Shown here: piece after piece, positions 1-9,183 of the stretch | How the letters are laid out: the number at the start of each line of letters is the position of its first letter | Numbering within the stretch: position 1 is the first letter of the stretch | Assembly (NCBI GenBank): GCA_015068055.1 | Contig: SVLG01000067.1 | Span: 1-9,183, forward strand | Direction: 5' to 3' | Length of the DNA stretch: 9,183 bases | Source of the DNA: Oscillospiraceae bacterium | GTDB lineage: Bacteria > Bacillota_A > Clostridia > Oscillospirales > Oscillospiraceae | Notes under the pieces: generated by a model | What the model was told of the DNA's origin: nothing | Seen by the model: the letters and a program-made list of their open reading frames with translations, nothing else | The model's database searches: none | Program-made: the position numbers and the translations under genes

Positions 1-397
1 CGCCAGCGCGGCAGCGCTGGTCGCAGGGGAGAATGTTTCTGGCCAGACCGATCAGCAGACCAAAGACCAGATCCGCCACGGCCACGGTGGAGTAACCGGC
101 GCAGTTGGAGACGGTGATGCCGTGGCGGCGGCAGTAGTCCACATCCACATGATCCACGCCCGTAAAGGCCACGCAGATCATTTTGAGCTGCGGGCAGCGT
201 TCCATGACCTCGGCGCGGAAGGGGAAGTTGGAGAGGACCACGGCGTCGGCGCCGCTGCAGCGCTGCACCAGCGTTTCGGTATCGGTTTTGCGGTCGGGGT
301 AATAAACCAGCTCCGCACCGTCGCCCAGACTGGCGCGGACGGCCTTGTCCAGTTCGGCTTCGGGGATACCCAGCGGTTCAAGAAATGCGATTTTCAT
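1..397 (-). CDS. D-isomer-specific 2-hydroxyacid dehydrogenase, N-terminal part (runs off left edge)
   Basis: I see 132 codons from an ATG at 397, preceded by AAAGGAG about ten bases upstream; the C-terminal part lies outside the window. The translation starts MKIAFLEPLGIPEAELDKAV and later has FTGVDHVDVDYCRRHGITVSN (residues about 83-103) followed by AGYSTVAVADLVFGLLIGLAR. This GxDHVDxxxxxxxGIxVxN...AxYSxxxVAxxxxxLxLxLxR pattern is typical of the catalytic domain of the D-2-hydroxyacid dehydrogenase family (phosphoglycerate, glycerate and hydroxypyruvate/lactate-type enzymes), which reduce 2-oxoacids with NAD(P)H in the cytoplasm. The Rossmann GxGxxG motif and the catalytic Arg/Glu/His lie beyond the cut, so the substrate cannot be assigned. 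It has its own promoter (432-460) and follows the csoR terminator, so it is probably a separate transcription unit. Confidence 0.85.
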   Translation of the reverse strand, partial: MKIAFLEPLGIPEAELDKAVRASLGDGAELVYYPDRKTDTETLVQRCSGADAVVLSNFPFRAEVMERCPQLKMICVAFTGVDHVDVDYCRRHGITVSNCAGYSTVAVADLVFGLLIGLARNILPCDQRCRAG

Positions 398-431
398 AGG
401 CTCTCTCCTTTATCCTTTCAGCAGTCTCTTT

Positions 432-460
432 ATTATACGGCAGTTGCTTTCGGAAATCAA
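432..460 (-). promoter_or_regulatory. Sigma-A-type promoter for the 2-hydroxyacid dehydrogenase gene
   Basis: On the minus strand there is TTGATT (455-460), a 17-base spacer and a perfect TATAAT (432-437), 34 bases before the dehydrogenase start codon and just past the csoR terminator. Spacing and position fit a vegetative promoter. Confidence 0.7.
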
Positions 461-470
461 TGGACGGAAG

Positions 471-501
471 TAAAAATAATCCTCTCCCGAAGGAGAGGAT
501 T
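471..501 (-). terminator. Intrinsic terminator of the symporter-csoR unit
   Basis: A perfect 10-bp stem (478-487 with 492-501) closes on a four-base loop that reads UUCG on the minus-strand transcript, the very stable C(UUCG)G tetraloop. It is followed by ATTTTTA (471-477) and lies 4 bases after the csoR stop codon. Confidence 0.9.
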
Positions 502-505
502 GGTT

Positions 506-856
506 TTACTTTATAAACTTATCAATAGCCTCGTTCAGCGCTTCAATGGCGCTCTCGTCGCCCTCCTCCACGGCTTCCACGATGCAGTGGTCGATGTGGT
601 TTTTCAGCACCACCTTGCCGGTGTTGTTGATGGCGGAGCGCACCGCCGCCAGCTGGATCAGCACCTCGCTGCAGTCGGCATCACTTTCCACCATGCGCCG
701 GATAGACTCCAGATGGCCGATGGCCCGGGAGATCCGGTTTACCACGGCGCGCTTTTCCTCGTCGGAGTGGACGTGGCCGTGGGGGTGGTTGTGGTCGTGG
801 GGATGCTCATGGTCGTGCGAATGCCCGTGGTGATGATAGCGACGGTCGTGGAGCAT
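506..856 (-). CDS. CsoR/RcnR-family metal-sensing repressor with histidine-rich N-terminal tail
   Basis: The protein has 116 residues. Residues about 33-116 match the all-helical DUF156 fold (CsoR, RcnR, FrmR): NRISRAIGHLESIRRMVE, then DCSEVLIQLAAVRSAI and KNHIDHC. The ligand positions are Cys62, His87 and Cys91, spaced 25 and 4 residues apart, exactly as in the Cys-His-Cys set of Cu(I)-binding CsoR. RcnR-type nickel/cobalt sensors have His instead of the last Cys, so copper-type sensing is the best inference. These proteins are tetramers that leave DNA when metal binds. Residues 1-30 are unusual: 14 of 30 are His, mostly as alternating H-x pairs, which looks like an extra metal-binding tail. 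The start is supported by AAGGAG about ten bases upstream, inside the end of the symporter gene. It begins 14 bases after that gene's stop, so the two are probably cotranscribed. No copper exporter or chaperone is adjacent in the window. Confidence 0.9.
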   Translation of the reverse strand: MLHDRRYHHHGHSHDHEHPHDHNHPHGHVHSDEEKRAVVNRISRAIGHLESIRRMVESDADCSEVLIQLAAVRSAINNTGKVVLKNHIDHCIVEAVEEGDESAIEALNEAIDKFIK

Positions 857-870
857 GGGAAACTCTCTCC

Positions 871-2316
871 TTATTTTTTGCTTGCTCTCTTTTCCCGGAG
901 CTGTTTGCGGAAAAGGATGAGGTTGAAGGCTACAAAGAGTGCTGCACAGGCAGCCATGACAAAAAAGCTGTGGCCCAGACTCTTGGGGGCCATGCCCACC
1001 ATCAGGAACATGGGGGCACCGAAAAGGATGGCCCAGGGCATGTGATAGACGATGTTGTCAGCGGCCAGCGTTTCAAAGCGGGGATCCAGCTCCCGGAGGA
1101 GGATGACACCGGTGGAGGCGGTGCCGGTCTGCATGCCGTAGAGGGCCAGGAAGGACTCGTGCTCATAGTTCGGGAACAACCGTTTGCAGACAAAGCGAAG
1201 ATAGAAATAGGTGGCAAAAGCACCTACCACGCAAATCAGGCTAAGGGGAACAATAAATTCCGGCTCGGTGAAGGCATTCAGATCAATGGCGGCGATGGAG
1301 GCCACCACCATCATGTCGAACATGAAGCCGGAGATGCGGTCCTGCAGGAAGTCGTTGGCATACTCGCGGTGCATGAGCCCGGCCTTCTTCAGCCCACGCA
1401 TACCCGCCTTGATGCCCATGGCGCAGACGGAGCTGAAAAGGAACTGGAAACCCCAGATCATGCCCTGAATGGTATTGGCAAGGCCGGTGGCACCCTGACC
1501 GGTGGGGTCGAGAATTTTATTCACACCGGCCATGATGGCATAGGCCAGAATATAGGCTACAAAGACCAGACCGATCTGAATGGTGAACTTGTCCATGCTC
1601 TCGGCCAAAGGCACCTCGTCCTTGCCGGTGAAGGTGTCCAGTGTCAGTTCTTCTTTGACATTTTCGCCCAGCTGGCCCTTGAAAACGCCCTTGCGTTTGA
1701 GCCAGTTCAGGTAAATGATGCCGCCCACGCTGGCAGATACAAAACCCATGGCCGCCACGGCGAGACCAAAGCTGGTGCCGTGCTGGAAGCCGCCGGCAAA
1801 GGGCGCAGCCCAGGAGCCGACCTCGTAGTTGTGTCCCCAGTTATAGGCCTGTCCGGGGCCCTGACCGTAGCCCATGGGCAGCAGCACGCCGGAGGCATAG
1901 AAGCTGCCGATCAGATAGAAAAGAGTGATGGTGATGGCGAGACCCAGCACCGCCTGCAGCAGGTAGCCATTGACCACGGTGACGCCGGTGTTGAAGGCTT
2001 CCCGCCGGGCGGTCTTGTCCTTCTTGGCCTCGCTCTTACGCAGGGAAAGAGCGGCAAAGCCCAGACCAAGCCCATGATAGGTCAGGATTTCCAGCGTAGA
2101 GGTGGAATAGAGAGAAATGTGGAAAAACTCCTTACAGAGGAAGTTTGCGAAGAGCAGGATGAAGCCGCCCACCACGGGACTGGGGATGATAAGACGGCGG
2201 ACAAACTTATTGGTGCGGCGCAGGGAGTTGGCTACGAACATGGCCATAAAGAGAAGGGAGAGAGTGATAATAAAACTCCAGACCTCCGCATCCCAGAGGT
2301 TCATACCGGTTGTCAT
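871..2316 (-). CDS. GltS-family sodium:glutamate-type symporter
   Basis: The 481-residue protein is highly hydrophobic, with roughly ten or more membrane segments. It shows signatures of the Glt_symporter (ESS) family: IPSPVVGGFILL near residue 44, GYGQGPGQAYNWG near 149 in the first repeat, and the GMQTGTASTG segment near 394 in the second, followed by LLRELDP. Family members import glutamate with sodium at the cytoplasmic membrane; this sequence comes from a distant clostridial branch, so the amino acid carried is not certain. I place the start at the ATG at 2316, because an upstream in-frame GTG at 2328 lies within the AAAGGTGG ribosome binding site that sits 8 bases before 2316. It follows marR by 67 bases and precedes csoR by 14, which suggests one unit. 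Confidence 0.85.
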   Translation of the reverse strand: MTTGMNLWDAEVWSFIITLSLLFMAMFVANSLRRTNKFVRRLIIPSPVVGGFILLFANFLCKEFFHISLYSTSTLEILTYHGLGLGFAALSLRKSEAKKDKTARREAFNTGVTVVNGYLLQAVLGLAITITLFYLIGSFYASGVLLPMGYGQGPGQAYNWGHNYEVGSWAAPFAGGFQHGTSFGLAVAAMGFVSASVGGIIYLNWLKRKGVFKGQLGENVKEELTLDTFTGKDEVPLAESMDKFTIQIGLVFVAYILAYAIMAGVNKILDPTGQGATGLANTIQGMIWGFQFLFSSVCAMGIKAGMRGLKKAGLMHREYANDFLQDRISGFMFDMMVVASIAAIDLNAFTEPEFIVPLSLICVVGAFATYFYLRFVCKRLFPNYEHESFLALYGMQTGTASTGVILLRELDPRFETLAADNIVYHMPWAILFGAPMFLMVGMAPKSLGHSFFVMAACAALFVAFNLILFRKQLREKRASKK

Positions 2317-2324
2317 GGGACATA

Positions 2325-2332
2325 CCACCTTT
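2325..2332 (-). promoter_or_regulatory. Ribosome binding site that fixes the symporter start
   Basis: AAAGGTGG on the minus strand, 8 bases before the ATG at 2316. It covers the alternative GTG at 2328, so translation from that GTG would have no Shine-Dalgarno in the right place. Confidence 0.75.
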
Positions 2333-2341
2333 CTTTATACA

Positions 2342-2382
2342 ACAAACCTACTATAACGGTGGTTTGTGAACCATATGTGAAC
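2342..2382 (-). promoter_or_regulatory. Possible operator region between marR and the symporter
   Basis: The 67-base gap holds two regular patterns. A dyad ACAAACC-N12-GGTTTGT spans 2342-2367. A direct repeat TGTGAAC occurs at 2365-2371 and 2376-2382 (plus strand), 11 bases or one helical turn apart. Such dyads next to a MarR gene often bind the regulator, which would give local control of the symporter. No convincing -35/-10 pair for the symporter was found here, so binding is inference only. Confidence 0.35.
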
Positions 2383-2383
2383 G

Positions 2384-2806
2384 TCAATCCACGGCATTGC
2401 TCAGGGTGCGGAGCATTTTTTCAAAAAGGGCCAGTTCCTCGGGGGAGTACTCAGCCTCCAGCTTTTTAACCGCCTCATGGATAAAAACATCGCTGGTGTC
2501 GTAGTAGCGGTGGAAACGGTCGGACACATGGAGATGACACTCCCGCCGGTCATCCTCGGAGATGGTCTTCTGCACATAACCCTTGGTGGAAAGGTTGTTG
2601 ACCTTGTAAGTGGCGTTGGGTTGGGAAATGCCCAGCGTGTCGGCCAACTGGGTGATGGTGGGCTTTTCCAGCAGGTAGATTACGTCGGCGGCAAAGGCCT
2701 CGGTGGCGGAGAGAGAGCCGTCCTTTTCGCGGATACGGCCGAACATCTCCCGGTAGTTGAGAAGCCGGAAACGTTTATAAAGACGGATGACCTCGTCGGT
2801 GAGCAT
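2384..2806 (-). CDS. MarR-family transcriptional regulator
   Basis: The protein has 140 residues, usual for MarR. The winged helix-turn-helix covers residues about 48-95: PTITQLADTLGISQPNATYKV forms the helix-turn-helix, and NNLSTKGYVQKTISEDDRRE the recognition-helix end and wing, including the family's DRR motif at 86-88. Flanking N- and C-terminal helices (5-25 and 105-138) would form the dimer interface. The start at 2806 is supported by GAGGAGG six bases upstream, and a consensus promoter lies at 2839-2868. The gene sits directly upstream of the symporter gene on the same strand, so it probably regulates that unit and itself. The ligand is not evident. Three Cys or fewer are present, so a thiol-redox sensor role is not suggested by the sequence. 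Confidence 0.88.
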   Translation of the reverse strand: MLTDEVIRLYKRFRLLNYREMFGRIREKDGSLSATEAFAADVIYLLEKPTITQLADTLGISQPNATYKVNNLSTKGYVQKTISEDDRRECHLHVSDRFHRYYDTSDVFIHEAVKKLEAEYSPEELALFEKMLRTLSNAVD

Positions 2807-2838
2807 GGCAGCCTCCTCTGTTTGGATAATTAAAGATT

Positions 2839-2868
2839 ATTATATATTTTCCGGGGCTCTTTTGTCAA
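2839..2868 (-). promoter_or_regulatory. Consensus sigma-A promoter of the marR-symporter-csoR unit
   Basis: Perfect TTGACA (2863-2868), 18-base spacer and perfect TATAAT (2839-2844) on the minus strand, 32 bases before the marR start codon. The -35 box begins only one base after the T tract of the preceding operon's terminator. Confidence 0.85.
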
Positions 2869-2869
2869 T

Positions 2870-2900
2870 AAAAAAGCCCCGGAGTCCCTTGCTCCGGAGC
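2870..2900 (-). terminator. Intrinsic terminator of the corrinoid methyl-transfer operon
   Basis: On the minus strand GCTCCGGAG (2892-2900) pairs with CTCCGGGGC (2876-2884) as 9 bp with one G-U, loop of 7, followed by six T (2870-2875). It lies 16 bases after the methyltransferase stop codon. Confidence 0.9.
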
Positions 2901-2916
2901 TTTGAAAGTGTGTGGA

Positions 2917-3720
2917 TCAGTCCCTGACCGGGCCAAAGAGGTTTTCGCGGAAGGCGCCGATGTACTCAGCGCAGTATTCATCCTCGCCCAGAAGGGCCTG
3001 CGTGGCGTAAATAATGCCCATCATATCCCGGTTGCTGGGGTCCACAATGGCGCTGTCCATACCGGCCTGCATGGCCAGAGTCATGAAGGCCATGTTCAGC
3101 ATTTTACGCACCGGGAGACCAAAGGAGATGTTGCTGAGTCCCGAGGTAATGTGAACGTCGGGCGCGATGGCGCGGATACCCCGGCAGGTGGCACTGAAGG
3201 TCAGCAGACTTTCCTGATTGGTGGCCAGACCCTCCACCAGCGGGTCGATAAAGAGCCGTTTGGGGGCGATGCCGTATTTGGCAGCCTTGTCCATGAGCCG
3301 CTTGAAGTTTTCCAGCCGGTCCTCCGCAGAGGCGGGGATGCCCCGTTCGCCGGAGAGAAGGGCCACACAGCCCCAGCGGCTGTCGGCAATGGCCGGGAAG
3401 ACCACGTCGATCTTGTCCCCTTCCAGAGAGACGGAGTTGATGAGACCGGGCTTTTTGCAGTACTGCATGGCATCTACGCAGACTCTGGGATCCGGACTGT
3501 CCACGCAGACTTTGGCGGAGGTTTCATCCTGTACAATGTCCAGAAGCCACTTCATGGTGTTCAGTTCATCCACATTGACGCTGGCGCAGCAGTCGATGTA
3601 GTCGGCGCTGGCATCCTCCTGAATGCGGGCGAGATGACGGATCCATGCCTCGTTGCCTTCGGCAATGGCCTTGCCCACGGAGGGAATGCTGCCGTTGATC
3701 TTTTCGCCGATAATAATCAT
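2917..3720 (-). CDS. Pterin-binding (DHPS-fold) methyltetrahydrofolate:corrinoid methyltransferase
   Basis: The 267-residue protein has the length and sequence pattern of the TIM-barrel methyltransferases related to dihydropteroate synthase, such as AcsE/MeTr and MtgA. The N-terminus MIIIGEKINGSIPSVGKAI matches the strand-1 signature. The residues that bind the pterin ring in MeTr appear conserved: Asp74 in VCVDS, Asn95 in LINSV, Asp159 in LFIDP and Asn197 in GLSNIS. Such enzymes move a methyl group between tetrahydrofolate and a cob(I)alamin-carrying protein in the cytoplasm. The immediately upstream gene encodes that corrinoid protein, 31 bases away, and the AAGGAG site lies in the gap. Direction and pathway (MtgA-like demethylation, Wood-Ljungdahl, or another route) cannot be told from the window, because neither an MttB/MtgB-type methyltransferase nor CO dehydrogenase genes are visible. 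Confidence 0.85.
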   Translation of the reverse strand: MIIIGEKINGSIPSVGKAIAEGNEAWIRHLARIQEDASADYIDCCASVNVDELNTMKWLLDIVQDETSAKVCVDSPDPRVCVDAMQYCKKPGLINSVSLEGDKIDVVFPAIADSRWGCVALLSGERGIPASAEDRLENFKRLMDKAAKYGIAPKRLFIDPLVEGLATNQESLLTFSATCRGIRAIAPDVHITSGLSNISFGLPVRKMLNMAFMTLAMQAGMDSAIVDPSNRDMMGIIYATQALLGEDEYCAEYIGAFRENLFGPVRD

Positions 3721-3751
3721 AGGGCGCGTTCTCCTTGCCTGAAAGTAGGGG

Positions 3752-4372
3752 TCAGCCGACCAGCTCCCTGGCCTTGACGGCAGCGGCGGCGGCGTTGGAG
3801 GAATAACCTTCGGCCCCGATCTGGTCGGCGTAGGCCTGGGTAATGGGGGCGCCGCCGATCATGACCTTGATGTCGGGATTGAGGGCGTGGACGGCTTTGC
3901 AGGTGGCGGCCATGGAATCCATCGTGGTGGTCAGCAGGGCGGAAAGACCCACCAGACGGCAGTCGGGGTTGGCCTTGAGCGTTTCCACAAACTTTTCAGT
4001 GGGCACGTCCACACCGAGGTCGATGACTTCAAAGCCGGCGGACTCAACCATCATGGCCACCAGATTTTTGCCGATATCATGGAGGTCGCCGGCCACGGTG
4101 CCGACGACGAACTTGCCGTACTTGCCGACGCCCTCGCCGCCCAGTGCGGGTTTAAGCGCATTGACGCCGCGCTGCATGGTTTTGGCGGACACCAGCATTT
4201 CGGGCACATAAAGCTCGTTCCGCTGGAATTTTTCGCCGACACTGTCCATGGCAGCGGTCATGACGCCGAGAATGTCGATGGCGGCGAGCCCCTCGTCCAG
4301 AGCGTCCTGAATGGCCTCCTCGATCTTCTTCAGCTTGCCGGTTTCAACGAGTTTCTTGATGGTGTCCAGCAT
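3752..4372 (-). CDS. Corrinoid (B12-binding) methyl-carrier protein, MtaC/MtbC/MtgC type
   Basis: The protein has 206 residues, normal for the family. Residues 1-85 form the helical cap domain typical of methionine-synthase-like B12 proteins, with EKFQRNELYVPEMLVSAKTM at 47-66. Residues about 87-206 form the Rossmann-like B12-binding domain. DLHDIGKN at 96-103 supplies the Asp-x-His-x-x-Gly motif in which His98 replaces dimethylbenzimidazole as lower cobalt ligand; SALLTTTM near 144 and GGAP near 173 are the other cofactor-contact loops. The protein carries the methyl group on cobalt between a substrate-specific methyltransferase and the pterin-binding enzyme encoded next. The ATG at 4372 follows GAGGAGG at good distance. 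It is the first gene of a two-gene unit ended by the terminator at 2870-2900. No cobalamin riboswitch or reductive-activation gene lies upstream. Confidence 0.93.
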   Translation of the reverse strand: MLDTIKKLVETGKLKKIEEAIQDALDEGLAAIDILGVMTAAMDSVGEKFQRNELYVPEMLVSAKTMQRGVNALKPALGGEGVGKYGKFVVGTVAGDLHDIGKNLVAMMVESAGFEVIDLGVDVPTEKFVETLKANPDCRLVGLSALLTTTMDSMAATCKAVHALNPDIKVMIGGAPITQAYADQIGAEGYSSNAAAAAVKARELVG

Positions 4373-4403
4373 GGTGCGTTCCTCCTCATATTTCTATAAT
4401 CCA

Positions 4404-4432
4404 AAGGTAACACAGGGCCGTTTCAACGTCAA
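4404..4432 (-). promoter_or_regulatory. Possible promoter of the corrinoid operon
   Basis: TTGACG (4427-4432), 17-base spacer, then TACCTT (4404-4409) preceded by TG as in an extended -10, all on the minus strand. The -10 is weak, and a TATAGA further down has no matching -35. This 120-base gap shows no riboswitch-like conserved box. Confidence 0.3.
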
Positions 4433-4493
4433 TATTTTTTGCGTTTGTCAATGTCATTTTTGTTTTCCGGGTCTGCCGCAGCAGGGCACCGGT

Positions 4494-4528
4494 AAAAAAC
4501 CGGTATTCCCAAGGAATACCGGTTTTTT
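4494..4528. terminator. Bidirectional palindromic terminator after the zinc-ribbon gene
   Basis: CCGGTATTCC (4500-4509) and its exact complement (4513-4522) form a 10-bp GC/AT stem around a 3-base loop, with six A before and seven T after. It therefore works as hairpin plus U tract on either strand. It overlaps the stop codon of the minus-strand gene at 4528-4530; no plus-strand gene ends here. Confidence 0.88.
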
Positions 4529-4971
4529 TATTTCAATATCTGGAACTTTCCAATATACGGCAGCGGAGCCATGCGTCCGGCGGCCACGTTCTTGGCACCC
4601 TGCACAAGGCAGTAGATGCAGAAGAAGCTTGCCGCCACGGCCAGCAGACCGTCCCCCAGCAGGATGCCGATGAGGCACTCCAGAATAAAGAGAATACAGC
4701 CCTGGTTGGCGTGGTAACGGACAAAGGGATCGTTCTTATGCAGGTAAAGGGGCAGGAAAAAGAGTGGCCCCACATAGGAGAGAACGCTGAGGCGGCGGTT
4801 GTCGGCGGCCTTGGGTTTCTCCTGCTTCCAGGGCTCCCAGCTCTGCTGTACGCTTTCGGTTTTCGGCGCTTCCTGGGTCTGTGCCCCGGCACCAAAGACA
4901 GCCTCGCCGCAGGCAGGGCAGCGCTTCTCGTCCATGGGAATATAGGAACCGCAATGGGTGCAATAGCTCAT
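4528..4971 (-). CDS. Zinc-ribbon membrane protein with DUF4870-like domain
   Basis: The protein has 147 residues. The N-terminus holds a zinc ribbon with Cys4, Cys7, Cys18 and Cys21 (CTHC and CPAC). A polar linker rich in Gln, Glu and Lys (residues 28-58) leads to a membrane part: SVLSYVGPLFFLPLYL (62-77), a short loop KNDPFVRYHANQG, and a hydrophobic stretch 92-122 that could span twice. The loop resembles the PFVrfHanQ signature of DUF4870/Tic20-like small membrane proteins, whose function is unknown. It ends in PYIGKFQILK, probably cytoplasmic. GGGAGG 8 bases before the ATG at 4971 supports that start over an out-of-frame ATG at 4978. It has its own near-consensus promoter but no terminator separates it from sleB, so it may also be read through from there. 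Confidence 0.75.
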   Translation of the reverse strand: MSYCTHCGSYIPMDEKRCPACGEAVFGAGAQTQEAPKTESVQQSWEPWKQEKPKAADNRRLSVLSYVGPLFFLPLYLHKNDPFVRYHANQGCILFILECLIGILLGDGLLAVAASFFCIYCLVQGAKNVAAGRMAPLPYIGKFQILK

Positions 4972-4999
4972 GTCTCATACCTCCCGGTTTTTTGACATG

Positions 5000-5028
5000 A
5001 TTATACTATCTCTTTCCGCCTTTGGCAA
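5000..5028 (-). promoter_or_regulatory. Sigma-A-type promoter of the zinc-ribbon gene
   Basis: TTGCCA (5023-5028), 17-base spacer, perfect TATAAT (5000-5005) on the minus strand. The -35 box starts 3 bases after the sleB stop codon and the -10 ends 28 bases before the start codon. Confidence 0.8.
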
Positions 5029-5031
5029 GAC

Positions 5032-5700
5032 TCAGGCGCAGAAACGGTGCTTGCCGATGGTGAGGAGATGGGGCCGGGACCAGATCCACTTGCTGGTGGC
5101 GGTGACGGGATTAAAATAATAGATGGCCCCACCGGAGGGGTCGGCTCCGTTGAGGGCGTCCCGGGCAGCCCGGTAAGCGCTGTCGGCAATGGGCTGGTCA
5201 AACTGCCCGTCGTCCAGACAGGAGAAAGCGCCCCGCTGGTAGATGACACCGGACATGGTGTTGGGGAAGGAGGGGTGGTCCATGCGGTTCAGGACCACGG
5301 CCCCTACGGCTACCTGACCCTGATAAGGTTCTCCCCGGGCTTCGGCGCTGATGAGCCGGGCCAGCAGGTAGACATCACCGTTCCCCTGAGCCCCGCCGCT
5401 TTTTTCCGTGATGCCGAGAGCCGCCAGCGTGGCGGGGCCCACCTTGCCGTCGGCGGTGAGACCGTTTTTCTGCTGAAACTTTTTTACGGCCCGCTCCGTG
5501 CCGCTGCCAAAGATGCCGTCCACGCTGCCGCTGTAGTAGCCCCACTGGCTGAGCTTTTTCTGGATCTCCGTGACGGTGCTGCCGGAACTGCCTTTTTTAT
5601 AGACGGCGGCGCTGGCCTCCTGGGCCATGGAAATAATAAGAACGTTGACCGTAAAGAGGGCAACAAGGGCAAGACAGAGTTTCTTTCTTCCGGCGGACAT
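5032..5700 (-). CDS. sleB: Spore cortex-lytic enzyme, SleB-type cell wall hydrolase
   Basis: The 222-residue protein has a signal peptide (Lys-rich start, hydrophobic 8-25, likely cleavage after ASA at residues 29-31). A peptidoglycan-binding type 1 domain covers about 37-95 (GSSGSTVTEIQKKLSQWGYY, then DGIFGSGTERAVKKFQ and GLTADGKVGPATLAAL). The Hydrolase_2 catalytic domain covers 109-222, with SAEARGEPYQGQVAVGAVVL at 118-137; Glu120 is the expected catalytic acid, and the C-terminal IGKHRFCA is family-typical. SleB is a lytic transglycosylase that acts on spore cortex muramic-delta-lactam during germination. The usual partner ypeB is not adjacent. The Shine-Dalgarno AAAGGAG lies inside a long hairpin (5708-5756) shared in sequence with the thrS terminator. 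No clear sigma-G promoter was found. A foreign insertion now separates it from thrS. Other SleB-like hydrolases (CwlJ type) lack this N-terminal binding domain. Confidence 0.9.
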   Translation of the reverse strand: MSAGRKKLCLALVALFTVNVLIISMAQEASAAVYKKGSSGSTVTEIQKKLSQWGYYSGSVDGIFGSGTERAVKKFQQKNGLTADGKVGPATLAALGITEKSGGAQGNGDVYLLARLISAEARGEPYQGQVAVGAVVLNRMDHPSFPNTMSGVIYQRGAFSCLDDGQFDQPIADSAYRAARDALNGADPSGGAIYYFNPVTATSKWIWSRPHLLTIGKHRFCA

Positions 5701-5756
5701 AATAAAAGGCTCCTTTACAAAGATTTTGGAATGTTCCTTAGTCTTTGAAAGGAGCC
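5701..5756 (-). terminator. Terminator-like hairpin containing the sleB ribosome binding site
   Basis: On the minus strand a 15-bp stem with one bulged base (5742-5756 with 5708-5723) and an inner GGAA/TTCC pairing is followed by TTTTATT. The 3' arm contains AAAGGAG (5710-5716), which is 9 bases from the sleB ATG, and the 5' arm is its complement. In the ancestral arrangement this would terminate thrS and could mask sleB translation on read-through RNA. Confidence 0.75.
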
Positions 5757-5778
5757 ATAATTTTATTTTGCCAAGATT

Positions 5779-5843
5779 TTACTTCTTGAGACGGATCTCC
5801 TCCAGGATACGGGCCTTGAACTCGGCGAAGGGCACGGCACCCT
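5779..5843 (-). pseudogene. Orphan 3' end of thrS (20 codons)
   Basis: It encodes GAVPFAEFKARILEEIRLKK and stop, the same residues as 563-582 of the intact thrS, with two silent differences (codons for Leu575 and Glu577). No coding sequence continues upstream; the match breaks at 5844 into unrelated AT-rich DNA. It is a displaced or duplicated fragment, not a functional gene. Confidence 0.93.
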
Positions 5844-5998
5844 TGCAAGTACAGAGTGCAGCAATTTTTGAAGAATATCTGGAAAAGTGCTTGTCATTAG
5901 GTTATAATACTAACGCTTTCATAAGTATAGCAATGCAGTACGGCTATATTCTTAAAAGTATTAGGTCCTTCATACGGGATGGATTCATGTGGCTGTGA
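5844..5998 (+). pseudogene. 3' fragment of an unidentified gene, cut at the repeat boundary
   Basis: An open frame of about 50 codons enters at the insert boundary and ends at TGA 5996-5998: QVQSAAIFEEYLEKCLSLGY, then NTNAFISIAMQYGYILKSIR and SFIRDGFMWL. The amino-acid pattern (amphipathic helices, aromatic end) looks like a real C-terminus rather than random sequence, and it stops 37 bases before the methyltransferase start, as in an operon. The family is not recognisable from this piece; a neighbour in a surface-polysaccharide cluster is a guess. A start is absent, and in the plus direction the frame continues only into antisense of the thrS tail. Confidence 0.55.
5904..5933 (-). promoter_or_regulatory. 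Weak promoter-like pair facing sleB within the insert
   Basis: TTGCTA (5928-5933), 18-base spacer, TATTAT (5904-5909) on the minus strand, about 200 bases before sleB. Such matches are common by chance in AT-rich DNA, and it lies inside the unknown gene fragment, so confidence is low. Confidence 0.2.
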
Positions 5999-6020
5999 GT
6001 ATCGTTGTATAGAAAATAAA

Positions 6021-6028
6021 AGAGGGGG
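6021..6028 (+). promoter_or_regulatory. Ribosome binding site that fixes the methyltransferase start
   Basis: AGAGGGGG lies 7 bases before the ATG at 6036. An in-frame ATG at 5979 overlaps the preceding fragment's end and has no such site. Confidence 0.75.
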
Positions 6029-6035
6029 AAATTTC

Positions 6036-6620
6036 ATGAGTGATTGGAACAGCCTTGATCGGCTTATTGCCGCAGTTCGGTATCGCGCTATAGATAAATT
6101 TATGCCCGGTGGAATCGTTTGCGATATAGGATGTGGCCAGTCAGCTGATTTTCTAAAACAGCACTCCGCCGTATTTGAAAAGGGATATGGTTTTGATTTC
6201 CGGGTAATTGATCAAGAATTTGATAATATTGTGATTCGAAATAATCGAGGTATGAGGGGAGTTCCTCTTCCTAATGACAGTTGTGATGGGGTCTTTCTTT
6301 TAGCGGTTTTGGAACACTTGGAGGAGCCGACGGCTCTTATGATGGAGATTGCTCGAATCCTAAAGCCGGGTGGGTGTTTCGTTATGACCACTCCGACTAG
6401 GTTGGCAAAGCCTATTTTAGAATTTATGGCCTTTCGGCTTCATATCATCAATGAGGAAGAGATCCAGGAGCATAAGCATTATTATACCCTCGATGAAATT
6501 AGGAGTTTACTTTCTAACGCCGGACTTGTATGTATCCACCACCGAAAATTCTCTTTTGGTGTAAACCGATTGGCCGTCGCAGGCAAACCCGCTGCCGGAG
6601 ATGGCTCTTTGGAAGATTAA
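6036..6620 (+). CDS. Class I SAM-dependent methyltransferase (Methyltransf_11-like)
   Basis: The protein has 194 residues from the ATG at 6036. Motif I is IVCDIGCGQSADF (27-39), the acidic post-I position falls in GYGFDF (50-55), motif II/III is FLLAVLEHLEEP (87-98), and ILKPGGCFVMTTPT (108-121) completes the small-molecule/lipid-type SAM fold. The C-terminal part has HKHYYTLDEIRSLLSNAGL (146-164), a feature seen in methyltransferases of polysaccharide and lipid clusters, but the substrate is unknown. The gene is about 43% GC, uses A/T-ending codons much more than its neighbours, and is on the opposite strand, so it was very probably acquired. It converges on thrS, whose terminator hairpin lies 25 bases beyond the TAA-TAG double stop. 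No clear promoter of its own was found; it was probably downstream of the truncated gene in the donor. Confidence 0.85.
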   Translation: MSDWNSLDRLIAAVRYRAIDKFMPGGIVCDIGCGQSADFLKQHSAVFEKGYGFDFRVIDQEFDNIVIRNNRGMRGVPLPNDSCDGVFLLAVLEHLEEPTALMMEIARILKPGGCFVMTTPTRLAKPILEFMAFRLHIINEEEIQEHKHYYTLDEIRSLLSNAGLVCIHHRKFSFGVNRLAVAGKPAAGDGSLED

Positions 6621-6632
6621 TAGTTTTAAACA

Positions 6633-6780
6633 GACATAATAAAAGGCTCCTTTGCAAAGATTTTGGAATGTTCCTTAGTCTTTGAAAGGAGCCATAATTT
6701 TATTTTGCCAAGATTTTACTTCTTGAGACGGATTTCCTCAAGGATACGGGCCTTGAACTCGGCGAAGGGCACGGCACCCT
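6633..6780 (-). repeat. Direct repeat copy B: 3' end of intact thrS and its terminator
   Basis: Counterpart of 5696-5843. It is continuous with the full thrS gene. At its far end it includes the former sleB start (ATGTC), which here continues into insert sequence and stops after three codons (M-S-V). Confidence 0.97.
6638..6693 (-). terminator. Intrinsic terminator of thrS
   Basis: Same hairpin as at 5701-5756, starting 22 bases after the thrS stop, with the single difference at the bulged base (6654) and the same TTTTATT tail on the minus strand. It may also stop plus-strand transcription of the methyltransferase. Confidence 0.8.
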
Positions 6781-8464
6781 CGTCGCCGGCGCGGCTGCGG
6801 ACGGCCACGGCGCCCTGCTCGGCTTCCTTGTCGCCGATGACCAGCAGGTAGGGCAGCTTCTGGGTGCGGGCTTCGGCGATCTTCTTGCCAATCTTTTCGT
6901 TGCGGAGGTCAAGCTCGCAGCGGATGCCGGCTTCCTCCAGCTCGGCGGCCAGCTTCTGGGCGTAGTCGTTGGTGCGGTCGGTGATGGTCATGAGACGAAC
7001 CTGCACGGGAGCCAGCCAGGCGGGGAAGGCACCGGCGTAATGCTCGGTGATGACGCCGATGAAGCGCTCGATGGAGCCGAGAACCACACGGTGGATCATG
7101 ACGGGGCGGTGCTTCTCGCCGTCGGCGCCGGTGTACTCCAGCTCAAAGCGCTCGGGCAGCTGCATATCCAGCTGGATGGTGCCGCACTGCCAGGTGCGGC
7201 CCAGAGAGTCGGCCAGATGGAAGTCCAGCTTGGGGCCGTAGAAGGCGCCGTCGCCCTCGTTGATGATGTAGTCCTTGCCCATCTCGCTGACGGCTTCCTT
7301 CAGCGTCTCGGTAGCGAAGTCCCAGTCCTTCTCATCGCCCATGTGGTCTTCGGGCATGGTGGAAACTTCGATCTGGTAGCTCAGGCCGAAGACGGAGTAG
7401 ACCTCGTCAAAGAGGCGGACCACGTTCTTGATCTCGTCCTTCATCTGCTCCCAGGTCATGAAGATGTGGGCGTCGTCCTGAGTGAAGCAGCGGACGCGGA
7501 AAAGACCGTGGAGAGCGCCGGAGAGCTCATGGCGGTGGACAAGACCCAGCTCACCCACGCGCATGGGCAGATCGCGGTAGGAGTGGGGCTCGTTCTTATA
7601 GACCAGCATGCCGCCGGGGCAGTTCATGGGCTTGACGGCGAAGTCGGTCTCGTCGATGACGGTGGTGTACATGTTCTGCTTGTAGTGACCCCAGTGACCG
7701 CTGCGCTCCCAGAGCTGGCGGTTGAGCATCATGGGAGTGGAAATTTCCACGTAGCCGTACTTCTTATGCACCTGACGCCAGTAGTCGATGAGGGTGTTGC
7801 GCAGCACCATGCCCTTGGGCAGGAAGAAGGGGAAGCCGGGGCCCTCGTCCATGAGGGTGAAAAGGCCCAGCTCCTTGCCAAGCTTGCGGTGGTCGCGCTT
7901 CTTGGCTTCCTCAATGCGCTGGATATACTCGTCCAGCAGATCCTTGCTGGGGAAGGCCACGGCGTAAAGACGCTGGAGCATCTTGCGGCTGGAGTCACCC
8001 CGCCAGTAAGCGCCGGTGACGCTGGTGATCTTCATGCCGTTGCCCTTGACGCGGCCGGTGGAGTCCAGATGGGGACCGGCGCAGAGGTCGGTGAAGTCGG
8101 CCTGCTTGTAGAAGGAAATGACGGCGTCCTCGGGGAGATCGTTGATCAGCTCCACCTTGTAGGGCTGCTCCATTTCTTCCATGAGCTTGAGAGCCTCGGC
8201 GCGGGGCAGCTCAAAGCGCTCCAGCTTGATCTTTTCCTTGCAGATCTTGCGCATCTCGGCTTCGATGGCGTCGAAGTCCTCGGGGGTGAAGACATGCTCG
8301 GAGTCGATGTCATAGTAGAAGCCCTCCTCAATGGCGGGGCCGATGGCAAACTTGGTGCCCGGATAGAGACGCTGCACCGCCTGAGCCATGATGTGGCTGC
8401 AGGTGTGGTGATACTTGTGACGGTATTCGGGGTTTTCCCAGCTGAATTCAAAGTTCTCGCTCAT
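6716..8464 (-). CDS. thrS: Threonine--tRNA ligase, TGS-less form
   Basis: The 582-residue class II synthetase charges tRNA-Thr with threonine. The editing domain has His20 and His24 (HHTCSHIMAQA) plus Cys128 and His132 (LCAGPHLDS), matching the HxxxH and CxxxH set that hydrolyses Ser-tRNA-Thr. The catalytic core has class II motif 2 near RCFTQDDAHIF (325-335) and motif 3 near IHRVVLGSIERFIG (457-470); the zinc ligands that recognise threonine are Cys282, His333 and His458. The anticodon-binding domain covers about 485-582. The N-terminal TGS domain of the usual roughly 640-residue enzyme is missing; the ATG at 8464 with AAGGAGG upstream, directly after the T-box terminator, shows this is the natural start and not a truncation. 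Expression is controlled by the T-box leader. The last 20 codons are duplicated at 5779-5843. Confidence 0.98.
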   Translation of the reverse strand: MSENFEFSWENPEYRHKYHHTCSHIMAQAVQRLYPGTKFAIGPAIEEGFYYDIDSEHVFTPEDFDAIEAEMRKICKEKIKLERFELPRAEALKLMEEMEQPYKVELINDLPEDAVISFYKQADFTDLCAGPHLDSTGRVKGNGMKITSVTGAYWRGDSSRKMLQRLYAVAFPSKDLLDEYIQRIEEAKKRDHRKLGKELGLFTLMDEGPGFPFFLPKGMVLRNTLIDYWRQVHKKYGYVEISTPMMLNRQLWERSGHWGHYKQNMYTTVIDETDFAVKPMNCPGGMLVYKNEPHSYRDLPMRVGELGLVHRHELSGALHGLFRVRCFTQDDAHIFMTWEQMKDEIKNVVRLFDEVYSVFGLSYQIEVSTMPEDHMGDEKDWDFATETLKEAVSEMGKDYIINEGDGAFYGPKLDFHLADSLGRTWQCGTIQLDMQLPERFELEYTGADGEKHRPVMIHRVVLGSIERFIGVITEHYAGAFPAWLAPVQVRLMTITDRTNDYAQKLAAELEEAGIRCELDLRNEKIGKKIAEARTQKLPYLLVIGDKEAEQGAVAVRSRAGDEGAVPFAEFKARILEEIRLKK

Positions 8465-8484
8465 TTTCGTTTATCCTCCTTACG

Positions 8485-8521
8485 AAAAAACACCCCTGAG
8501 CCCATCATGGGCTCAGGGGTG
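8485..8521 (-). terminator. T-box-controlled intrinsic terminator
   Basis: A perfect 14-bp stem (8491-8504 with 8508-8521), 3-base loop, followed by TTTTTT on the minus strand, 20 bases before the thrS start codon. Confidence 0.96.
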
Positions 8522-8712
8522 CATGAAAATACACGGTTCCACCCTGAGATTTCACTCAGAAACGCTTAACGTGCGTGACGCGGACAGGCATTTCCTCCTG
8601 TCGGCTCCGGGGTCGGTACGCCTTGGGCGATCGGTGCATTGGGAGGCTTGCAGCCTTGACCTCCCTCTCTGGAAAATGCCGTTTCACCGCGTTTCCCCGT
8701 CAAAGCCTGTAC
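8485..8712 (-). ncRNA. T-box riboswitch leader of thrS
   Basis: The T-box core AGGGTGGAACCGTG (8532-8545, minus strand) differs from the consensus by one base. Upstream are AGAGAG (8665-8670) at the head of a stem GGGAGG/CCTCCC (8660-8665 with 8641-8646), a hairpin GACAGG/CCTGTC (8583-8602), and ACGTTAA near 8570. Downstream, CTCAGGGTG from the T-box region can pair with CACCCCTGAG in the terminator's 5' arm, giving the antiterminator. Uncharged tRNA-Thr would stabilise that form and allow thrS transcription. An ACC triplet at 8633-8635 is a possible specifier, but I could not fold the leader to prove it. The region before AGAGAG is only about 40 bases, so stem I would be short. Confidence 0.93.
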
Positions 8713-8717
8713 CGGTC

Positions 8718-8746
8718 ATATTAGCACCAAAGGGACGTGCTGTCAA
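8718..8746 (-). promoter_or_regulatory. Sigma-A promoter of the thrS leader
   Basis: Perfect TTGACA (8741-8746), 17-base spacer, TAATAT (8718-8723) on the minus strand. Transcription would begin near 8712. The -35 lies 15 bases after the stop codon of the preceding gene. Confidence 0.88.
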
Positions 8747-8761
8747 GGATTTTGCATGGGT

Positions 8762-9183
8762 TCAGAAGGGGTAATCGGCTTCGTGATCCCAAATGGGGCG
8801 GTTTGCCGGGGCCTTTTCCAGCCGCGTATCCACGCTGTCGTTGGGGTTATCGAAAATCACCTGAGGTATGCTGCCGAGTGCGTCTTCGTAAAGAATGCTC
8901 ACGCCGTCCTGCCGCATTTCGCTGTCGATGGCGAGGCAATTTTCCGCCGTGTACATAAACATCAGTGCCGGGGGCTCGTGGTAGTTTTGCTGTACATAGT
9001 TCACGTAGCTCTGTATATCCCGGCAGCGGTGGATGTTGCCGGGGATGAAGTCGCTGCTATGGTAATCGACCATGTCGCCGCTTTCCACGGCGGTGGCCAC
9101 CCAGTCGGTGCGGTAGTGGGTCATGTCGATGATGTAGTACCAGCCCTCGTGGAAGATATAGTTGAAGATGTGGCCGCTGCCGT
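8762..9183 (-). CDS. Transglutaminase-like protein, C-terminal part (runs off right edge)
   Basis: The frame is open from the right edge to TGA at 8762-8764, giving 139 visible residues; its start lies outside the window. The first visible part, SGHIFNYIFHEGWYYIIDMT, resembles the His...Trp-Tyr-x-x-Asp stretch of transglutaminase-like (papain-fold) domains, where the His and Asp complete the Cys-His-Asp triad; the Cys would be upstream of the cut. The rest (YHSSDFIPGNIHRCRDIQSY and ALMFMYTAENCLAIDSEMRQ) is acidic and hydrophilic, without membrane segments, and not a family I know. Whether it is secreted cannot be seen. An internal ATG at 9124 is not a sensible start, because it would cut the domain. 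No terminator is visible before the thrS promoter. Confidence 0.6.
   Translation of the reverse strand, partial: GSGHIFNYIFHEGWYYIIDMTHYRTDWVATAVESGDMVDYHSSDFIPGNIHRCRDIQSYVNYVQQNYHEPPALMFMYTAENCLAIDSEMRQDGVSILYEDALGSIPQVIFDNPNDSVDTRLEKAPANRPIWDHEADYPF

Follow-up and report, generated by a model that had tools for sequence, protein, structure and literature searches.

How did a low-GC methyltransferase gene come to lie between thrS and sleB, and what is the sequence that now flanks it on both sides? The window, by which we mean the whole stretch of 9,183 nucleotides that was analysed, carries on its minus strand thrS, assigned by Pfam as a threonyl-tRNA synthetase of 582 aa (6716..8464), and sleB, a spore cortex-lytic enzyme of 222 aa with PF07486 and PF01471 domains (5032..5700). 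We propose, with a probability of about 0.6, that some 789 bp of foreign-looking DNA was inserted between these two genes, that the 148-bp junction of the host now stands on both sides of it, and that the leader duplicated in this way acts as a gate.

A repeat search of the window located direct repeats of 148 bp at 5696-5843 and 6633-6780, 98% identical and with a spacing of 937, in agreement with the initial annotation, which had read three mismatches between them. These are at 5717, 5797 and 5803; the last two belong to the thrS tail and, counted from the coordinates, both fall on third codon positions, and the mismatch positions leave 79 bp (5718-5796) as the longest exact run common to the copies. 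The runner-up family of direct repeats in the window is only 31 nt long, with other copies 65-71% identical, and chance is thus excluded as the source of the 148-bp repeat. Each copy begins on the thrS side with 65 nt of coding sequence, stop included, and continues through a hairpin to the ribosome-binding site of sleB and an ATG. As located by repeat search and alignment, the thrS-side copy (6633..6780) contains the authentic thrS end followed by a sleB-type leader and an orphan ATG, and the sleB-side copy (5696..5843) contains the final 65 nt of thrS with the stop, together with the leader and ATG that serve sleB, so that both neighbours do keep their full flanks, as had been claimed. The insert between the copies (789 bp, 5844..6632) has a GC content of 0.418 (41.8%) against 0.581 (58.1%) in the flanks, where the lowest value for any stretch of 789 bp is 0.506, bearing out the much lower GC first remarked on. 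At third codon positions GC is 40% in the inserted methyltransferase gene and 86% in thrS.

The insert had been described as containing genes in the plural; one intact gene stands (6036-6620, plus strand), the other being a 51-codon open frame. The former encodes an apparently intact class I SAM-dependent methyltransferase of 194 aa, which matches PF13489 (Methyltransf_23) with an E-value of 2.9e-17 and 63.3 bits over a cut-off of 27, and in which D30, G32, C33 and G34 of the conserved SAM motif region are invariant across 20 sequences. The best-scoring other proteins are 57-60% identical to it. Its protein cluster has 3 member sequences on 6 contigs, of which the longest measures 9183 bases, as does the window; other contigs thus carry the gene too. 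In searches run without a positive control it was matched in 0 of 300 genomes of the family (E 1e-20), 0 of 391 of the class (E 1e-30) and, with a profile, 0 of 299 of the phylum (E 1e-25). A viral, phage or plasmid origin of the insert was considered and set aside, no relatives of the methyltransferase being found in viral contigs or in phage and plasmid sets. The open frame, on the plus strand, begins at the boundary of the repeat, closes with a stop (5844..5998) and resembles the 3' end of a truncated gene; family and protein searches gave neither a family match nor a homologue for it.

The comparison of the thrS-sleB region across relatives, a check set beforehand, shows a junction that is mostly free of any insert. 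The survey took in the best 80 of the 187 stretches that encode a relative of sleB; 23 of them have thrS and sleB on the same strand, with a short gap (53-254 bp) in 20 of these 23 loci. Without the insert, the single-copy junction of the window would measure 78 bp from thrS to the ATG (82 by the measure of the survey), which falls within that range and supports an insertion into an ordinary short junction. The three long gaps are of 2664 bp (L014), 1801 bp (L019) and 914 bp (L026), and their contents differ, namely a GtrII-type protein in L014 (3946-5541), another methyltransferase in L026 (5109-5936) and an ORF without family in L019 (4553-5044); the thrS-tail repeat is absent from all three. 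Thus, related elements at the same site were not encountered elsewhere, 20 of the 23 loci being short and the remaining three carrying other inserts without that repeat, and a larger version of the element was seen in none of the 23 loci drawn from the best 80 of 187 sleB relatives. The loci with long gaps belong to three other species with unrelated cargo between thrS and sleB, and the hairpin leader of sleB is kept in L014 and L026. The relatives compared are other species, and no genome of the same species lacking the insert came to light; the nearest of the genomes compared match thrS DNA at no more than 84%. A sleB protein search yielded four clusters 95-97% identical, which represent 6 contigs, the longest of only 2036 bases. 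The GC content of the insert and the junctions of the relatives together support the initial description of a low-GC, foreign-looking methyltransferase segment that is enclosed by repeats at the 3' end of thrS. Because the two arms are 98% alike, with third-position changes in the thrS tail, and the nearest thrS is at most 84% identical, both arms derive from this or a very close species, and the foreign part was joined to a copy of the species' own junction. The 148-bp repeat is therefore, to judge by its sequence, host junction and not the attachment site of an element.

Several routes could lead to this arrangement. A fragment with a complete methyltransferase gene and the apparent end of a cut gene would have entered between thrS and sleB. 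Single crossover leaves direct repeats of the homology around an insert, and here the homologous target is found duplicated directly around the inserted DNA; a Campbell-type integration of a molecule already bearing this junction is thus a possible joining step, and the repair of a break, duplicating the junction around a captured fragment, would be another. The data fit both, and the joining was probably by one or the other; as for a donor with the same homology, the plasmid search gave no match and the hairpin was unmatched in viral contigs. A decayed island, among the origins suggested at first, would have brought its own integrase, recombined at the 3' end of thrS and then shed every gene except one, with the repeats as attL and attR. 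Islands often integrate at the 3' end of a housekeeping gene, and direct repeats do flank foreign-looking DNA with thrS restored to its whole length, but no integrase or excisionase accompanies them, the sole intact gene of the insert being the methyltransferase and none of the 11 ORFs of the window tested against Pfam being an integrase. No larger version appears in the 23 loci, and L014, L019 and L026 are devoid of the thrS-tail repeat. Moreover, the repeats are host sequence that includes thrS codons, and an attP shared among hosts would hardly be 98% identical over 148 bp to a junction whose nearest thrS relatives reach at most 84%. We regard a decayed island as rather improbable.

An artefact of assembly or library, in which fragments or strains were misjoined at the repeat, deserves attention, since the window is one contig of 9183 bp and the composition of its insert is sharply different; but it would take two independent false joins, an exact match of 79 bp is short for a join in an assembly graph at the usual word sizes, and the presence of the methyltransferase cluster on several contigs also speaks against it, so that we consider such a misjoin quite improbable. 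The strong hairpin within each repeat copy had further raised the idea of a cassette-like system using the hairpin as recombination site. This we hold to be most improbable, as this hairpin also stands before sleB in relatives whose junctions are short and insert-free and in G008, no recombinase was found, and the other filled junctions do not have their cargo between two hairpin copies. Neither the island nor the cassette is supported, both fitting less well than crossover or break repair. As far as can be judged from sequence alone, the insertion is real; it looks recent and is of a known kind. It may have been tolerated because each neighbour kept a complete set of signals, thrS its end and terminator and sleB its promoter and leader; in what is a clean case, a single foreign-looking gene has been placed in a core junction with neither neighbour broken, an event that is ordinary in kind.

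Elsewhere in the window, a metal-sensitive repressor (PF02583), whose N-terminus is very rich in histidine, is encoded at 506-856 on the minus strand. At 2384-4372, also on the minus strand, a gene for a B12-binding protein is followed by genes for a pterin-binding enzyme and a MarR-type regulator, and after these comes a weak match to a glutamate symporter (871-2328). The group of B12-binding and pterin-binding genes looks like a corrinoid methyl-transfer unit.

The leader that was duplicated is, in our opinion, of more interest than the insertion itself. It forms a hairpin with the Shine-Dalgarno in its 3' arm (5708..5756, minus strand; from folding and alignment), and a run of U follows the hairpin. 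An imperfect sigma-G-like -10, AAGACTA, recognised by reading and alignment, is localised at the hairpin tip (5739..5745, minus strand), and a weak sigma-G-like -35, AAATA, can be read 18 nt from it (5764..5768, minus strand). The window's own boxes do not fit the strict pattern GHATR-N16-19-CANNNTA, in which we take the heptamer CANNNTA to be the sigma-G -10. Rfam gave no match in the window at gathering scores; the leader folds 6.2 standard deviations below shuffles, and the same hairpin precedes sleB in relatives, including G008, in which about 4.7 kb separates sleB from thrS.

For the alignment 16 leaders were chosen, those of the window and of 15 of the 23 junction loci, with the exclusion of L001, L015, L019, L033 and L043, whose hairpin is longer-looped, different or absent, and also of L021, L029 and L078. 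The analysis of these leaders reveals a helix of 13 pairs, nine of which have changed on both sides with pairing kept. The covariation score is 0.519, as compared with a shuffle mean of 0.249 (reached by 0 of 500 shuffles) and with 0.088-0.203 in slid controls; milder measures are attained by some shuffles, namely the number of both-side changes (9) by 15 of 500 and that of further pair types by 26 of 500. The Shine-Dalgarno lies within the 3' arm in all 16 leaders, the strict promoter pattern is present in 13, and the loop bases A, T and A of the CANNNTA heptamer, which are unneeded for pairing, are conserved. Upstream of sleB at large the strict pattern occurs in 25 of 81 stretches, against a mean of 1.7 and a maximum of 6 in shuffles that preserve single-base composition only, and several of these 25 (e.g. 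L002, L007, L038 and L063) have no Shine-Dalgarno hairpin. Alignment and folding give good support to the interpretation of the sleB leader as a hairpin that covaries, contains the Shine-Dalgarno and encloses a putative sporulation promoter.

How might such a leader work? When the full leader is folded, every base of the Shine-Dalgarno is paired in all 16 chosen sequences (-20.0 to -30.5 kcal/mol), that is, the ribosome-binding site is predicted to be closed in the long RNA. From the inferred start six bases past the -10, in contrast, the best fold has -3.3 kcal/mol or weaker, the 5' arm being predicted to be absent from the RNA of the sporulation promoter from the position of the -10. In this short transcript 0 or 1 Shine-Dalgarno bases are paired in eight leaders, 2 or 3 in four, and at least 4 in L016, L032, L034 and L036 (the L032 slice ends before the ATG). 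The duplicated sleB leader most likely serves as a gate. RNA reading through from upstream would fold the hairpin and mask the sleB Shine-Dalgarno, while RNA begun at the sigma-G-like promoter would start in or just after the loop, lack the 5' arm and be translatable. The hairpin would in this way both end upstream transcripts and hide the Shine-Dalgarno, with the -10 of a sporulation sigma factor at its tip. On this view the thrS-side copy would be an orphan gate left by the insertion of the methyltransferase.

We searched for similar hairpins before other genes by using a covariance model, R1, built from sleB leaders. In the window it matches the sleB-side copy at 5698-5776 (minus strand, 39.8 bits, this sequence being in the training set of the model) and the thrS-side copy at 6635-6713 (minus strand, 37.2 bits). 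Nine genomes of the genus gave 51 matches at E <=1, spread over eight of them, and 27 of the fetched loci were inspected. Besides sleB, a hairpin whose 3' arm contains the Shine-Dalgarno precedes sigG (L163, E 0.11) and, in two cases, ypeB (L150, E 0.03; L157, E 0.09); the same type of hairpin lies upstream of a secreted tandem-repeat protein (L144, E 3e-4; L145, E 6e-4), and another precedes an 83-aa protein without NCBIfam match (L154, E 0.15). In the family, 51 matches at E <=0.01 are distributed over 42 of 120 genomes, 43 of them leading to a start codon that opens an ORF of at least 50 aa and eight not; these 43 ORFs are sleB in 19 cases and other genes in 24. When 23 of the 24 non-sleB proteins were tested, six belonged to spore families (YpeB, SpoVT, SpoVAC, SpoIIR and, twice, YabP), and the remainder included a TIGR04086 membrane protein, a Se/S-carrier-like protein, a CBS protein, three tandem-repeat proteins and unknowns.

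In the class, R1 gives 28 matches at E <=0.001 in 25 of 196 genomes. Apart from L145, 15 of the 27 precede an ORF and 12 do not; comparison of nine of these ORFs with NCBIfam identified one spore photoproduct lyase (splB, L220), two GerA-type germination proteins and one TIGR04086 protein. The SpoVAC, SpoIIR and photoproduct lyase matches are above the NCBI curated cut-offs, and those to YabP, YpeB, SpoVT, SigG and GerXA are below them, though with low E-values. The nine also include a transposase (L240), a dehydrogenase (L218) and an iron hydrogenase (L222), which indicates that R1 finds other hairpins that hide a ribosome-binding site as well. Since the model is ignorant of gene identity, the spore genes downstream of its matches constitute independent support for the hairpin.

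Two groups of proteins among those encoded behind R1 matches can be described here. Those of L144, L145, L197 and L216 are secreted-looking, have 281-322 aa with a repeat of tandem-95 type and are candidate spore or forespore proteins. Those of L186, L191, L192 and L213, of 183-191 aa and without Pfam match, lie behind a hairpin leader and are linked by BLASTP at E 1e-10 or better in the pairs L186-L213, L186-L191 and L192-L213; they may form a sporulation family.

Not all of these matches have a clear promoter. Among the family matches the strict pattern is present in 2 of 19 leaders of sleB, none of 6 of spore-named genes, 4 of 18 of other ORFs and none of the 8 without an ORF. A relaxed pattern, which was set after the sequences had been seen, is present in 16 of 19, 3 of 6, 7 of 18 and 3 of 8, respectively, with means of 2.7 (maximum 8), 1.0 (maximum 3), 1.6 and 0.9 in the same order for shuffles that, again, preserve single-base composition only. 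The strict pattern is found before sigG (L163), the tandem-repeat genes of L144, L145 and L197, and the photoproduct lyase gene (L220); before ypeB, L157 has a -10 only and L150 neither box. These counts give the promoter good support at sleB and weak support at most other genes.

They also bear on a plainer reading of the leader, as an ordinary thrS terminator that overlaps the next promoter through compactness and hides no Shine-Dalgarno. A hairpin followed by a run of U is what a terminator would look like, some model matches precede genes without a link to spores, and outside sleB the spore-named genes offer the strict pattern in 0 of 6 cases and the relaxed one in 3, for a shuffle mean of 0.98 and a maximum of 3. 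A terminator of thrS, on the other hand, would not account for the hairpin kept in G008 though thrS is elsewhere, for a Shine-Dalgarno in the 3' arm of every aligned leader, or for the strict promoter in 13 of 16 together with -10 loop bases conserved though unneeded for pairing; such a terminator we think unlikely, and we retain the gate as the reading of the sleB leader. Extended beyond sleB, the proposal would be that forespore genes of Oscillospiraceae, perhaps of Clostridia more widely, share the design of a promoter inside a closed hairpin, with only RNA begun by a sporulation sigma factor being translated, and that the window holds two such gates, one of them orphaned. The odds of this general form being right seem even to us; it is testable and unproven.

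How do the insertion and the gate compare with known systems? Foreign DNA enters at shared sequence in single-crossover integration and in homology-facilitated recombination, as it would have done here, but a single-crossover donor would have to be of about 937 bp or to have been shortened later. Homology-facilitated illegitimate recombination is described in the accessible part of PMC3240628. With linear DNA, in our view, such recombination would by itself predict no duplication, unlike what is seen here. With genomic islands at 3' ends our locus has in common the position, the restored gene and the flanking direct repeats, and it differs from them in the want of an integrase and in a repeat that is made of host codons and the leader of the next gene and is long for an att core; our literature search found no report of thrS as an integration target, nor any description of such a leader for sleB. 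The nearest parallel to the gate is a hairpin that blocks read-through with the same logic, which the accessible part of PMC5942855 proposes for B. subtilis sigG alone, and the layout before sleB would work like it. In comparison with that hairpin, as far as that part of PMC5942855 describes it, a covarying helix of 13 pairs with a sigma-G-like -10 at its tip is found here before sleB of many Oscillospiraceae, and similar hairpins, with a promoter pattern that is clear or not, stand before other genes. If the gate is true, what has been put forward as a safeguard of a single gene in B. subtilis would be a recurrent, evolving layout of sleB and other spore genes, and would provide a sequence signature for the forespore genes of uncultured spore-formers.
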